From NCBI RefSeq assembly GCF_900100875.1, contig NZ_FNKQ01000003.1:62001-126000 (forward strand): DNA of 64,000 nucleotides. The letters are read 5' to 3'. The translations under genes were made by a program, and so were the position numbers. Positions 1 to 64,000 of this stretch are shown in pieces. How positions within the stretch are numbered: position 1 is the first letter of the stretch; each line of letters opens with the position of its first letter. This DNA comes from Halopelagius longus (GTDB lineage Archaea; Halobacteriota; Halobacteria; Halobacteriales; Haloferacaceae). Under the pieces are notes generated by a model. That model saw nothing but the letters and a program-made list of their open reading frames with translations. It made no database searches and was not told where the DNA came from.

Positions 1-183
1 GGTCGGACTCGTCGGCTTCACCTCCGCGACGACGGGCACTCGCCCGTCGGCCTCGGCGGCGTCCACCGCGTCGGGGAACGACCGCGCGTCGACGCTGACG
101 CGCGACTTCCCGCCCGACCGGTCGCGTGCGGCCGCGAGGATGGACCGCACCTCCGGCGCAAGTTCGTCCTCACTAGCGTCCAT
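1..183 (-). CDS. trpC: Indole-3-glycerol phosphate synthase, 5' part
   Basis: N-terminal 61 codons of a gene that runs off the left edge of the window. The reading from the ATG at 183 gives a haloarchaeal TrpC-like start: 'SILAAARDR', 'VSVDARS', then '[13 protein letters not shown]'. The last stretch matches the first beta-strand of the TIM barrel, whose lysine is catalytic in this family. The enzyme closes the indole ring in tryptophan biosynthesis, so trpB/trpA or other trp genes may lie beyond the edge. A weak TATA-like sequence on the minus strand sits near 209-217. Identification is by motif recall from a short fragment. Confidence 0.75.
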
Positions 184-267
184 CGTTGTACATCAACGGA
201 CTCATTTGCACATAAGGCTTGCGCGTCGTCGTCAAGGTTCAAGGCCGACGGCGGAGAACCGACGGGT

Positions 268-720
268 ATGGACGCAGGCGTCTTCGCCCGCGAGTCGGAG
301 AGACTCGGGCGAACCGTGCAGATCGGCGTCGCCAGCGGTCGAGTCATCAACGTCTCGTTCCCCGAGACGCCGCCGGACGACGCCGAGACGGAGCATCCCC
401 TGTTGGACCGAGTGTTCGACTACCTCGGCGGCGAGTCGGACCACTTCGACGACGTGACGGTCGCTCTCACCGTGCCGACGGAGCAACGGCGCGTCCTCGA
501 CGCGGTCCGAAAACTCCCGTACGGCGAGACGGTGTCGCTCGAACGGGTGGCGAAACTCGCCGGACTCGACCACGAGGACGAGGAGGACCGCCGGACGGTG
601 CGAACGGCCCTTTCCGAAAATCCGGTCCCGCTTTTCATCCCGGACCACCGCGTCCGCGACGCGCCGGGCGGCGCACCGTCCGACGTGGCCCGCCGTCTGC
701 GGAAGATAGAGTCCGCCTGA
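268..720 (+). CDS. MGMT/Ada-type alkyltransferase-like protein lacking the catalytic Cys
   Basis: 150 aa. The C-terminal half resembles the DNA-binding and active-site region of O6-alkylguanine-DNA alkyltransferases: a helix-turn-helix-like 'LPYGETVSLERVAKLAG' around residues 83-99, then 'NPVPLFIPDHRVR' around 118-130. In active enzymes the last motif is P-C-H-R; here it is P125-D126-H127-R128, and the protein has no cysteine at all, so it cannot be a suicide alkyl acceptor. It may act like alkyltransferase-like (ATL) proteins, which bind alkylated bases and recruit other repair factors, although classical ATLs carry Trp at this position. Function is inferred. Divergent from trpC, with about 84 bp between the two starts. 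Confidence 0.7.
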   Translation: MDAGVFARESERLGRTVQIGVASGRVINVSFPETPPDDAETEHPLLDRVFDYLGGESDHFDDVTVALTVPTEQRRVLDAVRKLPYGETVSLERVAKLAGLDHEDEEDRRTVRTALSENPVPLFIPDHRVRDAPGGAPSDVARRLRKIESA

Positions 721-727
721 GGCCGAC

Positions 728-1057
728 TCAGACGCGTTGGATGACGAGGTAGCCGATGAAGCCGAGGACGAAGAGCGCCGAGGAGGCGATGTCCGCCTCC
801 GGGGCCCGCGTCGCGACGGCGACGAACTGCGCGAGGCCCGCGAGGACGAACGCCCCGGCGGTGGCCAGGCGGACGCGCGGGTCGATTCCGCGACTCTGCT
901 CCTCGTAGACGGTGTAGCCGAAGTAGAGCGCCACGACGCCGAATCCGACGTTGACGGCGACGTTCGCGAGGGGGTTTCCGGTGACGATTGCCACGATGAG
1001 GAGGGCGAGGTAGCCGACCAGAATCGCTCGTATCGCCGTCTGCCGAGTGTCTGCCAT
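728..1057 (-). CDS. Small multi-pass membrane protein of unknown function
   Basis: 109 aa, mostly hydrophobic, with four likely membrane segments: roughly residues 9-26, 31-48, 64-82 and 90-106. Short charged loops separate them ('YEEQSRGIDPR' between the second and third). I do not recognise a named family; similar small membrane proteins are common in haloarchaea. The start is supported by an AT-rich box on the minus strand at 1081-1089, about 28 bp upstream of the ATG, which fits a leaderless transcript. It ends 7 bp from the stop of the convergent MGMT-like gene. Confidence 0.6.
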   Translation of the reverse strand: MADTRQTAIRAILVGYLALLIVAIVTGNPLANVAVNVGFGVVALYFGYTVYEEQSRGIDPRVRLATAGAFVLAGLAQFVAVATRAPEADIASSALFVLGFIGYLVIQRV

Positions 1058-1140
1058 GCCGGAACTGGGGAGGTCCGGACAGTAAAAGGTTCGTCGTCGT
1101 GTACGTCAGCCGATGTGATACTCCCCCACCCGTTACTCTC

Positions 1141-2469
1141 TCACCCGTCGGCCCCGTCTATCGCGGGGAGAGTAACGGAGAACGTCGCCCCCTCGCCGAG
1201 TTCCGACTCGACCCAGATGTCGCCGCCGTGGCGTTCGACGATTCGCTCGCAGAGCGCCAAGCCGATGCCCGTTCCGGGGTGTTTCTCCCGGTCGTGGAGT
1301 CGCTGGAACACCTCGAAGACGGTGTCGGCGTTCGCGGGGTCGATGCCGATGCCCTCGTCGCGGACCGATATCGTCCACTCCCCGCCGTCGCGTTCGGCGG
1401 CGACTTCGACCCGCGGCGGTTCGTCTCCCGAGTACTCGATTGCGTTGTCCAGCAGGTTCTGGAACACCTGCCGGAGTTGGTTCGGGTCGCCCCCGACGCG
1501 GGGTAACTCCTCGGCGGTGATCTCGGCGTCGGTCTCCTCGATTCGAACCCGCAGGTCCTCGCAGACGTCCGAGAGCACAGCCTCCAACGCGACCGGTTCG
1601 AAGGGGTCTCCCCGCGTCTCGACTCTGGAGTATTCGAGGAGGCCGTCTATCATGTCGCGCATGCGGTCCGCGCCGTCGACGGCGAACTCGATGTACTCCC
1701 GGCCGTCCTCGTCGAGTTCGTCGGCGTACCGGCGCTCGATCAGTCGGAGGAAACTCGACACCATCCGCAGGGGTTCCTGCAGGTCGTGGGAGGCGGCGTA
1801 GGCGAACTGCTCTAAACGCTCGTTCGACTCCTCGAGCTGTCGTCGGTACTCCTTTCGGTCGGAGACGTCCCGAACGACGCCGATCTGCTCCGTCCGGCCG
1901 TCCGTCTCTATCGTCGCGAACGTCGCCTCCGCCGGGATGCGGTCGCCGTCCGCCGTCAGAATCGTCGCTTCCATCGTGAGGTCTGCTTCGTCCTCGTCCG
2001 CCGCCGCCTCCTTTCTGGCTTTCGCTCGGTCTATCGTGTCCTCGTCGACGACGAGCGACGCGTGCGCGCCGACGAGTTCCCCCCGGTCGTACCCGGTGAG
2101 GTCCGCGTACGCGTCGTTGACCATCGTGAAAACGCCGTCGTCGTCCTTCACGTAGATACCGTCGTCGACCGTCTCCACGATGGCCTCGTACTTCGACAGC
2201 CGTCGCTCGCGCTCCTCGCAGCGAGAGTCGTCGGGGGACTCGTCGGTCTCGGGCCGCCACCAGACGCGCATTCCGCCCGCTATCTCCGTCGAGCGGAGGT
2301 CGCCGCGGTCGGCGAGTCGTTCGAGAGCGTCCCGCGCGGCCCCTCGCGACGCGTCCAACTCCTCGGCGACGGTAGCGGCGGCGACCGGCGTAGACGGCTC
2401 CGCTAACTCCCCGAAGAGACGCCGAACCTCCTCCGACGTGACCCCCGGTTCCGGGCTAGATGTCCCCAT
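1141..2469 (-). CDS. Sensor histidine kinase with N-terminal winged helix and PAS domain
   Basis: 442 aa. Domain order: a winged-helix-like segment at about residues 8-66 ('VAEELDASRGAARDALERL'), a PAS domain at about 85-205 ('VETVDDGIYVKDDDGVF', 'YADLTGYDRGEL'), a HisKA dimerisation domain with the phospho-acceptor motif 'ASHDLQEPLRM', and a HATPase_c domain with N box 'QNLLDNAIEYS', 'DEGIGID' and 'GTGIGLALCERIVERHGG'. There is no membrane segment and no receiver domain, so it is probably a cytosolic phosphorelay sensor. The ATG at 2469 was chosen because the frame upstream lacks family features and a clear TATA box lies 26 bp away. No cognate response regulator is adjacent. The ligand is unknown. 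Confidence 0.9.
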   Translation of the reverse strand: MGTSSPEPGVTSEEVRRLFGELAEPSTPVAAATVAEELDASRGAARDALERLADRGDLRSTEIAGGMRVWWRPETDESPDDSRCEERERRLSKYEAIVETVDDGIYVKDDDGVFTMVNDAYADLTGYDRGELVGAHASLVVDEDTIDRAKARKEAAADEDEADLTMEATILTADGDRIPAEATFATIETDGRTEQIGVVRDVSDRKEYRRQLEESNERLEQFAYAASHDLQEPLRMVSSFLRLIERRYADELDEDGREYIEFAVDGADRMRDMIDGLLEYSRVETRGDPFEPVALEAVLSDVCEDLRVRIEETDAEITAEELPRVGGDPNQLRQVFQNLLDNAIEYSGDEPPRVEVAAERDGGEWTISVRDEGIGIDPANADTVFEVFQRLHDREKHPGTGIGLALCERIVERHGGDIWVESELGEGATFSVTLPAIDGADG

Positions 2470-2490
2470 AGGCAAACGTGTCACCAATGC

Positions 2491-2499
2491 TGTATAAAC
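2491..2499 (-). promoter_or_regulatory. TATA box of the histidine kinase gene
   Basis: Minus-strand reading GTTTATACA, centred about 26 bp upstream of the ATG at 2469. The spacing implies transcription starting at or very near the start codon (leaderless). Confidence 0.6.
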
Positions 2500-2526
2500 G
2501 CTTGCCCCGAGGCGTCCCCGTTGGCC

Positions 2527-2626
2527 GCCTCGCTCACGTCGTTCTCTGCTCCCGTTCGCTCCCTCACGGGACCACCGCTGGACGAACGAAGTGAGTCCAG
2601 CGAGGTTCGCCTCGCTCACGTCGTTC
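2527..2626. repeat. Gene-end palindromic region with an 18-bp direct repeat
   Basis: GCCTCGCTCACGTCGTTC occurs perfectly at 2527-2544 and at 2609-2626. The second copy spans the stop codon of the CPBP protease gene (2616-2618). Between the copies lie two small inverted repeats: CCCGT...ACGGG near 2551-2570, and GCTGGAC...GTCCAGC near 2577-2601. The layout resembles the array at the end of nusG, so stop-region duplication followed by hairpins is one plausible origin. Confidence 0.6.
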
Positions 2627-3599
2627 GCTCGGCGAACCCTTCGTGGACGACGAACTCCAACGCGTTCACGAGGTAGTGCGCCACGAAGACGACCAGCAAA
2701 CTCCCGGTGAGGACGAACCCCGCCGCGAGGACGAATCCGAGGACGCCGGTGACGACGACGCCGATGCGCCCCTGCGCGCCGTGGCCGAGGGCGAAGCCGA
2801 CGGAGGAGACGACGGCCATCGCCCACGGCGAGACGTCGAACCCCGCCGAGATGACGCCGACGAGTGCGCCGCGAAAGAGCAACTCCTCGAAGCCCGCGAT
2901 AATCGGGAGGACGCCGAGGAGAAGCACGGCCCACCCGAAGGGCGTCTCCGGCGCGAGTGCCTCGCGGAGTTCCTCGCCGTCGCCGAGTCCGAACCGTTCG
3001 CCCACCGCAGAACCGAGTTCGTTCGCCGCGTAGAGAACGACGCCGAATCCGACGCCGACGAGGGCGTGCCACGGCGTGAGCGTCTCAACGCCCGCGCCGA
3101 ACGCCCGCGCGGGAACGTTCCAGAACCACGCGCCGCCGAGAAGCAGGAGAGCGAACAAACCCTGCGACACCGCCACGTTCACCAAGAGGAGCGCCGTCGA
3201 GGGAGAAGCGTCCGCAGTCGCGTCCGCGTCCGACGGATGGGGGCGGTTCCGCCGCGGGTCCGCGGCGACGAACTCCTCGGACGGCGTCTCGGCACCCTCG
3301 GTGGCGCAGGTATCTGCTTCGGTGTCGGCCTCCGACCCGCCCTCGACGGACGGTTCGGGCGAGGGGTACGCGGCGTCGGACCGACGGTCGTACTCGCCGT
3401 TCGGACCGGTGTCTCTGGGGTTAGTTCGTACGTCCGCGCGCAACTCCGCCGACCGGTGGGCCGCGCCGGGCGCGTTCGACGGCGGCCGCCGGTCGTCGTG
3501 GTCGCCGTCGGAAACAACGCCGCGAGAGGCGTGAGAGAGTAAGAGTAGCGCCGACGTGACGAGGCCCGCGAACGCCGCGAACGTCGCCCAGTCGGGCAT
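2616..3599 (-). CDS. CPBP-family intramembrane metalloprotease
   Basis: 327 aa. One N-terminal membrane segment (about residues 5-24) is followed by a long hydrophilic, acidic, low-complexity stretch (about 30-130) and then the multi-pass CPBP/Abi core. The core contains the family motif EExxxR as 'GFEELLFRG' and the downstream 'FALGHG' and 'FVAHYLVNA' histidine motifs expected for this glutamate/metal intramembrane protease family, related to eukaryotic CAAX proteases. It starts 12 bp after the lonB stop on the same strand, so the two membrane proteases are probably co-transcribed. Substrates are unknown. The long soluble linker after TM1 is unusual for a CPBP protein. Confidence 0.85.
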   Translation of the reverse strand: MPDWATFAAFAGLVTSALLLLSHASRGVVSDGDHDDRRPPSNAPGAAHRSAELRADVRTNPRDTGPNGEYDRRSDAAYPSPEPSVEGGSEADTEADTCATEGAETPSEEFVAADPRRNRPHPSDADATADASPSTALLLVNVAVSQGLFALLLLGGAWFWNVPARAFGAGVETLTPWHALVGVGFGVVLYAANELGSAVGERFGLGDGEELREALAPETPFGWAVLLLGVLPIIAGFEELLFRGALVGVISAGFDVSPWAMAVVSSVGFALGHGAQGRIGVVVTGVLGFVLAAGFVLTGSLLVVFVAHYLVNALEFVVHEGFAERTT

Positions 3600-3611
3600 C
3601 CGCCGGTTAGG

Positions 3612-5792
3612 TTACTGCGGACTCGGGCTGGACGGCCCGGAGACCTTGTTCTCCTGCGAGAGCGCCGACCCGGTGATGCTCTTGAGACGGGCCACGAGAG
3701 AGTCCTTCTCGGGTTCGCCTTCGAGAGCGATGTCGAGCACCTCGCTGATGTGGGAGACGGGGATTATCTCCACCATCTCTCGGTACTCGTCTTCGATCAT
3801 CACGTCCTGCATGTTCGCGGCCGGGATGATGACCTTGTCACACCCGGTCTTCGCCGCGGCCTCTATCTTGTGCGTGACGCCGCCGACGGGGAGCACGTCG
3901 CCGCGGACCGACAGACTGCCGGTCATCGCGAGCGACTGGTCCACGCCGACGCCTTCGAGCGCCGAGATGACCGCCGTCGCGACGGTGATGGAGGCGGAGT
4001 CGCCGTCGACGCCGCCCTGTCCGGCTTGGACGAACTGGATGTGGATGTCCTTCTCGGAGATGTTCTCGTCGGAGAACTTCTTGATGATGGCCGAGACGTT
4101 GTCGACTGCCTCCTGTGCCATCTCCTTCAGCTGTCCGGTGGCGATGACCTCGCCGGGCCCCTGCGAGGGCGTGACCTCCGCCATCACGGGAAGCATGATG
4201 CCGGAGTCCTCGCCCATGACCGCGAGACCGTTGACGCGGCCGACTTGGTAGCCCTCCGCGACCTGCAGTTCGTAGTCCTTGCGGCGTTCGATGTAGTCGT
4301 CCGCGAGCTGTTGCTCGATGGAGCGACTGCGACCCTTCGCCTGCAGGACGTGGTCGCGCGTCACCATCTCGGCGTCCTGTCCGCGGGCGATGTCGCCCGA
4401 GACGCGGACGAGACCGCCGAGGTTGCGGAGTTCGAGCGTCAGGTGCCCCTTCCGACCGGCGCGGCGGCGGGCTTCGAGGATGACCTCCTCGATGGCCTCC
4501 GCGGAGAAGTCGGGCAGGCGACCGTCCTTCTCGACCTCTTGGGCCACGAAGCGGACGTACTTGCGGCGCATCTCCGGGGTGTCCTCGATGGTGTCGTCCA
4601 TGTACACCTCGTACCCGTACCCCTTGATGCGGGAGCGGAGCGCGGGGTGCATGTTCTCCATCGCGTCGAGGTTACCCGCGGCGATCATGATGAAGTCGGT
4701 CGGGACGGGCTCCGTCTGGACCATCGCGCCCGAGGAGCGCTCGGACTGGCCCGTGATGGAGAACTCGCCCTCCTGAATCGCCGTCATGAGGTGCTGCTGG
4801 CTGCGGATGTCGAGCGTGTTTATCTCGTCGATGAACAGCACGCCCTTGTTCGCCTTGTGGATGGCGCCGGGTTCGACCCGGTCGTGACTCGGCGTCTCCA
4901 TGCCGCCGGACTGGAACGGGTCGTGGCGGACGTCGCCGAGGAGCGCACCCGCGTGGGCGCCGGTCGCGTCCTCGAAGGGCGCGGCCGTCTCGTCGGCGTT
5001 GTTCACGATGAGGTTCGGAATCATCGCGTCGCTGCCGCGAGAGCCGTAGCGGAACGCGAGGTAGATGATACCCGCAGCGAGGATGCCGAGCAGAATCTGC
5101 CCGGCGATGATGAGCGAGTAGCCGAGGACGATGGCGATGATTATCCACATGAGGAACGACCGCATCTGGTTGCGCTTGCGGGCTTCCTCCTTGTGGGCCT
5201 CGACTATCTGCTCGCCCTTGCCGGCGGGGACGGTGCGTACCTTCGGGTTGTTTCCGTCGTCGGGGTTGTGGTAGACGAGGACGTCCTGAAGCTCCTCTTT
5301 GGGGAGGAGTTCGGCCATCGCCTTCGCGAGCATCGACTTGCCCGTACCGGGCGAGCCGATCATCATGACGTGGCGGCGCTGCTTTGCCGCCTTTATCACG
5401 ACGTCGCGGGCGTGTTCCTGACCGATAACCTGATCGACGAGCCTGTCCGGGACCTGAATCTCCTCGGTAGAATCGATCCGCAGACCGCCAAGAAGATCGT
5501 CTTCGTCGATGTCGTCGGCGACGTCCGCCGTGACCTCGACGTCGCTACCGAGGTCGTCGATGGTCCCTCTGTTAGCGTCGTCAGACTCCGTCTGACGGCC
5601 CGCGGGGGGTCGGTCCGCGGCGTCGCCGGGCGAAGACTGACCGCTCGACGAGTTCCGCTCGTCGGCGTCGGCCCCGTCGTCAGGTCCGGCCTCCGGAAAC
5701 ACCTCGTCGTCGGACGACGAGTCGGGGGTCCCGTCGGAGACGTTCTCCCCTTCCTCCGGATGGTTGTCGTCGGTGTCGGTGTCGTTACTCAT
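3612..5792 (-). CDS. lonB: ATP-dependent membrane-anchored protease LonB
   Basis: 726 aa, typical of archaeal LonB. An acidic disordered N-terminus (about 1-100) precedes an AAA+ module. Walker A GSPGTGKS is at residues 146-153 and Walker B 'GVLFIDEINTL' at 317-327. Two closely spaced membrane segments (about 213-247) are inserted between them, which is the signature of the archaeal membrane-bound form. The C-terminal serine protease domain has the catalytic Ser in 'DGDSAS' (S599) and Lys in 'GGVTHKIEAA' (K642). It degrades membrane and soluble regulatory proteins; in Haloferax it is essential and controls carotenoid synthesis (recall). It probably heads an operon with the CPBP protease gene downstream. 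Confidence 0.97.
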   Translation of the reverse strand: MSNDTDTDDNHPEEGENVSDGTPDSSSDDEVFPEAGPDDGADADERNSSSGQSSPGDAADRPPAGRQTESDDANRGTIDDLGSDVEVTADVADDIDEDDLLGGLRIDSTEEIQVPDRLVDQVIGQEHARDVVIKAAKQRRHVMMIGSPGTGKSMLAKAMAELLPKEELQDVLVYHNPDDGNNPKVRTVPAGKGEQIVEAHKEEARKRNQMRSFLMWIIIAIVLGYSLIIAGQILLGILAAGIIYLAFRYGSRGSDAMIPNLIVNNADETAAPFEDATGAHAGALLGDVRHDPFQSGGMETPSHDRVEPGAIHKANKGVLFIDEINTLDIRSQQHLMTAIQEGEFSITGQSERSSGAMVQTEPVPTDFIMIAAGNLDAMENMHPALRSRIKGYGYEVYMDDTIEDTPEMRRKYVRFVAQEVEKDGRLPDFSAEAIEEVILEARRRAGRKGHLTLELRNLGGLVRVSGDIARGQDAEMVTRDHVLQAKGRSRSIEQQLADDYIERRKDYELQVAEGYQVGRVNGLAVMGEDSGIMLPVMAEVTPSQGPGEVIATGQLKEMAQEAVDNVSAIIKKFSDENISEKDIHIQFVQAGQGGVDGDSASITVATAVISALEGVGVDQSLAMTGSLSVRGDVLPVGGVTHKIEAAAKTGCDKVIIPAANMQDVMIEDEYREMVEIIPVSHISEVLDIALEGEPEKDSLVARLKSITGSALSQENKVSGPSSPSPQ

Positions 5793-6009
5793 AGTAGTCT
5801 AACACGCTTTCCAGTTCCTGAGAGCGGCGCTCTCGTCCAGTCGTTCTGCCGGTCGAGTGCCTGCTACTCATAGAACTGTGTCGCTACTGTAATCGTGGGT
5901 CGCTCAACTGATATACTTTCTCCCCGCGTCCGAGCGGCGTACTCCCCAACAATACGGACGTTTCAGGCCATTTAACAACGGATTAGGTGATTTCTTACGA
6001 CTCGTACAC

Positions 6010-6017
6010 TTTATAAA
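6010..6017 (+). promoter_or_regulatory. TATA box of nadM
   Basis: TTTATAAA centred about 26 bp before the nadM ATG at 6040, giving a leaderless transcript. It lies in the 247-bp spacer shared with the divergent lonB gene, whose own AT-rich candidate is near 5910-5920. Confidence 0.7.
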
Positions 6018-6039
6018 CGATGCGCGGGAACACGGGACC

Positions 6040-6582
6040 ATGCGGGGGTTCTACATCGGCCGCTTTCAGCCCTACCACAACGGCCACCATCAGATGGTGA
6101 AAGAGATAGCCACCGAGGTGGACGAACTCGTCCTCGGAATCGGGAGCGCAGGCGACTCCCACTCGACGCGGAACCCGTTCACCGCGGGCGAGCGAATCAT
6201 GATGGTCACGAAGTCCGTCGTGGACTTCGACATCACAACCTACGCCGTCCCCATCGAGGACTTAGAGCGCAACTCCGTGTGGGTCAGCCACGTCCAGAGC
6301 ATGTCTCCGGCGTTCGACGTGGCGTACTCGAACAACCCGCTCGTCATCCAGTTGTTCAAGGAGGCGGGCGTCGAGGTTCGGCAGTCCCCGATGTTCAACC
6401 GGGGCGTCCTGCAGGGGACCGAACTCCGCGACCGGATGATATCCGGCGAGGACTGGCGGAGTCTCGTCCCCGAACCGGTGGCCGGCGTCATCGACGAGAT
6501 CGGCGGCATCGAGCGCATCCAACGCGTGAGCGACACCGACTCCGGCGGGTACGACACCGACGAGGGGCCGGACCCCGCGTAA
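6040..6582 (+). CDS. nadM: Nicotinamide-nucleotide adenylyltransferase, archaeal type
   Basis: 180 aa, the usual length of archaeal NadM. The nucleotidyltransferase signature 'GRFQPYHNGHH' is at residues 7-17, followed by 'GSAGDSHSTRNPFTAGERIMM' as the substrate-binding loop and 'LRDRMISGEDW' near the C-terminus, where the family has its second ATP-binding motif. It joins NMN and ATP to make NAD+. The start follows a strong TATA box. It is followed after 6 bp by a SAM hydrolase gene, suggesting one operon concerned with adenosine-containing cofactors. Confidence 0.95.
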   Translation: MRGFYIGRFQPYHNGHHQMVKEIATEVDELVLGIGSAGDSHSTRNPFTAGERIMMVTKSVVDFDITTYAVPIEDLERNSVWVSHVQSMSPAFDVAYSNNPLVIQLFKEAGVEVRQSPMFNRGVLQGTELRDRMISGEDWRSLVPEPVAGVIDEIGGIERIQRVSDTDSGGYDTDEGPDPA

Positions 6583-6588
6583 CCGACG

Positions 6589-7356
6589 ATGATAACGCTC
6601 GCATCCGACTTCGGGTCGCCGTACCCCGCGGCGATGAAGGGCGTCATCCTGCGGGAGAGCGACGCCCGCCTCGTGGACGTGACGCACGAACTGCCGAGAC
6701 AGGACGTCCGCGCCGCGGCGTTCTGGACGCGCGAGACGCTTCCGTACTTCCCCCCGGCGGTCCACCTCGTCGTCGTCGATCCCGGCGTCGGCACCGACCG
6801 CGACGCACTCGTCGGGCGCGTCGGAGACCACGCCTTCGTCGCCCCGGACAACGGCGTCGTCCGCCCCGTCGCGCGGCGACTCGCCGCCGAGACGGGCGCG
6901 GACCCCGAGTGGTTCGTCTACGAGTACGAGGACCCGGCTTCGACGACGTTCCACGGCCGAGACGTGTTCGCCCCCGCCGCCGCCGCCGTCCACGAAGCCG
7001 GCGTCGAGAACTTCGAATCGCTCCCCGCGATAACCCCGGCGGACGACGCGGTGGACCTGCGGTTCCCGACGGCGACGGTCGAGGGTGATTCGGCCCGCGG
7101 CGAGGTCCTCGTCGTGGACGACTTCGGCAACGCCATCACGAACGTCCCCGGGTCGTTCCTCGACGGACGGGCCGGCGAGACCCTCTCTGCGAACGGGACG
7201 GACGCCCCCGTCGAGACGGCGTACGCCGCGGTGGACCCGGGCGAGAGACTCGTCACCGTCGGGAGTCACGGCTACGTCGAGTGCGACGTAAACCGGGGGC
7301 GCGGCGACGAGGCGTTCGGCCTCGAACCGGGCGACGACGTTCGCCTGCGGTTTTAG
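6589..7356 (+). CDS. S-adenosyl-L-methionine hydrolase (adenosine-forming), DUF62 family
   Basis: 255 aa. The N-terminal 'LASDFGSPYPAAMKG' and 'VDPGVGTDRDALV', 'FVAPDNGVV', and the C-terminal 'VVDDFGNAITN' are characteristic of the SAM hydroxide adenosyltransferase family, which uses an Asp-Arg-His triad to hydrolyse SAM to adenosine and methionine. The ATG lies 6 bp after the nadM stop, so they are likely co-transcribed. The physiological role of SAM hydrolysis in archaea is not settled; control of SAM level or adenosine recycling is possible. Confidence 0.9.
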   Translation: MITLASDFGSPYPAAMKGVILRESDARLVDVTHELPRQDVRAAAFWTRETLPYFPPAVHLVVVDPGVGTDRDALVGRVGDHAFVAPDNGVVRPVARRLAAETGADPEWFVYEYEDPASTTFHGRDVFAPAAAAVHEAGVENFESLPAITPADDAVDLRFPTATVEGDSARGEVLVVDDFGNAITNVPGSFLDGRAGETLSANGTDAPVETAYAAVDPGERLVTVGSHGYVECDVNRGRGDEAFGLEPGDDVRLRF

Positions 7357-7368
7357 ACTCCGACCGCC

Positions 7369-7914
7369 TCACCGGAGACGGCCCCGAAAGACGAACTCGC
7401 GGACCGCCTCGCCGAACAGTTTCGTGTCCCGCTTTTCGACGGCCTCGTACCCCTTCGACCGGTAGAACGAGCGCCCGACTCGGTTCTCCGAGAGAACTCG
7501 TATTTCGAGGGTTTCACAGCCCTCCTCCCGGCAGAACTCCTCGACTCGTTCCAACAGGGCGGTGCCGACGCCCCCGCCCCAGTGGTCGGGGTCGACGTAT
7601 ATCGCGCTGAGCGTCGCGACGCCGGCCGTCTCGCTCGGTCCGCCCGCGGCGAACCCGACCACGTCCGACGGCGTCCCTCGGTCTCCGGAGGTGGGTTCGG
7701 AGGCGTCGCCCGTCGGTTCGGCGACGAAGTACGCCGCGTCGCCGCCTTCGACTGTCGCCCGCGTCGCGTCGGGCGCGTACCACGTCGCCATCGCGGCGTC
7801 GATAGTCTCCTGCGAGAGGAGGTCGCCGTATGCGGCGTTCCACCCGCGCCGGGCGATGCGTCGGACGGCGGGCACGTCGTCGGCGGTCGCCTCGCGGACG
7901 GTCACCTCGATCAT
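7369..7914 (-). CDS. GNAT family N-acetyltransferase
   Basis: 181 aa. Starts with the GNAT beta1 motif 'VTVREATADDVPAVRRIAR'. The acetyl-CoA loop is 'YVDPDHWGGGVGTALLERVE' around residues 107-126, though the usual first Arg/Gln of the loop is replaced by Trp/Gly. The C-terminal 'SENRVGRSFYRSKGYEAV' is typical of RimI-like enzymes. A low-complexity acidic insert ('EPTGDASEPTSGDRG') interrupts beta3. A minus-strand AT-rich box at 7940-7948 suits this start. The acceptor substrate cannot be read from sequence. Convergent with the SAM hydrolase gene, 12 bp apart. Confidence 0.88.
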   Translation of the reverse strand: MIEVTVREATADDVPAVRRIARRGWNAAYGDLLSQETIDAAMATWYAPDATRATVEGGDAAYFVAEPTGDASEPTSGDRGTPSDVVGFAAGGPSETAGVATLSAIYVDPDHWGGGVGTALLERVEEFCREEGCETLEIRVLSENRVGRSFYRSKGYEAVEKRDTKLFGEAVREFVFRGRLR

Positions 7915-7924
7915 AGAGAGACGT

Positions 7925-8097
7925 TCGTCGCACTCCGAAGTAAAGGCTCGGTGATAAGAGGTCGAGGCGGTCGGAGCGGAGACGGACGGTCGAAACGGTC
8001 GGAAGAACGGAGCGGTGAGGGGAATCGAGAGCGACGAGAGAGAAGCGAAAGCGACGAAAGAGAATCGAGGGAGGTGAGGCGAGACGACGTCTACGGC
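7925..8097. other. Purine-rich intergenic tract downstream of the thermosome gene
   Basis: About 170 bp between the GNAT start and the thermosome stop. The plus strand is strongly G/A-biased with repeated GAGCGACGA/AAGCGACGA words, so the thermosome transcript 3' end is pyrimidine-rich. No open frame or clear hairpin. It probably serves as a 3' untranslated or termination region. Confidence 0.4.
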
Positions 8098-9669
8098 TTA
8101 CTTCGCGGCGATGACGTCGTCGATGCGGAGAATCATCGTCGCGGCTTCCGTCGCGGACTCGACCGCTTCGCGCTTGACGGCGGCGGGGTCGATGACGCCG
8201 CGTTCGACGGGGTCGCCGATTTCGCCGGTGCGACCGGTCGAGATGATGCCGGCGACGCCGTCGCTCTCGTAGCGCGCGCGGAGGTCCACGAGGGCGTCGA
8301 TGGGGTCCATGCCGGTGTTCTCCGCGAGGGTGCGCGGGAGGGCTTCGACGGCGTCGGCGTACGCCTCGACGGCCAGTTGCTTGCGGCCCTCGATGCCCGC
8401 CGCCTCCGAACGGAGGTGGTCGGCGATGGCGATTTCGGTCGCGCCCGCGCCGGGGACGACGCCGCCTTTGTCCACGGCGGCGACGACGACGTCGACGGCG
8501 TCGTTGACGGCGCGTTCGAGTTCGTCGACGACGTGGTCGGTGCCGCCGCGGAGGAACAGCGTCACGGACTTCGCCGCCGCGCCGCCCTCCACGAAGGTGA
8601 GTTCGTCGCCGCCGAACGTCCGAGTCGAGACGGCGTCGGCGCGGCCGAAGTCGCTCGATTCGAGGTCGGTCACCGACCCGAGGCGCTTTGCGCCCGTCGC
8701 GCGGGCGATGGCTCGGGCGTCGGACTTCTTCACGCTCTTGAACGCGAGGATGCCGGCGTCGGCGAGGTGGTTCGCCACGCGGTCCGAGATGGACTTCGTG
8801 CAGAACACGACGTCGACGCCCGCGTCGGCGAGCGTCTTCGCGTAGCCGCGGAGTTCGTCGTCCTCGGCTCTGATGGCGGCGTCGAGTTGGTCGACGGAGG
8901 TGATGCTGTACTCCGTGTCGAACTCGCCCGTCCGCACGTCGAGTTTCACGTCGAGGACGGCCACGGTGGCGTCTTCGACGCGCTTGGGCATGTCGTCGTG
9001 GACGCGTTCCTTGTCGACGACGACGCCCTCTACCAGTTCGGTCGCCGAGGAGGACGACCCGGTGCGCGTCGTGACGCGGACGTCGTCGCGGTCGAACGCC
9101 TCGTTGTCGTCGTGGACCATCCGCACCGCCCGGACGACGTGTTCGGCGAGGACGTCGGCGGTGACGTCGCCGGTCCCCTTGCCGGTCATCGACGATTCGG
9201 CGACCCGTTCGAGCAGTTCGTCGTCGAGGGTGACCGCCAGCAGTTGTTCGTCGATGGCCGCTTGGGCGAGGCGGGCGGCCTCGGTGTAGCCTTCGACGAC
9301 GACGGTGGGGTGGAGGTCCCCTTCGAGGAGGTCCTCGGCGTGGACGAGGAGTTCGCCCGTGAGGACGGCGGCGGTGGTGGTGCCGTCGCCGACTTCCTTC
9401 TCCTGCGTCCGGGCGACTTCGACGATCATCTGCGCCGCCGGGTGTTCGATGTCCATCTGTTCGAGGATGGTCGCACCGTCGTTGGTGATGACGACGTCAC
9501 CGGAGGAGTCGACGAGCATCTTGTCCATCCCGCGGGGGCCGAGCGTCGTCCGGACGGCGCCCGCGACGGCCTTCCCGGCGCGGATGTTGGAGTCCTGCGC
9601 GGCCTGACCGCCGGTCCGGTCGCTTCCGCTCGCCAGAATGTACAGTGGTTGCTGCATACGTGTCGCCAT
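8098..9669 (-). CDS. Thermosome (group II chaperonin) subunit
   Basis: 523 aa. N-terminal '[14 protein letters not shown]', 'TNDGATIL' and '[12 protein letters not shown]' are the nucleotide-binding motifs of CCT/thermosome subunits. The apical and lower equatorial domains follow, including '[18 protein letters not shown]' and '[15 protein letters not shown]'. The C-terminus ends '[12 protein letters not shown]' with none of the Gly/Met-rich tail found in many archaeal subunits. By length and tail it resembles the third Haloferax paralogue (Cct3), but I cannot prove orthology. It folds cytosolic proteins in an ATP-driven double-ring chamber. Monocistronic, with a strong core promoter at 9706-9713. 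Confidence 0.93.
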
Positions 9670-9705
9670 AGTTATGAAACCTCACCCCTCCAGACGTTTG
9701 CGGTT

Positions 9706-9713
9706 CTATAAAT
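9706..9713 (-). promoter_or_regulatory. TATA box and BRE of the thermosome gene
   Basis: Minus-strand ATTTATAG preceded by CGAAACGC, which fits a purine-rich TFB-recognition element plus TATA. It is centred about 40 bp upstream of the ATG at 9669, predicting a leader of about 15 nt rather than a leaderless mRNA. Heat-responsive archaeal chaperonin genes have similar core promoters (recall); heat control is not shown by the sequence. Confidence 0.55.
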
Positions 9714-9796
9714 GCGTTTCGGCAGTTGAAGCGGCGTAATCGCACGACGGCGGCGGGTGGCGTGTTATCTCGCGTCGAGCTCGGAGAACAGATCTC

Positions 9797-10105
9797 TCAG
9801 GCTGTTCGGTGCGTCTCCACGGTCACGCCGCCGTCGCTCGTGACGGTGACGACGTACCCGAAGTAGACGAACGAGAAGAAGCCCTCGACGTGCGTCCGCG
9901 ACCCCTCGAACAGTTCGTTCAGCGCGTCGGGGTCGATACCCGCGTCGTAGAGCGGAGGGAGTGCGATTTCCGAGACGCCCTCCGCGGCGGCGACGGCGCC
10001 GACGACGGCCATCGCCACCGTGTCGTACTCGGCGGCGTCGACGGCGGTGTCGCTTCCACGGACCGCCGTATCGGTTCGAGAGATTCGTTCCTCTGACTCT
10101 GACAT
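9797..10105 (-). CDS. HalOD1-type output-domain protein
   Basis: 102 aa, acidic. Residues about 25-100 fit the haloarchaeal output domain HalOD1: 'AEYDTVAMAVVGAVAAAEGV', 'LPPLYDAGIDPDALNELFEG', then alternating hydrophobic strands 'GFFSFVYFGYVVTVTSDGGV'. HalOD1 was defined as a putative output module of haloarchaeal signalling proteins and also occurs alone, as here. Partner and ligand are unknown. It is transcribed away from the amidohydrolase gene, with 142 bp between them. Confidence 0.75.
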   Translation of the reverse strand: MSESEERISRTDTAVRGSDTAVDAAEYDTVAMAVVGAVAAAEGVSEIALPPLYDAGIDPDALNELFEGSRTHVEGFFSFVYFGYVVTVTSDGGVTVETHRTA

Positions 10106-10247
10106 AAATAGAACTACGGAGCCACCGATCGTTACGATGACAGTTGACTCGGCAACCCGTTTAAGTACTCTCGCCGGGGAACGGCGGCCGCGACGCGAGG
10201 TGGTGCAATCTACAAGATATTTGAACTAGTGGGGGTTCCGAGAGAGC

Positions 10248-11075
10248 ATGTTGGAGTTGGAACACGGGTTTCGGGTCGTGGACGTCCACGCCCGACTCGA
10301 CCCCGACGGGGAGTCGGTATCGACCCGGGGTCGAGAGGTGGGGCCGGAGCGCTTAGAACGGGAACTGCATCAGGCGGGCGTGGTGAAAGCCGTCGTCTCG
10401 CCGGGGCGTCGCCCGGAGGGGATGGGGTACCTCCGCGCGAACAACGCCGTCGCTCGCTTGAGCGTCGACCGGCCGTTTCTGGCGTTCGCGCGCATCGACG
10501 GGCCGCGCGACCCGAGCAACCGAACCTCGGCGCGCCTGCGCAACCTCACCGCCTCGCGGGCGGAGACGCACGTCGATCCCGAGGACGTCGAGAAGTACGC
10601 CTACGACGACCGATTCTACGGGTTCACGCTCGCGCCCGCCGTGGACGGCCTGCCCGACGAGGAGACGTTGGACCGACTCGAGGACGTCGGACTCCCCCTC
10701 CTCGTGCACGCCGGCGCGGAGTTTCCGCCCGCCGTCGCCGCGGAGACGTTGCTCCGACGGGAGTTTCCGGTCATCTTCGCGGGGTTCGGCGGCTTTCCGC
10801 TGGACCGGGACCTGATGAAGGAGGCCATCGAGATGCTCGACGCTCACGACGAACTCTACCTCGACACGAGTTTCGTCCGCTACCGCGACGTGTTGGAACG
10901 CGCCCTCCTCGAACATCCGGACCGCGTGCTGTTCGGAAGCGGCGTCCCCGAGACGCACCCGAACGTCGGCGTCATGGAGGTGCTGACGCTCGACGTCTCC
11001 GAAGACGCGATGCGTCGCGCGTTCTCGAAGAACCCGGCGCGCGTCATCCCCGGACTCGCCCCGGGCGAGGACTGA
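10248..11075 (+). CDS. Amidohydrolase-family (TIM-barrel) protein
   Basis: 275 aa. 'FRVVDVHARLDPDG' at the N-terminus stands where amidohydrolases have the first metal-binding H-x-H, but here only one His is seen. Later come 'GLPLLVHAGAEFPP', 'FPVIFAGFGGFPL', 'LYLDTSFVRYRDVL', 'RVLFGSGVPETHPNVG' and 'AFSKNPARVIPGL', all typical of the amidohydrolase-2/TatD-like fold. The depleted histidines raise doubt about metal-dependent catalysis. Substrate unknown. An AT-rich stretch at about 10211-10224 is a possible promoter. Convergent with the glycosyltransferase, 5 bp apart. Confidence 0.75.
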   Translation: MLELEHGFRVVDVHARLDPDGESVSTRGREVGPERLERELHQAGVVKAVVSPGRRPEGMGYLRANNAVARLSVDRPFLAFARIDGPRDPSNRTSARLRNLTASRAETHVDPEDVEKYAYDDRFYGFTLAPAVDGLPDEETLDRLEDVGLPLLVHAGAEFPPAVAAETLLRREFPVIFAGFGGFPLDRDLMKEAIEMLDAHDELYLDTSFVRYRDVLERALLEHPDRVLFGSGVPETHPNVGVMEVLTLDVSEDAMRRAFSKNPARVIPGLAPGED

Positions 11076-11080
11076 CGGCG

Positions 11081-11983
11081 CTACCGGCGGTCGTACTTCG
11101 CGACGGCCCGGTCGGCCCGCTTCGAACAGCCGTGGGGGTTGCGCGCCGCCGACCGGTCGCGCCGCCGGGCGACTAGCCCGTCCGAGGACCCCGTCGCCAT
11201 GCCGACGAGGACGTCCCGTCCGGTGCCGACCCACCCCGTCGGCGAGGCGTCGCCGCGAACCACGTCTCTGGCCGACGCGAGGGCGTCCCGTCCGGCGTGC
11301 GACAGCGTCCGCGCCGCGACGGACGGCCGGACGCCGTAGTTCTTCACGAGGCGGTACGAGAGCGCTCGGTACTTCCAGCCCCAGTCCCGTTCCGCCACGC
11401 CGCCGTCTGACTCGTACTCGGTTCTGACGCACATCTCCGGCCGCCACTCCACCTCGTAGTCGAGTCCGGCGAGTCGGTGCGCGGCGTCGCGCGCGCCGCC
11501 GGTCTCCAGATACTCGTCGAACCCGTCGAGTTCGTCGAGGACGTCCGCGCGGAAGGCGACGTTGCCGCCGTTGAAGTACGTCACCTCGCGACCGCAGACC
11601 GTCCCCCGTTCCGAGGACTCCGTCGTCATCCCGGCCCGGAGCGTCTGGTGCGTCGGTCCGGTGACGGCGTCGGCGTCTTCTAACCCCTCCTCGACGGCCG
11701 AACACCACGGCTCCTCGACGGCGAGGTCGTACCGGAGGAGAGCGACGGCGTCGCCCGACGCCGCGCGGATGCCCGCGTTGCGCGCGACGTTCAGCGTCCG
11801 GTCCGAGATTTCGACGAGAACGTCCACGTCGTCTCGGTCACGCACCATCCCCGTGGTCCCGTCGGCGGACGGACCGTTGACCACGATTACCTCGGCGTCG
11901 GGTGCGTGCTCGGCCAGCGCGTCGAGGCTGGTTGCGAGGCGGTCCCGACCGTTGAGCGTCGGGACCACTACCGAGAGGTCCAT
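11081..11983 (-). CDS. Family 2 glycosyltransferase
   Basis: 300 aa, no membrane segment. The N-terminus 'DLSVVVPTLNGRDRLATSL' is the GT-A fold start. 'VIVVNGPSADGTTGMV' and 'LNVARNAGIRAASGDAVALL' are nucleotide-sugar-binding motifs, and 'YFNGGNVAFRADVLDELDG' matches the acceptor-side motif of GT2 enzymes. A basic C-terminus ('ARRRDRSAARNPHG') may help membrane association. It could act in S-layer or archaellin glycosylation or in glycolipid synthesis; neighbours do not decide. The start is supported by a strong TATA box at 12006-12014. Confidence 0.85.
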   Translation of the reverse strand: MDLSVVVPTLNGRDRLATSLDALAEHAPDAEVIVVNGPSADGTTGMVRDRDDVDVLVEISDRTLNVARNAGIRAASGDAVALLRYDLAVEEPWCSAVEEGLEDADAVTGPTHQTLRAGMTTESSERGTVCGREVTYFNGGNVAFRADVLDELDGFDEYLETGGARDAAHRLAGLDYEVEWRPEMCVRTEYESDGGVAERDWGWKYRALSYRLVKNYGVRPSVAARTLSHAGRDALASARDVVRGDASPTGWVGTGRDVLVGMATGSSDGLVARRRDRSAARNPHGCSKRADRAVAKYDRR

Positions 11984-12005
11984 ACCCGTCGGTTGCGACG
12001 CGGGA

Positions 12006-12014
12006 ACTTAAATT
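12006..12014 (-). promoter_or_regulatory. TATA box of the glycosyltransferase gene
   Basis: Minus-strand ATTTAAGTT centred about 27 bp before the ATG at 11983, giving a leaderless transcript. It sits in the 111-bp spacer after the methyltransferase stop. Confidence 0.6.
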
Positions 12015-12094
12015 TCTCCGCTCGAACGCGGCGACGCGGAGACGAACCGGACGGACGTTCAGTTTCCTGACTGCCGGCGAACGCGGACGGTCGG

Positions 12095-12814
12095 TCAGTC
12101 CGACCGGTCGCCGACGGTGGCCCGCCAGTAAGAGACGGAGGCGAGTCGTTCTCCGAGACTCGTCTCGCCGAACGAGGTGTCGGCCTCGCGGAACGCGCCG
12201 GCGACGCCGTTCGGAATCTTCCGGTAGAAGCCGTACGGGAGGACGAAGTCGTTTCGCACGTCTGCGAGGGAGAGTCCCGCGGCGTCGAGCAGTTCGTGGA
12301 CCTCCTCGTCGCCGTAGAGGCGCGACCCCATCGGCAGGAGCCAATTGTACGCCACGCGCGCACTCGTGTCGTTGAACGTGTCGAAGAACACCACCTCCTT
12401 CGAGACGCGCGCCATCTCCGCGAGGAACTTCGCCGGGGTGTCCGCGAGGTGGAAAAAGCGCATGGCGAAGACTGCGTCGAAGTGGTCGTCGGGGAAGGGA
12501 AGTCGCGCGGCGTCGCCTCTGAGGAACTCGATGTGGTCTTCGACGCCCGCGCGGCGCGCTTTCTCGCGGCCCTGCGTCATCATCGCGCGGGAGATGTCGA
12601 GTCCCACGATGTTCGCGCCCCGTTCGGCCAACATCACGGTGAACCGGCCGGTTCCGCAGGCGATTTCGAGGACGTCTTTGTCCTCGACGGGACCGAGGGC
12701 GTCGAGGACCGCTCTCTTCTCCCGGTGGTCGATGAGTCGCCCGCCGCGGGAGAACCGCTTCGAGTCGTACTCTTGGGCGACGTCGTCGGCCTGGTACCAC
12801 TCCTTTCCTTTCAC
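12095..12814 (-). CDS. Class I SAM-dependent methyltransferase
   Basis: 239 aa. Motif I 'VLEIACGTGRFTVMLAERG' and the following acidic 'IVGLDIS' bind SAM. 'DHIEFLRGDAARLPFPDDHFDAVFAMRFFHL' covers motifs II-III of the UbiE/Methyltransf_11 type. The start is a GTG at 12814, giving 'MKGKEWYQADDVAQEYDSKR', a form I recall for haloarchaeal homologues; no ATG lies nearby in frame. The C-terminal part ('LLDAAGLSLADVRNDFVLPYGFYRKIP') resembles enzymes acting on lipids or quinones, but the substrate is not identified. A minus-strand TATA-like box at about 12840-12849 supports the GTG. Confidence 0.85.
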   Translation of the reverse strand: MKGKEWYQADDVAQEYDSKRFSRGGRLIDHREKRAVLDALGPVEDKDVLEIACGTGRFTVMLAERGANIVGLDISRAMMTQGREKARRAGVEDHIEFLRGDAARLPFPDDHFDAVFAMRFFHLADTPAKFLAEMARVSKEVVFFDTFNDTSARVAYNWLLPMGSRLYGDEEVHELLDAAGLSLADVRNDFVLPYGFYRKIPNGVAGAFREADTSFGETSLGERLASVSYWRATVGDRSD

Positions 12815-12972
12815 ACTACCCTGTTGTCCACACCCGCGGACTAAAACCGTACTGGATGCGGTCGGTCCCGATTCGATGCACCCCGGCGCCGTCGGCCGCG
12901 TTCGGCGCGTGGCCGAACGGAATCGTCGCCGTCGCGGCCGAGAACCGGCGCGTCGGCCGCGGACGGTCCCGG

Positions 12973-13365
12973 TTATTGGCCGGTGACGACCGTGTCCGTC
13001 GGGATTCGGATGATGACGCGGGCCCCCTCGTCGCCGTCGCGGTACGGGTACTCGTCGACGTCCATGTACCGCCGGGCGAGTTCGTCGATGTGTTCGTCCG
13101 CCCCGTCCTCGTCCAACGTCGCCTCGCCGCGGACCGAGACGTACTGGTAGGGGTCGTCGGGATCGACGACCGAGACGCCGACTTTCGGGTTCGACTCCAC
13201 GTTTCTCACCTTCTGACGGCCCCGAGCGCTGTTTATCAGAACGTACTCGCCGTCCTCGTGGTCCACCCACACGGGCGTGACGTGCGGCGTCCCGTCGGGC
13301 ATCACCGTGGCGAAGTGAGCGAACGATTTCTTCTCGAAGATGTCGCGGTGGGATTCGGGAATCAC
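12973..13365 (-). CDS. PPOX-class, probably F420-binding flavin-fold protein
   Basis: 130 aa. 'FAHFATVMPDGTPHVTPVWVDHEDGEYVLINSARGRQKVRNV' is the typical split-barrel pyridoxamine-phosphate-oxidase-like fold of the F420-dependent Rv1155 group, including the Arg-Lys cofactor-phosphate site. The C-terminal part is 'VSVRGEATL', 'ARRYMDVDEYPYR'. It likely uses F420 or a flavin for redox chemistry on an unknown substrate. It is divergent from the small wHTH gene across a 138-bp spacer with a perfect inverted repeat (13412-13439), so the neighbour may regulate it. Confidence 0.85.
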   Translation of the reverse strand: MIPESHRDIFEKKSFAHFATVMPDGTPHVTPVWVDHEDGEYVLINSARGRQKVRNVESNPKVGVSVVDPDDPYQYVSVRGEATLDEDGADEHIDELARRYMDVDEYPYRDGDEGARVIIRIPTDTVVTGQ

Positions 13366-13411
13366 GGGCGAGGAGTTCGAACGCCGCCACCAAAGGGAGT
13401 TGGGCAGATGT

Positions 13412-13439
13412 CCTTATACATAGCAGAATGTGTATAAGG
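13412..13439. promoter_or_regulatory. Perfect inverted repeat over divergent TATA-like boxes
   Basis: CCTTATACA (13412-13420) and TGTATAAGG (13431-13439) are exact reverse complements separated by 10 bp. Each arm reads as a TATA-like box for one of the two divergent genes: about 51 bp from the PPOX ATG and about 69 bp from the wHTH ATG. It may be an operator for a dimeric regulator, a pair of back-to-back promoters, or both. A second TATA-like box for the wHTH gene is at 13473-13480, 27 bp from its ATG. Confidence 0.6.
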
Positions 13440-13503
13440 TGTCTGCATTGTTTTGTCACACTTGTAGCCAACCTTTACCAAGGAGTCCGCTTTTCAGATA
13501 GGT

Positions 13504-13776
13504 ATGAGCACCAGTACCGCAGAGACCACTCGCGAGGACCCCCTTTCGGAGTCGGAATTCCGCGAACGCCTCCGCGAACTGCCCCCTAGCGCGAAGCTCG
13601 TCGCCAAAGTGCTCGAGAGCGACGCGCCCCTCTCGCAGGGACAGCTCGCCGAAGAGTCTCTCCTCCCTGACCGCACCGTCCGCTACGCACTGAATCGTCT
13701 CGAAGACGCCGACCTCGTCGGCTCTCGCTACAGTTTCAAGGACGCGCGCAAGCAAGTCTACTTCCTCAACACGTAG
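13504..13776 (+). CDS. Small MarR-type winged-helix regulator
   Basis: 90 aa. Almost the whole protein is one winged helix-turn-helix: 'LPPSAKLVAKVLESDAPL' helix 1, 'QGQLAEESLLPDRTVRYALNRLEDADLVG' helices 2-3, and a wing 'SRYSFKDARKQVYFL'. No ligand domain is present. Small MarR-like proteins of this kind are widespread in haloarchaea (recall). It is divergent from the PPOX gene and downstream of a perfect inverted repeat, so autoregulation and control of the oxidoreductase are plausible but unproven. Confidence 0.85.
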   Translation: MSTSTAETTREDPLSESEFRERLRELPPSAKLVAKVLESDAPLSQGQLAEESLLPDRTVRYALNRLEDADLVGSRYSFKDARKQVYFLNT

Positions 13777-13929
13777 ACGCTCGCACCGTCCTCGCACCGA
13801 GGTGCTCTCGCAGACCACCTCACTGTACCCTCCGCCCGACCGGTCGCGGCCGCCGCGTCGGGAACGACCAAGCCACCATCCGACGGCCGCACCGCCACGA
13901 TTTTCGCGCGACGCGTCGAACGGGGAGTC

Positions 13930-14715
13930 GTGACTTCCATCCGGCGCTTCTCCGTCCCCGTCGAGACGCGCGCGCCGACGGGCGCGACCAACGCCTACCT
14001 CCTCGGCGACGAACGCTCCATGCTCGTCGACCCCGCGGGTCGAACCGCGGCCCTCGACGAGGCGGTTCGGGAGGCGACGGTCGAACACGTCGCGGTCACG
14101 CACACCCACCCCGACCACGTGGGTGCCGTCGCCGACTACGCCGCGGAGACGGGCGCGACGGTGTGGGCGCGGCGCGGCCGCGAAGACCGGTTCGCCGCGG
14201 CGACCGGCGTCGAACCGGACCGGACGTTCGCCGAGGGGGACCGAATCCCCCTCGGAGGTGACGCCGCGACCGTTCTCGACGTGCCCGGCCACGCGCCGGA
14301 CCACGTCGCCTTCGAGACGGACGCCGGCATCGTCGCCGGCGATATCGTCGTCGCGGAGGGCAGCGTCGTCGTCGGCGCACCCGAAGGCGACGTGCGCGCG
14401 TACCTCGTCGCTTTGCGCCGCCTGTACGCTCGGAACCCCGACGCCCTCTTTCCGGGACACGGCCCCGTCGTCGACGATCCGCGGGCGACGTGCGAACGCC
14501 TGATTCGACACCGCCTCGACCGGGAGCGTCGCGTCCTCGACGCGATTCGGGCGGGCGCGTCGGACGTAGACGCCGTCCTCGACGCCGCCTACGAGAAGGA
14601 CCTGGCGGGTGTGCGCGACTTGGCGCGGGCGACCGTCGAGGCGCACGTCGAGAAGTTGGCCGCCGAACGCCGGGTTCGCTACGACCGCGAGACGGGACGG
14701 GTCGACCCCGCGTGA
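13930..14715 (+). CDS. Metallo-beta-lactamase-fold hydrolase
   Basis: 261 aa, GTG start. The metal motif HxHxDH is present as H58-T-H60-P-D62-H63, followed by 'DVPGHAPDHVAFE', 'IVAGDIVVAEGSVV' (metal-bridging Asp) and 'ALFPGHGPVVDDP'. The C-terminal ~80 residues are helical and resemble the winged tail of LACTB2-like hydrolases ('LDRERRVLDAIRAG', 'VEAHVEKLAAERRVRY'). It probably hydrolyses a thioester, lactone or nucleic-acid-like substrate. About 150 bp upstream holds nothing else recognisable. The start codon follows a TCGAACGGGGA stretch without a good TATA. Confidence 0.85.
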   Translation: MTSIRRFSVPVETRAPTGATNAYLLGDERSMLVDPAGRTAALDEAVREATVEHVAVTHTHPDHVGAVADYAAETGATVWARRGREDRFAAATGVEPDRTFAEGDRIPLGGDAATVLDVPGHAPDHVAFETDAGIVAGDIVVAEGSVVVGAPEGDVRAYLVALRRLYARNPDALFPGHGPVVDDPRATCERLIRHRLDRERRVLDAIRAGASDVDAVLDAAYEKDLAGVRDLARATVEAHVEKLAAERRVRYDRETGRVDPA

Positions 14716-14811
14716 AGGAACCGACCGAATCGCCCCAACTGCCCGAACCGCCCCAACCGACCCAACCGCCCAACCGAGGCCGTTTTCCCGCCGGGCCGCC
14801 GACAACCGGAC

Positions 14812-15495
14812 GTGAACGACGGCGAACCGACGTTGGAGGCGGAACTCGAACGCGCCAGGGAACTCGACGTCTCGACCCTCGCGGACGCCATCGAGTCCAT
14901 CGGCTTCGAGTGCACCCGGTGCGGCGCGTGCTGTAAGGGCCACGGCGAGGGCGACGAGAGGGAAGCCCACACGGCGACCGTCTTCCCCGACGAGGTTCGC
15001 GACCTGACCGACGCGACGGAGTACGACTTCCGCGACGTGGCCCGCCCGATGCCGTTCGGGTTGGTCGAGGGCGAGGAGGGCCTCGAAGGCGAGACGTTCG
15101 AGTGGGCGCTACAGACGGACGCCTGCGGCGACTGCGCGTTCTACGAGGAGGACGACTCGGGGACGGGCGCGTGTAGCGTCCACGAGGACCGGCCGCTCAT
15201 CTGCCGGACGTACCCGTTCAGCGTCGCCCTCGGCGGGACGAGTCAACCGATGGGCGAAGCGGTGGACGAGGAAGGAATCGTCCGCGCCCACGAGTGCGAG
15301 GGCCTCGGCCGCGATATCTCCCGCGAGGACGCCGAGGAACTGGCCGCGGCGCTGAAGACGCGGGCGGTGCGGGAGCTAGAGGAGGCCATCGGCGTCAGAG
15401 ACGAGTTCTCCCCGGTCGAAACCGGGCCGGGCGAGGTGGTCGTCCACGACTCGGAGGGCGCGAAACGGCCCGACGGGTCGCCGGTCGAGGAGTGA
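14812..15495 (+). CDS. YkgJ-family cysteine-cluster protein
   Basis: 227 aa, GTG start. The metal-binding cluster begins 'FECTRCGACCKG' (C34, C37, C40, C41), continues with 'ACGDCAFYEEDD', 'GACSVHEDRPLICRTYPFSV', and ends with 'AHECEGLG'. This is the Fe-S or zinc cysteine-cluster family (YkgJ, formerly UPF0153). Biochemical function is not established for the family. It lies 96 bp after the MBL-fold gene on the same strand, and the TRAM gene follows 62 bp later with its own promoter. Confidence 0.85.
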   Translation: MNDGEPTLEAELERARELDVSTLADAIESIGFECTRCGACCKGHGEGDEREAHTATVFPDEVRDLTDATEYDFRDVARPMPFGLVEGEEGLEGETFEWALQTDACGDCAFYEEDDSGTGACSVHEDRPLICRTYPFSVALGGTSQPMGEAVDEEGIVRAHECEGLGRDISREDAEELAAALKTRAVRELEEAIGVRDEFSPVETGPGEVVVHDSEGAKRPDGSPVEE

Positions 15496-15545
15496 CCGCG
15501 TGTTAGCGGCGGTACACATTTAACGTTCCGAAGAGACGACAGTAT

Positions 15546-15551
15546 GGAGGT
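15546..15551 (+). promoter_or_regulatory. Strong Shine-Dalgarno deciding the TRAM protein start
   Basis: GGAGGT, complementary to the archaeal 16S 3' end, stands 6 nt before the GTG at 15558 and so fixes that GTG as the start. The same bases lie inside a four-codon frame ATG-GAG-GTC-TAA (15544-15555). A TATA-like CATTTAAC near 15518-15525 would start transcription close to that ATG. Confidence 0.7.
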
Positions 15552-15557
15552 CTAACG

Positions 15558-15956
15558 GTGGAAATCTCAGATAAACTCCTGTGTCTGTTCAACACCGACG
15601 TGCGCGCAGAGGACGACCGCTACGTCGTCGAAGTTCCGAAGCGCGAAGTCGAGGCCGGCACCGTCGAACCCGGCGAGACGTACCGCGTCGCTCTCATCTC
15701 TCGCGAAGTGACGGAAGAGGAGGAGACGACCGAACCCAGCGGAACCTCGAGCGAACCGCAACCGCCCGTCGAGGTGGGCGAACTCCGGTACGTCGAGATA
15801 GAGGATATCGGCAAGCAGGGCGACGGCATCGCCCGCGTCGAACGGGGCTACGTCATCATCGTCCCCGGCGCACAGGTCGGGGACCGAGTCAAGATCGAGG
15901 TCACGGAAGTCAAGTCCAACTTCGCCGTCGGCGAAGTCATCGAGGAGGACTTCTAG
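15558..15956 (+). CDS. TRAM-domain protein
   Basis: 132 aa. The N-terminus 'MEISDKLLCLFNTDVR' and a variable acidic linker lead to a TRAM domain at about residues 71-132: 'YVEIEDIGKQGDGIARVERGY', 'IVPGAQVGDRVKIEVTEVKSNFAVGEV'. TRAM is a small RNA-binding beta-barrel. Stand-alone TRAM proteins are abundant in archaea, and one has been described as a cold-shock RNA chaperone (TRAM0076 of Methanococcus, recall). It probably binds RNA in the cytosol. It is unusual here in having a strong SD and a short leader, whereas most neighbours look leaderless. Confidence 0.9.
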   Translation: MEISDKLLCLFNTDVRAEDDRYVVEVPKREVEAGTVEPGETYRVALISREVTEEEETTEPSGTSSEPQPPVEVGELRYVEIEDIGKQGDGIARVERGYVIIVPGAQVGDRVKIEVTEVKSNFAVGEVIEEDF

Positions 15957-15960
15957 AACC

Positions 15961-16054
15961 CACCTTTTTCCGCCTCGAGGTCGCGTAGCGACCTACTCGG
16001 CGCAAAAATCTGGACCAAAAAGCCGCGCCTCGATCACTTCGCTCGGCGCGGTAC
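15961..16054. repeat. Gene-end element, copy A (T5 tract plus CCGCG/CGCGG palindrome)
   Basis: Directly after the TRAM stop comes CACCTTTTT (T5 at 15965-15969, a likely archaeal terminator). At 16012-16054 follows GGACCAAAAAGCCGCG, a CTCG-rich core, and CGCGGTAC. The same architecture recurs after the gene ending at 47143, there with T5 at 47150-47154 and the palindrome at 47255-47303. Confidence 0.6.
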
Positions 16055-16155
16055 GGCCACTGGCGGACGCCAGCACCGTCTTCGACTATCTGCGGACTCT
16101 CTCCGGTCGAACGACCGGAAACTGTTTTGTGGAACTGCCGACATAACGTCGGAGT

Positions 16156-16656
16156 ATGAGCCCTCCGCGCACGGTCAGGTCGCCGACCGCACTCGCCAGA
16201 TACACGCCCGATAGCCGCCGGTGGCGGCGGCGAATCGCAGCCCTCGCCGCCGCCGCCGCACCCCTCGCGGCCTACGCGGGGCTTGCCATCATCTCGGGCG
16301 TGAAGTCCGGTCCGGCGTACAACACCCTCATCGCCGTGTTCGGGATACTCGCGTTGACGCTTCCGGCGGTCGCCGCGGCGTCCCTCCTCGCCCCCGACTC
16401 CGGGACGACGCGGCCCGAACCGACCCGCGGGTCGAACGTCACCGAACGGAGTCCATCGAGCGACCGGACGGGAGTTGGTGACGCCGTAGAGATACTGAAG
16501 AGTCGGTACGCCGCCGGCGAGATAGGCGACGAGGAGTTCGAGAGACGACTCGGGACGCTCGTCGAAACGGACGAAGTCGGACCGGGAAGCCGCGGCGATG
16601 ACGATAGCGTCGGCCGGACGCCGCGCCGGGGCGAAGTCGAGTCTGCCCGCCGGTAG
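16156..16656 (+). CDS. Two-TM SHOCT-domain protein
   Basis: 166 aa. A basic N-terminus ('DSRRWRRRIAAL') precedes two membrane helices (about 27-48 and 56-79). A Ser/Thr-rich linker then leads to a SHOCT motif at about residues 109-138, 'DAVEILKSRYAAGEIGDEEFERRLGTL', and a charged tail. SHOCT is a short helical module at the ends of membrane proteins, thought to mediate oligomerisation; its role is otherwise unknown. Codon use and domain order support a real gene. Convergent with the radical SAM gene. Confidence 0.8.
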   Translation: MSPPRTVRSPTALARYTPDSRRWRRRIAALAAAAAPLAAYAGLAIISGVKSGPAYNTLIAVFGILALTLPAVAAASLLAPDSGTTRPEPTRGSNVTERSPSSDRTGVGDAVEILKSRYAAGEIGDEEFERRLGTLVETDEVGPGSRGDDDSVGRTPRRGEVESARR

Positions 16657-16684
16657 TCCTCGCGACCGGACGAGTCGGTGGCGT

Positions 16685-18412
16685 TCAGTCCGCGCGCCGT
16701 TCGACCGGATACCCGTCCGTGAACTTCGAGAAGTCCACCTCCGAGACGTTCACCTCGTCCGCCGAGGCGTACGGCCGGTCGATGAGTATGTCGCCGGCCG
16801 TTCGCTTGCCGATGCCGGGGATGGCAGTCAGTTCGTCCATCGACGCCTCGTTCGGGTCGAGGGGGTGCGGCACGCCCGTCACCGACCGGTAGCCGTGGTC
16901 CACGACGGAGACGTCGATGGTCCGTCCGAGTTCTCGTTCGCCCGGGATGCCGACGAGGAGGGGGTAGGTGCCGAGTTGGCGGCCGAACGTCTTGCCGTCC
17001 TGGTGGTACTCCAAGTGGACGTTCGGGAGCACCGTCCCCGCGGGGGCGAGGCGTTCGAGCATCGGCCGGTCTATCTCCTCGCGGACCTCCGTTTTGTACT
17101 GCTTGAACAGTTTCTTGTGTTCCTTCGCGATGTTCGCGCCCTCCTCGGCCATCTCGGTGCCCTCGAACGCCATCACCTGTCGGATGTTGATGCGGCGGAC
17201 CATCAGCCCGGCGTCGTAGACGCGGTGGAGGAACCGCTTGTTGTGCTCGAACGTCTCCTCGCGTTCGGCCTTCAGGCCGTGAAGCAGGTTGATTCCGGGC
17301 AGGAGTTTCGGCAGGCGGTTCGTCGCGTCGGGGCCGTGCGTCGGCGCGTCGTCGGGCGACTCGCCGGGACGCCATCCGGCCTCCTCGTTGACTATCTTGA
17401 CCGCCTCGAAGCACTGGTCGGCGGTGACGTTGAGCGTGTTCGCCTCCTGCACGACGGGGTCTGCGGATTCGAGGCCGAACGCGGCGGTGTCGCCCGGCGT
17501 GTTGTGTTCGGCGATGATGCGGATGCACTCGCGGGACTTCTCGGGCCACTTCACCACCGTGATGGGGTTCATGTTGTCGAGGTGGAGCGTCTCCAGATTC
17601 GGGGCCACCTCGCGGATGCCGCCGTAGAGGCGGCGGAGGGCGTCGGGGTTCGGCGCTTCGCCGTCGCCGCCGAACGCGAGGATGTCCGCCTGCCGCCCGA
17701 GTCGGAAGTGCTTCGCGCCGCGGTTCGAGAGGTTCTCTACCTCCCTGACGACGGACTCCGCCGACCGGAACGCCGGGTTGCCGTACATCGGTTCCGTGCA
17801 GAACGAACACCGGTAGGCACAGCCCCGGGACGTCTCCATCTCGCAGATGAGGTAGTCGGGGTGGTTCGGGTGCTGTTCGACGACGAACGCGCCTTTCGCG
17901 GCCCAGCGGTCCAGTTCCTCGTTGTCGCGGTAGCGGTTGTCGAACCCTTCGAGGCCGTTGTCCACCAAGTCGTACGCCGCCGCCTCCACGTCGGCCATCG
18001 CGAGGAAGTCGTAGTCGAGGTTCTGCCGTTCCATCTCCTGTGCGCCGGCGTTCTCCTCGCCGACGCCGAAGCGGATGGGGCCGCCCATGAGCGTCGTTCC
18101 GTCCGCCGTCCACGCGAGTTTCCGGACCTCGTCGGGTTCGGCGGGCGTCCCGCCGACGTACTTGCCGGGGACGGTCATGCCGCCGATGTAGACGAACAGG
18201 TCCGCGTCGGCCACGTCGGCCCACTTCGAGCGGTCCTCGCGGAGTTCGTCGATGGTGTGGTAGGTGACGCTCTCCTCGGGCACGCCGGCGTCCACGAGAG
18301 CGCCCGCGGTGAAGCGCGGGTACGTCGAGATGTACGGGGGGACGCCGAAGTGCGCGGGTTCGTCCACGTACCCGTCGACGAGTGTCACGGAGATGTCGGC
18401 CGGGTCGGTCAT
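16685..18412 (-). CDS. Radical SAM protein with N-terminal B12-like region and C-terminal HhH
   Basis: 575 aa. The 4Fe-4S-SAM motif CxxxCxxC appears as 'CAYRCSFC' at about residues 195-202 after 'MET-SRG', inside a TIM-barrel core ('LHLDNMNPITVV', 'FGLESADPVVQEANTLN'). The first ~170 residues ('YPRFTAGALVDAG', 'VYIGGMTVPGKYVGG') look like the Rossmann region of MiaB/B12-type radical SAM enzymes. The C-terminus has a helix-hairpin-helix 'LTAIPGIGKRTAGDIL', suggesting nucleic-acid contact. Archaeal members of this family are uncharacterised. A minus-strand TATA-like box at about 18432-18442 supports the ATG. Confidence 0.9.
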   Translation of the reverse strand: MTDPADISVTLVDGYVDEPAHFGVPPYISTYPRFTAGALVDAGVPEESVTYHTIDELREDRSKWADVADADLFVYIGGMTVPGKYVGGTPAEPDEVRKLAWTADGTTLMGGPIRFGVGEENAGAQEMERQNLDYDFLAMADVEAAAYDLVDNGLEGFDNRYRDNEELDRWAAKGAFVVEQHPNHPDYLICEMETSRGCAYRCSFCTEPMYGNPAFRSAESVVREVENLSNRGAKHFRLGRQADILAFGGDGEAPNPDALRRLYGGIREVAPNLETLHLDNMNPITVVKWPEKSRECIRIIAEHNTPGDTAAFGLESADPVVQEANTLNVTADQCFEAVKIVNEEAGWRPGESPDDAPTHGPDATNRLPKLLPGINLLHGLKAEREETFEHNKRFLHRVYDAGLMVRRINIRQVMAFEGTEMAEEGANIAKEHKKLFKQYKTEVREEIDRPMLERLAPAGTVLPNVHLEYHQDGKTFGRQLGTYPLLVGIPGERELGRTIDVSVVDHGYRSVTGVPHPLDPNEASMDELTAIPGIGKRTAGDILIDRPYASADEVNVSEVDFSKFTDGYPVERRAD

Positions 18413-18517
18413 GTCCGGGCAGAGGCGGCGAACGCGTAAAACCGTGACTACCTTCGCCCGCGCCTCCGACGCGCCGGAACCGGGAGACGTTTAGCCCGCG
18501 CCGTCGCTTTCCCGCGT

Positions 18518-19105
18518 ATGAGCGAGGAGTCGGATTCGGACGCGACGCGCATCCGACCCGTCCGACCCGGCGACGCCGAGGCGATTCGGGACATCTACGC
18601 GCCGTTCGTCCGGGAGACGCCCGCGACGTTCACCCTCGAACCGCCGTCCGCCGCGGAGTTGCGCGAGAAGATCCGGAAGACTCGCGAGGCCGACGAGTAC
18701 CCGTGGTACGTATTCGAGTCCGACGGGTCGGTCGTCGGGTACGCGTACGCGAGTGCGGTGCGGGACAGGCCGGCCTACCAGTGGAGCGTCGAGACGTCCA
18801 TCTACGTGGACCCCGAGAACCACCGCGGCGGCGTCGGGCGGCGACTGTACGACCGCCTGTTCGACGCCCTGCGGCGGCAGGGGTACGTCTCTGCGTTCGC
18901 GGTTCTGGGCCTGCCGAACCCCGAGAGCGAGGCGTTCCACGAGGCGTACGGCTTCGAACACCTCGCGGACTTCCCCGCGGCGGGCTACAAACTGGGCGCG
19001 TGGCGCGACGTGGGGTGGTACCGACTCGAACTGCGCGACCCGCCGGCGGACCCCGACCCGCCGCGTCCCCTCTCGGAAGTCGAGTCGGTGTCCGACGAGT
19101 TCTGA
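18518..19105 (+). CDS. GNAT N-acetyltransferase, phosphinothricin-acetyltransferase-like
   Basis: 195 aa. 'IRPVRPGDAEAIRDIYAPFVRETPATF' is the typical N-terminus of the Pat/MnaT (phosphinothricin/methionine-derivative) acetyltransferase group. The acetyl-CoA loop is 'YVDPENHRGGVGRRLYDRLF', and the C-terminus 'FHEAYGFEHLADFPAAGYKLGAWRDVGWYRLEL' is also diagnostic. It probably acetylates an amino-acid derivative. A TATA-like GTTTAG about 26 bp upstream gives a leaderless start. A Pro/Asp-rich tail of about 25 residues is extra. Divergent from the radical SAM gene. Confidence 0.9.
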   Translation: MSEESDSDATRIRPVRPGDAEAIRDIYAPFVRETPATFTLEPPSAAELREKIRKTREADEYPWYVFESDGSVVGYAYASAVRDRPAYQWSVETSIYVDPENHRGGVGRRLYDRLFDALRRQGYVSAFAVLGLPNPESEAFHEAYGFEHLADFPAAGYKLGAWRDVGWYRLELRDPPADPDPPRPLSEVESVSDEF

Positions 19106-19173
19106 CCGGCGGGGCGACCGAAACCGGCCGCCCGAACCGACCGCCGGAACCGACGCGGAGAGCCGAAGCCCGC

Positions 19174-19182
19174 GTGTTTATC
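19174..19182 (+). promoter_or_regulatory. TATA box of the zinc-finger/Hsp20 operon
   Basis: GTGTTTATC centred about 28 bp upstream of the ATG at 19207; predicts a leaderless transcript. Confidence 0.55.
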
Positions 19183-19206
19183 AGCGTGGCGGAACAACGT
19201 TCGACC

Positions 19207-19365
19207 ATGCCTGCGACCCTCGAAGTGAAGTGCACGAACGGGGACTGCGAGATGGATATGTTCGAACTTCACTACACGTACGACATGCCTGACGACGTGG
19301 GCGTCGAGGACTTCGTCTGTCCGTACTGTCAGGAGAGTCGACCGTTAGAAGAGATCCAACTATGA
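19207..19365 (+). CDS. Small haloarchaeal zinc-finger protein (52 aa)
   Basis: 52 aa. Two Cys pairs, C9/C14 ('CTNGDC') and C38/C41 ('CPYC'), can hold one zinc ion. Between them lies a conserved-looking 'FELHYTYDMPDDVGVEDF'. I recall near-identical small proteins across haloarchaea (possibly the DUF7559 group, unverified). The ATG is placed by the TATA box 28 bp upstream. The gene overlaps the start of the Hsp20 gene by 4 bp (ATGA), so translation is coupled. It may be a zinc microprotein working with or controlling the heat-shock protein; function unknown. Confidence 0.8.
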   Translation: MPATLEVKCTNGDCEMDMFELHYTYDMPDDVGVEDFVCPYCQESRPLEEIQL

Positions 19366-19907
19366 GCGGACTCAAGGAGTTCGGCGAGTCGGCCGCAAAG
19401 AGCGTCCTCGAACGCATCGGGCGCGGCGTCGGGCGCGTGCAGGAGCGCAAACCCCTCCCGTACGACGTGCTCGAATCCGACGACGCCTACCTCGTCGTCT
19501 TCGACGCTCCCGGCGCACAACGGAGCGACGTGCAGGTTCGGTTCCTCGACGGCGAAGTCGAGGTGCGAATCGACCGCTTCCGCGACTTCCACGAGGGGTT
19601 CGACATGCGCTTCCCGGGTCGCGGGCTGTCGCTCGACGGGTCCGCGGAACTGCCCGACGGCGCGTCCGTAGACGCGACGGACGCGACGGCGACGCTGGCG
19701 TCCAACGGGACGCTCCGCGTCCGCATCCCGAAGGACGACGAGGCCCGAGACGTGGAAGTGACCGAGGAGGGCGAGGAGACGGACGAACTCGGCTCGGACG
19801 GGGACTCGGACGTCGAGATGTCGGACGTCGAAGAGACCGTCTCCCAGAGCGAGGGCGAGACGGTCGGCGACGGCGACGCCCTCGAATCCGACTACCGAGA
19901 CGAGTAG
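19362..19907 (+). CDS. Hsp20/alpha-crystallin-family protein
   Basis: 181 aa. The alpha-crystallin-like core spans about residues 30-127: 'YDVLESDDAYLVVFDAPGAQRSDVQVRFLDGEVEVRI', 'FDMRFPGRGLSLDGSAELPDGASVDATDATATLASNGTLRVRIPK'. The terminal 'GTLRVRIPK' is the family's end motif. A very acidic tail (about 130-181) replaces the usual I-x-I/V extension. Small heat-shock proteins hold unfolded clients without ATP. Translationally coupled to the zinc-finger gene upstream. The long acidic tail may be an adaptation to high salt or a client-binding region. Confidence 0.88.
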   Translation: MSGLKEFGESAAKSVLERIGRGVGRVQERKPLPYDVLESDDAYLVVFDAPGAQRSDVQVRFLDGEVEVRIDRFRDFHEGFDMRFPGRGLSLDGSAELPDGASVDATDATATLASNGTLRVRIPKDDEARDVEVTEEGEETDELGSDGDSDVEMSDVEETVSQSEGETVGDGDALESDYRDE

Positions 19908-19911
19908 CCCG

Positions 19912-21111
19912 TCACTCGACGGCCATCCCTTCTACGACCTCGAACGCCTCGTCGCCTCGGAAGCGGCGGGGGTCGTACGGTTCTATCGACGCCGCGGGCG
20001 CGCCGAGCATCGCCGCCGCCACCGCCTCGCCGGAGGCCGGCGCCCACATGAACCCGTGGCCGTGCCACCCCGTCGCGACGAAGACGCCCTCGCGAATCTC
20101 CCCGAGCAGCGGTTTTCGGTCCGGCGTCGCGGTGCAGAGGCCCGCCCACGCGCGGTCCACCCGCGGGTCGTGGTCCGCGCGGGACCGGAGCACCTCGCTC
20201 ACCTCCGAGACGAACGTCTCGTCGCCCTCGCGGGACCACGACTCCGGGTCTGCCTCCGCGAGTTCCGTGCCGTCGCCCGCCAGCAAGCCCGAGGGGTGCG
20301 GCCGGAAGTACGCCCGGGCGGTGGCGTCGTAGCATATCGGGCCGTCGTAGGGACGCCGACTCACGAGGGCCTGCACGCGGTACGGCTTCATCGCTATCTC
20401 GATTCCCGCCTCGGCGAGGACGGCGTTCGTCCGCGCCCCGGCGGCGACGAGGACGGCGTCGAACGCCTCGGACGCCCCGCCTCCGACGACTCGCGGCGGG
20501 TCGGCGCGGACGCCGACTTCGACGCCCGTTCGAACCTCGACGCCGGCGTCGCGCGCCCGTTCGGCCGCGTCGCGGACGTACGCCGAGGGGTCCGCCCACG
20601 CGGCGTCCTCGGCGACGACGGCGGTGCCCACGTCGTCCGTCGCGAGCGAACCCCCGAACCGGTCTCGGAGGCCCGCCCCGTCCGTCGTCGTCACGTCGCG
20701 CCCGTGGACGCGCATCCGTTCGGCCGCCTCCGCTATCGCCTCGCCGGTCGATTCGTCGTCCTTGCGCGCCAACGCGACGTACGGGCACGGTTCGACGTCG
20801 AACTCGCCGCCCGCGGAGGCGAACGCGCGGAACCGGGCCATCGCTCTCGCCGCCATCCGCACGTCCACGTCCTCGGCGTAGGCGTCGTAGAGGATGCCCG
20901 CGGCGCGCCCGGACGACCCGGAACCGGGTTCCGCGCCGCGTTCGAACACAGTCACCGACGCGCCCGCGCGGGCGAGGTCGGAGGCGGCGGTGAGGCCGAC
21001 GGCACCCGCGCCGACGACGGCGACGCGCGTCCCCGTCCCGTCGGGAACCTCGAACGGTCGAGCCATCGGGTCGCCGTCCGGCGCGTCGGAACCGGTCTCG
21101 GAATCGGTCAT
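19912..21111 (-). CDS. FAD-dependent D-amino-acid-oxidase-like oxidoreductase
   Basis: 399 aa. The FAD dinucleotide fold is 'RVAVVGAGAVGLTAASDLARAGASVTVFERG' around residues 25-55. The core includes 'AAGILYDAYAEDVDVRMAARAMARFRAF', 'VLVAAGARTNAVL', and the C-terminal FAD motif 'GVFVATGWHGHGFMWAPASGEAVAAAML', all typical of the DAO/glycine-oxidase family. It probably oxidises an amine or amino-acid-like substrate. The start is ATG at 21111; a longer frame begins at 21135 but adds only eight residues without support. Convergent with Hsp20, 4 bp apart. Confidence 0.92.
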   Translation of the reverse strand: MTDSETGSDAPDGDPMARPFEVPDGTGTRVAVVGAGAVGLTAASDLARAGASVTVFERGAEPGSGSSGRAAGILYDAYAEDVDVRMAARAMARFRAFASAGGEFDVEPCPYVALARKDDESTGEAIAEAAERMRVHGRDVTTTDGAGLRDRFGGSLATDDVGTAVVAEDAAWADPSAYVRDAAERARDAGVEVRTGVEVGVRADPPRVVGGGASEAFDAVLVAAGARTNAVLAEAGIEIAMKPYRVQALVSRRPYDGPICYDATARAYFRPHPSGLLAGDGTELAEADPESWSREGDETFVSEVSEVLRSRADHDPRVDRAWAGLCTATPDRKPLLGEIREGVFVATGWHGHGFMWAPASGEAVAAAMLGAPAASIEPYDPRRFRGDEAFEVVEGMAVE

Positions 21112-21213
21112 ACCGACCGCTCGTCGCGGCGGCACTTAGCGTCCGGCGACTCGGCGGGCGGAAGGAGAGAAAGAAGGGAGGTAGAGAGGGAGCGCAGAGG
21201 GGCGAGTCGGTCG

Positions 21214-21996
21214 CTACTCGGTGAACGCCTCGACGCCGCGGGCGGGGTAGCCGACGACGACGTCCGCGCCCGCGTCTTTGAGTTCCGATATCTGCTCGCG
21301 GACCGTCTCGACGGACCCGACGAGGCCGTAGTCGCGGACGGCCTTCGAGAGGACGTCGCGGGCCCGGCCCGTCGCCGCGGCGTCGGTGGCCGCGTCGTCG
21401 GGCAACGCGGCGGCGACGGGGCGTCTGCGGGCGGCGTACGCGCCCACCGCGTCGAGTATCTCGTCTTCGTCGTCGGTGAGGACGGTCGGCGCGTAGACGG
21501 CCACCTCGCCGTCGTACCCCGCCGCGCGGAGTGCGCGCAGGTCACGGCCGGTCGTTCGGGAGAGCAGTTCGTACTGGGTGCCGCCGACGGCGAGGGCGAT
21601 TCGCTCGATTCCCTCGGTGCCGACCCACGCCTCGGGGGCGCGTTCGACGCCCGCGCCGAGTCGCGGCGCGACGGCGCGGCGGGACTCCTCCTCGGTGAGG
21701 TACGCCGAGTGCCCCGCCACGAGGACGCGGCGCACCGAGTCGGGCACCTCGTCCCAGAGAGCGTCGTCGCCGAGGGGGTCGAACCCGTCGGCGCGGACGG
21801 GTATCGTCAGCCTGACCTCCTTCTCGTCGGCCAGTTCCCGCAGAACGTCGGCGTCGGGGACGTGGTCTCTGCCCTCGTAGTCCACCGCGACGGTTCCGAC
21901 GGGCACGTCGAGGCCCGCCAGTACGTCGCACTCTTTCGGCTTCAGGGCCACCGCGTCGAGGCCCGTCTGCGAGACGCTACGCTCTCCGGTTAACAT
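21214..21996 (-). CDS. Uncharacterised haloarchaeal protein, luciferase-like C-terminus
   Basis: 260 aa. Opening 'GLDAVALKPKECDVLAGLDVPVGTVAVDYEG' and 'GFDPLGDDALWDEVPDSVRRVLVAGHSAYL' do not match a family I know. The last 70 residues ('RARDVLSKAVRDYGLVGSVETVREQISELKDAGADVVVGYP') closely resemble the end of bacterial-luciferase/F420-dependent TIM-barrel oxidoreductases. It may therefore be a divergent member of that fold, or a haloarchaeal DUF family (DUF7388 comes to mind, unverified). A minus-strand AT-rich box at about 22023-22030 suits the ATG. Confidence 0.65.
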   Translation of the reverse strand: MLTGERSVSQTGLDAVALKPKECDVLAGLDVPVGTVAVDYEGRDHVPDADVLRELADEKEVRLTIPVRADGFDPLGDDALWDEVPDSVRRVLVAGHSAYLTEEESRRAVAPRLGAGVERAPEAWVGTEGIERIALAVGGTQYELLSRTTGRDLRALRAAGYDGEVAVYAPTVLTDDEDEILDAVGAYAARRRPVAAALPDDAATDAAATGRARDVLSKAVRDYGLVGSVETVREQISELKDAGADVVVGYPARGVEAFTE

Positions 21997-22132
21997 CTGC
22001 TATCACTACTCACGAGAATGGGGTTATCGTCGTCGCGGAACGCGATCCATCGTCTGTGCGACCATGTACGCCTTCGTACCTCTCGGTCGGGGATAATCCT
22101 GTCGCTCGGCGGCACGTATTGCGGCGTCCGAC

Positions 22133-22732
22133 TCACACCGGGTAGTCGGCGTCGGGGTCGACGACGCGGTCCGGTTCCGGCGGCATCTTCCAGTCCGTGG
22201 TGAGTTCCAGCAGTTGGACGAGCATCCGGCCCGTCGCGCCCCAGACGGTGTAGCCGTCCACGCGGAAGAAGTGCAGGCGGATGGGGCCGTAGTGGGGGTG
22301 GTCGCGGTGCTCGGACTCGTAGTTCGCGTAGTCGGTGAGGTCAGACTCCGCCAAGGCGACGATTTCGGCGACTTCGCGTTCGTCCGGTTCGTACTCCCTG
22401 TCGGGGACGCGCGCGACGAACGGCGTCACGGAGTAGTCGGTGACGGTCCGGATGTCGTCGAGACGGCCGAAGAAGTCTACCTCCGAGTCGCGGAGGCCGA
22501 TCTCCTCGTCGGCCTCGCGGAGCGCAGTCGCCCGGAGGCAGTCGTCGCTCGGTTCGCGGCCGCCGCCGGGGAAACTCATCTGTCCGGGATGCTCGCCGAG
22601 GTGGTCTGCGCGCTTCGTGAACAGCACGTGGTCCTCGTCGTCGCGAACGAGGACCGGCGCGACGACGGCCGCCTGCCGCCCCGCGTCGGTCACCTCGTCC
22701 GGAACGTGCGACGACACCCGCGAGAGGTCCAT
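22133..22732 (-). CDS. NUDIX hydrolase, NudL/CoA-pyrophosphatase-like
   Basis: 199 aa. 'LFTKRADHLGEHPGQMSFPGG' (about residues 37-57) is the UPF0035/NudL signature, and the Nudix box follows as 'GGGREPSDDCLRATALREADEEIGL' split at 56-80, with catalytic R-E-x-x-E-E at 72-77. The first Nudix Glu is replaced by Asp, as in other NudL proteins. It likely hydrolyses CoA or related nucleotide diphosphates to control the CoA pool. The TATA-like CTATAG on the minus strand near 22753-22764 lies about 26 bp upstream of the ATG. Confidence 0.9.
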   Translation of the reverse strand: MDLSRVSSHVPDEVTDAGRQAAVVAPVLVRDDEDHVLFTKRADHLGEHPGQMSFPGGGREPSDDCLRATALREADEEIGLRDSEVDFFGRLDDIRTVTDYSVTPFVARVPDREYEPDEREVAEIVALAESDLTDYANYESEHRDHPHYGPIRLHFFRVDGYTVWGATGRMLVQLLELTTDWKMPPEPDRVVDPDADYPV

Positions 22733-22809
22733 GTCGGTTCCAACGGGCGAGACCCTATAGCCTTAGCCCTCCGGGACCGCCGCGCTCGATTCGCCCTGCG
22801 CTCCTCCGC

Positions 22810-23355
22810 TCACCCGTCCAACGCGGCGTCGAGGTCCGCCCGCACGTCGCCGACGTCCGCCGCCTCGCCCGCCCACGCCTCCACGTCGTACGTCACGTCG
22901 AGGAGCGTCCGGAGTCGCTCGCGGGTCGCCTCGTCGGGCGCGCCGTCGGCGTCGGCCACCGCCTCGGACGCCTCCGCCCGCAGTCGGTCCGCCGCCGCGG
23001 CGGCGACCGCCTCCCGGCCGACGTTCCGGTCGGGCACGTCGAGGATGTGCGGGAGGTCCTCCGCGTTCGGCGGGAGCGAAGGGAACGCGACCGGACCGGC
23101 CGCGAGCAGTTCCGCCTCCGACTCGGCGTCGTCGGCGGCGTCGGCGGCGTCGTTGGCGGACTCGCCGTCCAACGCGACGAGGTAGTAGTCCCGAATCGCG
23201 CCGTCTACGGCCTCGGCGAGGGCGTCGGCGTCGGCGTCGCGCCCCTGTTTGAACGCGAGTTCGTCGAGCGACCGTTCGAGTTCCGCGCGGGTGAGCGCGC
23301 CGAACAGGTCGACGATGCCCGCGAGGTCGTCGTAGAGCGCCTCGCGTTCGGTCAC
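22810..23355 (-). CDS. Uncharacterised haloarchaeal protein coupled to gpgS
   Basis: 181 aa, very acidic. The GTG at 23355 overlaps the gpgS stop by 4 bp, so translation is coupled and the pair is an operon. The N-terminal 70 residues look like a winged-helix or tetrahelical domain ('ALYDDLAGIVDLFGALTRAELERSLDELAFKQG'). The middle is a D/A-rich linker, and the C-terminus ('REAVAAAAADRLRAEASEAV', 'RLRTLLDVTYDVEAWAGEA') is helical. I recall such proteins beside GpgS in haloarchaea (DUF7109, unverified). It may assist compatible-solute or glycolipid synthesis, by inference only. Confidence 0.75.
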   Translation of the reverse strand: MTEREALYDDLAGIVDLFGALTRAELERSLDELAFKQGRDADADALAEAVDGAIRDYYLVALDGESANDAADAADDAESEAELLAAGPVAFPSLPPNAEDLPHILDVPDRNVGREAVAAAAADRLRAEASEAVADADGAPDEATRERLRTLLDVTYDVEAWAGEAADVGDVRADLDAALDG

Positions 23356-24449
23356 TGCGCCACCTCCCGGAGGTCCGCGCGGGCGCGTTCGGCGACCGCG
23401 TCGGGGTCCAACTCCGTCTCCGCCCAGGCGGGCAGGCGGTCGTCCGCCGGTCCCGGTTCGCGGACGGCGTCGGCGTACACCTCGACCTGCTCCCGTTCGC
23501 CGTCGCGGTCGAACTGGAGGCCGTTGAGCGCCGCGTCGGCGGCGTACTGATCGATGAGGTTGCGCGCCGTCTCGCGGTAGCGGGCCGGAAGCGTGGCGAA
23601 GTCGGGCGTCACCCCTCGCTCCGCGACGCACCGCAGGAGCGTCTCGCCGACGGACCGGCTCATATCGGAGAGGCCGGTCGGCCCGCCGACGGCGCGGTGG
23701 TCGTGTTCGTACGCGCCTAAATCGACCTGCGCCGTGCCGTCGAAGCCGGCGGCGTCGAACGCGTCGCCGAGCGTTCCGACCTCCAACCCCCACGAACGCG
23801 GCGCGCGAATCTGCCGGGCCACGTCGCTCGTCGCGGCGAACTCGCCCGCCAGCGCGTACCGGAACGAGTCGAGGTAGCGGAGGAACGGCGCGGCGTGCGC
23901 GTCCGCCAGCGTCCGAACCAGCGGGACGTAGAACAGTCGGAAGAGCCGACCGTACAGTCGCCCGTCTTCGACGCGGGCGTAGTAGCCCTTCGAGAAGTCG
24001 TACCCCTGCGCGAGCGGGAACAGCAGGCGGGCGACGTACGACCGGTCGTACGTCTTCGTGTCGGCGTCGTGGACGACGACGAACTTCTCGGCGGCGGCGC
24101 GTCCCAGCGCCAACCAGACGTCGCGGCCCTTCCCCCGCGACCCGTCGAGTCCGTGCTCCGCGAGGGCCTCCTCGACCCGCGGGCCGTCGCACCACAGCAC
24201 CTCTATCGGGAGGTCGAACTCCGTCAGCCAGTCCCGGAACCGACCCACCTTCTCGGCGGGCGCGCGGAGGGGGACGACGACCCGCGCCGGTTCGACGCGT
24301 TCGAGTTCCGCCAGCACGCGTTCGGCCGCGAGTCCGGCGTACTCGCGTTCGGTCATCGGCACGACGACGGCCGTCCGGTCCGTCGGGGCGTCCGGAACCG
24401 GCCCCGTGAGGTCGTGCAGCGTCGTCACCCGCTCCTGAACGTACTCCAT
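23352..24449 (-). CDS. gpgS: Glucosyl-3-phosphoglycerate synthase
   Basis: 365 aa, GT-A fold. 'TAVVVPMTEREYAGLAAERVLAEL' is the nucleotide-sugar start; 'GKGRDVWLALGRAAAEKFVVVHDADTKTYD' carries the metal-binding D-A-D; 'FSKGYYARVEDGRLYGRLFRLFYVPLVRTL' and 'LAGEFAATSDVARQIRAPRSWGLEVGTLGDAF' are hallmark motifs of GpgS/mannosylglycerate-type (GT81-like) enzymes. It transfers glucose from NDP-glucose to 3-phosphoglycerate, the first step to glucosylglycerate, a compatible solute. No phosphatase (gpgP) is adjacent. An AT-rich minus-strand box at about 24474-24483 precedes the ATG. Confidence 0.9.
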   Translation of the reverse strand: MEYVQERVTTLHDLTGPVPDAPTDRTAVVVPMTEREYAGLAAERVLAELERVEPARVVVPLRAPAEKVGRFRDWLTEFDLPIEVLWCDGPRVEEALAEHGLDGSRGKGRDVWLALGRAAAEKFVVVHDADTKTYDRSYVARLLFPLAQGYDFSKGYYARVEDGRLYGRLFRLFYVPLVRTLADAHAAPFLRYLDSFRYALAGEFAATSDVARQIRAPRSWGLEVGTLGDAFDAAGFDGTAQVDLGAYEHDHRAVGGPTGLSDMSRSVGETLLRCVAERGVTPDFATLPARYRETARNLIDQYAADAALNGLQFDRDGEREQVEVYADAVREPGPADDRLPAWAETELDPDAVAERARADLREVAQ

Positions 24450-24515
24450 CGGGCGGAGGTGAGAAGTGACGGACCAAAAAAGGCGAGGAGACGCAAGTCG
24501 TCCGGTCGTCCCGCG

Positions 24516-25748
24516 TTACTGCGGGAGTCTGCCGGCGCGCTGGAGGACGAGGAGCGTTCCGACGACCACCGCGAGGCCGAGCGCGAACGTCGAGAAGATG
24601 GCGTCGTAGGCGAGTCCTCCCGCCGGAAGCGCCGGGAGGAAGGGGACGTGCGACGCCGCGGCGACGACGAACTCGTATGCCGCCTCCCCCTCTCGAAGCG
24701 CGCCGACGACGGACGACCCGCCGGCCTGAATGACCATCATACAGCCGGAGTACACCGCGTACGCCGACGAACGGTTCTCGTCCGGGAGAGTATCGAGCAT
24801 GTACGTATCGAGCGCCGGGAACAGGCTGTGGATGGTGTAGCCGACGAACGCCGTGACGAGGGCAAGCGGAATCAGCCCCGTCGTCCGCGTGAGTATGAGG
24901 ACGCCCGCGACGAACGCGACGAGGATAGAGAGGAGGTACGGCACGCGCGGAAGCCTGTCGGCGAGGCGGCCGGAGACGAAGAACGCCGGGACGCCCGCCG
25001 CGAAGACGACGGTGAGCATGTTCTTCGCCGTCGAACTCTCCAACCCCTTCGTCACCATGTACAGTTCGTAGAAGTTGAACAGCCCCTGCCAGACGAACCC
25101 CGTACAGCCGATGATGGCCACCCCGACGAGGACGACGCGCCACTCCGACCGGGCCGCGCCGAACAGGTCCCTGTCCCGCGCTCCCGCCTCCGGCAGGTCC
25201 GCCCGCTCTGCGGTCCGGTAGAACACGAGGGTGGCGACGAACGCGGCGACGCCGATGCAGACGAACGTGGCGCGCCAGTTCACGAAGACGGCGAGGACCA
25301 GCGTGACGAACGGCGCGGCGAGGACGGCGGCGAGTTGGCTCGACATGCCGTGGATACCCATCGCGCGCCCGACGCGCGCGGGGTAGAGTTCGCTCACCAG
25401 CGGATTCGCCGAGACGAAGTACGCCCCGGAGGCGAGTCCCATCGACAGTGCGCCGACGGCCACCGTGAGTACGGAGTCCGCGAAGGCGGTGAACGTCGCC
25501 GCCGCGGTGAGGACGACGCCGGTTCCGAGGACCACCCTGTGGCGGGGGACCCGCGTGAGGAGCCACCCCGTCGGGATGCGCAGGAGGGCGCTTCCCACCC
25601 ACACGAGGGTGACGATGAGGCCCGCGGTGCCCTCGCCGATGGCGAACACGTCGATGAGTTCCTCTAAGAGCGGTGCGAACACCACCCGCGCCAGATTGAC
25701 CAACAGCACCAAAGAACAGAGCGTTCCGAACAGCCGTCCTCGTGACAC
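24516..25748 (-). CDS. Major facilitator superfamily transporter
   Basis: 410 aa with about 12 hydrophobic segments. Conserved cytoplasmic loop motif A appears as 'WVGSALLRIPTGWLLTRVPRHRVVL' after TM2, and a shorter related loop 'FFVSGRLADRLPRVPYLL' begins the second half, marking the usual duplication. The substrate cannot be predicted. It is transcribed toward gpgS, 66 bp away, and divergently from the zinc-finger microprotein gene. Confidence 0.92.
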   Translation of the reverse strand: MSRGRLFGTLCSLVLLVNLARVVFAPLLEELIDVFAIGEGTAGLIVTLVWVGSALLRIPTGWLLTRVPRHRVVLGTGVVLTAAATFTAFADSVLTVAVGALSMGLASGAYFVSANPLVSELYPARVGRAMGIHGMSSQLAAVLAAPFVTLVLAVFVNWRATFVCIGVAAFVATLVFYRTAERADLPEAGARDRDLFGAARSEWRVVLVGVAIIGCTGFVWQGLFNFYELYMVTKGLESSTAKNMLTVVFAAGVPAFFVSGRLADRLPRVPYLLSILVAFVAGVLILTRTTGLIPLALVTAFVGYTIHSLFPALDTYMLDTLPDENRSSAYAVYSGCMMVIQAGGSSVVGALREGEAAYEFVVAAASHVPFLPALPAGGLAYDAIFSTFALGLAVVVGTLLVLQRAGRLPQ

Positions 25749-25852
25749 GGACGCTCTTCGCTTCAGGACAGTTCAAGTGTTCGGAAACCCCCCGTAGGAG
25801 GCCGCTATCGGTACATCGCCGGACGTATGGGAACGAGTGGCAACGCCGCGGT

Positions 25853-25861
25853 CTTTTTATG
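25853..25861 (+). promoter_or_regulatory. TATA box of the zinc-finger microprotein gene
   Basis: TTTTTATGT centred about 31 bp upstream of the ATG at 25888. It decides against an earlier in-frame ATG at 25837, which would lie upstream of the promoter. Confidence 0.6.
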
Positions 25862-25887
25862 TACCGCTTACAAACGCGGAGACGGAT

Positions 25888-26058
25888 ATGAAATCGACGC
25901 GGAAGGGGCTCCGGGCAGGGGAGTTGGATAAAGACACGTACGGACGGCTCACGTGCGGTGAGTGCGGGGAATCGCTGAAGAAGCAGAACGACCCGGACGA
26001 GGTGTTCTCGGTTCGCATCTGTCCCGAGTGCGGAAGCGAGTGGAAAGAACTGCGGTAG
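25888..26058 (+). CDS. HVO_0758-family zinc-finger microprotein (56 aa)
   Basis: 56 aa. 'MKSTRKGLRAGELDKDTYGRL' leads to two CPxCG-like knuckles, 'CGECGESL' (C23, C26) and 'CPECGSEWKELR' (C45, C48), a single-zinc rubredoxin-like fold. I recall this as the HVO_0758-type family of haloarchaeal zinc-finger microproteins. The start is set by the TATA box. Its stop codon directly abuts the stop of the convergent aldo/keto reductase gene, with no intergenic base, so the two transcripts must overlap at their 3' ends. Confidence 0.85.
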   Translation: MKSTRKGLRAGELDKDTYGRLTCGECGESLKKQNDPDEVFSVRICPECGSEWKELR

Positions 26059-27153
26059 TCACTCGAAGACGGCGTCGAACGCCCGCGCGCCCATCGGGTC
26101 GAACGTCCCGGCGGCGACGTTCTCGGCCACGTGGTCGGCCGACCCGGTGCCGACGAGGGCGGTTTTGACGCCCGGCGCGCTTCGAGCGAAGTTGACCGCC
26201 CGTTGGGCCGCCGTGTCGCCGGCCAGTTCCGCGTCCACGGCGGCCGGAATCCCTCCCGCTAACTCTCCTTGACCCAGCGTCGCACTCGTCACCACGTCGA
26301 GGTCGGCCTCGTGGGCGTACCAGAGCGCGCTCACGTCTCTGTCCTCCGTCGGGTGGCGGTGCGCCTCGACGGTGAACGCGTCGGCCATCGTGACGTTGAA
26401 CGGTAACTGAATCGCCGCCAACCCGCACTCTTCGACGCCCGCCGAGGCGGCGGCCGACTCCGCCCGCGAGACGACTTCCGGCAGCGAGAGGTACTGGTCG
26501 TGGCCCCGCGGGACGCGGAAGGCGTTCCACGTGGCGACGCCGTACGCGCCGACGTCGCCGTCGTCGCGCCGCCGTTCGAGCATCTCGAAGGCCGCCTCCA
26601 ACTGGTCGTACACGTCCGCTCGGCTCCGTTCGGTCAACTGCGTCTCGGGGTTGTGGACGTAGTAGAGGTCCACGCCGTCGAGTTCGAGGTTCGAGAGCGA
26701 CCGGTCGAGACACGACGAGAGGAAGTCGGGCGCGATGGCGTGGCTTCCGCGCGCGAGTTCGGAAGCGTCCACCAGACCGGCGCTGACGAACTCGTCGCGG
26801 ACGTACGCGCCGGGGTCGGCCGGCCTCTCGCCGTCGAACGGGACGAACCCGCCCTTGGTGGCGACGACGACTTCCTCCCTGTCGGCGTCGGCGTCGCGGA
26901 TGGCCTCGCCGACGACGCGTTCGCTCCGCTGACAGCGGTAGTTTATCGCCGTATCGACGAGGTTGACGCCCGCATCGAGGGCCGCCGTCACCGCCGCGCG
27001 GTACCGGTCGTCCGCCTCGTCCGTCGGGTCGCCGAGGTAGGTACCGACGCCGATGCTGGAGGCGACGCCCGGGCCGAAGCGACGGAAGTACGTCCGCCCG
27101 AACGCGTCGCCGAACCGGTCCCGGTACCCCCACGTCCCCTGTTTCGTCGCCAT
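26059..27153 (-). CDS. Aldo/keto reductase
   Basis: 364 aa. The active-site tetrad of the AKR fold can be placed: Asp and Tyr in 'LVDTAINYR', Lys in 'VVVATKGGF', His in 'YYVHNPETQL'. The C-terminal cofactor motif 'NFARSAPGVKTALVGTGSADHVAEN' fits NADPH binding. It is longer than most members (about 320), with an inserted acidic loop after the Lys strand. Physiological substrate unknown. A TATA-like GTTTACCC on the minus strand at about 27175-27182 supports a leaderless ATG at 27153. Confidence 0.9.
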   Translation of the reverse strand: MATKQGTWGYRDRFGDAFGRTYFRRFGPGVASSIGVGTYLGDPTDEADDRYRAAVTAALDAGVNLVDTAINYRCQRSERVVGEAIRDADADREEVVVATKGGFVPFDGERPADPGAYVRDEFVSAGLVDASELARGSHAIAPDFLSSCLDRSLSNLELDGVDLYYVHNPETQLTERSRADVYDQLEAAFEMLERRRDDGDVGAYGVATWNAFRVPRGHDQYLSLPEVVSRAESAAASAGVEECGLAAIQLPFNVTMADAFTVEAHRHPTEDRDVSALWYAHEADLDVVTSATLGQGELAGGIPAAVDAELAGDTAAQRAVNFARSAPGVKTALVGTGSADHVAENVAAGTFDPMGARAFDAVFE

Positions 27154-27217
27154 GGTGTCGGCTACGTGACGTGCGGGTAAACGCTCTGCGACTCCGCACT
27201 CGACTCCGTCGGAGCGC

Positions 27218-28411
27218 TCAGATGTCGCCCGACAGCGCGTCGAACAGTCGCTCGACCAGCATCGACCGGTCGAGGTCGGACCCGCCGTCGGTCTGGATGG
27301 TGCCGCCGCGTTGCGGAATCTGGCCGCCGCCCATGCGGGCGTGCCCGCCCGCCGAGGACCCCGGCACGTCGTCGAGTGCGTGTTCGAGCATCCGACCCAT
27401 GTGCACCCGGTCGTCGCGGGACCGACCGGAGAGGTAGACGGTGCCGTCGCGTTCGCCGCAGACGACGACGGCCGTCACGCCCTCCAGTTGGATGAGTTCG
27501 TCCGCCGCCTGCGGGATGGCGTCGACGTTCGAGAGCGTCCCGATGTCGCTGACGGCGAACGGTCCGCGCACGTCGCGTCCGGCGATGGCGCGGGCCTTCA
27601 GTTCCAACACCTCCGTGGAGACTTCGGGGTTTGCGATGCGGTTGAGTGCGTCCTCGTCGACGCCGGGGTAGAGGTAGCCCGCCGCCTCGAAGTCCCCCTC
27701 AGAACACCCCGAGGTGAGGCGCTTCGTGTCGGTGAGGATGCCGTACAGCATCCCGGTGGCGACGTTCGAGGGGATGGTGTACTCGGCGCCGACTTCGCTC
27801 GCGTGGCGGTCCGGCGGGACCGGTTTCGCCCCGATGTCGCGGAAGTACTCCGCGACGATGCTGGAACAGGCGCCGTAGTCGGTCCGAACGTCGGTGAAGT
27901 GTTCGCCCGTCCCCTCGCCGGGGTGGTGGTCGATGACCGCGAAGGGGAGGACGCCGTCGGCCCCGGCGAACCCGCGCGGGCGGTTGTGGTCGACGAGGAT
28001 CACCGCCTCGGCGGCGAGGTCGGTGACGTGGTCTATCGGCTCTAAATCGAGGTCCAACACCGTCTCGAACGCGCGGTTCTCCTGGTGGCGTATCTGCCCG
28101 GTGTACTGGATGCACACCTCGGTGTCGACCTGTTCTGCGAGGCAGGCGGTCCCGATGGCCGTCGCCATCGCGTCCGGGTCGGGGTTGGGGTGCATGAGGA
28201 CGACCACCTCGTCTAACCCCGACAGTTTCTCCAAGAAGTTCGTCCCCATCGGCCGCTTGAACCAGAGGATGGCGTACAGGCCGCCGACGAGAGCGAACGC
28301 TCCCACGAGGAGGGCCGCGACTAACCCCGGATGCGACCCGAACACCGATTGTATCCCATCGAGCACCCGCCCCGTCTCCTGAATGGGTGCTGACACCGCC
28401 GTCACGCCCAT
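27218..28411 (-). CDS. Membrane-anchored DHH/DHHA1-family phosphoesterase
   Basis: 397 aa. One N-terminal membrane helix (about 24-48, 'LVAALLVGAFALVGGLYAIL') is followed by a DHH domain: 'MHPNPDPDAMATAIG', 'ILVDHNRPRGFAG', 'FAVIDHHPGEGTGEHF'. A DHHA1-like end follows, 'VHMGRMLEHALDDVPGSSAGGHARMGGGQI', with the GGGH-like substrate loop. Architecture recalls GdpP-like c-di-AMP phosphodiesterases or NrnA-type oligoribonucleases tethered to the membrane. Haloferax makes c-di-AMP (recall), so a c-di-AMP role is a fair hypothesis. ATG at 28411 is preferred over the upstream in-frame GTG at 28432. Confidence 0.88.
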   Translation of the reverse strand: MGVTAVSAPIQETGRVLDGIQSVFGSHPGLVAALLVGAFALVGGLYAILWFKRPMGTNFLEKLSGLDEVVVLMHPNPDPDAMATAIGTACLAEQVDTEVCIQYTGQIRHQENRAFETVLDLDLEPIDHVTDLAAEAVILVDHNRPRGFAGADGVLPFAVIDHHPGEGTGEHFTDVRTDYGACSSIVAEYFRDIGAKPVPPDRHASEVGAEYTIPSNVATGMLYGILTDTKRLTSGCSEGDFEAAGYLYPGVDEDALNRIANPEVSTEVLELKARAIAGRDVRGPFAVSDIGTLSNVDAIPQAADELIQLEGVTAVVVCGERDGTVYLSGRSRDDRVHMGRMLEHALDDVPGSSAGGHARMGGGQIPQRGGTIQTDGGSDLDRSMLVERLFDALSGDI

Positions 28412-28497
28412 ACGTCCTATCTCAGAGTCCACGGTGAAGAATATTCCCTCGTTTCGACGACGTTCGCCCGGCGGACACCGAGACGGACGCGCGACCG

Positions 28498-29400
28498 TTA
28501 CGCACCGGTCTCCGTCCGGTAGCGGTCGACGGCCTCGCGGTACCCCGTCCGGTAGGTCGGGTACCGGAACTCGTAGCCGAGCGACCGGAGTTTCTCGTTC
28601 GAACACCGCTTGCTCGTCCGGATGCGCCGTTTCGCCGCCTCCGAGAGGTCACCCTCCGCGAGGCGTTCCTCCTTCGTCCGCTTCGGCGGGCGGGAGACGC
28701 CGCACTCGTCGGCCAACCAGTCCGCGAACGCCCACTTCTCGGCCGGTTCGTCGTCGGCGACGAGGACCACCTCGCCGCGGGCCAGACCATCCGAGAGCAG
28801 GAACGCTATCGCCCCGGCGGCGTCGTCGCGGTGGACCATGTTGAGGTAGCCCTCGGTGACCGGACCGTCCAGGTACCGTTCGAGGCGGTAGCGGTCGGGG
28901 CCGTACAGTCCGGCGAACCGGGCGACGGTGCCGTCGATGCCGGCCTCGGCCGCCGCCTCGCGGGCGACGCGTTCGGCCTCCGCGAGCACCGCCGTCTTCT
29001 CCGTCGTCGGGTCGACGGGCGTCTCCTCGTCGACCCAGTCGCCGTCGTGGTCGCCGTAGACGCCGGTCGAGGAGGTGTAGACGAGTCGGTCCGGCGGCGA
29101 CTCCCGGGAGCCGTACTCGGCGATGGCGTTCTCCAACCCCTCGACGAAGACGCGCCGGGCGGCGTCCGCGCCGCGCCCGCCCGAACTCGCCGCGAAGACC
29201 ACCCACTCGGCGTCCGGCAGGTCGCGGAGGCTATCGGGGTCGGTCACGTCGGCGCGGCGGGCGTCGAGGCCGGCGTCTTCGACGGCCGAGAGGCCCGAGT
29301 CCGAGCGTCGGACGCCCGTCACCTCGTGGCCGTCGGCCGCCAACTGCCGACCGAGTTCCAGTCCGACGTAGCCGCACCCGAGGACGACGACGCGGGCCAT
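28498..29400 (-). CDS. NAD-dependent epimerase/SDR-like protein
   Basis: 300 aa. The Rossmann start 'VVVLGCGYVGLELGRQLAADG' and 'GVRRSDSGLSAVEDAG' bind the dinucleotide. 'RLVYTSSTGVYGDHDGDWVDE' supplies the Ser/Thr and Tyr region, though the following Lys of Y-x-x-x-K is not evident, as in atypical extended SDRs such as YeeZ. The substrate is unknown. The ATG directly follows the stop of the DUF5791-type gene (no spacer), so the two form an operon. Confidence 0.85.
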   Translation of the reverse strand: MARVVVLGCGYVGLELGRQLAADGHEVTGVRRSDSGLSAVEDAGLDARRADVTDPDSLRDLPDAEWVVFAASSGGRGADAARRVFVEGLENAIAEYGSRESPPDRLVYTSSTGVYGDHDGDWVDEETPVDPTTEKTAVLAEAERVAREAAAEAGIDGTVARFAGLYGPDRYRLERYLDGPVTEGYLNMVHRDDAAGAIAFLLSDGLARGEVVLVADDEPAEKWAFADWLADECGVSRPPKRTKEERLAEGDLSEAAKRRIRTSKRCSNEKLRSLGYEFRYPTYRTGYREAVDRYRTETGA

Positions 29401-29832
29401 CTATCGGTCGTTGCGCTCCTCGATGTAGCGTTGGATGGCCGCCAGTTCGTGGAGGGTCATCGCCGACCGGCCCTCGATGGCCTGCTGAATCTCCTGTCCG
29501 GAGAGGTCGAGGTCAACGTTCGAGGCGATGGTGTCCACGTCGAGGACGCCGGTCGTCATCCCCAAGAGGAGGTGGTCCCGGACTTCGAGGACGATGGTCT
29601 CGGCGTCCGGCGCGTCGCCGTCGAGTGCGGCGAGTTCGGCGGCGTCTTCGAGGCGAAGTTCCGGCGCGGGGCCGTCAGCGACGGCGGCGACGTCGGACTC
29701 GTCGACGCCGGTGCGTTCTGCCGCCGTCTCGACGCCGACGCGTTCGACGGCGCGCCGTATCTGCGCCTCGTAGGCTTCCCGCAACTCCTCTGTCGAGAGC
29801 GACGCCGGGTCGTCCGCCGCGTCGTAGAGCAT
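29401..29832 (-). CDS. DUF5791-type haloarchaeal protein
   Basis: 143 aa, acidic and helical. It opens 'MLYDAADDPASLSTEELREAYEAQIRRAVERVG', followed by 'TAAERTGVDESDVAAVADG', which looks like a helix-turn-helix, and ends 'AMTLHELAAIQRYIEERN'. I recall this as the haloarchaeal DUF5791 family, unverified. The HTH-like pair suggests nucleic-acid or protein binding. First gene of a two-gene unit with the epimerase-like protein, which starts at the base after its stop. A weak TATA-like box is at about 29853-29862. Confidence 0.7.
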   Translation of the reverse strand: MLYDAADDPASLSTEELREAYEAQIRRAVERVGVETAAERTGVDESDVAAVADGPAPELRLEDAAELAALDGDAPDAETIVLEVRDHLLLGMTTGVLDVDTIASNVDLDLSGQEIQQAIEGRSAMTLHELAAIQRYIEERNDR

Positions 29833-29912
29833 ACCACCGAATCGCCGCCGCGCACTCAAAACCGTTGTCCTGTCGGCGTCCGCCTGCACCGGGTCCGCGC
29901 GCGTTTCGACCG

Positions 29913-32900
29913 TCACTCCCGCGGGCACCGCCCGGTCGGCGTCTCGCATCCGGGGCCGGGTTCCGTACCGTCCCACGCGGGCGATTTCTCGACCGCGTCG
30001 CCGTCTTTGTCGCCGACGCCGAGTCTCCCCGGCGGGACGACGACGGGAACGACCGTTCGCACGTCGAACCCGACGCGTTCGCTCCGGCCGAGCGTCTCCT
30101 TGACGCCGTCGCCGTCCACGTCGAGGGCGACGACGCTCCCGTCTCGGACGTACGTGACCGGCGTCTCGCCGCCGCGGTCCGCGGATACGGCGAAGCGAGC
30201 GTACTCGCCGCGGGCCTCCACGACCCAGAGGTTCGTCGTCGCAACCCACGGGTTCAGCGTCGGCGAGAGGGGGAGGCCGGCGGGCGTGCCGCCGAGGGAG
30301 GCGTACTTCTGGGCGGCGCGTTCGGTCCCGCGCCCCGCCGCATCCGTCAGGAGTTTCGTCCCGACTTTGCGCGTCCGCGACACCGTCCGGTTGGTGGCGC
30401 GTTGCGGCACGCGAACGGCGGACTCCGTCGCCGCGGCGGCGACATCGACGCGAAGCGCCGTCTCCAGCCGGTCGCGGGCCGTCGCGTCAGTCGGTTCGAC
30501 TTCGGCGGCGACGGCCGCCGCGAACGACCCGTTCGTCGCCGCGACGGCGCGTCGCCCGGTCCCCTCCCACCGATCAAAGGCGGCGTTGACCGCCCTGCGA
30601 CGGTCGTCCTTCGGGAGGTCGGTCTCCGCGCCCAACGTCTCGACGGCCCGCGAGCGAACGGCGCGGAGCGAGTCCTCCGTCTTCCGTCGGAGCGTGTCGC
30701 GGCGACCCGCCAGCGTCTCGTCGTCGGTGGTCGCGAGCGTCCGGTTCGCGGCGGTGAGCGCCTTCCCCGCCGTCCGGAGCGACACCGACTCGCCGGACCC
30801 GAAGAGGGCGTTGACGACCGCGTCGGAGGCGTCCCCGTACGGGAGCGTGAACACGTTGGTGTTGCGCGCCGCGAGGGGGTAGTACCGCGTTTCGTCGCCG
30901 ACGCCGTCCACTCGGTCGCCGGAGACGGGCTTCACGGAGAGGTACGCCGGGTCGCCGTCGGGAACGAACGCCGCCGACCCGCCGAGCGTCGAGTCGTTCC
31001 CGTACTCGTGGCGGGCGGGCGTCCGAACCGTGCGGTTGGCCGCGATGCGGTTCGCCCGTTCGGCGTCGACACCGCGGTCGACGAGGGCCTCCTCGATGCC
31101 CTCGTTTCGGGCCGCGGTCCGATTCGCTCGCTCGTCGAGGGCCGCGAGGAGTCGGTTCAGGTAGGCCGCCCGCGCCGCGACGCGGACGCGGTCCGCCGCC
31201 CCATCGTAGGAGTCGGGGGCGGCCACCAGCGACGCGCGGCGCTCTCGGATGACACTCGCCAACCGGGCCGCGGGGTTGACGCGGCCGGTCGCGACCGCCC
31301 GCGCGGGCGGTTCGACGGCGACGTTCCGAACTCGCTCGCGGAGAGACGCCACGTCGTCGTACACCCACGCGCGGAGTTCGTCAGGGCGTCGGCCGTCGAC
31401 GGTCGTGACGACCGGTTCCTCGCCGCCGACCGCCCGGCGGGCGACGGCGTCCGCGCCGCCGCGTTCGGCGAAGGCGTCGCCGACGGCGTCGGGTACCTGT
31501 CGAAGGTTCGGCCCGTCGACTGCGCCGCCGCGTTCGAAGAGCGGGTCGACCGGTCGCTCCGGCCCCGGAACCGATGCGAGCGAGCCGGTGACGGCCATCT
31601 CGACTCGGTAGGCGTCGGTCCACGTCGCATCCGTACTTCGGGACGAGCGGTTCGCGTGTCGCCACGTCCGTTCGACGCGGTGCTCGACCACGACGCGCCG
31701 GACGGCGGTGTCGAAGACGCGTTCGCCCGAATCGGTCCGCGGCCGAGTCGCCGTCCCACCGGCCGATTCAACGCGCGTCTCGCGGGACGTCTCCTGTCCG
31801 GTCATCGCCCACCCCTCTCCGGGGGCGTCCGGCGCGGGACGGGATCCGTCTCGGACCGTCGTCGCGTCCGACTGGACCGTCACCCGCACTCGGTAGCCGT
31901 CGCGGCGAATCGTCTCGAACCCCGCGCGTTCCCCGTCGCCGCGGAGGAACTTGACGAACGCCTCGTCGGCCGTGCGGCCCACGTCGACGCGGAGCGTCTC
32001 GTCCGTCGAGGGCGGCGCGGCGGTCGGTATCGTGGCGTTCTCCGATTCTGGGGGCGCCGCGGCGTCGGTCACGCCGTCGGCGATGAACGCCGCCCCGTCG
32101 CTCCCCGCGACGGGCGTGAGAACGTCCGTGAGTCCGGTTCGGGCGGTCGCCCGCCGAACGCCGCGGCGGGCGTCGGGGTCGCTCCGGCCGAACGCGGCGC
32201 GTTGGGCGGTCAGGAGGCCGGCGTTCGTCGAGAGTTCGACGTGCCGGTTCGCGAGGACGTTCTGAATCGGCGCGCCGGCGTACTGGGCGGCCCCTCGCAC
32301 CTGCACGACGCCGAGGAGTCCCGCCGTCGTCCGGCGGGCGAGTCCCGGGGATTCGAGCGGATTTGCGTCGAGTCGACGCTGGTAATCGACGGTTCGGTCG
32401 TGGAGTCCGAGGACGGGGACGGCTACGGTGAGCGTCCGGGTGACCGACTCCTCGGCGACCATCCGTCCGTCGCGTCGGGCCGTCAGCGAGACGTTCCTGA
32501 CTGTGACGCGAAGTGCGGTTCCGTTGGCCGTCTTGGCGACGGAGACTCGACGTATCGCCTCGCGGACCGACGACTCGTTTTTCGGGGTCGCCGGACAGCG
32601 TCCGGCGGCCCGACAAGCGCTGCTCGTCGGCGTCGGCAACGAGGCGTTCGCAACCACGTCGCCGCGTTCGTGTTCGACCGAGCGAAGCGACTCCGCCGCG
32701 GCGAGCGAAATGCGGAGACGGAGATACCGACGGAACGTCCGATTTTCCCCCAGCACTTCGCCGACGGCGGTGGTCGAGTTGTCGGTCACGGGGTCGCGCG
32801 CGGCGGCGAGTGCGGCGTCGTGGGCGGCGGTTCGGAGCGCCGTCGTCGTCTCGGCGTCGATTCGGTCCATCGACTCGTCGACGGTCCGGTCGGCGGCGCT

Positions 32901-33008
32901 GGGTCCCCCCGTCGCGAGCGACGCGCCGTACGTCGAACTCGTCACGAGGAGGAGGACGCCGACGAGGGCGAACGGGACGCGCCCGCGGTTGTCGTCCGCG
33001 AGGCGCAT
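29913..33008 (-). CDS. Large pilus-cluster surface protein (DUF7286 type)
   Basis: 1031 aa, last gene of the pilus cluster. One N-terminal hydrophobic helix (about residues 11-31, 'PFALVGVLLLVTSSTYGASL') after 'ADDNRGRV' suggests a pseudopilin-like or signal-anchor start. The rest is a long, mainly hydrophilic exoplasmic region rich in Asn-x-Thr/Ser sequons (for example 'NRTF', 'NGT', 'NVSL', 'NRTVS'), consistent with a heavily N-glycosylated surface protein. I recall this as DUF7286. It overlaps the preceding gene by one base (TGATG). It may be a tip or adhesin-like subunit; that is inference from size, topology and context. Confidence 0.8.
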   Translation of the reverse strand: MRLADDNRGRVPFALVGVLLLVTSSTYGASLATGGPSAADRTVDESMDRIDAETTTALRTAAHDAALAAARDPVTDNSTTAVGEVLGENRTFRRYLRLRISLAAAESLRSVEHERGDVVANASLPTPTSSACRAAGRCPATPKNESSVREAIRRVSVAKTANGTALRVTVRNVSLTARRDGRMVAEESVTRTLTVAVPVLGLHDRTVDYQRRLDANPLESPGLARRTTAGLLGVVQVRGAAQYAGAPIQNVLANRHVELSTNAGLLTAQRAAFGRSDPDARRGVRRATARTGLTDVLTPVAGSDGAAFIADGVTDAAAPPESENATIPTAAPPSTDETLRVDVGRTADEAFVKFLRGDGERAGFETIRRDGYRVRVTVQSDATTVRDGSRPAPDAPGEGWAMTGQETSRETRVESAGGTATRPRTDSGERVFDTAVRRVVVEHRVERTWRHANRSSRSTDATWTDAYRVEMAVTGSLASVPGPERPVDPLFERGGAVDGPNLRQVPDAVGDAFAERGGADAVARRAVGGEEPVVTTVDGRRPDELRAWVYDDVASLRERVRNVAVEPPARAVATGRVNPAARLASVIRERRASLVAAPDSYDGAADRVRVAARAAYLNRLLAALDERANRTAARNEGIEEALVDRGVDAERANRIAANRTVRTPARHEYGNDSTLGGSAAFVPDGDPAYLSVKPVSGDRVDGVGDETRYYPLAARNTNVFTLPYGDASDAVVNALFGSGESVSLRTAGKALTAANRTLATTDDETLAGRRDTLRRKTEDSLRAVRSRAVETLGAETDLPKDDRRRAVNAAFDRWEGTGRRAVAATNGSFAAAVAAEVEPTDATARDRLETALRVDVAAAATESAVRVPQRATNRTVSRTRKVGTKLLTDAAGRGTERAAQKYASLGGTPAGLPLSPTLNPWVATTNLWVVEARGEYARFAVSADRGGETPVTYVRDGSVVALDVDGDGVKETLGRSERVGFDVRTVVPVVVPPGRLGVGDKDGDAVEKSPAWDGTEPGPGCETPTGRCPRE

Positions 33009-33880
33009 CAGGCGGCCCTCCCGTCGGACTCCCACGTCCGAACGACGACCCGGACCCGGTGGACTTCGACCGCCTCCGCCGCCGCCTCCGGCGACTCGAA
33101 CCGGTCGCGCAGGTCCGCCTCCACCGCGGGCGCGAGGGCGTCGGCGAGGCGGCGGTTCAGCGCCGTCGTGTTCTCCGCGCGGAGGTCCCGTTCGACGGGG
33201 ACGCCGAGTTCGTGTCCGAGGCGGCCGTATCGGTGCCACATCAGCGCCGAGACGGGGTAGTCGCCCCGAAGCGCGAGCGACGCGGCTTCGGGCGGGACGA
33301 GCGCTTCGACGGTTCGCTCGGCGACGGCCGACGCGAGCGTCCCGAAGTCGTCCGCCGCCGACGAGGGTACCGGTTCGACGCCGCTCGGTACCGACAGCGT
33401 CGCGGCGTGGACCGTCGCCGCCGACGGCGGTTTCGCCCCGACGCCGACCCGTCCGCCGACGGTCGAACCTGGGTAGGGACGCCACACCGCGTCGACGCGG
33501 AGCGAGGACGCCTCGAACGCGCCGGTGACCGCCCCGCGAACGGCCCGCGGGAAGTCGTCCCGCGCGCCCGTCAGCGAGTCGTTTCCGAACCCGGCGGTGG
33601 CGACGGCGGCGCGCGCGAGGAGGCCCGCGAGCGTCCCGTGCGTCGTTCGGCGGAACTCCGACCCGTTCTCGCGGGGGAACGCGGCGGGGGTGCCCCGCAC
33701 CGGGCCGGTTCCCGGCCGAAGCGAATACTCCACCGTCGCGGTACTCGTCGCGAGCGTCTCCGCGGCGGCGTCCGTGCGCGTCGAATCTCCCGTTTCGACG
33801 GGGTCGGAGACGGCGGTGACGCCGAAGACGGCCGCGCCGACGAGGAGGAGACAGACCGCGGCGTCGACGGCGGCGTTCAT
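33008..33880 (-). CDS. Pilus-cluster single-TM protein (DUF7284 type)
   Basis: 290 aa. The start at 33880 gives 'MNAAVDAAVCLLLVGAAVFGVTAV', a very short N-terminus followed immediately by one hydrophobic helix, then an exoplasmic domain ('LATSTATVEYSLRPG', 'TTHGTLAGLLARAAVAT', 'ALMWHRYGRLGHELGVPVERDLRAENTTALNRRL'). A longer frame upstream is just overlap with the neighbour. It overlaps the previous gene by 4 bp (ATGA) and the next by 1 bp. Pilin-like topology. Family name DUF7284 is recalled, not checked. Confidence 0.75.
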   Translation of the reverse strand: MNAAVDAAVCLLLVGAAVFGVTAVSDPVETGDSTRTDAAAETLATSTATVEYSLRPGTGPVRGTPAAFPRENGSEFRRTTHGTLAGLLARAAVATAGFGNDSLTGARDDFPRAVRGAVTGAFEASSLRVDAVWRPYPGSTVGGRVGVGAKPPSAATVHAATLSVPSGVEPVPSSAADDFGTLASAVAERTVEALVPPEAASLALRGDYPVSALMWHRYGRLGHELGVPVERDLRAENTTALNRRLADALAPAVEADLRDRFESPEAAAEAVEVHRVRVVVRTWESDGRAA

Positions 33881-34287
33881 CGCCACACCGCCACGCGGAG
33901 GCGTCCGGGGACGACGGACCCGGGACCGAAGCGGACGCTCGTCGTCCGACTCGCCGCGTCGGTCGGCGTCCCGTTCGGCGGCGTCGGACCGGCCGTCCAC
34001 CGCCGGTCGCCCGCGGTGAGCGTGACGTTCAGTCGGCGTCCGTCCGGTGCCGCCGATTGCGCCGTTCCGAGCGCAGACGGGTCGGCGACGCCGCCGTCCG
34101 CGAGTTCCTCGGAGACGCGGTGGAGCGTCGGGTCCGCGTACGTTCGGTCGTCGCCGAGGGCGGCGGTCCCGCCGAGGGCGACGACGTAGATGCTCACGCC
34201 GGTACAGACGGCGAAGAGGGCGACGAGGGCGGCGAGCGGAGACGCCTGCCCCCGTTCGCGACCCTCACGCGTCCACGAGAACGACAT
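33877..34287 (-). CDS. Pseudopilin-like protein (DUF7285 type)
   Basis: 136 aa. 'REGRERGQASPLAALVALFAVCTGVSIYVVAL' places R-G-Q-A just before a Ser-Pro and one hydrophobic helix. This agrees with the archaeal prepilin-peptidase consensus [KRDE][GA][ALIFQMVED][ILMVTAS], so cleavage after A15 is predicted. The rest is a small beta-rich domain ending 'GSVVPGRLRVAVWR'. Overlaps the upstream gene by 23 bp and the downstream by 4 bp, so tightly coupled. Probably a minor pilin. DUF7285 by recall. Confidence 0.75.
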   Translation of the reverse strand: MSFSWTREGRERGQASPLAALVALFAVCTGVSIYVVALGGTAALGDDRTYADPTLHRVSEELADGGVADPSALGTAQSAAPDGRRLNVTLTAGDRRWTAGPTPPNGTPTDAASRTTSVRFGPGSVVPGRLRVAVWR

Positions 34288-34744
34288 CGACTCCCTCCCA
34301 AGAGGTGCGGCGAACGATGAGCGTGCGGTCCACGTCGCGCCACGTCGCGGTATCCGACTCCACGCGTGCGTCCACGATAGCCTGCTGAAACGCCGCCTTC
34401 GACTCGAAGACGCGCTCCGGCGGAGCGCCGTGCAGGACCGCTCGGAGCGGCGAATCGCCGGTCGGGACGGGCGTTACGGGGCCGAATCCGAACGTCGCGT
34501 GCGCGGTTCCGGCGTCGTTTCGCAGCGAGATGCGCCGAGTGCCGAGTCGGACCGAAGCGGCGTCGAGCGGATGTTCGGCGGTGGCGTCGTACTCCGCGGC
34601 GGCCACTCGGTCTACGGTCTCCGCGGCGTCCGTCGCGTTCGGCGGCGGCGTCGTCGGGAGACCCGCGACGGCGCCGACGAGTGCGAGACTCGCAAGCGAC
34701 AGTCCGAACCACGCGTACCACGAGTCGAGGGGAACGTCGAGCAT
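34265..34744 (-). CDS. Pilus-cluster single-TM protein (DUF7283 type)
   Basis: 159 aa, first gene of the second transcription unit of the cluster. 'MLDVPLDSWYAWFGLSLASLALVGAVAGLP' is a signal-anchor, then a soluble domain 'VRLGTRRISLRNDAGTAHATFGFGPVTPV', 'LIVRRTSWEGVDVVLVDA'. The ATG is set by a TATATAAA box 26 bp upstream (leaderless). I recall the same N-terminus in haloarchaeal DUF7283 proteins next to PilB/PilC. Function unknown, probably part of the pilus or secretion machine. Confidence 0.78.
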   Translation of the reverse strand: MLDVPLDSWYAWFGLSLASLALVGAVAGLPTTPPPNATDAAETVDRVAAAEYDATAEHPLDAASVRLGTRRISLRNDAGTAHATFGFGPVTPVPTGDSPLRAVLHGAPPERVFESKAAFQQAIVDARVESDTATWRDVDRTLIVRRTSWEGVDVVLVDA

Positions 34745-34766
34745 GGGGGTGCTGGCCGCCCGCCCG

Positions 34767-34774
34767 TATATAAA
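34767..34774 (-). promoter_or_regulatory. TATA box of the second pilus transcription unit
   Basis: Minus-strand TTTATATA, centred about 26 bp before the ATG at 34744, inside the 42-bp spacer after pilC. Exactly 21 bases, including GGCCAGC, separate TTTATATAC from the ATG, the same as at the pilB promoter (38497-38504). Confidence 0.7.
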
Positions 34775-34786
34775 GTCTCGCAGGGA

Positions 34787-36517
34787 TCAGAACAGAAGCG
34801 ACGCGCCGGCGAACGCGGCGAGGTACGCCCCCGTCGCCGCCAAGAGAGCGAGACCGACGCGGTAGCCGACGAGCGTTCGGTCGAGCCCCCGGTCGAGTCC
34901 GGTCGAGAGCATCGTCAGCAGACCGGCGAGACAGAGCGCGTACGCGCCAACCGAGACGCCGAGCGTCCCCGTCGAGAGCGCCGTCGCCTCGCCCGAAAGC
35001 GAGAGGTCCGTCTCGGCCATCCGCGCCGCCATCGCCACCGTCGCGCCCGCGACGAGGGGCGCGAAGAACGCCGCCGTGTTCGCGAGCGTCCCGGTCACGG
35101 AGGACAACTGTCGCCGCGCCTCGCGTTCGACGCGCCGGAGTTCGCGGAGGTGGTCGGCGGTGGCGACGATAGCACCGCCCGCCGGTCGGCCTTCGGTGGC
35201 GGCGACGGCGAGAAGCGCGGCGGCACCCCGCGTTCGCGGGCTCGGAACGTCCGCGAGCGCGCCGTACTCGCCGAGGAACGCCTCCCGAACGCCGACGCGG
35301 AGTCGCCGTCGAACCCCGGCGGCGTCAGACAGCATCTCGCCCGTCGCGCCGTCGATGTCATCGGCGGCGTCTTCGACGGCCGTCTCGACCGCCGTTCCGT
35401 CGTCCACGCGCCGGCCGACGAGGTACAGGGCGTCGTCCAGTCGGGACTCCACGTCGCGGACGCGGCGACGGACGCGGGCCATCGGATAGTAGTGGGCCGC
35501 CAGCGACGCGCCGAGACCGAATCCGGCCGCCGCGACGGGCGACGCCCACGAGGCGACCACCCCGCCGCCGACCCATCCGACGGCGACGCCGACGAGCCCG
35601 GCGAGTACTCCGCGGTGCGGACCGGCGGTCACGTCCGGGTGGTCGCTCCCGACGCGCGGCGGCGGGAGGGCGACGGGACGGCGCACGAGCAACCACGCGC
35701 TCGCCGCGACGACGACGAGGGGCAGGAAGACGTTGTAGGCGAAGACGAACGCGCTCGTCGGGAGCGTCAGTCCCGCGGCGCGGGCGGCGGGGAGGACGCC
35801 GACCAACGCGAGGGGTAACAGGACGCCGAAGGCGTACAGCGCCGTCGTCGGCCCGCGAACCGTCGACGCGAAGTCGGCCATCTCGTCGTGCGTCCCGTCG
35901 AGAACCGCCTCCAGCGCTCGGTCCAGCGACCGACTCCGCTCGCCCTCCGCGGCGTCGGCGCTGGTGAGGAGAAGCGAGACCGAACGGTCGACGGCGGGGA
36001 ACCACGGCGACCACTCCTCGGCGAACGACTCCAGCGCCGACTCCGGTGCGCCGCGCGCCCGCCGGACGTGGGATTCGAGGCTCTCGGAGAGGGGGCCGTC
36101 GCCCGTTCTCGTGGCGAAGAGCGCGGCGCGTTCGGGCGTCGGTTCGAGTCGCATCCGGAGGGCGGCACGCCCCACGAGGTCGGCCGTCTCGCCCAGCGCG
36201 CGCGTCCGTCGGAGCGCCGCCATCCCGACCGGGAGTCGATGGACCGCGTGCGTCGCCGCGAGACCCGCCGTCACCGCGAGGAGGAGTCGCGTGACGACCG
36301 GAGACGCCGGCGCGAGGAGCGTCGAAGCGACGAGGACGACCAGCGACGCCGGAACCGCGGCGACGTACCCCGCCCGCACGACGGTTTCGGCGTCCACGTC
36401 GACGCCGAGAAACGCCGCCGACCGCCGAAGGTCGTCGCCGACCGACACCGGCCACGGGTACGCCCGGGCTAGCTCTCGTGCGAGCGTCGTCGCCGTCGAG
36501 TCGCCGCTTGCGTCCAC
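34787..36517 (-). CDS. PilC/TadC-type pilus assembly membrane protein (T2SS F family)
   Basis: 576 aa. Two T2SSF-like halves, each ending in membrane helices: residues about 45-95, 215-300 and 325-360, then three or four near the C-terminus ('FFAPLVAGATVAMAARMAE', 'LCLAGLLTMLSTGLDRG', 'ALLAATGAYLAAFAG'). The cytoplasmic loops contain 'VESRLDDALYLVGRRVDDGTAVETAVEDAA' and 'LRRVEREARRQLSSVTGTLANTAAFFAPLV', typical of archaeal PilC/FlaJ-like platform proteins. It anchors pilin polymerisation in the membrane with the PilB ATPase, whose gene lies one base upstream. Confidence 0.9.
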   Translation of the reverse strand: MDASGDSTATTLARELARAYPWPVSVGDDLRRSAAFLGVDVDAETVVRAGYVAAVPASLVVLVASTLLAPASPVVTRLLLAVTAGLAATHAVHRLPVGMAALRRTRALGETADLVGRAALRMRLEPTPERAALFATRTGDGPLSESLESHVRRARGAPESALESFAEEWSPWFPAVDRSVSLLLTSADAAEGERSRSLDRALEAVLDGTHDEMADFASTVRGPTTALYAFGVLLPLALVGVLPAARAAGLTLPTSAFVFAYNVFLPLVVVAASAWLLVRRPVALPPPRVGSDHPDVTAGPHRGVLAGLVGVAVGWVGGGVVASWASPVAAAGFGLGASLAAHYYPMARVRRRVRDVESRLDDALYLVGRRVDDGTAVETAVEDAADDIDGATGEMLSDAAGVRRRLRVGVREAFLGEYGALADVPSPRTRGAAALLAVAATEGRPAGGAIVATADHLRELRRVEREARRQLSSVTGTLANTAAFFAPLVAGATVAMAARMAETDLSLSGEATALSTGTLGVSVGAYALCLAGLLTMLSTGLDRGLDRTLVGYRVGLALLAATGAYLAAFAGASLLF

Positions 36518-36518
36518 G

Positions 36519-38474
36519 TCAGTTCACCTCCCGTTCGCGGTAGGCGGTCCGGACGTCTTCGGGGCGGGTCCTGTCCGTCTCGGCGAGGCGGCCGAGGTGC
36601 GTCGCGCGTTCGTCGAGGGCGTCGAGAACGTCGGCGTACGTCTCGGCCGGTTCCGCGAGCGACGCCGCGAGTGCGCTGTCGCCGCGTTCGATTCGGCCCG
36701 TCGCGTCGAGTCCGTCCGCGTCCGACTCGTAGAGCGTCTCGAACCGTACGCCCTCCTCGCCGGTTCGCACCTCCTCGATGGCGGCGACGCGCCTCCTGGG
36801 GCCGTCGCGGGCGCACGTCACCACGAGGTCCGTCGCGCCGAACGCCGACTCGGCGACGCCGAGGTCGGAGACGACGCGCTCCCGGACGGCCGCCGCGGAG
36901 TCGCCGTGTATCGTCCCGAGGACGGCGTTGCCGTGTGCGCCGACGCGCATCGCCTCGTACAGCGTCCCCGCCTCCTCGCCCCGCACCTCGCCGACGACGA
37001 GAGCGCCGTCGCCGAGTCGGAGCGCCGTCTTGAGAGCGTCGTCGGGCGAGAACGACCCCTCGCCGCCGTCGAGTTCGACGGTGAGCGGTTGCACGTCGCG
37101 GCCGCCCTCCCGGAGCGCTTCGACCGGTAGTTCCGGCGTGTCCTCGACGGTGACGAGGCGCGTCGCGTCCGGGAGTTCCCAGAGTAGCGACCCCAAAAGC
37201 GTCGTCTTCCCCGCTCCGCGCGTCCCCGCCACCAGCGCCGCCGCCCCGCGTTCGGCGGCGAGAGAGAGGAGGGCCGCCGCGTCGGCCGGGAGGGTGCCCG
37301 CCGCGACGAGTCCCGGGAGCGTCCACGCGTCGTCGCCGTGTGCGCGGAACGCGAAGCCGATACCGTCGCTGGCGGGCGCGGTGACGCCCGCGACGCGAAC
37401 CTTCGTCCCGTCGGGGCGCGTCACCGAGGCGTCGAGTGCGGGCGTCGCGCGCGAGAACGCCCGTCCGCTGGCGCGGCGGAACCGCGAGGCGAGGGCGGCC
37501 GCGCCGTCGGCGGTGAGTCGGACGTTCGTCCGCACCCGTTCGCCGTCGAGAGTGACCCGGACCGGGTTCTCCTCGACCGGCGCCGACGCCACCACGTCCG
37601 TGACGCGCGGGTCGGCGAACAGGTCGTCGAGGACGCCGTTTCCGCGGGTGTACCGCCGAAGCACGTCCGTCAGCGTCTCGACGGGCGTCGAGTCGTCCGC
37701 GACGCGGCGGACGGCGCGGCCCGGTGCGCGGTCACCGCCCTCGACTCCGCCTCTGGCGAGGCAGTCGTACGCCGATTCGAGCGTCGCCGTCGCGGCGGGG
37801 TCGAGAGCGTGCGCGACGGGCGTGAGGTGATAGAGCGTTCCGTCGGGCGTCTCGTACGCGCGAACGGTCGCGCCGGACGGGAGTTCGCGGCGGTCGAGGA
37901 GCGACGCCCCGGCGGGCGGGCGAAGCGTGACGCGCGAACGGGCGACCGACGGCCCGACGGCGGGCCGAATCGCGTCGTCGTACCCGTCCACTCGCGCGGC
38001 CCCCTCTTCGAGACCGGTTTCGGCGACGATTCGGCCGACGGCCCCGGCGCGTCCCGCCGCCTCACGCGCCGCGCCGAGTGGGTCGCGCCGGGCGCGGGCG
38101 GCGAGCGATTCGTCGTGAAACTCGACGCGTTCGACGAACCGGCCCGCCGCGAGGAGCAGTCCCGCGGCGTCGCCCTCGTACGTCCGACCGACGCCGTCCG
38201 CGACGGTTCGGACGACGTCGGCGTCGCGGGTCGCCAACGCGCCGACGACCGTCGCGCGGCAGTCGGGACTCGAAGCGAGGTCACCGCCGCCGGGACAGTC
38301 GTCGGCGTCCACGACGAGTTCCGCGCGCCGTCGGTCGGACCGTCCGGCGGGCGTCTCGAATCGCGGGTCGCAGCGACAGGCGTCGTCTTCCGAGTCCGTT
38401 CCGGAGCGAACCGCCCCGACTCCCGCCGTGACGGCGGATACGAGGTTCAGATCGGCGTCGAAATCGATCGGCAT
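36519..38474 (-). CDS. PilB/TadA-type secretion ATPase (GspE family)
   Basis: 651 aa. Walker A 'GTRGAGKTTLLGSLL' near residues 413-427 and Walker B 'GALVVGEVRGEEAGTL' near 487, with the Asp box 'VTVEDTPELPV' and His box 'GTIHGDSA', mark the secretion ATPase superfamily. The N-terminal ~300 residues include a Cys pair region ('DACRCDPRF') and the N2-like 'LFADPRVTDVVASAPVEENPV'. It powers pilin polymerisation or export. The ATG at 38474 is fixed by a TATATAAA box 26 bp upstream; longer upstream reading is spurious. The pilC ATG follows the stop after one base. Confidence 0.93.
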   Translation of the reverse strand: MPIDFDADLNLVSAVTAGVGAVRSGTDSEDDACRCDPRFETPAGRSDRRRAELVVDADDCPGGGDLASSPDCRATVVGALATRDADVVRTVADGVGRTYEGDAAGLLLAAGRFVERVEFHDESLAARARRDPLGAAREAAGRAGAVGRIVAETGLEEGAARVDGYDDAIRPAVGPSVARSRVTLRPPAGASLLDRRELPSGATVRAYETPDGTLYHLTPVAHALDPAATATLESAYDCLARGGVEGGDRAPGRAVRRVADDSTPVETLTDVLRRYTRGNGVLDDLFADPRVTDVVASAPVEENPVRVTLDGERVRTNVRLTADGAAALASRFRRASGRAFSRATPALDASVTRPDGTKVRVAGVTAPASDGIGFAFRAHGDDAWTLPGLVAAGTLPADAAALLSLAAERGAAALVAGTRGAGKTTLLGSLLWELPDATRLVTVEDTPELPVEALREGGRDVQPLTVELDGGEGSFSPDDALKTALRLGDGALVVGEVRGEEAGTLYEAMRVGAHGNAVLGTIHGDSAAAVRERVVSDLGVAESAFGATDLVVTCARDGPRRRVAAIEEVRTGEEGVRFETLYESDADGLDATGRIERGDSALAASLAEPAETYADVLDALDERATHLGRLAETDRTRPEDVRTAYREREVN

Positions 38475-38496
38475 GGCGTCGCTGGCCCCGTCCCGG

Positions 38497-38504
38497 TATA
38501 TAAA
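38497..38504 (-). promoter_or_regulatory. TATA box of pilB-pilC
   Basis: Minus-strand TTTATATA about 26 bp before the pilB ATG at 38474, in a 56-bp spacer after the pilin-like gene. Its sequence and spacing nearly copy the promoter at 34767-34774. Confidence 0.7.
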
Positions 38505-38530
38505 CCTCGGGAGGGGACTCGACTCGCCTC

Positions 38531-38992
38531 TCACGCCCGTCGAACGACGACGACGGGTCCCTCGGGTCGGGAGAGAAGCGAGAACGAGAGCGCGTGCGAC
38601 CCCGACCCGCGGAGGACGACAGGGCCGTCGGGCGTCCGCAGTGGAACCGGCAGCGACAGTCGCCGCACCGTCTCCCGGCCGCCGGAGAGGGCGTACGTCA
38701 GAACCGGCCGGGACCCCCTCTCCCCCGGTTTGCCGCCGACGGCGACGTACGAGACGCCGGCGGCAGTCCACGAACGTGCGGGGACGCTGACACGGACCGT
38801 CCGCCGCGGGGCCGTCGAGAGCGAGAGCGTCGGGTCGTCGCCGTACGCGAGCGATTCGACGGCCCGGACCATGCGCTCTGCGTCGGCGTCGAGATTCGTC
38901 GCCGCGCGGTCGGCGCGGGCGTCCTCGACGGCCGGAAGCGCCGCCGCGAGGAGTGCGGCGGCGAGCGTCGCCGCGAGGAGGAGCCGAATCAC
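38531..38992 (-). CDS. Small pilin-like exported protein (DUF7311 type)
   Basis: 153 aa. 'MIRLLLAATLAAALLAAALPAVEDARADRAATNLDADAERMVRAVESL' is one N-terminal hydrophobic helix followed by an amphipathic helix, exactly the shape of a pseudopilin. A beta-rich domain follows ('TVRVSVPARSW', 'YVAVGG', 'PVVLRGSGSHALSFSLL'). No clear prepilin-peptidase site precedes the helix, so cleavage is uncertain. It starts one base after the stop of the coiled-coil gene. DUF7311 by recall. Confidence 0.72.
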   Translation of the reverse strand: MIRLLLAATLAAALLAAALPAVEDARADRAATNLDADAERMVRAVESLAYGDDPTLSLSTAPRRTVRVSVPARSWTAAGVSYVAVGGKPGERGSRPVLTYALSGGRETVRRLSLPVPLRTPDGPVVLRGSGSHALSFSLLSRPEGPVVVVRRA

Positions 38993-38993
38993 C

Positions 38994-39539
38994 TCAGAGC
39001 GCCCCGCGGAGGCGCGCCGCGAGGGAGTCAGTCTCCTCCTCCGCGTCGGAGGCGTCCGTTCCCGTCCGGTCAGCCCTCGTCCCCTCGTCCGCCGCCTCCG
39101 ACAGGTCGTCGACGGGGACGCGTTCGACGACGAGTTCGTCGCCGTCGGCCTCCGGCGATTCGAGCCGTTCTATCGCCGCGAGGGCGGCGTCGGCCTTGCG
39201 TTCGACCGACTCGTCCACCGCGCGGACGCCGTCGAGGAGGCCGCGTACGGCGTCGAGTTCGGCTTCGAGCGTCTCGACTCGGTCCCGAAGCGCCTCCATT
39301 TCGGCGTCTCTCCCCGCCGTGTCGGCGTCCGCGTCTTCGACGCGCGCGCCGGTCGTCTCCCCGTCGTCGTCCGCCGGAGCGGACGTGTCAGTCGCCGGCG
39401 AGTCGACGCCGTCGCCGTCGCCGGTCACCGCTCGTTCGACGGCGTCGAGACGGGCGGCGAGCGCGTCGAAATCGGCGGAGTTCGTCCGTCGGTCGGTCGA
39501 GCGTCGCTCGGCGGTACCGCGCGTCGAGTTCGGAGCCAT
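38994..39539 (-). CDS. Acidic coiled-coil protein heading the pilus cluster (DUF7310 type)
   Basis: 181 aa. A coiled coil is evident at about residues 18-35 ('FDALAARLDAVERAVTG') and 80-130 ('MEALRDRVETLEAELDAVRGLLDGVRAVDESVERKADAALAAIERLE'), with heptad-spaced Leu/Val. Acidic disordered linkers surround it. No membrane segment, so cytosolic. The ATG at 39539 is chosen over one at 39563, because the latter overlaps the TATA box and 39539 lies 28 bp from it. Divergent from cetZ. It may organise the ATPase complex; inference only. Confidence 0.75.
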   Translation of the reverse strand: MAPNSTRGTAERRSTDRRTNSADFDALAARLDAVERAVTGDGDGVDSPATDTSAPADDDGETTGARVEDADADTAGRDAEMEALRDRVETLEAELDAVRGLLDGVRAVDESVERKADAALAAIERLESPEADGDELVVERVPVDDLSEAADEGTRADRTGTDASDAEEETDSLAARLRGAL

Positions 39540-39562
39540 GGGCCGACTGGTCACGTCATCCA

Positions 39563-39570
39563 ACTTAAAC
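39563..39570. promoter_or_regulatory. Possible bidirectional TATA between the pilus cluster and cetZ
   Basis: ACTTAAAC reads as GTTTAAGT on the minus strand. It is about 28 bp from the coiled-coil ATG (39539) and about 49 bp from the cetZ ATG (39615). No other good TATA-like sequence lies in the 75-bp spacer, so both directions may use it. Confidence 0.5.
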
Positions 39571-39614
39571 TACGGGTGGGGAAGGTTGAAGGTGTCCAGC
39601 CCCAAGCGAAGGGT

Positions 39615-40703
39615 ATGAAAACCGTCCTGATTGGCGTCGGACAGGCGGGTGGCAAGCTCACCCGGGAACTGGCCGACTTCGACTCTCGAATGGGCTTCGG
39701 GGCCGTCCTCGGTGCCGTCGGAGTCAACACCGCAGAAGCAGACCTCCAAGAACTCCCGTTCGAGACGGTCCTCATCGGACAGGACCGCGTGAAGGGTCAC
39801 GGCGTCGGCGGCGACAACGAACTCGGCGCGGAAGTGATGCAGTCGGACAAACAAGAGGTGCTCGCCGCCCTCGAAGGTCGAATCACCGCCGAGGCGGAGG
39901 CCATCTTCGTCGTCGCCGGACTCGGCGGCGGCACCGGGAGCGGCGGCGCGCCGGTCCTCGTGAAGGAACTCAAGCGCATCTACGACGTGCCCGTGTACGC
40001 CCTCGGCGTCCTCCCCGGCCGAAACGAGGGCGCGATGTATCAGGTGAACGCCGGCCGGTCGCTGAAGACCGTCGCGCGCGAAGCCGACTCGCTGCTCCTC
40101 GTCGACAACGACGCGTTCCGCGCCACCGGCGAGAGCCTCGGCGAGGGGTTCGACGCAATCAACCGCGAAATCGCCCAGCGGGTCGGCCTGCTGTTCGCTT
40201 CGGGCGAGGCCGTCGAGGGCGTCGGCGAGAGCGTCGTCGACTCCTCGGAGGTCATCAACACGCTCCGCTCCGGCGGCATCGCGGCGCTCGGGTACGCCTC
40301 TGGCGAGTCCGCCGAAAACGCGGAGGGGAACATAAACACCGTGATGAGCACGACCCGTCGCGCGCTCATGACGGGGACGAGCCTGCCGGAGGCGAACGAA
40401 GCCGACGCGGCGCTTCTCGTCGTCGCGGGCGTCCCCGACAAGATTCCGCGCAAGGGCGTCGAGCGCGCCCGGCGATGGCTCGAAGAGGAGACGGGCAGCC
40501 TGCAGGTCCGCGGCGGCGACTTCCCCCTCGACAGCGACCGAATCGCGTCGCTGATTCTGCTCGGCGGCGTCGAACGCTCCGACCGACTGGAGAAGTTCAT
40601 GGCGCGCGCGAAGGAGGCCCAGAAGGAAGCCGAGGAGGAAGCCGAAAAGCAGGAAGACCCGGCGGACGCGTGGCGGAACGACGAGCTCGAAGACCTGCTC
40701 TGA
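39615..40703 (+). CDS. cetZ: CetZ tubulin-superfamily GTPase
   Basis: 362 aa. The tubulin signature GGGTGSG is at residues 104-110 within '[18 protein letters not shown]'. The N-terminus 'MKTVLIGVGQAGGKLTREL' and 'VGVNTAEADLQ' are GTP-binding loops of CetZ rather than FtsZ. The C-terminus is a charged helical tail ('AKEAQKEAEEEAEKQEDP'). CetZ proteins control cell shape and motility in Haloferax (recall: CetZ1 for rod shape). Of the paralogues this looks nearest to CetZ2 by its N-terminus, unverified. ftsZ1 is encoded separately at 62469-63617. Confidence 0.92.
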   Translation: MKTVLIGVGQAGGKLTRELADFDSRMGFGAVLGAVGVNTAEADLQELPFETVLIGQDRVKGHGVGGDNELGAEVMQSDKQEVLAALEGRITAEAEAIFVVAGLGGGTGSGGAPVLVKELKRIYDVPVYALGVLPGRNEGAMYQVNAGRSLKTVAREADSLLLVDNDAFRATGESLGEGFDAINREIAQRVGLLFASGEAVEGVGESVVDSSEVINTLRSGGIAALGYASGESAENAEGNINTVMSTTRRALMTGTSLPEANEADAALLVVAGVPDKIPRKGVERARRWLEEETGSLQVRGGDFPLDSDRIASLILLGGVERSDRLEKFMARAKEAQKEAEEEAEKQEDPADAWRNDELEDLL

Positions 40704-40798
40704 GCGTCGGTACTGCTTCACGTGAGGCTACTTTTCGGATTCTACCGCGGAGAACGGAGAGCGACCGAAACGGAGAGCGACCGCCGAGTCGCGGTCGG

Positions 40799-42148
40799 TT
40801 ACTGGTTGAGGAGGCTCGCGCCGTCGAAGTCGGGGCGGCCGTAGTCGACGCCCATCAGGTCCAGAATCGTCGGCGTGATGTCGTAGAGGTTGGCGTCCTC
40901 GATGCTCGCGTCCGGGTCATCGATGTAGAGCGACGCGTTGTCGAAGCTGTGCATGCCGTTCCGCGGCCCCTGTCCGAACACCTCGTCGTGGCCCTTGAAG
41001 CCGGATTTGAGGTCGAACCCGTTGTTCGGGACGACGACGAGGTCCGGCGCGATTTCGTCGTGGTCGCCGCGGAACGCCTCCTCCTTCTCGACGACGCGGG
41101 CGGCCACCTTGTTGCCGTCGGGGCCTTCGAGGTTCTCGAGCATCTCCTTCAGTTCGTCGCGGCGTTCCTCGTACTCCTCTTCGGGAACCGCACCGCGGGG
41201 TTCGCGGCCTTCGAGGTTGATGTAGAATCGGCCGGGGATGAGCGAGTACGCCAGCGTGTCGTCGGAGATATCGGCAAGCTGCTCGTGGTCGTCGTCCTCG
41301 TAGGAGAGCCACCCCTCCTCTTCGAGCAGGGCGTTGCAGTGCACCTCGTAGTCGAGCGAGGTGAAGCCGTGGTCGGAGGCGACGACCATCGTCACGTCGT
41401 CGGGGAGCATCTCCCGAATCTGGCCGAGGTAGTCGTCGACCTTCCGGTAGAACTCCATGAACGCCTCCTTGTTCTCGCCGTCGCGTTCGTAGTCCTTGAA
41501 CAGGAAGTGGTTCAGCCGGTCGGTGGTCATGAAGACGCCGAAGAAGAGGTCCCAGTCGTCCTGTTGGATGTAGTGGGAGAACGCGTCGAACCGCCTATCG
41601 AGCGTCTCGTGGGCGTTCTCGACGAACTCGCTCTTGTCGTCTTGGTGGCCGAGCTTCGCGTTCACGTCGATGATGTAGTTCAGTTCTTCGAGCTTGTCGC
41701 GGAAGTCGTCGGGGTAGGCGGCCTTCTCGACGCTCGGCGAGAGGAACCCCGAGACCATGCGCTGGACGTTCCGCTGCGGCGGGAACGTCACGGGGACGTT
41801 CATCACGGTGGCCTTCCGGCCGGACTCCGTGACGCGGTCCCAGAGGCGCGTCGCCTGCACGTCTCGCCCCATCGGAACGTACGTGTCGTAGGAGCCGTTC
41901 TCCCGGTCTTGGAACCCGTAGACGCCGGTCTCGCCGGGGTTGACGCCGGTCGTCAGCGCCGGCCAACAGGCCGACGACTCGGGAGGGACGATACTCTCAA
42001 TCTCCCCCGCGCTCCCCTCGTCGGCGAGGCGAGCCATGTTGGGGAACTCGTCGGGGTTCTCGGAGAGGAGACTAAACGGGACACCGTCGATTCCGATGAA
42101 GGCGACGCGCGGTTCGTCCTTCCCGCGCAGTCGGTCGAACAGACCCAT
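40799..42148 (-). CDS. Alkaline-phosphatase-superfamily phosphodiesterase/pyrophosphatase
   Basis: 449 aa, cytosolic (no signal peptide). Metal-site motifs of the nucleotide pyrophosphatase/phosphodiesterase group: 'VAFIGIDGVPFSLL' (first Asp), 'PALTTGVNPGETGVYGF' (nucleophile Thr), 'VMTTDRLNHFLF' (Asp/His), 'MVVASDHGFTSLDYEVH' (Asp-His) and a final His in 'NGMHSFDN'. The C-terminus 'ITPTILDLMGVDYGRPDFDG' is typical. It may hydrolyse phosphodiester bonds in nucleotides or lipids. An AT-rich box at about 42170-42179 supports the ATG. Convergent with cetZ. Confidence 0.9.
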   Translation of the reverse strand: MGLFDRLRGKDEPRVAFIGIDGVPFSLLSENPDEFPNMARLADEGSAGEIESIVPPESSACWPALTTGVNPGETGVYGFQDRENGSYDTYVPMGRDVQATRLWDRVTESGRKATVMNVPVTFPPQRNVQRMVSGFLSPSVEKAAYPDDFRDKLEELNYIIDVNAKLGHQDDKSEFVENAHETLDRRFDAFSHYIQQDDWDLFFGVFMTTDRLNHFLFKDYERDGENKEAFMEFYRKVDDYLGQIREMLPDDVTMVVASDHGFTSLDYEVHCNALLEEEGWLSYEDDDHEQLADISDDTLAYSLIPGRFYINLEGREPRGAVPEEEYEERRDELKEMLENLEGPDGNKVAARVVEKEEAFRGDHDEIAPDLVVVPNNGFDLKSGFKGHDEVFGQGPRNGMHSFDNASLYIDDPDASIEDANLYDITPTILDLMGVDYGRPDFDGASLLNQ

Positions 42149-42347
42149 AGAGTCCCGTACCGTGGTTACGCATAAGAAGGTTCTTCTACTTCCGAACGCC
42201 TGCCGCCGGCTACGACAATCTGAATCCGGATGACAGTCGTTTACACCGACTCGTCGGCGGCAACGCGGGCCGAAGACGGCTCCGAAGGGACGAAACGGAG
42301 GGGCGAAGGAGCGAAGTGCCGCGCCGACCTACTCCGAGGCAGTAACC

Positions 42348-42794
42348 GTGAAAGAGTTCGAGCGAAAGCAGTTACTCGAACGCGCCAATCGCGAGGCGGC
42401 CACGATAGGCGCGGACATCCCCGACGTTATCGACGTGCAGGGCGAAGAGGTCGAACTCCGCGACTTCGTCTTCGAGATAAAGCGCCGCGACACCGTCCCC
42501 GAGGGGGAGAAAGAGCGAGTCGAGACGGCGAAGCGAAACCTCCGGCGGGAGCGCCTCCAACGCCTCCAGAAGATAGAGGACAACGAGGTGAGCTTCGAGG
42601 AGGGCGAAAAACTCGTCGAGAGCATCATCGGCATCGACCGGGCGTTGAACGCCCTCGAACAGCTCCGGCCGAAGGACCTCGAACAGGAGGAGAAGATGCA
42701 GGAGGCCGCCGACAAGAAGCGCTGGATGAACTTCCTGAAGCAGGCGTTAGGTCGCGACGACGCCAGCAGTAAGCGGCGCGGAGGCCGCCCGTGA
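42348..42794 (+). CDS. DUF5788-type helical protein of the polX operon
   Basis: 148 aa with a GTG start. Entirely helical and charged: 'KEFERKQLLERANREAATIGADIPDVIDVQGEEVELRDFVFEIKRRD', then a long predicted coiled coil 'EGEKERVETAKRNLRRERLQRLQKIED', and a basic tail. I recall the haloarchaeal family DUF5788. Its stop overlaps the GTG of polX by 4 bp, so it is translationally coupled to a repair polymerase and may be a partner in DNA repair. Its function is not known. Confidence 0.8.
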   Translation: MKEFERKQLLERANREAATIGADIPDVIDVQGEEVELRDFVFEIKRRDTVPEGEKERVETAKRNLRRERLQRLQKIEDNEVSFEEGEKLVESIIGIDRALNALEQLRPKDLEQEEKMQEAADKKRWMNFLKQALGRDDASSKRRGGRP

Positions 42795-44539
42795 GCCGAA
42801 ACGCCGACGTGGCCGCCCTGTTCGAGGAGTTCGCCGACAGGCTGGCGGCGAAAGGCGTCGAGTACAAGCCGAACGCCTACCGCCGCGCCGCGGACAACAT
42901 CCGCGCGCACGACCGACCCATCGAGGGACTCGCCGCCGAGGGCGAGGAGGCCGTAGCGGAGATAGAGGGCGTCGGCGACGCCATCTCCTCGAAAGTCGTC
43001 GAGTACTTCGAGACCGGCGAAATCGAGGAGTTGGCGGAGTTGCGCGACGAGATGCCGGTCGACATACAGGCGCTGACGAGCGTCGAGGGCGTCGGCCCGA
43101 AGACGGCCGGGACGCTGTACGAGGCGCTCGGAATCACCACGCTCGACGAACTGGAGGCCGCCGCCGAGGCGGGCGAGATACGGGAGGTGTCGGGGTTCGG
43201 CGCGAAGACGGAGGAGAACATCCTCTCGAACGTCGCGTTCGCACGGCAAGCCCAAGAACGGGAGCGCATCGGGGACGCCCGCCCCCTCGCGGACGACGTG
43301 CTCGAACTGCTCCGCGGCGACGACGCGGTGTCGCAGGCGGAAGTCGCCGGGTCCATCCGCCGGTGGCGCGACACCATCGGCGACGTGGACGTGTTGGTCG
43401 CAAGCGAGGACGCGGCGTCCGTCGTGGAGACGTTCACCGGGTGGGCCGGCGCCTCGACGGTCATCGAGTCCGGCCCGGAGAAGGCGAGCGTCCGGGCCGA
43501 CGGCGTCCGAATCGACCTCCGCGTCGTCGTCCCCGAGGAGTACGGCGCGGCACTGCAGTACTTCACCGGGAGCAAGAACCACAACCTCAAGGTGCGGAAC
43601 GTCGCCATCCGGCGCGACCTGAAGATGAACGAGTACGGCGTCTTCGACGTTTCGGACGTCGAGGACCCCGACGCGGACCAACGGGTCGGCGAGCGAATCG
43701 CCGGCGAGACGGAGGAGTCGATGTACGCCGCCCTCGACATGCCCCTCATTCCGCCGGAACTCCGCGAGGACACCGGCGAGGTGGAGGCCGCGTTGGACGG
43801 CGACCTGCCGGACCTGATAGAGCGGTCCGACCTGCGCGGCGACCTGCACACCCACACGAACTGGTCCGACGGGCGCAACTCCCCCGAGGAGATGGTCGCC
43901 GCCGCGGAGGAACGCGGGTACGACTACTACGCGGTGACCGACCACGCGACCGGACCGGGGATGGTCGGCGGCGTCGGACTCGACGACGACGAACTGCGCG
44001 AGCAGATGGACGCCCTGCGCGAGGCGGCGGCGGACGCCGACCTCGAACTCCTCTGCGGCGTGGAGGCGAACATCGACGCGGAGGGCGGCATCCCCACCGA
44101 CGACGAGGTGTTGGCCGAGTTGGACGTGGTGGTCGCCTCCCCGCACGCCGCCCTCGACCAAGACCCCGAGGCGGCGACCGAACGGTTGATTCGGGCGGTC
44201 GAACACCCGTCCGTCGACATCGTCGGCCACCCGACGGGCCGCCTCATCAACGACCGGGCGGGCCTCGACATCGACGTTCGACGGGTCGCCGAGGCCGCGG
44301 CCGAACACGACGTAGCGCTCGAAATCAACGCCGACCCGGCGCGACTGGACCTGCACGGCGAACGCGTGAAGACTGCCGTCGAGGCGGGCGCGACCGTCGC
44401 CGTCGATACCGACGCCCACCGACCGGAGACGCTCGACTACGCGCGGTACGGCGTCCACACCGCCCGCCGCGGGTGGTGCGAACCCGCGGACGTGCTGAAC
44501 GCCCGGGACCTCTCCGACCTGCGGTCGTTCCTCCACTGA
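42791..44539 (+). CDS. polX: Family X DNA polymerase with C-terminal PHP domain
   Basis: 582 aa, GTG start. An 8-kDa-like HhH domain (about 1-70), further HhH 'LTSVEGVGPKTAGTLYEALG' (about 95-115), then the nucleotidyltransferase palm with 'GSIRRWRDTIGDVDVLV' near residue 187 (catalytic D-x-D). The PHP domain from about 345 has 'LHTHTNWSDG', 'GVEANIDAEGG', 'VGHPTG' and 'VDTDAHRPE' metal ligands; in PolX this domain has 3'-5' exonuclease or AP-processing activity. It acts in base-excision repair. Middle gene of a coupled operon with DUF5788 and Mut7-C genes. Confidence 0.95.
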   Translation: MSRNADVAALFEEFADRLAAKGVEYKPNAYRRAADNIRAHDRPIEGLAAEGEEAVAEIEGVGDAISSKVVEYFETGEIEELAELRDEMPVDIQALTSVEGVGPKTAGTLYEALGITTLDELEAAAEAGEIREVSGFGAKTEENILSNVAFARQAQERERIGDARPLADDVLELLRGDDAVSQAEVAGSIRRWRDTIGDVDVLVASEDAASVVETFTGWAGASTVIESGPEKASVRADGVRIDLRVVVPEEYGAALQYFTGSKNHNLKVRNVAIRRDLKMNEYGVFDVSDVEDPDADQRVGERIAGETEESMYAALDMPLIPPELREDTGEVEAALDGDLPDLIERSDLRGDLHTHTNWSDGRNSPEEMVAAAEERGYDYYAVTDHATGPGMVGGVGLDDDELREQMDALREAAADADLELLCGVEANIDAEGGIPTDDEVLAELDVVVASPHAALDQDPEAATERLIRAVEHPSVDIVGHPTGRLINDRAGLDIDVRRVAEAAAEHDVALEINADPARLDLHGERVKTAVEAGATVAVDTDAHRPETLDYARYGVHTARRGWCEPADVLNARDLSDLRSFLH

Positions 44540-45042
44540 TGGCCGAAGACCCGGAGACTGCGGGGGCCGACTCGGACCCCGCCGACGAGAACCGCCTCCT
44601 CCTCGATTCGATGCTCGGTAAACTGGCGACGTACCTGCGGATGTGCGGGTACGACGCAGCCTACGTCCTCGATTCGGGCGAGGACCCGGGCGACGAGCAA
44701 CTCCTCGAACGCGCGCAGAAGGAGCACCGAACGCTCGTCACGCGCGACGAACAACTCGCGCGGCGCGCCCCCGAGAGCGTCTTCTTGCGGACCAAGGACA
44801 TCGAAGCGCAGTTACGCGAGTTCCGCGACGCCGGGTACGACGTGAGCCTGAGCGACGAACCGGTCCGCTGTGGGTCGTGTAACGGGCGCGTCGTCCCCGT
44901 CGGCGACGAGGCGGACGTGCCGGCGTACGCGCCTGACGCGGAGGAGGCGAAGCGGTATCGCTGCCGCGACTGCGGGCAGGTGTTCTGGCGGGGGAGTCAC
45001 TGGACCGACGTGGCGGAGCGACTGGACGGGCTAGCGGAGTAA
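44539..45042 (+). CDS. Mut7-C RNase-domain protein
   Basis: 167 aa. The PIN-like Mut7-C domain starts 'RLLLDSMLGKLATYLRMCGYDAAYV' (about residues 19-43) with the conserved Asp, continues 'RTLVTRDEQLARRA' and ends in a zinc ribbon 'CGSCNGRVV...CRDCGQVFWRGSHW'. Mut7-C proteins are predicted ribonucleases. It shares one base with the polX stop (TGATG), so it is the third gene of the operon. The link of an RNase with PolX is conserved enough to suggest a shared nucleic-acid-processing role, but this is inference. Confidence 0.88.
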   Translation: MAEDPETAGADSDPADENRLLLDSMLGKLATYLRMCGYDAAYVLDSGEDPGDEQLLERAQKEHRTLVTRDEQLARRAPESVFLRTKDIEAQLREFRDAGYDVSLSDEPVRCGSCNGRVVPVGDEADVPAYAPDAEEAKRYRCRDCGQVFWRGSHWTDVAERLDGLAE

Positions 45043-45087
45043 CGGGGGAGACGGAAAGCGAAGACGGAGAATCGGATTTTCGGGAAC

Positions 45088-45972
45088 TCAGCGCGGCGTC
45101 CACTCGTCGCAGGCGTCCATGTCGTCCATCAGTTCGTCGTGTCGCCCGCAGTAGGGTTGGATGCCCTCGTCGGTTCGGACGTACTCGAAGTGGTCACAGT
45201 TGCCGCAGTAGGTGTCTGTCGGCGTCGATTGGGACTGCCCGGGGGAGTCCATCGGCGAGGAGAGCGACTGCGCGTCGGTGCCGCCGTCCGACATCGACGC
45301 CGTAGACGCCGGCGAGGGATTAGTTCGGGAGGGGGTGGCGCTCGAACCGGAGGATTCGGCCGAGTTCGGGGCGGTTTGGGTGTCCACCTCGCCGTCGGGT
45401 TGGCCGCCGAAGAAGCCGATGCCGCCGAGTCCGCCGCGGGAGCGTTCGACTTCGACGTAGCGGGTTTCGCCCTTCTTGGTCACCTCGACGGTGGCGGTTC
45501 CGCCGGGGTCGTTTCGCGTCTTGAAGTTGGCGACGCCGACGAACAGACACCAGAACGTGGTGATGGTTCCGAGGAAGTAGACGGCGACGGTGGGGAGCGT
45601 CAGTTCGGTGAGTCCCTGCCCGCAGGTCGCACCGGACCACTGGCAGGGGTACGCGTGCGAGAACAGGACGACGCCCATGAGCGCGATGGCCGCGCCGACG
45701 ACGGCGGCGGCCTTCGTCAGCCGACCCGACGGAAGGACGGCGAAGACGCCCAAGAACACCGCGGGGACGCCGACGCCGCCGAGGATACCGCCGAGTTCCC
45801 GGACGTCGCCGAGCGTCGTTCCGGCCCCGATGAGAAGGTCCGTCGATGCGACGACGATTCCGGCGATGACGAGGAGTGCGCCGACGAGGAACAGCCCCAG
45901 TCCGAACGTCAGTCGCCGGAGGCTCGGCCCCGAACGTCCCTCCCCGTGGTACACCTCCGAGAGACTGGTCAT
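45088..45972 (-). CDS. Four-TM haloarchaeal membrane protein with C-terminal Cys-rich tail
   Basis: 294 aa. Four or five membrane helices (about residues 22-42, 50-85, 92-112 and 128-150) are followed by 'GTATVEVTKKGETRYVEVER', a Ser/Pro/Gly-rich linker (about 180-245) and a terminal metal-binding motif 'YCGNCDHFEYVRTDEGIQPYCGRHDELMDDMDACDEW'. The Cys/His pattern could hold zinc or a rubredoxin-like iron. I recall haloarchaeal relatives (DUF7139, unverified). The start at 45972 has a TATA-like box about 27 bp upstream, and the longer frame adds only nine residues. Confidence 0.75.
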   Translation of the reverse strand: MTSLSEVYHGEGRSGPSLRRLTFGLGLFLVGALLVIAGIVVASTDLLIGAGTTLGDVRELGGILGGVGVPAVFLGVFAVLPSGRLTKAAAVVGAAIALMGVVLFSHAYPCQWSGATCGQGLTELTLPTVAVYFLGTITTFWCLFVGVANFKTRNDPGGTATVEVTKKGETRYVEVERSRGGLGGIGFFGGQPDGEVDTQTAPNSAESSGSSATPSRTNPSPASTASMSDGGTDAQSLSSPMDSPGQSQSTPTDTYCGNCDHFEYVRTDEGIQPYCGRHDELMDDMDACDEWTPR

Positions 45973-46160
45973 GGGCCGAGGTTGAACCTCATCCCACAAA
46001 ACGGTGCGTCAGACGGACGTACGACGCGAGCGGACTATCGCCGGCCGGAGAGCGTTCGCCTCCGACTCCCGAAGCGCCGCGAGAGCCCCGGGAGAGCGGC
46101 CCTGCGGCCACCTGCAGTCGTGTCGAAGGGATTATTGCCGGGGATGGTGAACCTCGGAGT

Positions 46161-46442
46161 ATGGCTGACGAGGAAGAAGACGAGGGACCCGTCGTGGAAC
46201 TCGGCGAAGAGACGCCCGTCGAAGGGCAGCCAATCGCGCGCGTCGCGTCCCGACTGACGTGGCCCAAACAGGCCAGTTGGGTCGAACGGCAGGAGGGCGA
46301 CGCCGTGATTCGGACGCCGTCGGGCCCGCAGACGCTCTCTGACGTGCTCGACCGGGTGGACGAGACGTACTTCGACAAGCGCCAGACGTTCATCGAGGAG
46401 GTCCGGTCGGTCGTCGGGACCGGACCCGTCGAGACGGAGTAG
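46161..46442 (+). CDS. DUF5789-type small acidic protein
   Basis: 93 aa. 'VVELGEETPVEGQPIARVASRLTWPKQASWVERQEGDAVIRTPSGPQTLSDVLDRVDETYFDKRQTFIEEVRSVVGTGPV' is a compact domain I recall from the haloarchaeal family DUF5789; no function is known. The acidic N-terminal dozen residues are a salt adaptation. A TATA-like GGATTATTG at 46127-46135 lies about 29 bp upstream of the ATG. The CPBP-like gene follows 11 bp later and may be co-transcribed. Confidence 0.8.
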   Translation: MADEEEDEGPVVELGEETPVEGQPIARVASRLTWPKQASWVERQEGDAVIRTPSGPQTLSDVLDRVDETYFDKRQTFIEEVRSVVGTGPVETE

Positions 46443-46453
46443 GAAACCCACCG

Positions 46454-47143
46454 GTGTTCGGATATCGGACGCTTCGGAACTCGCTCGCCCGCCTCACGTG
46501 GGTTCAGCGCTCCCTCCTCCTCGGATTTCTCCTGACGGTTCTGTGGGGGGTCTGGACCGTCCCGCCGGACGACCTCACGTACCGCGTGGTCCGCGACGTT
46601 ATCGTGTTCGTCGTCTTTCCGGGCGCACTCGCCATCACGCACGGGCGCAACCTCGGATGGCGCGTGGACCGGACGGTGCTCCGAAACACCGTCCTGTTGG
46701 CCCTGTTCGTCCTCCCCTTCTACCTCGTCGGGTCGTCGCTCCCCTCGATACGGGCGTACTACCCGATGTGGGAGACCAGCGCCGCCCTCGGGGAGTTCCT
46801 GCCGCACGCCCTCAAACAGTTGATCGTCGTTATCGCGGCGGAGACGTACTACCGCGGACTGCTCTGCGTCGGCGTCGGCGACGAACTCGGCTTCAAGAGC
46901 GTGTTCATAAGCCCCGTCGTCTACGCGTTCCACCACCTCGGAAAACCGCCGATAGAGCTCCTCCTCTCGGGGCCGACGGACGTGCTGTTCGGCGCGGTGG
47001 ACTACAAGAGCGACTCGATTCTCCCCTCGGTCGTCGCCCACGGGTTGGGCCTCGGACTCCTCGATTGGTTGGTCCTGCACGACCCCCTGCTGCCGCCCGA
47101 ACAGGTCGCCGCGTGGTTCCGGTGGTTGCAGGTGCCGCTGTAA
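46454..47143 (+). CDS. CPBP-family intramembrane glutamic endopeptidase
   Basis: 229 aa, GTG start, about six membrane helices. The CPBP motif appears as 'AAETYYRGLLCVG' (family pattern EExxxR, here A-E-T-Y-Y-R, so the first Glu is lost), followed by 'VYAFHHLGKPP' and 'VVAHGLGLGLLDWL' with the two conserved histidines. It may be an active protease or a degenerate homologue, since one Glu of the pair is missing. Ends at a T5 tract and the second copy of the gene-end element. Confidence 0.75.
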   Translation: MFGYRTLRNSLARLTWVQRSLLLGFLLTVLWGVWTVPPDDLTYRVVRDVIVFVVFPGALAITHGRNLGWRVDRTVLRNTVLLALFVLPFYLVGSSLPSIRAYYPMWETSAALGEFLPHALKQLIVVIAAETYYRGLLCVGVGDELGFKSVFISPVVYAFHHLGKPPIELLLSGPTDVLFGAVDYKSDSILPSVVAHGLGLGLLDWLVLHDPLLPPEQVAAWFRWLQVPL

Positions 47144-47149
47144 ACCACC

Positions 47150-47303
47150 TTTTTACAGGGGGCCCTCGGCGGCGGCTCCGCCGTCACCGGACTACGTCCG
47201 GGGGGCCGCCGAACGAAGTTCGGCGACGCCGCCTCGAACCCCGCCAGAAACGTTGGACCCAAAAAGCCGCGACTCGCTCGCTATCGCTCGCTCGCCGCGG
47301 TAC
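47150..47303. repeat. Gene-end element, copy B (T5 tract, three hairpins, CCGCG/CGCGG palindrome)
   Basis: T5 at 47150-47154 is a likely terminator, 6 bp after the CPBP stop. Then come a GC hairpin near 47169-47185, CCGGAC/GTCCGG at 47187-47201, CGCCGAAC/GTTCGGCG at 47207-47225, and GGACCCAAAAAGCCGCG...CCGCGGTAC at 47255-47303. The first and last parts match the copy after the TRAM gene (15961-16054). Confidence 0.6.
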
Positions 47304-47331
47304 GATACGGTACCGCATCGCTTACCGCAAC

Positions 47332-47365
47332 GGCACCGCTACTGCGACGGCACCGCTACTGCGAC
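47332..47365. repeat. 17-bp tandem repeat, two perfect copies
   Basis: GGCACCGCTACTGCGAC at 47332-47348 and 47349-47365. A looser ancestor-like stretch (GGTACCGCATCGCTTACCGC) precedes it. It lies upstream of the DUF302 gene. Confidence 0.7.
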
Positions 47366-47429
47366 GGATAGTCGTGCACGTTAGACGCACTCCCATAGAT
47401 TTTCGCCGGTACCGCGCGAACCGAAGCGT

Positions 47430-47882
47430 ATGGCACTACCGTTCGACCCCGACAGTCTCGACTCGGACGACATCGGCGAGAAGCGCGCGACGCTCCACAT
47501 GGACCACGAGGAGGCGGTCGAACACGTCCGCGAGGCGTTCACAGACGCCGGGTTCGGCGTGGCGACGGAGTTTTCCCCCTCGGAACTACTGAACGAGAAG
47601 GTGGACGCGGACCGCGACCCCTACTACGTCCTCGGGGCGTGCAACCCCCAGATGGCCGACGAAGTCCTCGACGCCACCGACAACCGGATGGGGGCGCTGT
47701 TCCCCTGTAACGTGGTCGTCTGGCAGGAGGAACCGGGCGTCCAGACGGTCTACCACGTGAGCATCATGCGAATCGGCAGGCTCACCGGGGTGGCACCCGA
47801 CGACGAGGCGATGGCCGAGATAATCGAGAAAACGGGCGAACTCGCCGACGAAGCGTACGCGAACCTCGACGCCGCCGAGTGA
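47430..47882 (+). CDS. DUF302-domain protein
   Basis: 150 aa. The DUF302 core is 'HMDHEEAVEHVREAFTDAGFGVATEFSPSELLNEKVDADRDPYYVLGACNPQMADEVLDAT', then 'ALFPCNVVVWQEEPGVQTVYHVSIMR'. 'GACNP' and 'FPCNVVV' are the most recognisable motifs. The domain's function is unknown; a ligand-binding role is presumed. An AT-rich ATAGATTTT box at 47395-47403 lies about 31 bp upstream of the ATG. Monocistronic, convergent with the DUF7344 gene. Confidence 0.9.
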   Translation: MALPFDPDSLDSDDIGEKRATLHMDHEEAVEHVREAFTDAGFGVATEFSPSELLNEKVDADRDPYYVLGACNPQMADEVLDATDNRMGALFPCNVVVWQEEPGVQTVYHVSIMRIGRLTGVAPDDEAMAEIIEKTGELADEAYANLDAAE

Positions 47883-47903
47883 CCGCGCGGCGGTCCGCGG
47901 GCG

Positions 47904-48230
47904 TCACGTCTCTTTGCCTTCGAACACCGCATCGAGGATGTTCTCCGCGTCGCCGAGATCGTCCGCCAAGGCGACGCGGGTCTCGCCGTCGGAGAACGCC
48001 ACGAGACCCTCCGATTCGAGCTTCGGGAGGTGAGCGTGGTGAAGGGAGATGAGAACGGAGTCGATGTGGCGGTCCGAGAGGTCCTCGTTCGGAAAGTCCG
48101 TCTCCTTCATCGCCACGTCCGTCGCCAAGGCGTCTATCGACATCGGCGTCTCGTTCTCTTTGAGCGACAGCAGAACCAGTAGACGACGCGTGTTGGCCAG
48201 CGCGTTGAGCCTCCGTACGTCGTCATCCAT
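47904..48230 (-). CDS. DUF7344-type winged-helix regulator
   Basis: 108 aa. 'DVRRLNALANTRRLLVLLSLKENETPMSIDALATDVAM', then 'RHIDSVLISLHHAHLPKLESEGLVAFSDGETRVALAD' is an ArsR-like winged helix. The pattern L-x-x-x-R-R followed by the 'HHxHLPxLexxGxV' recognition helix and wing is typical of haloarchaeal DUF7344 proteins (name by recall). The ATG at 48230 is chosen over 48269, which would fall upstream of the AT-rich ATATTCA candidate box at about 48250-48256. Target genes are unknown; the convergent DUF302 gene is a candidate by position only. Confidence 0.78.
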   Translation of the reverse strand: MDDDVRRLNALANTRRLLVLLSLKENETPMSIDALATDVAMKETDFPNEDLSDRHIDSVLISLHHAHLPKLESEGLVAFSDGETRVALADDLGDAENILDAVFEGKET

Positions 48231-48378
48231 GGTTCTGTAAATAGACGCTGAATATGGCGCTGAATACACAATCTCCTCGCACGAATATTATACCTTGCGT
48301 CGGAACCACGCGGCGAAAGTACGCGTCCGTCAGTGAGTCCGTCGGGGAGTCGAGCGAACGTCGGAGTTCGCGGGCGGT

Positions 48379-49644
48379 TCAGGAGAAGTCGGCCAGATTC
48401 ATCTGGAGACCCGAGGCCATCGTCGACTTCCGCCGCAGGTCGGCGAGCGAGACGGGGAGGTATTCGGCGACCTGACGGACGGCGGCGGCGAACGTCTCCG
48501 CCTCCGCGTGTTCGCCGTCGAAGGCGTTCCGAATCGACTCCCGCACCTGCCAGACGCCGACCGGTCCCCAGTAGTCGTCGGAGACGTGCCGGACGACGAG
48601 CGCTTTCGCCTGCCGCCCGCGTTCTTCGAGGTGTTCGAGGACGCCGAGTCGGGAGGCGTGGTACGCCCCCGCCGTCTCCTCTACGTACCCGGTGCGTCCC
48701 TCGAACCCCTCGCGGTCCGCCGCCAGCCACATCCCCGCGTCGGGGTCGGGGTTCCAGACGCTCCCCGGCGCTTTCAGTTCGACGAGTTCGTACTCCCAGT
48801 CGCCGGGCGCGAGAATCACCCAGAAGGCGTTTCCGAGGAACTCCTCGCGGTGAATTTCCACGGAGTTCACGCTCGGATTCGTCTGGATTCCCCCGCGGAG
48901 GAACTTCCCGACGGTGTCGTCGACGGCGGTGATGGACCACCGCGTCGGGACGAGTTTCCGGTTCCGTCCCTGTCCGAGTGCGCCCGCCGAGAGGATGGTG
49001 TTGATGTCGTAGACGTCGAACCCGCGGCGGTAGAGGTAGTTCATCGCACCCTCGGCGTTCCAGTCGTCGTCTTCGAGCGTCTTCTCCACCGGACGGGGGA
49101 CGTGGGGGTTCTCCGCCAAGTCGGCGGATTGGGCTCTGGCGCGGGGACCGGTCGGCGTCGCGATGTCGTTTTCGGTCACGTCGAAGTCGATGTCCGGCGT
49201 CCCGTCGAGGCCGATTTCGACGCTCACCGGCCGATCGGCGATGGCGACTTCGCGTTGGACGCCGAGGAACCCGTCCCACGCGTCGTGCACCTCGACGGAC
49301 TTCGTGGTCTGATTCGAGTTCAAGAGGCTGGTCCGTCGCTGAAACACGTCGTCGATGCTGACGCCCTCGTCGTACCACCCGGCGGACGTCTCGAACCGGG
49401 CGGCGTCGTCCTCGTGGCCGACGGGCGAGAGGATGCCCGTCGAGACGTTCGGGTAGTTCGAAGTGCCGACGAAGATGGAGGGCGAGACGCTCCCGAACAG
49501 CGAATCGCCCTGCACCGTCTCCTCGAACCGGTGTTGGAACTGTTCGAGGTGGTCGAGGATGTCGTAGGACTTCTCTTGGGCGAGGCGGCGACGCTTCGCG
49601 CGTTCGCCCTCCGCTTCGAGGTCCATGTACTCGTCGAGGCGCAT
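48379..49644 (-). CDS. nreA: NreA-type DNA repair protein with PIP box
   Basis: 421 aa. 'SPSIFVGTSNYPNVSTGILSPVG' and 'NEDDVFQRR.SLLNS'-type motifs, 'AWDGFLGVQREVAIADRPVSVEIGLDG', 'RRGFDVYDINTILSAGALGQGRNRKLVPTRWSITAVDD' and 'EFLGNAFWVILAPGDWEYELVELKAPGSVW' are those of the archaeal Nre family. The last eight residues QMNLADFS (414-421) form a PCNA-interacting peptide (Q-x-x-L-x-x-F). In Haloferax NreA helps resist alkylation/mitomycin C damage together with PCNA (recall). A TATA-like box lies near 49672-49680. Confidence 0.93.
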   Translation of the reverse strand: MRLDEYMDLEAEGERAKRRRLAQEKSYDILDHLEQFQHRFEETVQGDSLFGSVSPSIFVGTSNYPNVSTGILSPVGHEDDAARFETSAGWYDEGVSIDDVFQRRTSLLNSNQTTKSVEVHDAWDGFLGVQREVAIADRPVSVEIGLDGTPDIDFDVTENDIATPTGPRARAQSADLAENPHVPRPVEKTLEDDDWNAEGAMNYLYRRGFDVYDINTILSAGALGQGRNRKLVPTRWSITAVDDTVGKFLRGGIQTNPSVNSVEIHREEFLGNAFWVILAPGDWEYELVELKAPGSVWNPDPDAGMWLAADREGFEGRTGYVEETAGAYHASRLGVLEHLEERGRQAKALVVRHVSDDYWGPVGVWQVRESIRNAFDGEHAEAETFAAAVRQVAEYLPVSLADLRRKSTMASGLQMNLADFS

Positions 49645-49683
49645 CCTACTCGCCGGAGATACCGCGGCCAGTCGCTTGAACCT

Positions 49684-49732
49684 GTCGCGCGCGGACCGCG
49701 CGACGATAGATGGGGACTGCGGAATCGCAGTC
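49684..49732. terminator. Pair of hairpins between tfb and nreA
   Basis: GTCGCGCG/CGCGCGAC (49684-49704, 5-nt loop) and GACTGCG/CGCAGTC (49715-49732, 4-nt loop GAAT) stand in the 213-bp spacer after the TFB stop, which is otherwise CGAA-rich and without a gene. They may limit TFB read-through or stabilise its 3' end. No T tract follows on the minus strand, so classical termination is doubtful. Confidence 0.4.
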
Positions 49733-49857
49733 GGGGACGAAAACGAGAACCGAGTCGAAACCGGGTCGGGTCGAAGCGAGTCGAACCGATCCGAATCGAA
49801 TCGGAGGAGTCGAAGTCGGGCGGTGCCGAGAGGAGTCGGGTCGGGCGCGAGGCGGCG

Positions 49858-50841
49858 TTACCCGTGGATGCCCATCGCTTCGATCTGCTCTTGGTAGCGG
49901 TTGCGGATGGTCACTTCCGTGACCTGCGCCACGTCGGCGACTTCGCGTTGGGTCTTCTTCTCGTTACAGAGAAGCGACGCGGCGTAGATGGCCGCGGCGG
50001 CGTACCCCGTCGGGGACTTCCCCGAGAGCAGTCCCTTCTCCGCCGTCGTCTCGATTATCTCGTTTGCCTTCGATTGGACTTCCTTCGAGAGGTCGAGTTC
50101 CGAGCAGAACCGGGGGACGTACTTCTTGGGGTCTACGGGCTTCATCTCGAGTCCGAGTTCCTGCGAGATGTAGCGGTACGTCCGGCCGATTTCCTTCCGC
50201 TCGACGCGGGAGACTTCCGAAATCTCCTCGAGCGACCGGGGGATGCCCTCCTTCCGACAGGCGGCGTAGAGCGCGGAGGTGGCGACGCCCTCGATGGAAC
50301 GGCCTCGGATGAGGTCCTCGCTGAGCGCGCGCCGGTAGATGACGGAGGCGACTTCCCGCACCGACCGCGGGACGCCGAGTGCCGAGGCCATCCGGTCTAT
50401 CTCCGAGAGCGCGAACTGCAGGTTGCGTTCGCCCGCGTCCTTCGTCCGGATTCGCTCCTGCCACTTGCGGAGGCGGTGCATCTGCGACCGCTTCCGCGAG
50501 GAGATAGAGCGCCCGTACGCGTCTTTGTCCTTCCAGTCGATGGTCGTCGTCAGCCCCTTGTCGTGCATCGTCTGGGTCGTCGGCGCGCCGACGCGGGACT
50601 TCTCCTGACGCTCGGAGTGGTTGAACGCGCGCCACTCCGGACCGGGGTCTATCTGTTCTTCCTCGATTATGATTCCCGTCGGTTCGTGGATGAGTTCGCC
50701 GTCGCCCGTGCGGACGAGTTCCTCCTCGTCCACCTCCTCTAAGTCTATCTCGTCCTCCTCTTCGTCGTCTACGTTCTCACTTTCGCCCTGCCATCGCGTC
50801 CGTTCAACATCTCGCTCCCGCTGGCGGGTGGGCCGTGTCAT
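49858..50841 (-). CDS. tfb: Transcription initiation factor TFB, zinc ribbon degenerate
   Basis: 327 aa. The two cyclin folds (about residues 125-220 and 225-325) are intact: '[28 protein letters not shown]', '[27 protein letters not shown]', '[13 protein letters not shown]', '[39 protein letters not shown]'. The B-reader '[12 protein letters not shown]' is present at 79-90. The N-terminal zinc ribbon, however, has no cysteine: where TFBs read C-P-E-C and C-x-x-C-G there are only '[10 protein letters not shown]' and 'IHEPTGIII' in an acidic stretch (25-65). It binds BRE/TBP but may recruit RNA polymerase differently. Divergent from rnhA. Confidence 0.93.
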
Positions 50842-50869
50842 CGCATTTTTATAGTCCAGAGTGGCTTAC

Positions 50870-50878
50870 ACTTAAAAT
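50870..50878 (-). promoter_or_regulatory. TATA box of tfb
   Basis: Minus-strand ATTTTAAGT centred about 33 bp upstream of the ATG at 50841. A second AT-rich stretch lies too close to the ATG (about 10 bp) to be the core promoter. A divergent GATTTACGG at 50930-50938 serves rnhA, about 26 bp from its ATG. Confidence 0.5.
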
Positions 50879-50959
50879 CTGGGGCGCATTACGGTGAACG
50901 TCCGGCGCGCGCGGAGTTCGGAGCGAACGCGATTTACGGACGCTCGTAAATGTGGGTGT

Positions 50960-51553
50960 ATGCCGACTGTCGAGTGCGACCCAGAGGAGGCCCGACGGCG
51001 ACTCGAAGACGCCGGCGTCGAGGTCCGAGAGGGAAACACGGAGTACGAACGATGGCGGGCGACGCGCGGCGACGCAACCGCCGTCGCCTACGACGAGAAA
51101 GTCGTCGTGCAGGGGGCGAACCCGACCGACCTCGTCGCCCTGTTGGAGTCCCGCGGCGGCCGAGCGCACGTCTACTTCGACGGCGCGAGTCGCGGCAACC
51201 CCGGTCCGGGTGCCGTCGGGTGGGTCATCGTCTCCGGGGACGGAATCGTCGGCGAGGGCTCCGACACCGTCGGGAAGACGACGAACAACCGCGCGGAGTA
51301 CGAGGCGCTGATTCGGGCGTTGGAGGCCGCCGACTCGTACGGCTTCGACGAGGTGGACGTCCGCGGCGACTCAGAACTCATCGTCAAACAGGTCCGCGGC
51401 GAGTACGACACCAACAACCCCGAACTCCGGGAGCGTCGCGTCCGGGTCAGGGAACTCCTCGAACGGTTCGACCGGTGGTCCTTAGAGCACGTGCCGCGGG
51501 AGATAAACGAGCGCGCCGACTCACTAGCGAACGAGGCACTCGACCATGCCTGA
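50960..51553 (+). CDS. rnhA: Ribonuclease HI, haloarchaeal type
   Basis: 197 aa. The RNase H fold begins near residue 75: 'HVYFDGASRGNPGPGAVGWVI' (first Asp), 'NNRAEYEALIRALEAA' (Glu), 'VRGDSELIVKQVRGEY' (Asp) and 'INERADSLANEAL' (Asp). An extra N-terminal ~70-residue region ('VECDPEEARRRLEDAGVEVREGNTEYERWRAT') is typical of the haloarchaeal form. It removes RNA from RNA-DNA hybrids. It overlaps the next gene by 8 bp and is divergent from tfb. Start set by the TATA box at 50930-50938. Confidence 0.95.
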   Translation: MPTVECDPEEARRRLEDAGVEVREGNTEYERWRATRGDATAVAYDEKVVVQGANPTDLVALLESRGGRAHVYFDGASRGNPGPGAVGWVIVSGDGIVGEGSDTVGKTTNNRAEYEALIRALEAADSYGFDEVDVRGDSELIVKQVRGEYDTNNPELRERRVRVRELLERFDRWSLEHVPREINERADSLANEALDHA

Positions 51554-52133
51554 GGACGGTTCTTCCGACGAGACGGACGGCACCGACGAACTGCCCGAGG
51601 AGGTGATAGACGAGGTGGAGCGTCTGACCCGACTCGCGCGAGACGCGGTAGACGAGAACGAAGCCGCCGCCTACGAGGACCGACGCGAGACGATTCTCGA
51701 CCGGTTCGAGTTCGACGTGCGCGTCCGCGAGGAGGACGAGACGCTGGTCCTGTACCCCTCGGAGTGGCTCGAAGACGGCGTGGTCCAACTGGACCGAATC
51801 GACGACGTAGAGCGGGGGATAGAGCGTCCGCTGGGAACCGACGCGGGAGACGAAAGCGAGTTCGACGCCGTCGAGAGTCACAACTCCTCGGTGGTGGATG
51901 CGGTCGAAGAAGCCCACGGCCCGGTACACGCGGCGAATGCGCGCGTGTTCGCGGACTTCATGAGTAACCACTACGTTCGGCGCGTCGAGTCGGCGTCGCG
52001 GAAAGAACTGCGGGAGTTTCTCGACGAGTACTACCCGCGGAACGCGTGGCCGTCGGAAGCCCAGTCGTCCGTCGTCGACGAGAGTCTCGAACTGACGTTC
52101 GAGGCCGCCGGGGCGGACGTGCCCGAGTTCTGA
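51546..52133 (+). CDS. rnhA-operon protein (DUF7108 type)
   Basis: 195 aa, very acidic. 'ELPEEVIDEVERLTRLARDAVDENEAAAYEDRRETILDRFEFDVRVREEDETLVLYPSEWLEDGVVQLDRIDDVERGIERPL' then 'VHAANARVFADFMSNHYVRRVESASRKELREFLDEYYPRNAWPSEAQ'. I recall this as the conserved 'rnhA operon protein' of haloarchaea, function unknown. Its ATG lies inside the end of rnhA (8-bp overlap), implying coupled translation and a link to R-loop or replication processing. Confidence 0.85.
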   Translation: MPEDGSSDETDGTDELPEEVIDEVERLTRLARDAVDENEAAAYEDRRETILDRFEFDVRVREEDETLVLYPSEWLEDGVVQLDRIDDVERGIERPLGTDAGDESEFDAVESHNSSVVDAVEEAHGPVHAANARVFADFMSNHYVRRVESASRKELREFLDEYYPRNAWPSEAQSSVVDESLELTFEAAGADVPEF

Positions 52134-52152
52134 GTTCCGTCGGCGCTCGCGT

Positions 52153-52512
52153 TTACAGGTACGAGTCGATGAGTTCGCGGACTTCGTCGGCGCGGGTGTC
52201 GCCCGTGACGAACTTGCCGAGCATCCAGTCGAACCGGTCGAGGACGGCGTCGTGGCCCTTCTCGGTCAGTTCGTACTGGTTGGTTCGCTTGTCGAGTTCG
52301 CTCTTCTCGACGAGTCCCAGTTCGACTAAGTCGTCGAGGTTGGGGTACAGACGGCCGTGGTTGACTTCCGTGCCGTAGTACTCTTCGAGATTTCGCTTGA
52401 TAGCGAGCCCGTACATGGGTTCCTCGGCCAGGATGACGAGGATGTTCTGTTGGAACGCGGTGAGGTCCCGCGCAATGCCCGAGATGTCGGTAACTGTTTG
52501 TGCCTCTGACAT
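52153..52512 (-). CDS. PadR-family winged-helix regulator
   Basis: 119 aa. 'LTAFQQNILVILAEEPMYGLAIKRNLEEYYGTEVNHGRLYPNLDDLVELGLVEKSELDKRTNQYELTEKGHDAVLDRFDWMLGKF' is a complete PadR N-terminal winged helix with the recognition-helix motif 'HGRLYPNLDDL'. The C-terminal helix may form the dimer interface. It may be related to RosR, the haloarchaeal oxidative-stress regulator (recall, unverified). The start at 52512 follows a TATA box at 52535-52543. Divergent from the pyrophosphatase gene, which it could regulate. Confidence 0.88.
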   Translation of the reverse strand: MSEAQTVTDISGIARDLTAFQQNILVILAEEPMYGLAIKRNLEEYYGTEVNHGRLYPNLDDLVELGLVEKSELDKRTNQYELTEKGHDAVLDRFDWMLGKFVTGDTRADEVRELIDSYL

Positions 52513-52534
52513 GGTAGGCAAAATGTCATCAAGC

Positions 52535-52543
52535 TATTTAACA
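52535..52543 (-). promoter_or_regulatory. TATA box of the padR gene
   Basis: Minus-strand GTTAAATAG centred about 27 bp before the ATG at 52512, fixing that start. The rest of the 278-bp divergent spacer also carries AAAATACTTT at about 52755-52764 for the pyrophosphatase gene; nothing else is recognised. Confidence 0.6.
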
Positions 52544-52790
52544 CTTCTCAACTCACGGTCTGTTTCCCCGTTCGTCCGTCGAAACCGGACCTTTGACGGG
52601 GGTAACGTTGTGTATGAGTTCCCGCTCTAGAGTCCATTTTCGGTCACTTTTGTCAAGAAAGGTTCGTCATTCGAGAACCCCGCGGTGTTATCTGTGGCCG
52701 TTCGTCTGTCAAATTTTACGAGGCGATTCCCGGACGGAACGGCGACTCCGATGCGAAAATACTTTGCCCGCGTTGGGAGTGGCAGACGGT

Positions 52791-53324
52791 ATGGTGAATC
52801 TCTGGGAAGAGATGGAGACCGGCCCGGACGCGCCCGACGAAATCTACGCGGTCGTCGAGTGCCTGAAGGGAGAGCGGAACAAGTACGAGTACGACAAGGA
52901 CATCCCCGGCGTCGTACTCGACCGAGTTCTCCACTCGAACGTCCACTACCCCTCCGACTACGGCTTCATCCCGCAGACGTACTACGACGACGAGGACCCC
53001 TTCGACGTTCTCGTCCTCGTCGAGGACCAGACGTTCCCCGGGTGCGTCATCGAGGCCCGTCCCGTCGCCCTCATGGAGATGGACGACGACGGCGAGAAGG
53101 ACGACAAGGTCATCGCCGTCCCCGTCGAGGACCCCCGCTACGACCACGTGCAGGACGTCGAGGACCTGACCGACCAGCAGAAGGCGGAAATCTCCGAGTT
53201 CTTCGAGACGTACAAGAACCTCGAAGAGGGCAAGCAGACGGAAGTCCTCGGCTGGGAGGACGCCCAAGCCGCGAAGGACGCCGTCGAACACGCGATGGAC
53301 CTCTACGAAGAGAAATTCGCGTAA
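52791..53324 (+). CDS. ppa: Inorganic pyrophosphatase, family I
   Basis: 177 aa. 'KGERNKYEYDKDIPGVVLDRVLHSNVHYPSDYGFIPQTYYDDEDPFDVLVLVEDQTFPGC' holds the family I active site (K, E, Y, D-x-x-D-x-x), followed by 'DDGEKDDKVIAVPVEDPRYDHVQDVEDL' and 'FFETYKNLEEGK'. It hydrolyses pyrophosphate in the cytosol and drives polymer synthesis. The ATG at 52791 is 'MVNLWEEMETGPDAPDE'. TATA-like AAAATACTTT about 31 bp upstream. Confidence 0.95.
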   Translation: MVNLWEEMETGPDAPDEIYAVVECLKGERNKYEYDKDIPGVVLDRVLHSNVHYPSDYGFIPQTYYDDEDPFDVLVLVEDQTFPGCVIEARPVALMEMDDDGEKDDKVIAVPVEDPRYDHVQDVEDLTDQQKAEISEFFETYKNLEEGKQTEVLGWEDAQAAKDAVEHAMDLYEEKFA

Positions 53325-53349
53325 CCCGACGCTCGAACGCGAGACACAC

Positions 53350-53354
53350 TTTTT
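53350..53354 (+). terminator. T5 tract after ppa
   Basis: ACACACTTTTTCG 26 bp past the ppa stop; oligo-T is the usual archaeal intrinsic terminator. Confidence 0.5.
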
Positions 53355-53510
53355 CGTCGCCGTCGAGGACGCCGACCAGCGTCGCACGTCCGTTCCCGAC
53401 GCGCCGCCCGACGGCGAGGGGCCGATTCCCGCCGGTAATCTCCGCCGCCGGGAGCATGTGTTATGCTTATGAGTAATCTTTTCCCCGCGAGTCCCCTACT
53501 TCGAACCGAG

Positions 53511-53639
53511 ATGAGCGCCGATAGCGCGTACCCCGGTATAGACCACGTAACGGTCGTCCCGACGAACTACCGCCCGGACGACTCCGAGGGCGGCGACGCC
53601 GACGCCGAGGGGAGCGACGAGTCGGCGACGGCGGAGTGA
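53511..53639 (+). CDS. Possible small acidic protein (42 aa)
   Basis: 42 codons: 'MSADSAYPGIDHVTVVPTNY' then an acidic tail rich in Asp, Glu, Gly. Codon third positions are almost all G/C, as in neighbouring genes. An earlier in-frame ATG at 53463 would add 16 residues. The 451-bp stretch 53325-53775 between ppa and the rhomboid gene otherwise holds the ppa T5 tract, a TATA-like TTATGCTTA near 53461-53469 and the rhomboid promoter. No family is recognised; this could be a haloarchaeal microprotein or chance. Confidence 0.4.
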   Translation: MSADSAYPGIDHVTVVPTNYRPDDSEGGDADAEGSDESATAE

Positions 53640-53744
53640 CGGCGGCGGACCGGCAGTGACTGACCGGCGGTGACGCGCGGTTCGGGTTCTCCTTCGGCGG
53701 TGTCCTTCGACGGTAAAGTATCGTCTTCGCGCGCGAGGGGAACC

Positions 53745-53754
53745 CCTTTTATCG
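53745..53754 (+). promoter_or_regulatory. TATA box of the rhomboid gene
   Basis: CCTTTTATCG centred about 26 bp upstream of the ATG at 53776, consistent with a leaderless transcript. Confidence 0.55.
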
Positions 53755-53775
53755 CGCCGGAATCAACCCTCGGTA

Positions 53776-54690
53776 ATGGCAACCTGCGACGAGTGCGGGA
53801 AGCACGAGAACCTCCCGTACCAGTGCCGACGGTGCGGGAACACGTTCTGTGCGGAGCACCGCCTCCCGGAGAACCACGACTGCCCGGGGTTGTCGGAGTG
53901 GGACGACCCCTCGGGGGTGTTCGACAGCGGTTTCGACGACTCGGTGGCCGACGAGGGCGGACGCACCTCGGGCGTCCTCGACCGTCTCACCGGGACCGGC
54001 GGTCCGCTCGGCTACTTCCGCGGCAACATGGCGTACACCTTCCTCGCGCTGATGTGGGTGACGTTCGGTCTCCAACTCCTGCTCAGCGTCGTACTCGGCA
54101 GACCGCGGTTGATGTCGTCGCTGTTCGTCCTCCAGTCGAACAACCTGACCTACGTCTGGACGTGGGTCACCTCCATCTTCGCCCACAACGGGTTCTACCA
54201 CATCGTCGGCAACAGCATCGTCCTGTACTTCTTCGGCCCGTTGGTCGAACGGTACGTCGGGTCCAAGAAGTTCGCCATCCTGTTTCTCGTAAGCGGGATG
54301 ACCGCCGGACTCGCCCACGTCGGGTCGAGTCTGCTCCTCAATCCGGGGATTCCGACCGCCGTCCTCGGGGCGTCGGGCGCGGTGTTCGCCGTCCTCGGCG
54401 TTCTGACGGTGCTGAACCCGAGCCTGAAGATATACCTCTACTTCCTGATTCCCGTCCCGCTTTGGCTGTTCACCGCCGGGTTCGCCCTCATCTCGACGGT
54501 GTTCTTCGTCTCGCCGAGCGCCGCCGGGGCGGTCGGACAGGGTAACGTCGCGCACTTCGCACACCTCGTCGGCCTCGTCATCGGTCTGGCGTACGGCCGC
54601 CGAGTGAAAGGCAGACGGCGGGTCCCCAACAGCCTCCAGTTCGGAAGCGGCGGCGGCAGGGGTCCCGGCGGTCCGGGCAGGCGCTTCTGA
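53776..54690 (+). CDS. Rhomboid intramembrane serine protease with AN1 zinc finger
   Basis: 304 aa. The N-terminal AN1-type finger has C4, C7, C17, C20, C25, H28, H34, C36, the exact AN1 spacing. After a disordered linker (about 45-85) come six membrane helices of the rhomboid core, with catalytic Ser in 'LGASGAVFAVLG' (S200) and His in 'HFAHLVGLVIG' (H263). 'WTWVTSIFAHNGFYHIVGNSIVLYFFGPLVE' is the L1-H1 region. Haloferax has a rhomboid of this architecture (RhoII), linked to S-layer glycosylation (recall). The basic tail ends Gly-rich. The endonuclease V gene follows one base later. Confidence 0.93.
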   Translation: MATCDECGKHENLPYQCRRCGNTFCAEHRLPENHDCPGLSEWDDPSGVFDSGFDDSVADEGGRTSGVLDRLTGTGGPLGYFRGNMAYTFLALMWVTFGLQLLLSVVLGRPRLMSSLFVLQSNNLTYVWTWVTSIFAHNGFYHIVGNSIVLYFFGPLVERYVGSKKFAILFLVSGMTAGLAHVGSSLLLNPGIPTAVLGASGAVFAVLGVLTVLNPSLKIYLYFLIPVPLWLFTAGFALISTVFFVSPSAAGAVGQGNVAHFAHLVGLVIGLAYGRRVKGRRRVPNSLQFGSGGGRGPGGPGRRF

Positions 54691-54691
54691 G

Positions 54692-55456
54692 ATGCTCCCG
54701 GCCCGCCCCGAGTTCGTCCCGGACTCGTCGCAGTCGCGCGACGAGATGGAGTCGATGCAACTCGACGTCGCCGACGCCGCGACGTGGGACGACGACTTCG
54801 GATTCGACGCCGAAGAAGTCGGACTCGCCGACTGGGCACCCGACGACGCCCCCCTCGTCGCGGGCGTCGACCAAGCGTTCCTCGACGAACGGGCGGTCAG
54901 CGTCGTCGTCGTCATGCGCGGGGGTCGGGTGATCGAGCGAGCGTCCGCCGTCGTCGACCTCGAAATCCCGTACATCCCCGGACTGCTCTCGTTCCGCGAG
55001 GGGAACCCGATCCTCGCCGCCTTCGAGGAGTTGGAGGCGACGCCGGACCTCGTCGTCTTCGACGGGAGCGGTCGCATCCACTTCCGGCAGGCGGGGTTGG
55101 CGACGCACCTCGGCGTCGTCCTCGACGTTCCGAGCGTCGGCGTCGCAAAGAGCCTCCTCTGCGGGACGCCCCGCGAGGACGTGGACGGCAGACCCGCCGG
55201 GTGGCGGACCGAGATTCTCGCCGACGGCAGAGTGGAGAACGCCGCCCCCGAGGAACTCATCGGCCACGCCTACCAGTCGCGGCAGTACGCCAACGAACCC
55301 ATCGTCAACCCGTTGTACGTCAGTCCGGGCCACCGCGTCTCGGTGCCGACGGCGACCGATCTGGTGGCGCGCCTCTGCGGAGACTACAAACTCCCGGAAC
55401 CGACGCGGCACGCGGACTCCTACGCCGACGAGGCGAAGTCGTCGGCCGAGAAGTAG
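54692..55456 (+). CDS. nfi: Endonuclease V
   Basis: 254 aa. Motifs of deoxyinosine 3' endonuclease: 'LVAGVDQAFLDERAVSVVVVMR' (metal Asp), 'YIPGLLSFREGNPILAAFEELEATPDLVVFDGSGRIHFRQAGLATHLGVVLDVPSVGVAKSLL', and 'GHRVSVPTATDLV'. It nicks DNA (or RNA) near inosine, made by adenine deamination. An extra N-terminal ~35 residues is acidic. Its ATG starts two bases after the rhomboid stop, so the two are co-transcribed, although no functional link is obvious. Confidence 0.95.
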   Translation: MLPARPEFVPDSSQSRDEMESMQLDVADAATWDDDFGFDAEEVGLADWAPDDAPLVAGVDQAFLDERAVSVVVVMRGGRVIERASAVVDLEIPYIPGLLSFREGNPILAAFEELEATPDLVVFDGSGRIHFRQAGLATHLGVVLDVPSVGVAKSLLCGTPREDVDGRPAGWRTEILADGRVENAAPEELIGHAYQSRQYANEPIVNPLYVSPGHRVSVPTATDLVARLCGDYKLPEPTRHADSYADEAKSSAEK

Positions 55457-55502
55457 GTATAGACCGCCTACAATTAACTCACCGGGGGCCGATGACGGTG
55501 AC

Positions 55503-56345
55503 GTGCATCCCAAGACGGTCCTCATCACCGGTTGTTCGTCCGGCATCGGCCGCGCCACCGCCCGTCAGTTTCTCGACGAGGACTGGCTGGTTTACGCGAC
55601 GGCGCGAAATCCCGCCGACATCGAGACGCTGGGCGAGGAAGGTTGCGAGATCGCCACGCTGGACGTGACCGAACAGGACGACGTGGACCGCGTGGTGGAG
55701 CGAATCATCGACGAGGAGGGACACATCTCGGCGCTGGTGAACAACGCCGGATTCGGCCAGTTTGGACCCCTCGAAGACGTTCCGACCGAACAGGTCCACC
55801 GCCAGTTCGACGTGAACGTCTACGGCCCGCACCGCCTCATCCGCGCCGTCCTCCCGCACATGCGCGAACAAGGCGACGGCACCATCGTCAACGTCTCCAG
55901 CGTCGCCGGGCGCGTCTCCTTCCCCGGCGGCGGCGTCTACGCGGGGTCGAAGTTCGCCGTCGAGGCGATGACCGACGCCCTGCGGAACGAGGTGGCCGAG
56001 TACGGCATCGACGCCGTCGTCGTCGAACCCGGACCGGTGACGACGAACTTCTCGAACCGCGCGCAGGAGGAGGTGTCCGGCGAGGACGACATCCCCGGCA
56101 TCGAACGCTCTGGCGCCTACGAGTCGTTCTACGCCCTCTTCGAGGACACGAGAGCCCTCGGCGGCGGCGGCCCGGGGTCGATTTCGGCCGACCGCGTCGC
56201 CGACGACATCGTCGACGCGGCGTCCTCGACGCAACCGAAGGCGCGCTACCAACCCGGGACGGTGGCGCGCGTCTCGACGCTCGCGCGCTTCCTCCCGGAC
56301 GCGTGGTTCGACACCACGTACCGACTCCTGCAGAAACTGGTGTGA
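55503..56345 (+). CDS. Short-chain dehydrogenase/reductase
   Basis: 280 aa, GTG start. Classical SDR: cofactor motif 'VLITGCSSGIGRATARQFLDE', 'LVNNAGFGQFGPLEDV', catalytic Ser in 'IVNVSSVAGRVSFPGGGVYAGSKFAVEAM' with Y-x-x-x-K as YAGSK, and 'VVEPGPVTTNF'. The arrangement resembles oxidoreductases acting on retinol, sterol or acyl chains. A TATA-like CAATTAAC at 55471-55478 about 28 bp upstream supports the GTG. Substrate unknown. Confidence 0.92.
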   Translation: MHPKTVLITGCSSGIGRATARQFLDEDWLVYATARNPADIETLGEEGCEIATLDVTEQDDVDRVVERIIDEEGHISALVNNAGFGQFGPLEDVPTEQVHRQFDVNVYGPHRLIRAVLPHMREQGDGTIVNVSSVAGRVSFPGGGVYAGSKFAVEAMTDALRNEVAEYGIDAVVVEPGPVTTNFSNRAQEEVSGEDDIPGIERSGAYESFYALFEDTRALGGGGPGSISADRVADDIVDAASSTQPKARYQPGTVARVSTLARFLPDAWFDTTYRLLQKLV

Positions 56346-56424
56346 GCGCCGGCCGACCGCCCTGGGATTTCCGCTCCCGTCGCAGTCGCCGCCTCTCCTC
56401 CCGTCCCCGCGCCCGCAGTCGCGT

Positions 56425-57678
56425 CTACGCCAGACAGGCGGCGACGACGCGGAGGGCGTCCTCGCCCTGTACCTCCTCGGCGAGGAGGGGGACGCGCTTC
56501 ACGTCCCGGCCGCGGAACAGGTCCGTCGCCGTCTGGAGGGCGTTCTGTTGGACCTGCCAGCGCCGCTGACAGAACTCGCAGTGCTCCAAGTCGGGCGTGA
56601 CGACCCACTTCGGGTCCACCGACGCGTCCGTCACGTCCGCGAGGTTCTCCATGACGCGGTTGACGACGAGCGTCTGCACCGGAATCTCGTAGCCGTCGAG
56701 TCGTTCGACGAGTCGCTTCGACTCCACGACGCTCATCTCCTCGGGAATCATCACGACGCGGAAGTCGGTCTTCGAGGGGTCCCGCAGGACGCGGCGGAGT
56801 CGCTCGATTCGCTCGCGGAGTTCGTCTAAGTCGCCCGCGCCCGACTGGCCCGTCCCGCCGCCGAACAGCCCCTTGATCTGGTCCATCATGCCGGAGAACT
56901 GCTGTTTCATCCGGGCGATTCGCCCGAGCATCGAGTCCATCACCTCGGGGAGTTCGAGCAAGCGGAGCGTGTGCCCCGTCGGCGCGGTGTCCACGACGAC
57001 GCGGTCGAATCGGGGGTCGTCGAGGTACGCGAGCAGTTGCTGCATCGCCGCCGCCTCGTCCGCGCCGGGCATCGAACCGGGCGACATCCCCATCGGCCCG
57101 TCCGGGCCGAGTAACTGTTCCATCCCGCCCATGTCCATCCCGAAGGGGTTCTGTCCCGAGTCGTCGCCGAAGGGGTTCCCCTCGCCTCCGCCGGACTCCT
57201 CGAAGGGGTTCGCCTCGTCGGCGGACTCGAAGGGGTTCTCGTCCGACTCGGGGTCGAACCCGCCGGCATCGTCGGCCCCGGCGAACGGCCCCTCCATCGC
57301 CGCGTCGGGGTCGATTTCGGCGGCGTACAGGGGCATGTCTTCGCGCACGCGCGCGGGTTCGGCGGGCACGTCGGTTCCGAGCGTGTCCGAAAGCGAGTGT
57401 GCGGGGTCGGTCGAGACGACGAGCGTCGCGGTGCCGTCGGCGGCGGACGCGAGCGCAGTCGCCGCGGCCATCGTCGTCTTGCCGACGCCGCCCTTCCCGC
57501 CGTAGAGGACGTACTCGGGGGCGTCCACGCCCGACGGGAGGTTCGTCTCGTCGGTTCGCGTCTCGGTGTCGACGGGGACGCCCGCGCTCCCGCCGTCCTC
57601 CGGCGTCTCGTCGCTCGACTCGTCCGCCTCGGCGTCGTCTTCGACGCGTTCGACGGGTTCGACGTCGATGTCGGCCAT
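56425..57678 (-). CDS. ArsA/Get3-family ATPase with NPF-repeat insert
   Basis: 417 aa. The deviant P-loop GGKGGVGKTT is at residues 60-69, 'STDPAHSLSDTLG' (switch I) at 89-101, 'VVVDTAPTGHTLRLL' (switch II) at 227-241, and the zinc-binding CxxC as 'CEFC' at 367-370. This is the archaeal Get3/ArsA dimeric ATPase, likely for tail-anchored membrane protein targeting. Between switch I and II lies an unusual insert (about 128-205), acidic and Gly/Met-rich, with four Asn-Pro-Phe motifs (148, 157, 168, 177). The acidic N-terminal 50 residues are disordered. Confidence 0.93.
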   Translation of the reverse strand: MADIDVEPVERVEDDAEADESSDETPEDGGSAGVPVDTETRTDETNLPSGVDAPEYVLYGGKGGVGKTTMAAATALASAADGTATLVVSTDPAHSLSDTLGTDVPAEPARVREDMPLYAAEIDPDAAMEGPFAGADDAGGFDPESDENPFESADEANPFEESGGGEGNPFGDDSGQNPFGMDMGGMEQLLGPDGPMGMSPGSMPGADEAAAMQQLLAYLDDPRFDRVVVDTAPTGHTLRLLELPEVMDSMLGRIARMKQQFSGMMDQIKGLFGGGTGQSGAGDLDELRERIERLRRVLRDPSKTDFRVVMIPEEMSVVESKRLVERLDGYEIPVQTLVVNRVMENLADVTDASVDPKWVVTPDLEHCEFCQRRWQVQQNALQTATDLFRGRDVKRVPLLAEEVQGEDALRVVAACLA

Positions 57679-57722
57679 GGGCGGAGGGACGCGGCGCGGA
57701 CTTGTGTACCCGTCGGTCTGGT

Positions 57723-58859
57723 TTACTCGTCCGACGCCGAGAAGTAGTCGGCCAAGCGGGCGGCGGCGTCGTCGGCCCGCGGGGTGCAGAGGGCGAAGCG
57801 AATCCAGTCGTCGTACGCCTCGCCGAACGCCTCGCCGGGCATCCCCGCGACGCCCGCCTCGTCTATCAGTTTCTTCACGTTCTCCAGCGTTCCGGGGAAC
57901 TCCTCGAACCGCGCCAGCACGTAGAACCCGCCGTCGGGGTCGGTGTAGGACGCCCCCGCGGCGTCGAGTGCGTCCGTGAACGCGTCGATTCGGTCCCGAA
58001 GTCTGTCGCGCGCCGCCTCGTAGTACTCCGGCGGCGTCTCCTCCAACGCCCGGAGGACGGCCGCCTGCGCCGGTCTGCTGGTGGCGACGTTCACGAGCAT
58101 GTGGCGCGTCTTCGCCGCCTCGACGAGCGATTCGGGGAACACGGCGTACCCGACGCGGAATCCCGTTATCGCCATCGTCTTCGAGTACGCCGACGTGACG
58201 ACGACGTTCTCGGAGTCGAAGGTGAGTGCGCTCTCGAACCGCCCGGAGAAGTCGAAGTGGTCGTACACCTCGTCCACGAGGAGGAGGGCGTCGTTCTCCT
58301 CGGCTAAAGCGACGAGTTCGGCCACCGACTCGCGGTCGTACACCGCGCCGGTCGGGTTGTTCGGCGTGTTGACGACGACGCAGGCTGTTTCCTCGGAGAC
58401 GGCGGCCCGCATCGCGTCGAGGTCCAACGACCCGTCGGTTGCGACGGGCACCTTCGTCGCCGACGCGCCGAGCATCTGCGCCTTCCCCGGGTAGTACGGG
58501 TACACCGGGTCGGTCAGCACCATCTCCTCGCCCGCGTCCCGTTCCATCGCGCGCGCCATGGCCAGATAGTTCGCCTCGCCCGCGCCGTTCGTCACGACGA
58601 CGCGGTCGGAATCGACGTTCCGACGGGCGGCCATCTCCTCGCGGAGTCGCCGCAGGCCCTCGCTCGGGGGGTACTGGAAGTCGGCTGGGTCGCCGTCGGC
58701 GTACTCGCGCAGTCCCTCCCGGACGGCGGCCGGCGGGTCCCAGTCCGGACTCCCCGACACCATGTCCACCACGTCCCTGTCTGCGCGGTGGGCGTACTGC
58801 ATCACGAGATAGAACAGGGGCGAGTCGTAGGCGTCGCCTGCACCCTCCTCGGAGTTCAT
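57723..58859 (-). CDS. PLP-dependent aminotransferase class I/II
   Basis: 378 aa. Fold type I motifs: 'VVVTNGAGEANYLAMARAM' (PLP-phosphate region), 'VVVNTPNNPTGAVYD', 'LLLVDEVYDHFDFSG' (Asp), 'SAYSKTMAITGFRVGY' with the Schiff-base Lys, and C-terminal Arg in 'WIRFALCTP'. It probably acts on an amino acid such as aspartate, alanine or an aromatic; sequence does not decide. Transcribed toward the Get3 gene, 44 bp apart. A GCTCAC-rich palindromic stretch lies upstream at about 58910-58970. Confidence 0.92.
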   Translation of the reverse strand: MNSEEGAGDAYDSPLFYLVMQYAHRADRDVVDMVSGSPDWDPPAAVREGLREYADGDPADFQYPPSEGLRRLREEMAARRNVDSDRVVVTNGAGEANYLAMARAMERDAGEEMVLTDPVYPYYPGKAQMLGASATKVPVATDGSLDLDAMRAAVSEETACVVVNTPNNPTGAVYDRESVAELVALAEENDALLLVDEVYDHFDFSGRFESALTFDSENVVVTSAYSKTMAITGFRVGYAVFPESLVEAAKTRHMLVNVATSRPAQAAVLRALEETPPEYYEAARDRLRDRIDAFTDALDAAGASYTDPDGGFYVLARFEEFPGTLENVKKLIDEAGVAGMPGEAFGEAYDDWIRFALCTPRADDAAARLADYFSASDE

Positions 58860-59007
58860 GTCGTGCGACGGGTGGCCGCCGAAGGTGGTGGTTCTTTCGC
58901 TCTCGGCGAGTCCACTCGCCGACGTCCCCCTCGCTCACTCCGTTCGCTCGCGGGACTCCCGGCGAGTCAGCGAGGTACTTTTGCCGACCGCCCCCGTCGT
59001 CTCTCGC

Positions 59008-59523
59008 ATGCGCGAGTTCGCCTCCGACCCGCCGGTCGAAGAACGCGTCGGCGACGCCCTCCGCGAGACGGGGGAGACGGTGGCCGTCGCCGAATCCTGC
59101 ACCGGCGGCCTCGTCGGGTCGCTTCTGACCGACGTGCCGGGCTCTTCGGACTACTTCGACCGGTCGGTCGTCACCTACTCCTACGACGCGAAGTTGACCG
59201 AACTGGCCGTCTCGCGGGAGTCGTTGGACGAACACGGGGCCGTCTCGGAACCCGTCGCCCGGCAGATGGCCGCGGGCGTCCGTGACACCGCCGGCACCGA
59301 CTGGGGCGTCGCCACGACCGGTATCGCGGGACCGACCGGCGGGACGGACGAGAAACCGGTCGGAACGGTGTTCGTCGGCCTCGCCCGCGCCGGCGAGTGG
59401 GGAAGCGGCGACTCCGAGACGACGGTCGAACGGCGCGTCTTCGACGGCGACAGGCGGCAGGTGAAAGAGCAGATAGCTCGGACGGCGCTGGAGACGGTCG
59501 TCGCAGCAGTCGAGTCCGAGTGA
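59008..59523 (+). CDS. CinA-family NMN amidohydrolase (PncC type)
   Basis: 171 aa, the C-terminal CinA domain alone. 'GETVAVAESCTGGLVGSLLTDVPGSSDYFDRSVVTYSYDAKLTEL' and 'VATTGIAGPTGGTDEKPVGTVFVGLA' are the full signature of PncC, which deamidates NMN to nicotinate mononucleotide in NAD recycling. The catalytic Ser/Thr/Lys region is intact (ESCTGG). The ATG at 59008 fits an AT-rich GGTACTTTT near 58974-58982. Together with nadM (6040) this gives two NAD-salvage genes in the window. Confidence 0.92.
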   Translation: MREFASDPPVEERVGDALRETGETVAVAESCTGGLVGSLLTDVPGSSDYFDRSVVTYSYDAKLTELAVSRESLDEHGAVSEPVARQMAAGVRDTAGTDWGVATTGIAGPTGGTDEKPVGTVFVGLARAGEWGSGDSETTVERRVFDGDRRQVKEQIARTALETVVAAVESE

Positions 59524-59635
59524 GTCGGCGCGGGGCGACACCGCTCCCGTTTCCGTCCGCCCCCGTCGGAGGAGCGTCGAACGCTCTCGTCACGTGACAA
59601 AACGTTTGTATCACAGGGTTGCGGACTAGTCACTG

Positions 59636-60166
59636 ATGAACAAAGACGGTCACGTGCTGAACGCCGCGCTGTTGGCGGTCGGTCTCGGCGTCGTCCTCAG
59701 CGTCGACCCGACGGCGGGTCCCGTCGTGGACGACTCCCCGACGGAACTGCTACTCGCGGCGGGGCGGACGGTGGTCGAACTCTCCTTACCCGTCGTCCTC
59801 GGCGCTCTGTTCCCCGACGTCGACACGGCGTTCGGGAAACACCGCAAGACGCTACACAACCTCCCCGTGCTGGCGCTTTTCGTCGCCTTCCCCCTCGTCT
59901 TCGGCAACTTGGAGTACGTCTGGGTGGGCGTGGCGACGCACTACCTGCTCGACGTGGTGGGGTCGAAGCGCGGCATCGCGCTGTTCTACCCGTTCTCGCC
60001 GACGGAGTACGGTCTGCCGACTGGCGTCGCCACGTCGAGCAAGTGGGCCACGTCCGTCACCGTCGTCGTGACCGTCCTCGAACTGGCCGCGTTGGCCCTC
60101 GTCCACTACTTCGTCTTCGCCCTCGATACGACGTTCGTCGAGATGATGGCGATGGTCGGCGTCTGA
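59636..60166 (+). CDS. Membrane-bound metal-dependent hydrolase (YdjM/DUF457 type)
   Basis: 176 aa, about four membrane helices. The metal-ligand motifs are 'NKDGHVLNAAL' near the N-terminus, 'LGALFPDVDTAFGKHRKTLHNLPVLAL' (D-x-D, H-R-x-x-x-H) and 'THYLLDVVGSKRG' (H-x-x-x-D). This matches LexA-regulated inner-membrane hydrolases of the YdjM/YbcI type. The substrate is unknown. TATA-like TTTGTATCA at 59604-59612, 28 bp upstream, gives a leaderless start. Confidence 0.88.
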   Translation: MNKDGHVLNAALLAVGLGVVLSVDPTAGPVVDDSPTELLLAAGRTVVELSLPVVLGALFPDVDTAFGKHRKTLHNLPVLALFVAFPLVFGNLEYVWVGVATHYLLDVVGSKRGIALFYPFSPTEYGLPTGVATSSKWATSVTVVVTVLELAALALVHYFVFALDTTFVEMMAMVGV

Positions 60167-60175
60167 GGCCCGAGA

Positions 60176-60946
60176 CTAGTACTCGCGCACGTCGTCGAAC
60201 CGGCCGTCGTAGGCGATGTGACCGGGATGCGTCGGTTCCATCCCGGACAGAAAGAGGCGGTCTATCTTCCCCCACGAGTTCTCGAACCCGAGGTGGGCGA
60301 ACTCCGCGAGTGCCCGGCCGCGGTGGCGGAGTCCCGGCCGGTACATGACGCGGCGGGGCGCGCCCGAACGGAGGGCCGCCACGAGGTCTGATTCGGACTC
60401 GATGGGGCGGTCGAACTCCGTCCACGCCTCGCCGACTGAGCCCAGCAGGTGGGCGTACGACGACCCGAACCCGGGGAGGTCGAACTCTCGGGCGACGTCG
60501 CGGGCCGCGCGGTTGTGGTACGGGAGCGACTTCGCGTTGTACGTCTCCACCGCGTGAATCTCGTCGCGGTGGGCGGCGATTTCGTCGCGGCCCAGACTCA
60601 CGGTCAGAAGCGTCGGGTGCGGGACGAGGACGGCCGCCTCCTGTTCGGCGAGGGTGGCGAACGCCCCCTCCATCGAGATGAAGTCGGGGACGGGGTCCGA
60701 GAGACCGACCGCGAGGAGGTGACGGCGGCGTCGCCACGACCCGGTGAACACCTCGCGGGCGGGGACGACGAGGAGTTCGTCGTCGGAGAACTCCGCCGCG
60801 CGTTCGCGGATGTCCGGCAGGCGCACGAAGTGCGGCGCGTACACCAACACGTCGATGCCGCGGTCCTTCGCGCGGGCGACGACGCGTTCGTCGAGAATCT
60901 TCACGTGCATATCGACGCGGGTCGTTTCCGAGGCGGACGCGGTCAC
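60176..60946 (-). CDS. PHP-domain metal-dependent hydrolase
   Basis: 256 aa. 'TTRVDMHVKILDE' stands for the first PHP motif (usually D-x-H-x-H), 'DVLVYAPHFVRLPDIRERA' and 'VVPAREVFTG' for the next, and 'AVLVPHPTLLTVSL' for the third. 'FGSSYAHLLGSVGEAWTEFD' is near where PHP proteins have the final D-x-H, so some metal ligands are replaced. The start at 60946 is placed by an AT-rich box at about 60971-60988; the alternative ATG at 60910 would lose the first strand. Substrate unknown. Confidence 0.8.
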   Translation of the reverse strand: MTASASETTRVDMHVKILDERVVARAKDRGIDVLVYAPHFVRLPDIRERAAEFSDDELLVVPAREVFTGSWRRRRHLLAVGLSDPVPDFISMEGAFATLAEQEAAVLVPHPTLLTVSLGRDEIAAHRDEIHAVETYNAKSLPYHNRAARDVAREFDLPGFGSSYAHLLGSVGEAWTEFDRPIESESDLVAALRSGAPRRVMYRPGLRHRGRALAEFAHLGFENSWGKIDRLFLSGMEPTHPGHIAYDGRFDDVREY

Positions 60947-61045
60947 GTCTCTCGATGGGCGGACGCCGGAGTTAGATATTACTATTTACCGACCTATCGA
61001 GGGAGTCTGCGGAACGATTTAGTCCCCGGTATCCGTCTCGCGGGT

Positions 61046-61348
61046 ATGGGCCTGTGGAAATGCGGTATCGAGGGGTGCGACGGTCGGTTCGAGGACGTGG
61101 AGTCAGCCGTCATCCACCAGACGACCGAACACGAACGACACGAGTGCAAGGTCTGCGGCACCATCGTCCCCGAAGGGTACTTCGCCATCCGACACACGTT
61201 CGAGGAACACTCGCGCGCGGAGTTCGTCCGGGCGTACGACGCCGACTCCTCGGCGGTACGGGAACGAGAGGACGTCAAGGCCGCAGTCGAAGAAGAGGCC
61301 GACCTCGAACGCGTCGTCTCGGACCTGAAAGAACGCGGTGCGCTGTAA
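61046..61348 (+). CDS. Small zinc-finger protein with C2H2-like and C4-like motifs
   Basis: 100 aa. 'WKCGIEGCDGRFEDVESAVIHQTTEH' is a C2H2-like finger (C6, C11, H24, H29), followed by 'HECKVCGTIVPEGYFAIRHTFEEHSRAEFVRAYDAD', a second CxxC/HxxxxxH unit. The C-terminal third is helical ('VREREDVKAAVEEEADLERVVSDL'). I recall haloarchaeal relatives (DUF7565, unverified). It could bind DNA, RNA or protein. A TATA-like GATTTAGT at 61015-61022, 27 bp upstream, indicates a leaderless mRNA. Confidence 0.82.
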   Translation: MGLWKCGIEGCDGRFEDVESAVIHQTTEHERHECKVCGTIVPEGYFAIRHTFEEHSRAEFVRAYDADSSAVREREDVKAAVEEEADLERVVSDLKERGAL

Positions 61349-61488
61349 CGGGCGGGGACCGACCGGAGAGACGGAGAAGAGCGCGGAGAACGAACCGAAC
61401 GCGTTGCTATCCGGGCAGATAGTGTCGCCGAGAGACGGAGACGGAGCGGTGTAAACCGCGCGTTACCGTTTGCCCAGCGCGTATTACT

Positions 61489-61672
61489 GTTCTCGCGAAC
61501 GCGTAGCGTTCGTCGCTGTTCCCGTGAACGGAGTGAACGAGAGCCAGACGAGCGTTTAACGCTCGTCGCTGTTCTCGCGAGCGAGAGTTAGACGAACGCG
61601 TTAGCGTTCGTCGCTGTTCCCGTGAGTGCAGCGAACGGGAGCCAGATGAGCGCGCTAGCGCTCATCGCTGTC
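61489..61672 (-). repeat. Tandem array duplicating the nusG stop-codon region
   Basis: On the minus strand, four successive units (54, 45, 53 and 28 bp) each begin with ACAGCGA, GA and a CG that continues as GAGCGCTAG or a close variant, followed by a palindromic GAGCG...CGCTC or GAACGC...GCGTTC and, in the longer units, a CTCCCGTTCGCT...CTCACGGGA hairpin. The first unit includes the real nusG end (codons S-D-E-R-stop at 61655-61669). The next two also read N-S-D-E-R-stop. The spacer 61349-61654 (306 bp) otherwise has no gene, only a purine-rich stretch at its left. Confidence 0.8.
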
Positions 61673-62119
61673 GAGGACGCGGATCTGGTCGCCGCGGACC
61701 GTCACCGGAATCGGGACCGTCGCCTCGTACAGTTCGACCGTCACTTGGTCTTTCGTCTCGTCGATTCGCTGTACGCGCGCCTTCTCGCCCTTGAACGGGC
61801 CGGCGATGAGTTCGACGATGTCTCCCTCCGCGATGCCCTCCACGTCCGGCGTCGGCGAGAGGAAGTGCTCGACTTCGGCCATGCTGGATTTGCCGACGTT
61901 ACCGCCGCTGGAGACGAGTCCGCGCGCGTGCGGAATCTCCTCTAAGACGCGCTTTATCACCGCGTCGCCGTCCGCCTCGACCATCACGTAACTGGTGAGC
62001 GAGTCGGGCGCGAGGACGGCGTGGATTTCGGACTCTTCGCGGTTGGCTATCATGTCCGCGACGGTGCGTTCCTGCCGCGCGGTCGTCTTTACGGCGAAGA
62101 TTGGCGGCACCTCAGACAC
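61655..62119 (-). CDS. nusG: Transcription elongation factor NusG/Spt5
   Basis: 154 aa. NGN domain at residues about 5-85 ('[45 protein letters not shown]', '[16 protein letters not shown]') and a KOW domain at 93-150 ('[49 protein letters not shown]'). Archaeal Spt5 clamps RNA polymerase for processivity with Spt4. Starts with GTG at 62119, overlapping the secE stop by 8 bp, with a GGAGG ribosome-binding site in the secE end. The C-terminal codons are the start of the tandem array downstream. Confidence 0.95.
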
Positions 62120-62285
62120 CTCCGGGGAGGAAGCTCATGACCGCGAAGATGACGAAGCCCATGAATCCCACGAGGAAGATGCCGGCTCCGGCGATGAGAC
62201 CGATCTGGGAGAACTCCTCCCAAGAGGGGGTGCTCGCCAGTTTCAACACCCGCACGTAACTGTTCAGGTCGTACTTGACGTCCAT
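62112..62285 (-). CDS. secE: Protein translocase subunit SecE (Sec61-gamma)
   Basis: 57 aa, read directly as '[20 protein letters not shown]', '[20 protein letters not shown]', '[17 protein letters not shown]'. An amphipathic N-terminal helix precedes one membrane helix (about residues 30-53), the classical SecE/Sec61-gamma shape. It is the essential small subunit of the SecYEG channel. It lies between ftsZ1 and nusG, as in many haloarchaea, and its stop overlaps the nusG start by 8 bp. An A/T-rich box near 62309-62316 about 27 bp upstream may be its TATA. Confidence 0.93.
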
Positions 62286-62468
62286 GTTACCGGGGTTTGT
62301 GCGTCGGGGTTTTTCTATCTATTGATGCGAACGGGGGCCTCAGCCGGAAAATCGTCGGATGGCCGACGCTCGCCCGCCCGCGAGAACGAGAGAACGGGAC
62401 CCGACGTCCCGAATCGACCCGAGAACGGCGCGCGCGACGGTGCGCGCGGCGACTACCGGTGAGAGCGA

Positions 62469-63617
62469 TTAATCGACGTAGTCGATGTCCTGACCCGCGT
62501 TCGCCGGTTGCGGTTGGGGTTCCTCGTCTTCGTCGCTGCGACCGTAGATCTGCGGCGACTCGACGCCCGTGACGACGATCATCGTCCGCATCTGGCCCTC
62601 CAGTTCCTCGTCGACGGAGGTACCCCAGATGATGCGCGCGTCGGGGTCGATGCGGTCGTAAATCTCCTCGACGACGCCCTCCGCCTCCTCGATGCTCATG
62701 TCCGACCCGCCGGTGACGTTGACGAGCGCGGAGTTCGCGCCGGAGATGTCCACGTCGAGAAGCGGCGAGCGAAGCGCGCTCTTGACCGAATCTTGGGCCT
62801 TCTTCTCGGTGTCGGACTCGCCGAGTCCGATCATGGCGACGCCGCCGCGTTCCATGACCGTCTTCACGTCGGCGAAGTCGAGGTTGACGAGGCCGGGTTT
62901 GGTGATGAGTTCCGTGATCCCCTTCACCGAACGCATGAGGACTTCGTCGGAGACTTTGAACGCCTGCCGGACGGGCAGTTTGCCGACGGCGTCGAGCAAG
63001 CGGTCGTTCGGGACGACGATGACCGTATCCGCCACGTCGCGGAGGCGTTCCAGTCCGGCCTCGGCGTTCGTGCGCCGGACCTCGCCCTCCGCGGTGAACG
63101 GCGTCGTCACGATGGCGATGGTGAGCGCACCCGACTCGCGGGCCGCCTTGGCGACGACGGGCGCGGAACCCGTGCCGGTGCCGCCGCCGAGTCCGGCGGT
63201 GACGAACACCATGTCGGACCCGTCGATGGCCTCGTAGATCTCCTCTTGGGACTCGATGGCCGCCTCCTCACCCACCTGCGGAAGCGACCCCGCGCCGCGT
63301 CCCTGCGTCTTCTGTTCCCCCATCAGAATCTTCGTGTCCGCGTCGATCTCGACGAGATGCTGCACGTCGGTGTTCGCCGCGACCAGTTTCGCCCCCTTGA
63401 TTCCTTCCTCGAACATCCGGTTGACCGTGTTCCCGCCCGCGCCGCCGCATCCGACCACGGTGATGTTCGTCTGTAAGTCCTGGAGGACGTCCTTCAGTTC
63501 GTCGTCGGTCATCGTTCCCGTCCGGCGAATCTCTTCACCCTCGGAAGCGCCGACGTCAGGAGTCCCATCCCCCGTCTCTTCGGCCTCGTCAATTGCTTCG
63601 TCGACGATAGAGTCCAT
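62469..63617 (-). CDS. ftsZ1: Cell-division GTPase FtsZ1
   Basis: 382 aa. The GTP-binding tubulin signature GGGTGTG is at residues 144-150. '[39 protein letters not shown]' begins the nucleotide domain, '[37 protein letters not shown]' follows, and '[36 protein letters not shown]' is the T7 loop with catalytic Asp. An acidic N-terminal ~45 residues is typical of haloarchaeal FtsZ1. FtsZ1 forms the division ring with FtsZ2 in haloarchaea (recall). Confidence 0.97.
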
Positions 63618-63647
63618 GCTATATGGCCGTTCTTACCGAATGGAGCA

Positions 63648-63657
63648 TTATTATCTT
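63648..63657 (-). promoter_or_regulatory. TATA-like box of ftsZ1
   Basis: Minus-strand AGATAATAAT, centred about 35 bp before the ATG at 63617, so the transcript would have a leader of about 10 nt. The nearer ATATAG is only about 5 bp from the ATG and too close. Confidence 0.45.
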
Positions 63658-63719
63658 TCCCCCTCGCGTCAGACGGTAGTCAGACGGAGAACGCGGCAGA
63701 TTAGTGCGACGTTAAGCGG

Positions 63720-64000
63720 TCAGATTTTGAACACCGTGCGCTGTTCGCTACGTACGTCGTCTGGCTCGACGGTTCTGCCCGCTATCTCGACAGGTCGTCC
63801 GGCGGACAGCTTCCCGAACGCCGGTCCCTCGGGGACGCCGAGTTTCGCCGCCTCGGCGGGGTCGAACGCCTCCCGGCGCGCGACGACTGCCCGGTCCGTC
63901 CGCCGGACGGAGTCGTACTTCTCGCGGAGGACGTCCGCGAGTGCCGCGACGAGTTCGTCGTACGCGTCCTCGTCGGGGAGTGCGGCGCGCCCGCGCGCCT
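63720..64000 (-). CDS. dtdA: D-aminoacyl-tRNA deacylase, 3' part
   Basis: The last 93 codons of a gene running off the right edge, stop codon TGA at 63722-63720. 'LPDEDAYDELVAALADVLREKYDSVRRT', 'AVVARREAFDPAEAAKLGVPEGPAFGKLSAGRPVEIAGRTVEPDDV' matches the C-terminal part of archaeal DtdA, which removes D-amino acids from tRNA. The frame is uninterrupted and has coding character, so the gene is real. It ends 102 bp from the ftsZ1 start. Confidence 0.8.
   Translation of the reverse strand, partial: ARGRAALPDEDAYDELVAALADVLREKYDSVRRTDRAVVARREAFDPAEAAKLGVPEGPAFGKLSAGRPVEIAGRTVEPDDVRSEQRTVFKI

What the first reader, a model, noticed from the sequence alone, without database searches (positions are those of the whole stretch)
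29913..39539. Eight-gene type IV pilus/secretion cluster with uncharacterised minor-pilin-like proteins
Besides PilB and PilC there are six proteins of unknown role: a cytosolic coiled coil, a pseudopilin-shaped protein, three short single-TM proteins and a 1031-aa single-TM surface protein rich in N-glycosylation sequons. Gene junctions overlap or are within 1 bp in each unit. No major pilin or prepilin peptidase is present in the cluster, so what it assembles is open: a pilus with a giant tip adhesin, or a secretion system.
Basis: partly seen in the sequence, partly recalled or inferred. Interest (0 to 1): 0.6.

Follow-up and report, generated by a model that had tools for sequence, protein, structure and literature searches.

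The report
Type IV machine with giant pilin
The eight genes encode a known but unstudied haloarchaeal relative of pilus-building machines, whose mystery proteins look like a pilin-like tip complex crowned by a 1,031-residue protein; in methane-making archaea the same giant protein has a hypervariable tip backed by spare, seemingly silent tip copies.

Summary
Eight adjacent minus-strand genes (39539-29913) are DUF7310, DUF7311, PilB, PilC, DUF7283, DUF7285, DUF7284 and DUF7286. The cluster matches the cetZ2-adjacent pilB2/C2 regulon already described in silico (PMC9856176; Makarova subclade 4F-like, PMC4858521); the adjacent tubulin is a CetZ2 ortholog.

New here:
(1) PilC2 and DUF7286 co-occur almost perfectly: 146 genomes with both, 43 with neither, 5 DUF7286 only, 0 PilC2 only, even where unlinked.
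(2) A five-protein set (DUF7311, 7283, 7285, 7284, 7286) is shared with methanogens, there apart from PilB/PilC and with Gly/Ala at a prepilin-cleavage-like position. DUF7284 is related to a known pilin family.
(3) DUF7286 and DUF7284 match no solved fold.
(4) In Methanosarcina-type genomes DUF7286 is followed by leaderless C-terminal cassettes: near-identical arms, abruptly divergent tips. The haloarchaeal tip is conserved.

Best reading: a type IV filament machine with a minor-pilin-like tip complex capped by DUF7286; function undetermined. No major pilin lies in any locus. Prepilin peptidase and PilA-type pilins lie elsewhere.

The parts
38994..39539 (-). DUF7310, cytosolic coiled coil, 181 aa (arCOG07564-like; stays beside PilB-PilC in all six split haloarchaeal loci)
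   Evidence: Pfam DUF7310 3e-16; split loci
39562..39569 (-). A/T box TTTAAGTT, promoter-like, unit 1, -30..-23 from ATG
   Evidence: A/T box in 21 of 41 orthologs against about 3 in control windows
38531..38992 (-). DUF7311, single N-terminal TM, 153 aa; homologous to methanogen X1
   Evidence: Pfam 2.4e-44; hhalign to X1 96.9%, E 1.8e-10
38497..38504 (-). TATA box TTTATATA, promoter-like, unit 2 (PilB-PilC)
36519..38474 (-). PilB2, VirB11/TadA-type ATPase with N-terminal CxC...C...C domain (likely start ATG 38474; GTG 38534 is also open)
   Evidence: T2SSE 3.5e-19; Walker A GTRGAGKT, Cys motif and tree
34787..36517 (-). PilC2, multi-span platform protein
   Evidence: weak T2SSF match, E 0.057, below cut-off; next to PilB wherever both were found
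34767..34774 (-). TATA box TTTATATA, promoter-like, unit 3
   Evidence: A/T box in 43 of 50 orthologs against 1.5 in control windows
34265..34744 (-). DUF7283, single N-terminal TM, 159 aa
   Evidence: Pfam 1.7e-57; weak profile match to methanogen X2
33877..34287 (-). DUF7285, 136-aa pilin-like protein with RG|QASP prepilin-like site
   Evidence: Pfam 1.9e-36; position -1 only G/A in 50 sequences; 7 of 34 members weakly match DUF7287
33008..33880 (-). DUF7284, 290 aa, pilin-like; leader lost here (MNAAVD), C-terminal helical extension
   Evidence: Pfam 4e-91; relation to DUF7262; N-terminus analysis; AlphaFold2 pLDDT 88.9
29913..33008 (-). DUF7286, giant pilin-like protein, 1031 aa, N-terminal R-G|R-V-P-F-A motif
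   Evidence: Pfam 1149.6 bits; conservation; AlphaFold2 pLDDT 82.4
39615..40703 (+). CetZ2 tubulin, divergently transcribed neighbour
   Evidence: PDB 4B45 556.8 bits against 4B46 324.2 bits
29401..29829 (-). DUF5791 gene, conserved flank (not taken as part of the machine)

Best explanation
The cluster encodes an archaeal type IV filament machine. PilB2 (ATPase) and PilC2 (membrane platform), assisted by the cytosolic coiled coil DUF7310, push out a complex of pilin-like proteins. Five of these (DUF7311, DUF7283, DUF7285, DUF7284, DUF7286) form an ancient set that I read as a minor-pilin tip (priming) complex, comparable in plan to the four minor pilins plus tip protein of type IVa pili. DUF7286 is the giant member: a pilin-like N-terminal helix carrying about 1,000 extracellular, probably N-glycosylated residues, with its C-terminus as the exposed end. 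The major subunit is either a pilin encoded elsewhere or DUF7285 itself. CetZ2 may position the machine. Shown computationally: gene set, conservation, co-occurrence, prepilin-like motifs, DUF7284-pilin homology, separability of motor and pilin modules. Inferred: processing by PibD, assembly into one complex, tip position, role of CetZ2, and any surface function.
For: PilC2 and DUF7286 co-occur in 146 of 194 genomes, PilC2 never alone, including seven haloarchaea and six methanogens where they are unlinked. All 146 genomes with DUF7284 fall among the 151 with DUF7286. DUF7286 position 9 is only Gly (28) or Ala (24), flanked by near-invariant R8, R10, P12, F13, A14; DUF7285 position 13 is only Gly (32) or Ala (18), mostly after R/K and before Q. 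32 of 52 DUF7284 orthologs carry R-[GA]-x-S/T-..D (33 with a slightly wider pattern). A short syntenic DUF7284 (L095) matches DUF7262, a family of the genome's PilB1-type pilus locus, at 6.5e-19. Methanogens carry X1-X2-DUF7285-DUF7284-DUF7286 with Gly/Ala at -1 in nearly all. The PilB2 clade is separate from four other type IV ATPases of the genome and lies with methanogen PilB of the same system. Four-minor-pilins-plus-tip architecture of T4aP: PMC10191384.
Against: DUF7311 and DUF7283 have no prepilin motif in haloarchaea, and DUF7284 in this window has lost its leader. Residue +1 of DUF7286 (Arg) is unusual for a prepilin. PilC2 is below the Pfam cut-off. No major pilin lies in either module in any locus, and delta-pilB3 Haloferax volcanii is used in the literature as a strain showing only archaella (PMC13286277), so no PilB2 filament has been seen there. 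Foldseek finds no relative of DUF7284 or DUF7286. Co-occurrence is measured on related genomes, so the Fisher p-value overstates independence.
Confidence: 0.6

Rival explanations
1. An ordinary surface pilus: PilB2/PilC2 assembles a long pilus from a PilA-family major pilin encoded elsewhere (arCOG02981 or arCOG10216, as Makarova proposed), with the cluster proteins as minor subunits.
For: Makarova 2016 links subclade 4F to stand-alone PilA-family pilins; Pilin_N genes exist in this genome; PilB3 uses pilins encoded in trans.
Against: No pilin gene beside PilB2/PilC2 in any haloarchaeal or methanogen locus searched; no PilB2-dependent filament reported in the papers read.
Confidence: 0.3
2. 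A short pseudopilus that exports or displays folded proteins, like type II secretion.
For: No major pilin in the cluster; no visible filament reported; fixed, conserved subunit set.
Against: No conserved secreted-substrate gene in the haloarchaeal loci; giant DUF7286 has no counterpart among T2SS pseudopilins.
Confidence: 0.2
3. In methanogens, and perhaps ancestrally, the giant protein is a polymorphic-toxin-like or kin-recognition effector with a cognate membrane-anchored partner; haloarchaea keep a fixed version.
For: Tip plus partner cassettes with near-identical arms and divergent tips; a partner gene nearly always follows the full gene in methanogens.
Against: No toxin domain detected; no partner seen in haloarchaea; tip more conserved than the neighbouring region in 1195 of 1275 haloarchaeal pairs.
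Confidence: 0.15
4. A non-filament membrane complex for envelope or cell-shape work with CetZ2.
For: CetZ2 adjacency here and in many loci, including three split motor loci (PMC9856176).
Against: CetZ2 adjacency is missing in many loci that keep the machine, and no CetZ2 was found in the methanogen loci; delta-cetZ2 phenotypes are mild (PMC10606840).
Confidence: 0.1

Closest known systems
pilB2/C2 regulon adjacent to cetZ2 in Haloferacales and Halobacteriales (Brown and Duggin 2023, PMC9856176)
   Same: Same flanks (exopolyphosphatase-like, epimerase and DUF5791 on one side; CetZ2 and phosphodiesterase on the other), same pilB/pilC regulon with a surface protein
   Different: No difference found; that work gives no role for the individual proteins
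Makarova archaeal T4P subclade 4F (PMC4858521)
   Same: Cys-rich N-terminal PilB domain, cytosolic coiled coil, shared by haloarchaea and methanogens
   Different: Subclade placement not tested against their reference sequences (Legerme 2019, PMC6491452, puts PilB2 in 4C); here the pilin-like module is defined as five proteins with DUF7286 as a member
Type IVa pilus tip complex (minor pilins HIJK plus PilC/PilY1)
   Same: Four small pilin-like proteins plus one protein of about 1,000 aa, assembled by an extension ATPase and a platform
   Different: DUF7286 carries its own pilin-like N-terminus and shows no PilY1 domain
Tad (T4cP) system
   Same: Closest NCBIfam ATPase model is TadA (1.2e-35)
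   Different: Below its cut-off (123 of 373 bits); no Flp, TadE, TadF, TadG or TadZ match
VARTIG modules of Thermococcales (PMC8416519)
   Same: Hypervariable C-terminus of a large surface protein with recombination, like the methanogen cassettes
   Different: Ig-domain proteins; different gene content; not described as part of a type IV machine

Membership tests
Type IV filament superfamily | VirB11/GspE-type extension ATPase | tested here: met
   T2SSE 3.5e-19 with Walker A GTRGAGKT
Type IV filament superfamily | Platform protein with T2SSF domains | tested here: inconclusive
   T2SSF E 0.057, below cut-off; next to PilB wherever both were found
Type IV filament superfamily | Pilins with class III (prepilin) signal | tested here: met
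   Motif conservation in DUF7285 and DUF7286, and in most DUF7284 orthologs; DUF7284-DUF7262 homology. Cleavage itself not tested
Type IV filament superfamily | Prepilin peptidase in the genome | tested here: met
   One Peptidase_A24 gene at G000:C3:788274
Type IV filament superfamily | Identified major pilin and a filament | not testable with these tools
   No major pilin in the cluster or related loci; a filament needs microscopy
cetZ2-adjacent pilB2/C2 regulon | pilB/pilC regulon next to cetZ2 with arCOG03095 epimerase and arCOG04674 | tested here: met
   arCOG numbers matched by description and order, not by database
Makarova subclade 4F | Cys-rich N-terminal PilB domain and coiled-coil partner | tested here: met
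   CxC...C...C in most orthologs; DUF7310
Makarova subclade 4F | ATPase placed in 4F of the published tree | not tested
   Reference sequences not at hand
Tad (T4cP) | TadA ATPase above the curated cut-off | tested here: not met
   TIGR03819 123.4 bits against 373.15
PilY1-type tip adhesin | PilY1 domain or fold | tested here: not met
   No Pfam match besides DUF7286; no PDB fold match with E below 0.001

The most novel reading that the evidence does not exclude
DUF7286 defines a new kind of giant pilin-like tip protein. In Methanosarcina-type archaea its last ~110 residues, together with the ectodomain of a cognate membrane-anchored partner, are exchanged by recombination with silent downstream cassettes: a tip-switching or self/non-self recognition system on a type IV machine. 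The haloarchaeal cluster in this window is the fixed-tip form.
Probability: 0.4. Interest if true: 0.8.

Novelty: new variant of a known kind. Interest (0 to 1): 0.6.

Why it matters
The cluster is kept in about three quarters of the haloarchaeal genomes sampled and in many methanogens, yet its product is unknown. Naming the subunit set, separating motor and pilin-like modules and showing their co-occurrence turns 'eight unknown genes' into a testable machine. The methanogen cassettes, if functional, would be a recombinational tip-variation system on an archaeal type IV machine; none was found in the papers searched.

Tried and rejected
NCBIfam gave no convincing family for seven of the eight proteins. 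Foldseek against PDB gave nothing for DUF7284 or DUF7286. Hypothesis of a hypervariable adhesin in haloarchaea: rejected, the C-terminal tip is more conserved than the region before it. Near-neutral charge of DUF7286 as a sign of DNA binding: dropped, charge ranges from -19 to +6 per 100 aa across orthologs. DxDxDG loop as a conserved calcium site: frequent in haloarchaea, not in methanogens. A search for guessed HVO locus tags gave no papers. Profile search of PilC (A3) failed on the server and was replaced by a single-protein search.
Full report
What is there. In order they are DUF7310 (coiled coil), DUF7311, PilB (T2SSE 3.5e-19), PilC (T2SSF only E 0.057), DUF7283, DUF7285, DUF7284 and DUF7286, the last at 1149.6 bits over its full length. 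A/T boxes at identical spacing (-30 to -23 from the ATG) precede DUF7310, PilB and DUF7283, so there are probably three transcription units; an A/T box before DUF7283 is kept in 43 of 50 orthologs against 1.5 in control windows. The PilB start is then ATG 38474. DUF7286 has 14 N-glycosylation sequons against 4.2 +/- 1.9 in shuffles.

Known identity. The neighbour 39615-40703 is a CetZ2 ortholog (PDB 4B45 556.8 bits, 4B46 324.2 bits; that 4B45 and 4B46 are H. volcanii CetZ2 and CetZ1 is from my own knowledge). The flanks (phosphodiesterase, DUF5791, epimerase, exopolyphosphatase-like) match the published description of the cetZ2-adjacent pilB2/C2 regulon (PMC9856176). Makarova and colleagues described a system with a haloarchaeal coiled coil and a Cys-rich N-terminal ATPase domain as subclade 4F (PMC4858521). 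The window's PilB has a Cys motif, and its clade is sister to methanogen PilB proteins and apart from four other type IV ATPases of the genome (several branches are long and some rows partial, so only the grouping is used). Literature naming is inconsistent: PMC6491452 places PilB2 in 4C.

Conservation and synteny. DUF7286 occurs in 151 of 194 Halobacteria genomes and, mostly through its C-terminal part, in methanogens. Across 51 loci the order CetZ2 - DUF7310 - DUF7311 - PilB - PilC - DUF7283 - DUF7285 - DUF7284 - DUF7286 - DUF5791 - epimerase is strongly kept, with exceptions. DUF7284 occurs in 146 genomes, all with DUF7286. PilC2 occurs strongly in 146; two further weak hits (G184, G178) were not counted. 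Both: 146; DUF7286 only: 5 (G045, G012, G056, G067, G125, of which four have partial DUF7286); PilC2 only: 0; neither: 43. The genomes are related, so the p-value of 7e-38 is only descriptive. The link survives unlinking: seven haloarchaea and six methanogens have PilC2 at another place. In the six haloarchaeal split loci DUF7310 stays with PilB-PilC. This divides the system into a motor module (DUF7310, PilB, PilC) and a pilin-like module.

The pilin-like module. In methanogens the set is X1-X2-DUF7285-DUF7284-DUF7286 without local PilB/PilC. X1 is DUF7311 by profile comparison (96.9%, E 1.8e-10; controls 0.5%). X2 and DUF7283 match only weakly (16.9%, P 0.0015), so that equivalence rests mainly on gene order. 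N-termini: DUF7286 has R-[GA]-R-[VI]-P-F-A with Gly or Ala only at the -1-like position in 52 sequences; DUF7285 has [RK]-[GA]-Q-x-[ESD]-P in most of 50. In DUF7284, 32 of 52 orthologs have R-[GA]-x-S/T-..D by the first pattern; the second pass also accepts Asn and counts 33. Of the rest, 17 are leaderless, M-T-..-D or M-N-..-D (two could not be resolved). If Met is removed before Thr but kept before Asn (general rule, not tested here), the invariant Asp is residue 6 of the mature protein in all of them, as after cleavage in the class III forms. The number of independent leader losses was not determined. In methanogens Gly/Ala also stands at -1, with one X1 exception. A short DUF7284 in L095 matches DUF7262 (6.5e-19), a family found in the genome's PilB1-type pilus locus; seven of 34 DUF7285 members weakly match DUF7287. 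AlphaFold2 models of DUF7284 (pLDDT 88.9) and DUF7286 (82.4) have no PDB relative.

Major pilin and peptidase. The genome has one prepilin peptidase and five Pilin_N genes, none in the window. No pilin gene was found beside either module in related haloarchaeal loci, nor beside the methanogen PilB-PilC pairs; one methanogen locus (L111) has a second, different pilin set next to the five genes. In the held literature delta-pilB3 Haloferax volcanii is used because its only appendages are archaella (PMC13286277); no PilB2-dependent filament is reported there.

Methanogen cassettes. In Methanosarcina-type genomes the full DUF7286 gene is followed, with few exceptions, by a partner gene of about 200 aa (signal peptide, C-terminal TM). 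In nine loci there are also leaderless C-terminal copies, most of them followed by their own partner. In L116 full gene and cassette share an exact run of 1038 nt and then drop to 54-69% identity; the partners differ too. Among the 22 pairs with the most similar arms (0.84 and above) tip identity is 0.47-0.70 and partner ectodomain 0.37-0.81. Tip and partner distances correlate (Spearman 0.78), but so do arm and partner (0.73), so co-variation beyond shared descent is suggested, not proven. L116 is a draft assembly; genomes in one or two contigs show the same pattern less sharply. In haloarchaea the tip is more conserved than the arm in 1195 of 1275 pairs. A paper search found no report of this, but the library is incomplete.

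Verdict. The pilin-like tip-complex model is the best supported (0.6); what the machine does remains open.

Noticed in passing
L116, L117, L124, L160, L161, L162, L163, L164, L172: Methanogen DUF7286 genes or gene ends followed by leaderless C-terminal cassettes, most with a partner gene; near-identical arms and divergent tips.
   Followed up: partly
window 33880-33008 and orthologs: DUF7284 leader peptide is lost in several members of the window's own family (f1); the invariant Asp keeps position 6 if Met is removed before Thr but not before Asn.
   Followed up: partly
window 33008-29913: The extracellular DUF7286 is close to neutral in net charge, unusual for a haloarchaeal protein; orthologs range from -19 to +6 per 100 aa.
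   Followed up: partly
window 62472-63632: A second CetZ-family gene on the minus strand, scoring lower with the CetZ2 profile (269 bits).
   Followed up: no
G100:C1:1998797-2001895, G153:C1:35923-39023; remnants in G012, G056, G067, G125: DUF7286 interrupted by an in-frame stop (G100, G153, where PilC2 is still present) or reduced to partial copies (the other four, where PilC2 is missing).
   Followed up: no

Follow-up and report, generated by a model that had tools for sequence, protein, structure and literature searches.

A promoter module shared by pilus genes and candidate DNA-uptake genes in Halopelagius longus and other haloarchaea

The promoters of pilB and of the DUF7283 gene in a pilus cluster of H. 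longus carry a rigid 22-bp module, TTTAART-nn-GAR-nn-CGSGRCSA, placed 30–31 bp ahead of the start codon, and sequence comparison strongly supports assigning both to one shared promoter class. We give even chances to the broader reading that this haloarchaeal core-promoter module defines a DNA-uptake (competence-like) regulon; the uptake function of the gene set is one that we infer by analogy with a methanogen system. It is plausible that a common trans-acting factor, with a TFB as one candidate, serves the module promoters.

Matched promoters in the pilus cluster

The cluster lies on the minus strand of the 64-kb stretch of DNA that was analyzed (the window). It encodes a PilB-type secretion ATPase of 651 amino acids (36519..38474; Pfam T2SSE, 3.3e-19), the translation of which has four cysteines within the first 80 residues, a Cys-rich N-terminus as judged by eye. 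The neighboring PilC/TadC-like membrane protein (576 amino acids, 34787..36517) matched no Pfam family and is named from its position and conservation beside pilB, which it adjoins in 28 of 30 other regions. Next come the DUF7283 protein (159 amino acids, 34265..34744; PF23954, 1.7e-57) and the DUF7285 gene (33877..34287; PF23956, 1.9e-36), which overlaps the end of the DUF7283 gene and, from this arrangement, likely shares its transcript. The DUF7284 gene (33008..34000 as ORF limits, with an uncertain start; PF23955, 6.2e-91) is followed by the DUF7286 gene (29913..33485 as ORF limits; PF23957, E 0), whose true start is probably near 33010 because the Pfam match begins at residue 164. On the other side of pilB, across a gap of 56 bp, the DUF7311 protein (38531..38992; PF23993, 1.7e-45) separates it from the DUF7310 coiled-coil protein (38994..39539, 181 amino acids from the promoter-fitting ATG). 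The Pfam match of the latter (PF23991, 3.8e-16) came from a longer ORF starting at 39563, while the start at 39539 was chosen from the module scan.

Direct reading of the sequence bears out the claim of a preliminary description that an identical TTTATATAC stands exactly 21 bp ahead of the pilB and DUF7283 start codons: the two copies are on the minus strand at 38504-38496 and 34774-34766, with exactly 21 bases between each copy and its ATG (38474 for pilB, 34744 for DUF7283). The GGCCAGC reported for both spacers is there in the same register (spacer positions 9–15 of 21 in both), and the distance between pilC and the DUF7283 gene is 42 bp, as had been described. Calling the spacers G/C runs of similar order was right but understated the likeness, in that a 13-bp stretch 3' of the TATA box is kept in orthologs. 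The full module of pilB (38483..38504, TTTATATACCGGGACGGGGCCA) scored 25.1 bits against a matrix built from other genomes, and that of the DUF7283 gene (34753..34774, TTTATATACGGGCGGGCGGCCA), which fits entirely within the 42-bp gap, scored 20.0 bits. A third copy, absent from the preliminary description, precedes the DUF7310 gene (39548..39569, minus strand; TTTAAGTTGGATGACGTGACCA, 20.9 bits, start codon at 39539) and is one of two sites genome-wide that match our initial consensus pattern without a mismatch. The shorter TTTATATAC occurs twice in the window, where four matches with at most one mismatch compare with a mean of 0.24 in shuffled sequence. The whole 3.87-Mb genome has 17 copies, four of them 20–22 bp ahead of the ATG of an ORF of at least 150 amino acids, and two of these four are the pilB and DUF7283 copies.

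The available part of PMC4983044 gives the haloarchaeal leaderless basal promoter as a BRE (CGAAA), a TATA element (TTWT), and WW at -10. The cluster promoters resemble it in that the TATA box is at the expected distance and the start codon stands where transcription should begin: against about 27 bp for a leaderless promoter, the first T is 30 bp before the start codon in all three. They are unlike it in the recurring gene set that they front and in the extra GC-rich GAR-nn-CGSGRCSA, which spans about -21 to -9, a region in which this genome's other leaderless promoters show little conservation; WW at -10 is not present and CGSGRCSA occupies its place. Upstream of TATA, where the BRE is expected, the sequence is CGAGG or CGAGA, and the orthologs show weak preferences at -37 (pilB) and -34. 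Transcription of pilB, DUF7283, and DUF7310 would each begin from the gene's own leaderless promoter, with predicted start sites at the start codons.

Conservation of the module and genome-wide scans

Searching other pilB clusters for the promoter pair, as the preliminary description had proposed, found the module in 55 of 58 pilB and DUF7283 ortholog promoters from 29 other genomes, with a constant TATA-to-terminal-A spacing in 54 of the 55 that were aligned. The three promoters left out of matrix training were L058 pilB, in which no module was seen, L075 pilB, where the start is misassigned and the module is visible, and L077 DUF7283. The alignment rule favored TTTA and C-[CG]-A at 19–21 (at least five of seven matches), so those columns were partly selected; columns 9–18 of the module are free of this selection. 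Three genomes outside the training set (Halosimplex salinum, Halolamina salifodinae, and H. pelagica) have the module ahead of both pilB and DUF7283, and two of them also ahead of DUF7310; a distant bacterial match examined alongside them had no module.

When 864 kb of the H. longus genome was scored with a matrix trained solely on other genomes, 16 sites reached 18 bits or more; permuted matrices gave 0.3. The DNA scanned included five pieces (L144–L148) chosen for known sites, without which 11 of the 16 remain, and a run (C3:280-580 kb) that also contained known sites, so the site density is overstated; the permuted controls were run on the same DNA. Of the 16 sites, 11 are followed at 30–31 bp by a frame of 50 codons or more, one at 34 bp, and one at 37 bp; two precede small-RNA-like sequence and one (L124, >18 bits) precedes no start codon. 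Among controls, 3 of 2196 windows and 7 of 664 ORFs passed. A strict pattern found 39 sites in ten genomes and none when reversed. Looser patterns were noisier (71 vs. 15 reversed and 48 vs. 17 reversed in the H. longus genome, 163 vs. 36 in the ten genomes), and one loose pattern was dropped, its matches being mostly coding noise.

These results bear on whether two ordinary leaderless promoters merely look alike by coincidence. Leaderless transcription is usual in haloarchaea; in Haloferax volcanii it accounts for 72% of protein-coding transcripts, according to the available part of PMC4983044. Conservation in orthologs of the 13-bp stretch beyond TATA, together with the excess of sites in the genome, speaks against coincidence, and we rejected chance and plain leaderless promoters as extremely improbable because of the ortholog conservation.

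Gene families behind the module

Four other families carry the module frequently, counted over the best 30 loci of each family search, the H. longus genome included, and not over all genomes: a NucS-like protein (29 of the best 30), a TctA-like membrane protein (28; Pfam TctA, 6.4e-50), a PLD nuclease (24), and a MinD/ParA ATPase (19, missing in 11; Pfam CbiA, 9e-12). With the H. longus genome excluded, 96 of 116 promoters of these families pass, C19 being present in 91 of them and A21 in 93; the 96 were themselves picked by a score of at least 12, and all module columns were re-examined on them. The PLD nuclease matches PLDc_2 in two stretches and, from a hydrophobic N-terminus noted by eye, looks secreted. 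For an XPD-like helicase, the module reached at least 12 bits at 14 of the best 30 loci and was missing in 16; 13 of the 14 are not 28–35 bp from an in-frame start, so this is not the leaderless distance. The module also fronts RPA, pilins, a weakly Cas4-like protein, and a HerA-type ATPase. RPA, NucS-like, and helicase proteins have roles wider than DNA uptake. The H. longus genome gave no Pfam match to the ComEC family (PF03772), and no OB-fold partner was seen by eye beside TctA.

The module further precedes pseudoknotted small-RNA candidates. In Rfam searches of 20 small-RNA and related loci, the one match up to E 0.1 was to a miRNA model; it fell short of that model's gathering score and did not lie on the RNA. 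When the pseudoknot test scored the longest complement at any position, own and swapped pairs could not be told apart (p 0.22). Fixing the position separated them; this definition was adopted after the first test, and the result depends on it.

The preliminary description had proposed that matched promoters keep the pilus machine and its surface subunits in step. A pilus-specific pair of this kind draws support from the 22-mers of pilB and DUF7283, which differ at a mean of 6.5 positions within a genome and 8.3 between genomes (0 of 20,000 permutations; 26 genomes including H. longus, with relatedness ignored) and in 15 of the 26 resemble each other more than either resembles the NucS-like promoter. 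The pair is thus matched, and it is conserved in orthologous clusters. As a whole explanation the proposal falls short: the module also fronts the TctA-like, PLD-nuclease, NucS-like, and MinD/ParA genes. Because other gene families carry it, we rejected pilus-only regulation, which we hold to be very unlikely.

Genomes that gave no DUF7283 match point the same way, as non-pilus genes are under the module there too. Sixteen of 44 good genomes had no DUF7283 match, and all 44 had TctA-like and PLD matches, so the DUF7283 pilus and the rest of the set are not bound together. Among genomes with no DUF7283 match, G053 has the module ahead of a different T2SSE ATPase (L247/L421), and G005, G034, and G056 have it ahead of pilins. 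Candidate PilB ATPases at L410 (G005) and L415 (G053) were rejected, since Pfam and BLASTP showed the N-terminal part of pilB fused to DUF5791 and no ATPase. At L398 (G056), a weak DUF7310 start is joined to a DUF7286 end. These module-bearing fusions in G005, G053, and G056 have the look of remnants left after loss of the pilus cluster, and they make it less likely that the DUF7283 pilus is a constant member of the set.

The module could instead be a constitutive core-promoter variant, an additional basal element that determines promoter strength, and the genes would then have no regulator in common, sharing a need and not a control. The constant TATA-to-terminal-A spacing is what a core element would show. 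Against this, the same few genes are marked repeatedly (7 of 664 control ORFs vs. 19–29 of the best 30 orthologs in four families), and we consider a constitutive variant unlikely.

Comparison with known systems and a possible DNA-uptake regulon

The available part of PMC10133366 reports that natural transformation of Methanococcus maripaludis requires a pilus, a TctA-like protein, a MinD/ParA protein, and a secreted nuclease, that a TctA-like protein is tied to transformation in Methanoculleus too, and that no ComEC homolog has been recognized in archaea with natural competence, whose DNA transporter is unknown. The haloarchaeal set, gathered by promoter before this comparison was made, has in common with what is described there a type IV pilus, a TctA-like protein, a MinD/ParA ATPase (alike by class), and a secreted-looking nuclease. 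It differs in being defined by promoter and not by phenotype, in having a nuclease of another family (PLD), and in extending to RPA, XPD-like, weakly Cas4-like, and NucS-like proteins and the small-RNA candidates. The type IV pilus component in H. longus is the T2SSE ATPase under the module, which is not constant across genomes. An ATPase with a cysteine-bearing N-terminus and a coiled-coil accessory protein also occur in the subclade 4F archaeal type IV pilus (PMC4858521); we infer that the DUF7310 protein is arCOG07564. The available part of that description covers gene content and phylogeny, and no promoter element was seen in it.

In Sulfolobus, Ups pili take part in aggregation and DNA exchange, and the UV-inducible ups promoter motif is a hexanucleotide (PMC5817253, available part). 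As far as that account extends, both systems place pili and DNA-exchange genes under one promoter motif. The motifs differ: the haloarchaeal element is immediately downstream of TATA, and the Sulfolobus hexanucleotide reportedly sits upstream of it. By this likeness, the module could mark a DNA-damage or stress regulon of lesion-induced pili and repair proteins with no competence program, and the RPA, XPD-like helicase, weakly Cas4-like, NucS-like, and HerA-type proteins under the module would suit it. However, a TctA-like protein, not a known repair protein, is among the best-conserved members, its methanogen homologs are required for transformation (PMC10133366, available part), and the Sulfolobus motif is of another kind; a stress regulon is in our judgment rather unlikely. 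A further haloarchaeal promoter motif uniting surface-structure genes is that of the CsmR regulon of Haloferax volcanii, a TATCA(N4)TGATA site upstream of BRE/TATA according to the available part of PMC13286277; none was seen by eye at the pilB and DUF7283 promoters.

Under the DNA-uptake reading, a dedicated transcription factor would switch the whole set, most simply one TFB, or else a regulator binding between TATA and the start site. Haloarchaea have several TFBs. The pilus would capture DNA, the surface nuclease would cut it, the TctA-like protein would import it, and the helicase, RPA, and nucleases would process it. Weighing against this reading are the genomes with TctA-like and PLD matches and no DUF7283 match, the XPD-like and MinD/ParA loci that lack the module, the wider roles of the RPA, NucS-like, and helicase proteins, the noise of the looser patterns, and the lack of a ComEC match in the H. 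longus genome, although this last is in keeping with the report on competent archaea cited above. The fullest form of this proposal, to which we give a little less than even chances, is that one factor co-induces the pilus, surface nuclease, TctA-like DNA importer, DNA-processing proteins, and a multi-copy family of pseudoknotted small RNAs, and that haloarchaea are naturally transformable under the right condition through a transporter unrelated to ComEC.

In a second archaeal group, the promoter module brings together by an independent route the pilus, TctA-like, MinD/ParA, and nuclease classes. For work on how archaea import DNA, it supplies genes to examine, a reporter, and a starting point for finding the regulator, all of which lend themselves to tests in tractable haloarchaea. 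If the proposal is true, the module would also show clearly, in organisms with several TFBs, how a regulon can be defined by a sequence-specific element placed between TATA and the start site.

The pilus cluster and its promoter pair

The pilus cluster occupies the minus strand in the order DUF7310 - DUF7311 - pilB - pilC - DUF7283 - DUF7285 - DUF7284 - DUF7286 (Pfam matches, except pilC, which lacks one and was assigned from its position). A cetZ-like gene, named by eye, diverges from it at 39615. The cluster fits the subclade 4F pili of Makarova et al. (PMC4858521), in which the ATPase is Cys-rich at its N-terminus and is accompanied by a coiled-coil protein. The preliminary description had assigned near-identical leaderless promoters to pilB (38474) and the DUF7283 gene (34744), proposing that they keep pilus machine and surface subunits in step. 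The likeness itself was borne out: read from the sequence, TTTATATAC lies exactly 21 bp 5' of both ATGs, and both spacers carry GGCCAGC at positions 9-15. This nonamer has 17 copies in the genome (3.87 Mb, 8 contigs), four of them 20-22 bp 5' of the ATG of an ORF of at least 150 aa, and pilB and DUF7283 account for two of the four. pilC and DUF7283 may also be linked via read-through.

We evaluated conservation in 30 regions from 29 other genomes plus our own. Counting our own, 59 genomes of the order were searched for DUF7283; 30 of them had it, as did 28 of the 44 good genomes. pilB - pilC - DUF7283 were adjacent in 28 of the 30 regions; L069 and L073 (L numbers denote fetched loci, G numbers genomes) have DUF7283 without pilB/pilC. 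The promoter pair was also kept: aligned on the TATA box, 55 of 58 pilB/DUF7283 promoters outside our genome carry a rigid 22-bp module, a TATA box plus GC-rich element, whose first T (T0) lies 30 or 31 bp 5' of the start codon. Column counts (n = 55; TTTA from T0) were G9 46, A10 48, C14 43, G15 50, G17 45, C19 52 and A21 54, where columns 0-3 and 19-21 took part in choosing the alignment and columns 9-18 did not. In three named genomes outside the training set, the module preceded pilB and DUF7283 in all three and DUF7310 in two. L069 and L073, from two genomes of one genus, retain a DUF7311-DUF7283 cluster with the module still 5' of DUF7283.

The two modules resemble each other within genomes. 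Across 26 genomes including our own, they differed at 6.5 positions within a genome and 8.3 between genomes (0/20,000 permutations, kinship uncorrected), and by eye CGA replaced CCA in both promoters in 5/26 genomes and in one of the two in a further 5/26. In 15 genomes the pair was closer to each other than either was to the NucS-like promoter (permutation p of 0.001 for the pair versus 0.03 and 0.15 for the comparisons with NucS-like, where shared ancestry may contribute).

Specificity was assessed with a weight matrix built only from the pilB/DUF7283 ortholog promoters of other genomes. Three sites in the window, and no others there, exceeded 14 bits: pilB (25.1), DUF7310 (20.9) and DUF7283 (20.0). 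In 864 kb of our genome (the window and forty 20-kb pieces), 16 sites scored at least 18 bits versus a mean of 0.3 for ten column-permuted matrices, and 12 scored at least 20 bits versus none; five pieces had been chosen for known sites, and 11 of the 16 were left after their removal. The 44 TTTAW leaderless genes in this sample had no comparable conservation 3' of the TATA box; SGRCSA at offset 16 occurred in four, two of them pilB and DUF7283. A strict pattern found 39 sites across ten other genomes (7/10 with any) and none when reversed. Looser patterns were noisier (71 versus 15 reversed and 48 versus 17 in our genome; 163 versus 36 in the ten). For the matrix, background was 3/2196 scored windows within NucS/XPD loci and 7/664 ORFs in the own-genome sample, real sites counted in.

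Genes behind the module

In our genome the module also lies 5' of genes encoding MinD/ParA-type ATPases, a TctA-family membrane protein, a PLD nuclease, a NucS_N-domain protein, a DUF7857 protein and a weakly Cas4-like protein (match under the curated cut-offs). Further genes behind it encode an XPD/Rad3-like helicase (37 bp), a DUF4013 protein (34 bp), a type IV pilin (14.0 bits) and a HerA-type ATPase, the last diverging from the gene of a DUF7382 protein. At L130 6500(-) it is followed by a 57-aa frame that ends directly against the RPA start; in G051 (L252), RPA likewise lies downstream of a module with a short frame between. Weaker sites lie 5' of what is presumably a Hel308-like helicase gene (14.4 bits) and 35 bp 5' of the ATG of a TFB gene (L142 5371(+), 17.6 bits) near a module-bearing MinD-like gene. 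This TFB is a candidate for the regulator itself.

Orthologs were scored with the same matrix (at least 12 bits; best 30 loci per gene, own included). The module, with an in-frame open start at leaderless distance, was found for NucS-like (29 of 30), TctA-like (28), PLD (24) and MinD/ParA (19) genes. With our genome left out, 96 of these four genes' 116 promoters among the best 30 loci pass, and the consensus recurs in them (C14 86, G15 91, C19 91, A21 93). XPD-like genes had it in 14 of 30, 13 of the 14 lacking an in-frame start 28-35 bp off. A motif-only search of ten genomes recovered many orthologs of these genes (30/39 sites inspected). Several XPD-like promoters without the full module (L203, L206, L208, L212, L215) have a TATA box and an element ending in GCGTAAC, GCTAC or GCTAA at leaderless distance, possibly a diverged form. 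By eye, a module-bearing MinD/ParA gene (L168 4786-6060(-)) lies directly 5' of a KaiC/RecA-like frame. In L382 (G056), the Cas4-like gene downstream of a module is broken by an early stop (33 codons), reflecting either a pseudogene or a sequencing error.

Apparent cluster remnants and small-RNA candidates

TctA-like and PLD matches occurred in all 44 good genomes, and DUF7283 was unmatched in 16 of the 44. Among genomes without a DUF7283 match, the module precedes pilins in G005, G034 and G056 (Pilin_N above cut-off) and a different T2SSE ATPase in G053 (L247/L421). In G005 (L410 500-1408(+)) and G053 (L415 1669-2553(-)), of one genus, it precedes a pilB N-terminal part (51% and 40% identity over ~147 residues) linked to DUF5791; in G056 (L398 536-1318(+)), of another family, it precedes a weak DUF7310 start joined to a DUF7286 end. 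These fusion-like genes are apparently remnants of the pilus cluster, and their presence behind an intact module in all three genomes suggests independent pilus losses with the promoter retained.

Sixteen of 20 fetched module sites in G056 have no long ORF behind them (L383-L390, L392-L397, L399, L400), as do C1:87887, C1:898982 and C1:1028043 on the plus strand of our contig C1 (L081, L082, L156). The 26 small-RNA candidates mostly have a GTGACCTGA-like start (two codons and a stop), a stem of ~7-13 bp and then a CTGT/CTGC box. An earlier, looser pseudoknot test on all 26 was negative. A second test left out three RNAs, L081 and L082 from our genome among them. Here the 8 bases up to the end of the box formed a mean of 6.3 pairs with the loop end of the same RNA versus 5.0 with swapped RNAs (0/20,000 permutations); at least six pairs formed in 17/23 RNAs versus 34% of swapped ones, with 15 pair types. 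An Rfam scan of 20 loci gave no family matching the candidate RNA. By sequence, these are candidates for a dispersed small-RNA-like family under the module promoter, with a stem and a covarying H-type pseudoknot 5' of the box. In G046, G035 and G006, of one genus, a copy lies 3' of the TctA-like gene (L271 3328(+), L272 3781(+), L275 3317(+)).

Probable promoter mechanism and potential role

The element is linked to the TATA box at a fixed distance and covers roughly -21 to -9. We infer that the transcription start coincides with the start codon or adjoins it; in Haloferax volcanii, leaderless transcripts make up 72% of the protein-coding ones (PMC4983044). The same paper gives haloarchaeal promoter elements as BRE CGAAA, TATA TTWT and -10 WW; module promoters have CGSGRCSA instead of the -10 WW. 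The fixed spacing suggests that the initiation complex itself, through a particular TFB, would contact the element, or alternatively that a regulator, activator or repressor, would be obliged to sit beside TBP-TFB. The CsmR motif (PMC13286277) differs from the module. Neither this element nor a haloarchaeal competence regulon was found in open-access literature judged on titles and abstract starts, a scope that falls short of proof.

Natural transformation of Methanococcus maripaludis was found to depend on a gene set that includes those for a type IV-like pilus, for a MinD/ParA ATPase and its operon partner, and for a nuclease carrying a secretion signal (PMC10133366). The set also includes a TctA-like protein of 11 helices, a proposed DNA transporter whose homolog is needed in Methanoculleus thermophilus. 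The haloarchaeal list, gathered by promoter sequence and independently of that paper, holds the same four classes (pilus, TctA-like, MinD/ParA, nuclease) and adds ssDNA-binding, helicase and nuclease proteins. Because of this combination, we place a damage or stress regulon second and DNA uptake first; by analogy with Methanococcus, the module set may serve DNA uptake in haloarchaea, a reading to which we give an even chance or slightly less.
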